Positions 1 through 7,046 of a stretch of DNA of 7,046 bases are shown here, piece after piece. This stretch comes from Gemmatimonadota bacterium. Lineage in GTDB: Bacteria > GCA-2686955. Location of the stretch: assembly GCA_002686955.1 (NCBI GenBank), contig NYZA01000151.1, positions 1 through 7,046 on the forward strand, read 5' to 3'. Position numbers and translations under genes: made by a program. The notes under the pieces are model-generated. The model was not told the DNA's origin and searched no databases. It saw only the letters and a list, made by a program, of their open reading frames with translations. Every line of letters begins with the position of its first letter. Positions within the stretch are counted from its first letter, which is position 1.

Positions 1-1
1 C

Positions 2-1855
2 GAGGCTCTTCTGGCGAGAGGGGCCGATCTCTTCGCCGGGAAATGCGCGATCTGCCACGGCGATGCGGGCGGCGGGGACGGTGTTTCCGCCCGTCTCTAT
101 CAGCCGAGACCACGCGACCTGCGCAAGGGGATCTACCACTACGTGACAACCTGGGACGGCACCCCCACCGATTCCGACCTCTTCGATCTCCTTACCCGCG
201 GCATGCCCGGAACCGCGATGCCCTCCTGGGCCCACCTTGGCGAGACCGATCGCTGGGCGCTGGTCCATTTCAGCAAATCGCTCGCCGATCGGGCCCTCGT
301 CGTACCTCCATCGAAGCCCCCCGGCCTGGAGGAGGGCGACGGGGGCGAAGGAGTCATCGCCCTGCCCCCCGCGCCCGCGAACACGCGGATGAGCCGCGAA
401 CGTGGGGCCGGGCTGTTCGAGAAGAATTGCGCCCCCTGCCACGGCCCGCGCGGTCGGGCGAACGGTCCGAATGCCGGCCCCATGGTCGATGCAGCCGGGC
501 GCCCCACGCCGGTCCGAGACCTGAGCCAGGGTGTCTTCAAGGGCTCCTCGACGCCCGAGAATCTCTATCGGCGGATCGTGGGCGGCATCCCCGGCACTCC
601 GATGCCGGCCTTTCCCCAACTGATCGGAGAAGAAGCCTGGGACCTCGCCCACTTCCTGCCGACGCTGATCGGGTCGAAGCCGATCCTGGCCGCCGCGGAG
701 ATGGCTTCCGTGCCCGGCTCGGCCGGCACACCGCCTAGCGCGATCGACATCCAGAATCCCGAGCACTGCCGTCCCTGCCACGCCGTGGTGGTCGAGGAGT
801 GGGAAGAGAGCATGCACTCACACTCCCACCAAGATCACGACCTGATCTACGGCGGGGTGTGGGAGATGCGCAGGCGAGAGGAGGGCGCCGAGGTCGTTCG
901 GAACTGCGACCGCTGCCACACTCCCGCCGTCGGCGGCTCATCGGAACCGATGGCCCGATTCGGCGTCTCCTGTGCCGCCTGCCATCATGCCCGATCGACC
1001 GCGCGGACCGAAGATCGGCTGGGTCGCGATGCGCTCGTCTGGGCCGGAGGGGATACGCTGCTCGGTCCCCACGACGTCGACCCGGACCCTTCCCTCTTTC
1101 ATGGAACGGGTGCCGCGCCGCCGCACATGAAAGAACCACCTCGCCTATGTGAGGTCTGCCACGACGGCCTCATCAATAGTGCGGGTGTAGTGATCTGCTC
1201 CACCGGTCCCGAGGCGCGGGAGAGCCCGACCGAGGAGTCGTGCACCGACTGTCATATGCCGCGGGTGCAGGGACCGAACGGGGCGGTGGGCCGTCGCGAA
1301 GATCACGCCAGCCATGAGTTTCTCGGTCCGCATCGCGCCTGGTATCAGGGCGATTCGGCCTTTCTCGGAAGCGGGATCGAGATGGCGAGCCGCCTGGAAG
1401 GCCACAGCCTCGTCGTTTGCCTGCTCAACACCGCCGGGCATTCCTTCCCGACGGGCCTGCCGGGTCGCAGAGCGGTGGTGGAAGCGATCGGCTACGACGC
1501 CAAAGGCAGGAAGACCTGGCGCAACTGGACGCGAAACCCGGTGCAGGAGAGTCCAAAGTCGATTATGGGCATCGGTTTCGTGGATGCCGAGGGGAAATGG
1601 GTGATGTCGGATCATGCGGTGGCGGTCGGGATCGATACGCGGCTCGAGGCCGCGAGCGAGCGCGAGATGACCTACAGGGTCCCACCGCGGGTGCGAAGCG
1701 TCCGCGTGCGGCTCGTCTTTCATCTTCTCTGGGCCCGCTATATCGTCAGGAAGACGGGGTTGGGCGGATTGCCGGAGCTACGCCCCGCCGTGATCAAGGA
1801 ATCGTGGGCTTACCGCGAGCCGGCTCGTGGAGAGGGCCAGGAGCTCGTTCCTTAA
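2..1855 (+). CDS. Modular multiheme cytochrome c, seven CxxCH sites visible (5' end outside window)
   Basis: The frame is open from base 2, so the start and signal peptide lie upstream; 617 residues are visible. Seven haem sites are seen (window residues): CAICH 15-19, CAPCH 143-147, CRPCH 256-260, CDRCH 302-306, CAACH 324-328, CEVCH 383-387, CTDCH 414-418. The first two each sit in a class I-like cytochrome domain with a likely Met axial ligand in MPSW (Met73) and MPAF (Met201), joined by a Pro/Gly/Glu-rich linker. Haems 3-7 form a cytochrome c554-like module with His-rich segments (HSHSHQDH, CHH) that could give distal ligands. The last 160 or so residues lack haems and carry NTAGHSFPTG (GHSFPTG at 479-485), a motif common after multiheme modules. 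The likely role is periplasmic or outer-surface electron transfer. No redox partner is visible, so the donor and acceptor are unknown. An ATG at 464 or a GTG at 143 would cut through the first haem domains, so neither is a credible start. Confidence 0.93.
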   Translation, partial: EALLARGADLFAGKCAICHGDAGGGDGVSARLYQPRPRDLRKGIYHYVTTWDGTPTDSDLFDLLTRGMPGTAMPSWAHLGETDRWALVHFSKSLADRALVVPPSKPPGLEEGDGGEGVIALPPAPANTRMSRERGAGLFEKNCAPCHGPRGRANGPNAGPMVDAAGRPTPVRDLSQGVFKGSSTPENLYRRIVGGIPGTPMPAFPQLIGEEAWDLAHFLPTLIGSKPILAAAEMASVPGSAGTPPSAIDIQNPEHCRPCHAVVVEEWEESMHSHSHQDHDLIYGGVWEMRRREEGAEVVRNCDRCHTPAVGGSSEPMARFGVSCAACHHARSTARTEDRLGRDALVWAGGDTLLGPHDVDPDPSLFHGTGAAPPHMKEPPRLCEVCHDGLINSAGVVICSTGPEARESPTEESCTDCHMPRVQGPNGAVGRREDHASHEFLGPHRAWYQGDSAFLGSGIEMASRLEGHSLVVCLLNTAGHSFPTGLPGRRAVVEAIGYDAKGRKTWRNWTRNPVQESPKSIMGIGFVDAEGKWVMSDHAVAVGIDTRLEAASEREMTYRVPPRVRSVRVRLVFHLLWARYIVRKTGLGGLPELRPAVIKESWAYREPARGEGQELVP

Positions 1856-1886
1856 TCCGCTTGCCGTAGGCAAACTATCCGGATTA
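1853..1886. terminator. Nested hairpin between convergent genes, possible bidirectional terminator
   Basis: TAATCCG (1853-1859) pairs with CGGATTA (1880-1886). Inside it, TTGCC (1861-1865) pairs with GGCAA (1869-1873) around GTA. The hairpin begins at the stop codon of the cytochrome gene and lies about 110 bases past the end of the opposing gene. No T-run follows on either strand, so intrinsic termination is only a guess. Confidence 0.3.
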
Positions 1887-1926
1887 TCTGCCCCCATGGG
1901 CAAGATCATCCAATCTCTTTACGCCG

Positions 1927-1938
1927 AGATCGCGATCT
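1927..1938. repeat. 12-bp perfect palindrome AGATCGCGATCT
   Basis: A self-complementary 12-mer lies in the convergent gap between the cytochrome and SGNH/TPR genes. It is followed by TTG, not by a T-tract. It could be a protein-binding dyad or chance in a GATC/CGCG-rich genome; no function is assigned. Confidence 0.35.
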
Positions 1939-1957
1939 TGCCGTGGCGCGTTCTTCG

Positions 1958-1986
1958 CGAGCTGCTGTGGTGAGACGAGCTGCTGT
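1958..1986. repeat. 11-bp direct repeat CGAGCTGCTGT, two copies 18 bp apart
   Basis: CGAGCTGCTGT occurs at 1958-1968 and again at 1976-1986, just beyond the 3' end of the SGNH/TPR gene. Only two copies are present. It may be a small tandem duplication and has no evident role. Confidence 0.5.
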
Positions 1987-1992
1987 AGACAC

Positions 1993-3678
1993 TCAACGTG
2001 GCGGGCTGCCGCCTGCAAACAGCTCGAGAACCGTATCGGCCACATTCTCCGCGAGCACGCGGGAGCCTTCCTCGGTGTAGTGCGTGAACGCCCAGGGGAA
2101 ACGGGGATCAAAGACATATTCGTCCGGCGCCGCGTCGAAAATATGCTCGTTGTCGATGAAAACGACACCTTTTTTTGGGGGAGCGTACTGACGAAGGAGA
2201 TCGAGACTGAAGAAGGGGTACTGCATGACGACCAGCTTGATGTCGTTTCGATCCGCCAGCTCGTACAGACGCCGGTAGTTCGCCCCGATGCTGGGGATTT
2301 GTCGGACCGCATGCGCCAGTAGATCGGGCACGCGGTCCCCATCGCCCGCCTGCCGGAATAGCTTGGCGAGCTCGAAGTACTCACCCATGCGCTGTGTCTC
2401 TTCCAGCAGCTCTCGGCGCACCTGCTCCTCTTTATCGAGCTGGCCGGTCTGCCTGTAGACCTTGCTGAGCAGCCACATGTGGGAATGCTGCATCGGCCTC
2501 GCATCCAAGGCTTGGAGCAGGCAATGTTCGGCCTTGGCCCAGCGGCCGAGCTCCGTACTGATTTCGCCCAGCAACGCGTTCTTCTGGCTCCTCACCAGCG
2601 GGAATGCGGGCCTGAACCTCTCCCCCGACTGTGGCTGCACCGAGGCCAAGGAGCCCAAGACCTGGAGGGCTTGCTCTGGGTCGCCCTCCGCGCGACTGAG
2701 ATCGGCCAGTGCCAGGTAGATCCAGTTTCTGGTATGCACAACCTCGCGGAAAGTACTCGATTCCGCCAGCGCCTGTTCGAGAAGCGCACGGGCCCTGTCG
2801 AAATGTTCCTGCTCGGTCAGCAGATTGCCGAGCACGACGCGATACATCCCCTCTTCGGGATGAAGGCGGATCGCCTCTTCGAGCAGCGTCTCGGCTTCGT
2901 CCATCCTCCCCGTAGAGGCCAGAACCCGAGCGAGGATATTGTACCCCATCGACTGCTCCGCGATCGTCTCCCGGAGCAGTTCTTCGGCGTGCTCGATGCG
3001 CCCGATGTACCAGTGATACAGAGCGACCCGCAGACCCGACACCGCCTCTTCGGCCTCGGCGTCGGGTGGAAAGGCGATTCGATGCTCCTTGCCGTAGATC
3101 CGCAGCTGCCAATCCATTCCCTGCAGCGCCCGAGGAATCTCGTCCACCCCGCGAACATCCGCCGCGTTTTCGCCGCGACGCATCACCACCCCCTCGTAGA
3201 GCCAGCAGGCGAGCTGCACCGTGCGGAGCGAGCCGAGCCAATCCGGGATCGCCGCGAGAAGGGGCAGAGGATCTCCCCCTCTGTCGCGAATGCCCATCAT
3301 CGCGATGATCACATGGGGCCGAAACTCGGGAGCTCGGGCCTCGACCATGCTCATCACGCTCTCGGAGTTGCCCCCGAGCATCCCGGCATTGAAGACGTTG
3401 AAATCGTGGGTGGACTGCCGCGCGTCGAGAATCCGCTCCAACTGAGCGGGGTAGGCGGTCGCCGGCAGGAGCAGCGTGCCGGTTTCGTCTCCCGAGACCG
3501 CGGTGGTCGATTCGCCGACGCAAAGGACGCGAATCTCGTCCTCCGCCCCCTGGGGCGCCGCCGCCGCCGGATCGTCCTGCAGGTGGACGAAGCCGCGATA
3601 CGCCAGAGCCACCGTCAGCTCGAGCAGCACCAGGGTGAGGAGCACACCGCCCGCCGCCGCGAGGAGCTTGCGGCTCAT
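1993..3678 (-). CDS. Membrane-anchored SGNH-fold protein with TPR insertion
   Basis: 561 residues. Residues 5-27 form one hydrophobic N-terminal helix (signal anchor), placing the rest outside the cytoplasm. An SGNH/GDSL-like domain starts at 49: VLCVGEST (candidate nucleophile Ser57), then NAGMLGG (Gly99), then MMGIRD (127-132), where the usual GxND Asn is Arg131. A helical TPR array follows at about 205-460, for example around GRMDEAETLLEEAIRLHPEE. The SGNH fold then resumes with KLVVMQYPFF, VVFIDNE and FTHYTEEGSRVLAENV, giving candidate His533. The Asp normally three residues before that His is Ala530; Asp524 is the nearest alternative. The TPR block thus looks inserted into one SGNH domain. 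Related proteins are thought to act on envelope or exopolysaccharide substrates, but enzyme activity is uncertain here. The ATG start is fixed by AGGAGG five bases upstream and an ATGA overlap with the EF-hand gene. Confidence 0.88.
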   Translation of the reverse strand: MSRKLLAAAGGVLLTLVLLELTVALAYRGFVHLQDDPAAAAPQGAEDEIRVLCVGESTTAVSGDETGTLLLPATAYPAQLERILDARQSTHDFNVFNAGMLGGNSESVMSMVEARAPEFRPHVIIAMMGIRDRGGDPLPLLAAIPDWLGSLRTVQLACWLYEGVVMRRGENAADVRGVDEIPRALQGMDWQLRIYGKEHRIAFPPDAEAEEAVSGLRVALYHWYIGRIEHAEELLRETIAEQSMGYNILARVLASTGRMDEAETLLEEAIRLHPEEGMYRVVLGNLLTEQEHFDRARALLEQALAESSTFREVVHTRNWIYLALADLSRAEGDPEQALQVLGSLASVQPQSGERFRPAFPLVRSQKNALLGEISTELGRWAKAEHCLLQALDARPMQHSHMWLLSKVYRQTGQLDKEEQVRRELLEETQRMGEYFELAKLFRQAGDGDRVPDLLAHAVRQIPSIGANYRRLYELADRNDIKLVVMQYPFFSLDLLRQYAPPKKGVVFIDNEHIFDAAPDEYVFDPRFPWAFTHYTEEGSRVLAENVADTVLELFAGGSPPR

Positions 3679-4238
3679 CGGAGCCTCCTCTCCGAGCTCC
3701 GCTGATCGGTCGCGACGCCAAACCTCCGGCGGAGCGTCCGGAACTCCTCCTGTGTCAGCGCTCCGTCGCCGTTGGCATCGATGCGTGGGAAGTACAGCAG
3801 CACCCGAGCGGCCGCCGGGTCATCATCCTCCGCCCCCTCCAGCTCCCGCACCGTCAGGAGTCCGTCTCCATCGGTGTCGTAGCGAGCCGAAAGTGAGTGT
3901 CGGGCGGCCCTTCGGAATCCTCCAGGCGCTCCCCCCCCGACCGGTACCGGTCCCGGCGCGAACCGGTCCTCGAGAGCCCCGCTCTCGAACTCCTCGGCGG
4001 TGACCAGACCGTCGCGATCGAAGTCCAGAATGCGGAAGACGAGCTCGTGGTGGTAGATGTTGCCCGCGCTCCCCTCTCGAAACTCCGCCAGGCTCATCTT
4101 CCCGTCGCGATCGAGGTCGACTCCTCTCAGCCAGCCGTCGCTTCCGAACGAAACCTCGTTCTCTTCTTCGTCAAGGCAGGCCGGACACGCGAGGGCCCAG
4201 AGGGCGAGAACGATCGCGGCGCCGCCTTTGCCTCGCAC
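3675..4238 (-). CDS. Exported EF-hand calcium-binding protein, possible lipoprotein
   Basis: 187 residues from a GTG start at 4238. It opens with a basic tip (MRGKGG) and a hydrophobic stretch ending ALACPAC before an acidic segment. This is an export signal; the Cys residues make a lipoprotein possible, but no perfect lipobox is seen. Four complete 12-residue EF-hand loops follow: DLDRDGKMSLAE (41-52), DFDRDGLVTAEE (72-83), DTDGDGLLTVRE (121-132) and DANGDGALTQEE (154-165). Each has acidic or Asn ligands at positions 1, 3 and 5, Gly at 6 and Glu at 12, so all four should bind Ca2+. A Gly/Pro-rich linker separates the two EF-hand pairs. A longer reading from an ATG at 4298 would bury the signal and has no comparable ribosome site. 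The stop overlaps the next gene's ATG as ATGA, so the two proteins are translated together and probably work together in the envelope. Confidence 0.87.
   Translation of the reverse strand: MRGKGGAAIVLALWALACPACLDEEENEVSFGSDGWLRGVDLDRDGKMSLAEFREGSAGNIYHHELVFRILDFDRDGLVTAEEFESGALEDRFAPGPVPVGGGAPGGFRRAARHSLSARYDTDGDGLLTVRELEGAEDDDPAAARVLLYFPRIDANGDGALTQEEFRTLRRRFGVATDQRSSERRLR
3684..3689 (-). promoter_or_regulatory. Shine-Dalgarno AGGAGG for the SGNH/TPR gene
   Basis: A consensus AGGAGG on the minus strand stands five bases before the ATG at 3678 and lies inside the 3' end of the EF-hand gene. It supports this start and suggests direct reinitiation as well as coupling. Confidence 0.8.
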
Positions 4239-4243
4239 GGATT

Positions 4244-4249
4244 CTCCTC
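4244..4249 (-). promoter_or_regulatory. Shine-Dalgarno GAGGAG choosing the GTG start of the EF-hand gene
   Basis: GAGGAG on the minus strand lies five bases upstream of GTG at 4238. With the signal peptide starting right there, it favours GTG 4238 over the in-frame ATG 60 bases further upstream. Confidence 0.75.
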
Positions 4250-4365
4250 GGGTGTTCGCGCAAAACCGGTTGGCGATCCCGGCGTCTCGCACGGGCAATC
4301 GGCCTGTCAGCGTGCTCCCCTCCAGGGTTTCTATCTTAACCGCGGGTGGCTACGATTCAAAGCCT

Positions 4366-4370
4366 GGGGA
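4366..4370 (+). promoter_or_regulatory. Shine-Dalgarno GGGGA for the class V aminotransferase
   Basis: GGGGA lies five bases before the ATG at 4376. It supports that start over an in-frame GTG at 4346, which lacks a good ribosome site and would add ten residues before the conserved N-terminus. Confidence 0.6.
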
Positions 4371-4375
4371 CCTCG

Positions 4376-5500
4376 ATGCGATCGATCTACCTGAACAATG
4401 CCGCGACCAGCTACCCGAAGCCGGCGAGCGTGATCGAGGCGGTCGCCGCGGCACTCGCGGCGCTGCCGGGTAGCCCGGGACGCGGCGGTGGGGGTGGTGA
4501 CGACCCCGTGCGTCGTTGTCGCGGGCGGGTGGCTCGTTTTCTGGGGGTGCGCGACCCAGCTCGCCTGATCTTCACCTCGGGCGCCACCGAGTCGCTCAAT
4601 CTGGTCGTTCGCGGTTTGCCGCTCGCCGGGCGCCGGTTGGTGACGACCGCCGCCGACCACAATTCGGTGCTGCGGCCACTGCATCGCCTACACGATGAGA
4701 CGGGGGCCACGATCGAGATCGTACCGGTCGAAGCGAGCGGCCGGGTCTCGCTCGACGCACTGCGTGCCGCGATCGACTCCGATACCGCCTTGGTCGCCGT
4801 GCCTCATGGATCGAACGTCACTGGGCATGTGCTCGACATCGCCGCGCTCGCACTCCACACCCGGTCGTTGGGGGTGCCGCTGTTGGTCGATGCCGCGCAG
4901 ACCGCCGGTGCGTTGCCGATCGATGTCGACGCTTGGGGGATCGACTATTTCGCCTTCACCGGACACAAATCGATGCTCGGCACCCAGGGAACCGGTGGTC
5001 TGGTCGCCAGCGGCCCTCTGGTCCCTCTCAAGGTCGGCGGAACCGGTGTGCTCAGCCAGAGTCTGGCGCAACCGCGGGAGCTGCCCCTGCGCTTCGAGGC
5101 AGGCACGCCGAACGCGCCCGGCCTGGTCGCACTCGAAGCCGGCGTCGCCTGGATCGAGGGCGAAGGGATCGATTCGCTGCACCGGCGAAAGATGGAACGT
5201 GCGGAGCAGTTGCGGCGCGGGCTCGAGGCGATCGACAAGGTGCGCTTGATCGGTCGGCCCGGTGAGCTGCCGGTCTTCTGTTTCGTCGTCGACGGCGTTC
5301 CGGTGGATGAGCTCGGCCAGGTTCTCGAGGAATCGTTCGGCGTGCACACTCGGGCGGGACTGCACTGCGCTCCGCTGATTCACGACTCGCTCGGGGCCAA
5401 CCCCCAAGGCTCGATTCGCGTGAGTCCTTCGGCTTTCACGACCGTCGAAGAGATCGAGGCCGCCCTCGCCGCGGTCGATACCGTTGCGCGGAGCTGGTAA
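4376..5500 (+). CDS. Class V aminotransferase-fold PLP enzyme, cysteine desulfurase/selenocysteine lyase-like
   Basis: 374 residues, full length for the family. Class V landmarks in order: YLNNAATSYPKP near the N-terminus (NNAATSYPKP 7-16), SPGRGGGG, TSGATESLN (68-76, cofactor phosphate region), DHN with the PLP-stacking His95, VDAAQTAG with Asp172 and Gln175, TGHKSMLGTQGTGG with the Schiff-base Lys198, and RAGLHCAP with candidate persulfide Cys331. These features match cysteine desulfurases and best resemble the TIGR01977 (EF2568-type) subfamily, which has been linked to selenium-dependent molybdenum hydroxylase loci. The expected reaction is removal of S or Se from cysteine or selenocysteine to form an enzyme-bound persulfide or selenide. 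It is not called iscS or sufS because no Fe-S assembly genes adjoin it. The next gene starts 4 nt downstream (operon), and a SelD-like gene converges on the pair. Confidence 0.92.
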   Translation: MRSIYLNNAATSYPKPASVIEAVAAALAALPGSPGRGGGGGDDPVRRCRGRVARFLGVRDPARLIFTSGATESLNLVVRGLPLAGRRLVTTAADHNSVLRPLHRLHDETGATIEIVPVEASGRVSLDALRAAIDSDTALVAVPHGSNVTGHVLDIAALALHTRSLGVPLLVDAAQTAGALPIDVDAWGIDYFAFTGHKSMLGTQGTGGLVASGPLVPLKVGGTGVLSQSLAQPRELPLRFEAGTPNAPGLVALEAGVAWIEGEGIDSLHRRKMERAEQLRRGLEAIDKVRLIGRPGELPVFCFVVDGVPVDELGQVLEESFGVHTRAGLHCAPLIHDSLGANPQGSIRVSPSAFTTVEEIEAALAAVDTVARSW

Positions 5501-5504
5501 GGCG

Positions 5505-5792
5505 ATGAGGCCCGAGGTGATCCACATTCACGACTGCCTCGACGGCACCGTGATCAAAGAGCTGCTTCTCGATCGCGAGATGTGCGGGGGTTTCGTTGCC
5601 CACCTCGGCGAGCTGGGTGAGCTGCGCCACTTCACGGAGTACAAGCGCCCCTTCTTCCGCGTGGAGCGGACGGGAGCCTTCGTTCTCAAGGGAACACAGG
5701 GAAACCGCCGGGTGCGCGCCGTCTTCAACATGAAGGGGCTGAACGAAAACCTCGCCTTGGTGGTGGCCAGGATCAACGCTTGGCAGCGCTGA
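5505..5792 (+). CDS. Small conserved-looking protein of unknown function (95 aa)
   Basis: Not recognised. It starts at an ATG 4 nt after the stop of the class V aminotransferase, with GGAG (5490-5493) upstream inside that gene, so the two are cotranscribed. A TTG at 5484 would add seven residues and overlap the upstream gene without benefit. The 95-residue product is soluble, with alternating strands and helices, two cysteines (Cys11 in HDCLDG, Cys27 in EMCGGF), an aromatic basic stretch (YKRPFFRVER, 46-55) and FVLKGTQGNRRVRAVF. There is no signal peptide, membrane segment or CxxC metal site. Tight coupling to a desulfurase-like enzyme makes a partner or sulfur/selenium acceptor role conceivable, but nothing in the sequence proves it. 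Confidence 0.75.
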   Translation: MRPEVIHIHDCLDGTVIKELLLDREMCGGFVAHLGELGELRHFTEYKRPFFRVERTGAFVLKGTQGNRRVRAVFNMKGLNENLALVVARINAWQR

Positions 5793-5983
5793 ACCCATAG
5801 GGTTCGCGCGAGAATAACTTGCCATTTTGGCGCCCAGATGTGCCGCAGATCTGGTCGATCGGCGAGTCCCGAACCCGGAGGAGTAGCAGCGCTACTTCGA
5901 GGAGTGCGGGGCTCGCCGATCGGCCGGAGATGGGGTGCAGATGGGATGCCAAAATGGCAAGTTATTTTCGCGCGAACCCATAG
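5791..5983. repeat. 10-bp direct repeat GAACCCATAG bracketing the palindrome
   Basis: GAACCCATAG occurs at 5791-5800 and 5974-5983. Six of its bases at the right copy belong to the inverted-repeat tip, and only ATAG lies outside. It may therefore be a target duplication plus end sequence, or a scar of recombination. The left copy overlaps the TGA stop of the 95-residue gene. Confidence 0.55.
5800..5979. repeat. 180-bp imperfect palindrome, possible miniature mobile or structured-RNA element
   Basis: Outer arms 5800-5830 and 5949-5979 are complementary at 30 of 31 positions (GGGTTCGCGCGA at one tip, its complement at the other). After a single bulged A (5946), pairing continues without gaps through 5831-5880 / 5898-5948 to an apical stem GTAGC/GCTAC with a three-base loop AGC (5888-5890). 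The well-paired middle contains CGATCGGCGAG (5856-5866) opposite CTCGCCGATCG (5912-5922). It sits between two convergent genes, where it could stop transcription from both sides. It is far larger than an ordinary terminator, lacks a U-tract, and has flanks ATA (5797-5799 and 5980-5982) like a 3-bp target duplication. It encodes no credible protein of its own. Its right arm covers the last five sense codons and the stop of the SelD-like gene. Confidence 0.85.
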
Positions 5984-7046
5984 CTCTCGAAGAGGGTAGC
6001 CCGGCGTGGGGCGGGCCCTCCCGAGGTTGCGACGTAGCGCTCCCACTCGAAGAGGTTCTCGTCGGGGAAGTCGCCGGTGGTGCGGGCGCGCAACTCATCG
6101 ACGATTTCGATGAGGATCGAGGGAGAGGCGGTGGCGGCCGCGACGCGACCCAAGCGCCACGAGGCGTCGAAACCGATGGCCTCGAGCCCCTCCCGGAAGG
6201 CGGTGATGACCGGGAGTCGGCCTCCGAGAACGAGCGGTCCATTGGTGCTCGCGGTGTGGTCGCGGCGCCCGCGGCTCACGCTCGCCTCGTGGATGAACGA
6301 GAGTTCCTCGATCCGAATCTGCACCTTCGAGAGAGAGGCTGCCTCCTCGAGAACCGCGAGCCCCGGTCCGCTGATATCGGTGGCGAAAACCAAGTGCCGA
6401 TCGGGGTCGAGGGACTCTCCAGTGGCGGGCAGGAACCCGGCGATCAGGTGGGCGACGGGCCAGTTCGAGGTGGCCATTTCGCGCAGCGCATCCACGCGCA
6501 AGGTGTCGATAGCGTCGTGGGGGGCCGAGGCCAGGTGCTCGTGGTGGTGAAGATCGAGGATCGAGAGATCGCCCAGCGGACGGGTGGCCAAGAGCTCCAT
6601 GCCGGGCTCGAGACGATCCAGGCCCGGAACCGCGCGAGGAGTGTGGCCGATGACAGTGGCTCCGACGAGGGGAAAGCCGAGACCGAGCGGGCCCTGGTCC
6701 CGCAAATCGATCGCCACTCCATTCTCGCGATAGAGAGCGACCCCTGCTTCGAAGCCGGCGCGGATCCCGATGATCTGGGCCTCGCTGCCGTCGTACACCG
6801 GAACGACCACGAGCTCTTCGTCGACACCCATCAGAAAGAGATCGTTGAGGGCGTTGTTCAGGGCGATGAGGGCGGTCAAGGGAGACTCGGGGCGGAGCTG
6901 AGAGTCGGCCGTGACGATCGTATCGTTGTTGGAAAGGGTGCAGCCCTGGGCTCTGGGATCGTGAACGAGGCAGTCGAGCACGAGATGGTCGATGGAGCCG
7001 GCGATGCTGTGGCCCTTGCCGAGTACGATCGGCGGGCGCCCCCGCC
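5962..7046 (-). CDS. SelD/PurM-superfamily (AIR synthase-related) protein, N-terminus outside window
   Basis: The frame runs open off the right edge; about 360 residues are visible and the start is not in the window. The GTG at 6981 lies inside the reading and has conserved-looking sequence before it (LGKGHSIAG), so it is unlikely to be the start. SelD-like landmarks (window residues): DTIVTAD 41-47 (compare the STTDF region), ALNNALNDLFLMG 61-73 (compare NAISDIFAMG), LEPGMELLATRPLG 145-158 (compare the GD-LFLTKPLG strand), and FATDISGPGL 220-229 (compare TDVTGFGL). Aspartates equivalent to SelD metal ligands are kept in these blocks. Known members use ATP to activate selenide, formylglycinamidine or related substrates. 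The canonical SelD GCGxK active-site loop is not visible and would fall at or beyond the edge, so true selenophosphate synthase activity is unproven. The last residues GFARK and the TAA stop lie inside the palindrome. Confidence 0.8.
   Translation of the reverse strand, partial: RGRPPIVLGKGHSIAGSIDHLVLDCLVHDPRAQGCTLSNNDTIVTADSQLRPESPLTALIALNNALNDLFLMGVDEELVVVPVYDGSEAQIIGIRAGFEAGVALYRENGVAIDLRDQGPLGLGFPLVGATVIGHTPRAVPGLDRLEPGMELLATRPLGDLSILDLHHHEHLASAPHDAIDTLRVDALREMATSNWPVAHLIAGFLPATGESLDPDRHLVFATDISGPGLAVLEEAASLSKVQIRIEELSFIHEASVSRGRRDHTASTNGPLVLGGRLPVITAFREGLEAIGFDASWRLGRVAAATASPSILIEIVDELRARTTGDFPDENLFEWERYVATSGGPAPRRATLFESYGFARK

Follow-up and report, generated by a model that had tools for sequence, protein, structure and literature searches.

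A probable miniature transposon with a strand-polarized hairpin in a Gemmatimonadota bacterium

The 180-bp palindrome at positions 5800 to 5979 of the window (the whole 7,046-nucleotide stretch of DNA that was analyzed) is most probably a non-autonomous miniature transposon (MITE), a reading to which we assign a probability of about 0.88. A preliminary description of this DNA had raised a MITE as one possibility and had proposed a search for dispersed copies. Many copies with 3-bp target duplications were found in the source assembly (G000; 4.28 Mb in 270 contigs, 84.5% complete), which supports mobility and, together with the terminal inverted repeats, the MITE proposal.

The palindrome and its neighboring genes

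The coordinates given in the preliminary description are exact: positions 5800 to 5979 make up the whole element, and the trinucleotide ATA lies directly on each side (5797 to 5799 on the left and 5980 to 5982 on the right) as the target duplication. Arm pairing, folding, the copies, and the flanking repeat all mark this interval as one whole MITE copy. The terminal inverted repeats are 32 nt each, the left at 5800 to 5831 (plus strand, tip GGGTTCGCGCGAGAATAACTTG) and the right at 5948 to 5979 (minus strand). They are complementary at 31 of 32 positions (97%), as expected of a MITE, and are followed by one extra base, in agreement with the 30 of 31 outer pairs reported earlier. Further inward lie two arms of 55 nt, arm A (5833 to 5887) and arm B (5891 to 5945), which are the 5' and 3' arms of the more stable plus strand. 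The continuous register down to a 3-nt loop that had been described for these arms holds only because G.U and G.A mismatches maintain it; the inner arms are just 71% Watson-Crick. Two tandem G.A loops were located on the plus strand, the first (motif AGAU/AGAU) with its 5' side at 5837 to 5838 and its partner at 5940 to 5941, and the second at 5848 to 5849 with its partner at 5929 to 5930. The apical hairpin (5870 to 5908, plus strand) contains a GGA/GA internal loop and is the part best conserved in L295, an Acidobacteriota relative.

Folding of the plus strand as RNA gave a minimum free energy of -149.8 kcal/mol (z-score, -17.4; 0 of 200 shuffles as good), compared to -118.3 kcal/mol for the minus strand. 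As DNA, the plus strand folded at -79.8 kcal/mol (z-score, -13.8) versus -66.0 kcal/mol for the minus strand. The plus strand is thus clearly the more stable of the two, and for each strand, with RNA and DNA alike, no shuffled sequence folded as well as the element (z-scores of -10 to -17). The element has no open reading frame (ORF) of its own able to encode a transposase, and its 180 bp lie within the 500-bp limit for a MITE. Its left flank (GAACCC-ATA, 5791 to 5799) mirrors the element's own tip (ATA-GGGTTC) and could be what is left of a previous copy or a chance match.

The placement of the palindrome between convergent genes, as first described, is correct in outline. A small ORF with no family assignment (5484 to 5792, plus strand) ends with its stop 7 bp before the element, and a SelD-related gene (5962 to 7044, minus strand) runs off the contig. 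Reconstruction of the empty site, however, puts the insertion within the terminal codons of the gene on the minus strand, whose present stop codon and final codons are supplied by the element: with the flanks rejoined, the C terminus reads ...FESYGFSAAKR before insertion, compared to ...FESYGFARK now. The SelD-related gene matches NF038049, a putative sulfur-metabolism protein (E value of 1.7e-43, below the family cutoff). A cysteine-desulfurase-like enzyme (4346 to 5500; TIGR01977, just under the cutoff) neighbors the small ORF and the SelD-related gene, and a fused cytochrome c/multiheme cytochrome protein (PF13442, PF00034, PF13435) is encoded at 2 to 1855. The genomic copies, including the one in the window, look like neutral insertions, the window copy having re-coded one gene end.

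Copies, target sites, and candidate mobilizers

A whole-genome search of G000 returned 40 scored copies with at least 81% identity on the query strand. The tip GGGTYCGCGCAAGAAT had 174 matches with up to 2 mismatches, compared to 4 for the reversed-pattern control, a number that points to about ninety elements. With the same tolerance, a tip of 21 nt had 120 matches (control, 0). Many G000 contigs end inside an element, and the true copy number is therefore probably larger. No copy of the 180-bp element was found in G001, a genome of the same phylum and family, or in 58 further genomes. The sequence around about 100 G000 tips was read, and 52 elements of up to 181 bp could be paired with readable flanks. 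These fall into size classes of 40, 87 to 98, 151, and 169 to 181 bp, the 40-bp class consisting of two tips only and the 87- to 98-bp class lacking the hairpin top. Many copies are chimeric or truncated. Intergenic placement is enriched: a rough gene caller placed 13 of the 42 classified sites within genes, versus 142 of 236 random TWA sites, and the settings include tandem, divergent, and intragenic ones.

An identical 3-bp direct repeat flanks 27 of the 52 paired elements, compared to 9.1 expected (500 shuffles; maximum, 16); the flanks of the other 25 are not identical, and repeats of 2 or 4 bp show no comparable excess. The target is C/TNA/G (slashes bound the duplicated bases), with a preference for C-T-W-A-G and with TAA or TTA most often duplicated; the window copy has ATA. 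In three cases, a single TNA is shared by two facing element ends (C17:57830/57849, C131:10747/10766, and C244:22402/22421), as expected if a duplicated site is hit again. The TAA and TTA duplications prompted us to consider stop codons as the target, an idea rejected on the finding that 9 of 53 elements sit where an open frame of at least 100 codons ends, versus 13 to 23% of control sites.

These copies bear directly on two other explanations of the palindrome. Its position near two gene ends would suit a bidirectional terminator, or simply a chance palindrome between convergent genes, but copies dispersed among tandem, divergent, and intragenic positions contradict this, as do the fold z-scores given above and the single weak terminator-like match. 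We find this explanation scarcely credible. REPs are 20 to 40 nt long and are not known to leave a target duplication. A REP- or BIME-type palindrome dispersed by a RAYT (Y1) transposase would account for a palindrome in many, mostly intergenic copies; the length of 180 bp, the long (30-bp) terminal inverted repeats, and the 3-bp duplications argue against the large REP-like hairpin that had been suggested and make this origin highly improbable.

Could the element instead be a derivative of an insertion sequence (IS) that is present in G000 and that mobilizes it? IS copies that encode a Transposase_29 protein (PF21804; E value of 1e-138) adjoin tips in G000, where the examined IS ends abut a GGGTYCGCGCAAGAATAAC-type tip or a MITE interior, and one PF21804 copy in the Acidobacteria metagenome-assembled genome G060 has a tip on one side (locus L160). 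The tip-bearing ends at first made this IS a convincing mobilizer, but it was rejected in view of the ends of its relatives and the duplication that it makes. The 28 PF21804 relatives in other genomes have CAGACCTCCTGA-like ends without MITE tips, and 8 of them have an exact 5-bp duplication, mostly ANNNT, versus 1.8 expected. The sole G000 copy with both ends, in contig C108, is nested within a MITE arm and has its own 5-bp duplication, AAGTT (junctions GACAAGTT/CAGACC...GGTCTG/AAGTTATT); therefore, the MITE is a landing site for the IS. The element does not have the same outer ends and duplication as this IS, which is physically linked to MITE tips in G000 yet has its own CAGACCTCCTGA ends, and we consider derivation from it very unlikely. 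Landing in the MITE-arm AAGTT was seen at locus L101 (G000 contig C108, ~63,500 to 66,000) and at L093, L094, L095, and L096. Decayed PF21804 copies occur at L056/L094 (contig C102) and L095 (contig C22), one of those in C22 adjoining an IS30-like transposase ORF. In many phyla, members of the PF21804 family have CAGACCTCCTGA ends and make duplications of 5 bp.

For the MITE that we favor, the GGGYYCGCGCAARAATAA tips would be recognized in trans by a cut-and-paste transposase of the DDE type, which would excise the element and place it at a CTNAG site through cuts staggered by 3 bp. Only the target preference, which resembles that of the PIF/Harbinger-IS5 (PHIS) group, points to an enzyme of this kind. 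The NuwaII group of PHIS transposons offers a published precedent for C/TNA/G, in eukaryotic cases (PMC4482050). Like PHIS transposons and their MITEs (NuwaII, C/TNA/G; PIF/Harbinger, TWA), the element has a 3-bp TNA duplication flanked by C and G, the pattern of a PHIS/IS5-type MITE (PMC4482050). Unlike for PHIS elements, the IS5/Harbinger-type DDE families (PF13586 and PF13359) are absent from G000, G001, and G060, so we do not class the element as a PHIS member, only as one that works like it.

Other candidates for an autonomous partner were also considered. The PF01609 transposases of G000 and of the relatives' genomes have ends without matching tips, and neither the 84.5% complete G000 nor the relatives' loci yielded a transposase flanked by such tips. 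A 934-bp candidate in G060 (contig C311) was rejected, its near tip belonging to an ordinary 157-bp element and its far tip being a stray. A stretch of 1,029 bp in G310 (contig C1; L286:1501-2529) is bounded by two tips and has TTA at either side; it contains no recognized transposase-like ORF and may be a composite or a decayed larger element. Because the assembly is incomplete and broken at many copies, the missing mobilizer in G000 is weak evidence.

Related elements in Acidobacteriota and comparison with known systems

Among 396 genomes of Acidobacteriota, the phylum of G060, six contain at least 5 tips (controls, 0 to 1): G060 (35), G310 (33), G318 (26), G248 (21), G390 (7), and G283 (5). 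A separate count of tips in G060 gave 64. The Acidobacteriota elements have the tips and TNA duplications of the G000 elements, and their interiors differ from those in G000. Their lengths span 102 to 240 bp (157 to 168 bp in G060; 228 to 240 bp in G248, G318, and G390; 102 bp in G283). An interior in common with G000 was found in the G283 element L295 (75% identity over 96 nt; BLASTN E value of 7e-14). The covariance model was built from the G000 elements and L295, so the score of L295 in that search is not independent; the model also picks a G283 element that it does not include (L283; E value of 0.023), and the same search over 80 PF21804 loci as a control gave nothing significant. The apical loop is common to G000 and this second phylum, while the stems differ. 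No description of the superfamily was found in the searchable literature.

In G318, two Acido-Lenti-1 RNAs (RF01687) lie in opposite orientations about 450 bp from a MITE of the superfamily (L299:864-909 and 1010-1055). These are small structured RNAs beside a relative of the element, and the element itself does not match the RF01687 model. That the palindrome could not be assigned to a known family was borne out: it has no Rfam match above the gathering threshold, and plasmid, phage, and viral collections contain no meaningful match. The bacterial MITEs QMITE1 and QMITE2 (Coxiella), Correia/NEMIS, ERIC, and Chunjie are likewise non-coding, with terminal inverted repeats, target duplications, many copies, size classes, and a long stable hairpin. 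The element differs from them in its tips, in its TNA duplication at CTNAG, and in strand-specific G.U and G.A pairing that recurs across genomes and phyla. In Coxiella, the QMITE1 transcript is a very long palindromic small RNA, and QMITE2 contains a palindrome into which another IS inserts (PMC5896051).

Covariation and strand polarity of the hairpin

The preliminary description had also suggested a structured RNA, with covariation as a test. Covariation was above both controls: over 28 sequences, 20 of 52 pairs had changed on both sides, compared to 7.3 ± 1.9 in shuffles and 4 to 7 in slid controls. When right arms were swapped between copies, paired cells dropped from 94.7% to 90.9%. Subterminal blocks (AACTTGTC, AGAATGC, AACTTCCC, and AAGTGGTGA) are matched on both arms, with some mismatched chimeras, and in the copy at C8:22720, arm A has apparently been copied into arm B. 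Quasi-palindrome template switching is an established route for such arm-to-arm copying. The arms are related by descent and arm copying is seen, so covariation alone does not prove selection, and the matched-arm pattern may be partly mechanical.

Strand polarity is not a consequence of arm copying. When elements were oriented by their sequence rather than by stability, the A-first strand folded better in all 35 long G000 elements (mean of -127 versus -95 kcal/mol) and contained 10.2 G.U pairs, compared to 2.5 on the other strand. In five other genomes, the GGGTYC-first strand folded better in 19 of 19 elements, in one of them by just 0.4 kcal/mol. The commonest state was G.T in nine pairs and C.A in one. 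The two tandem G.A internal loops have the form AGAU/AGAU, which is also present in the differently built hairpin of G248. Among variants that depart from Watson-Crick pairing, types shared by at least two copies comprised 28 G.T and 10 A.C (P = 0.005) versus 18 G.T and 17 A.C among singletons; the contrast between shared and singleton types is marginal (Fisher P = 0.057) and treats types as independent although the copies share ancestry. Deamination is only weakly excluded as the origin of the G.T excess: A-T pairs also give more G-T than A-C (16:9 among shared types), and deamination leaves the two fixed tandem G.A loops unexplained.

One way to account for these data is a structured non-coding RNA, or an RNA hairpin at mRNA ends with a function for the host (for example, as a processing site for RNase III or RNase E), that transposition has dispersed and whose RNA functions at each location. 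The strand asymmetry (35 of 35 and 19 of 19), the covariation, and the tandem G.A and apical loops common to another phylum all favor it, as do the precedents of Correia, ERIC, and Coxiella QMITE transcripts (PMC10969869, PMC5896051), and the test named for the RNA suggestion, covariation (which could partly be arm copying), came out positive, with a consistent strand preference. Against it, a link of orientation to transcription was rejected, as copies flanked by tandem genes are oriented without bias (6 in the same direction, 9 in the opposite one); private mutations of recent origin show no preference for the structure (18:17); many copies are chimeric or truncated; and the element has no promoter-like site and no Rfam family. 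On balance, we regard a function at each location as rather unlikely.

To our knowledge, there is no reason why one strand of an ordinary mobile element should pair better than the other. MITE transcripts are known to fold, which is usually seen as a by-product of the inverted repeats. Strand polarity, the G.U and tandem G.A pairs, and the cross-phylum apical loop together suggest that, during spread, selection acts on a hairpin of RNA or of single-stranded DNA. The variant pattern fits selection on source copies followed by neutral decay after insertion: structure-preserving variants are kept in multiplying lineages and not among recent private mutations, and for this reason the hairpin, as RNA or single-stranded DNA, would matter while source copies spread, a less certain step in the mechanism. 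We tentatively propose, as a possibility that we hold at less than even odds, that in this cross-phylum MITE superfamily the strand-specific hairpin, with its tandem G.A loops and conserved apical loop, takes an active part in propagation, for example through binding by a trans-acting factor, and is kept in multiplying lineages but decays after insertion.

The family explains breaks in the G000 assembly, offers natural landing sites to another transposon, and shows a gene end rewritten. The part worth following is a possible role of the hairpin in propagation. The structure is polarized to one strand in six genomes, and older shared G.U and A.C variants differ from recent private ones; whether the hairpin is important for cut-and-paste spread, as RNA or as single-stranded DNA, is now a testable question.
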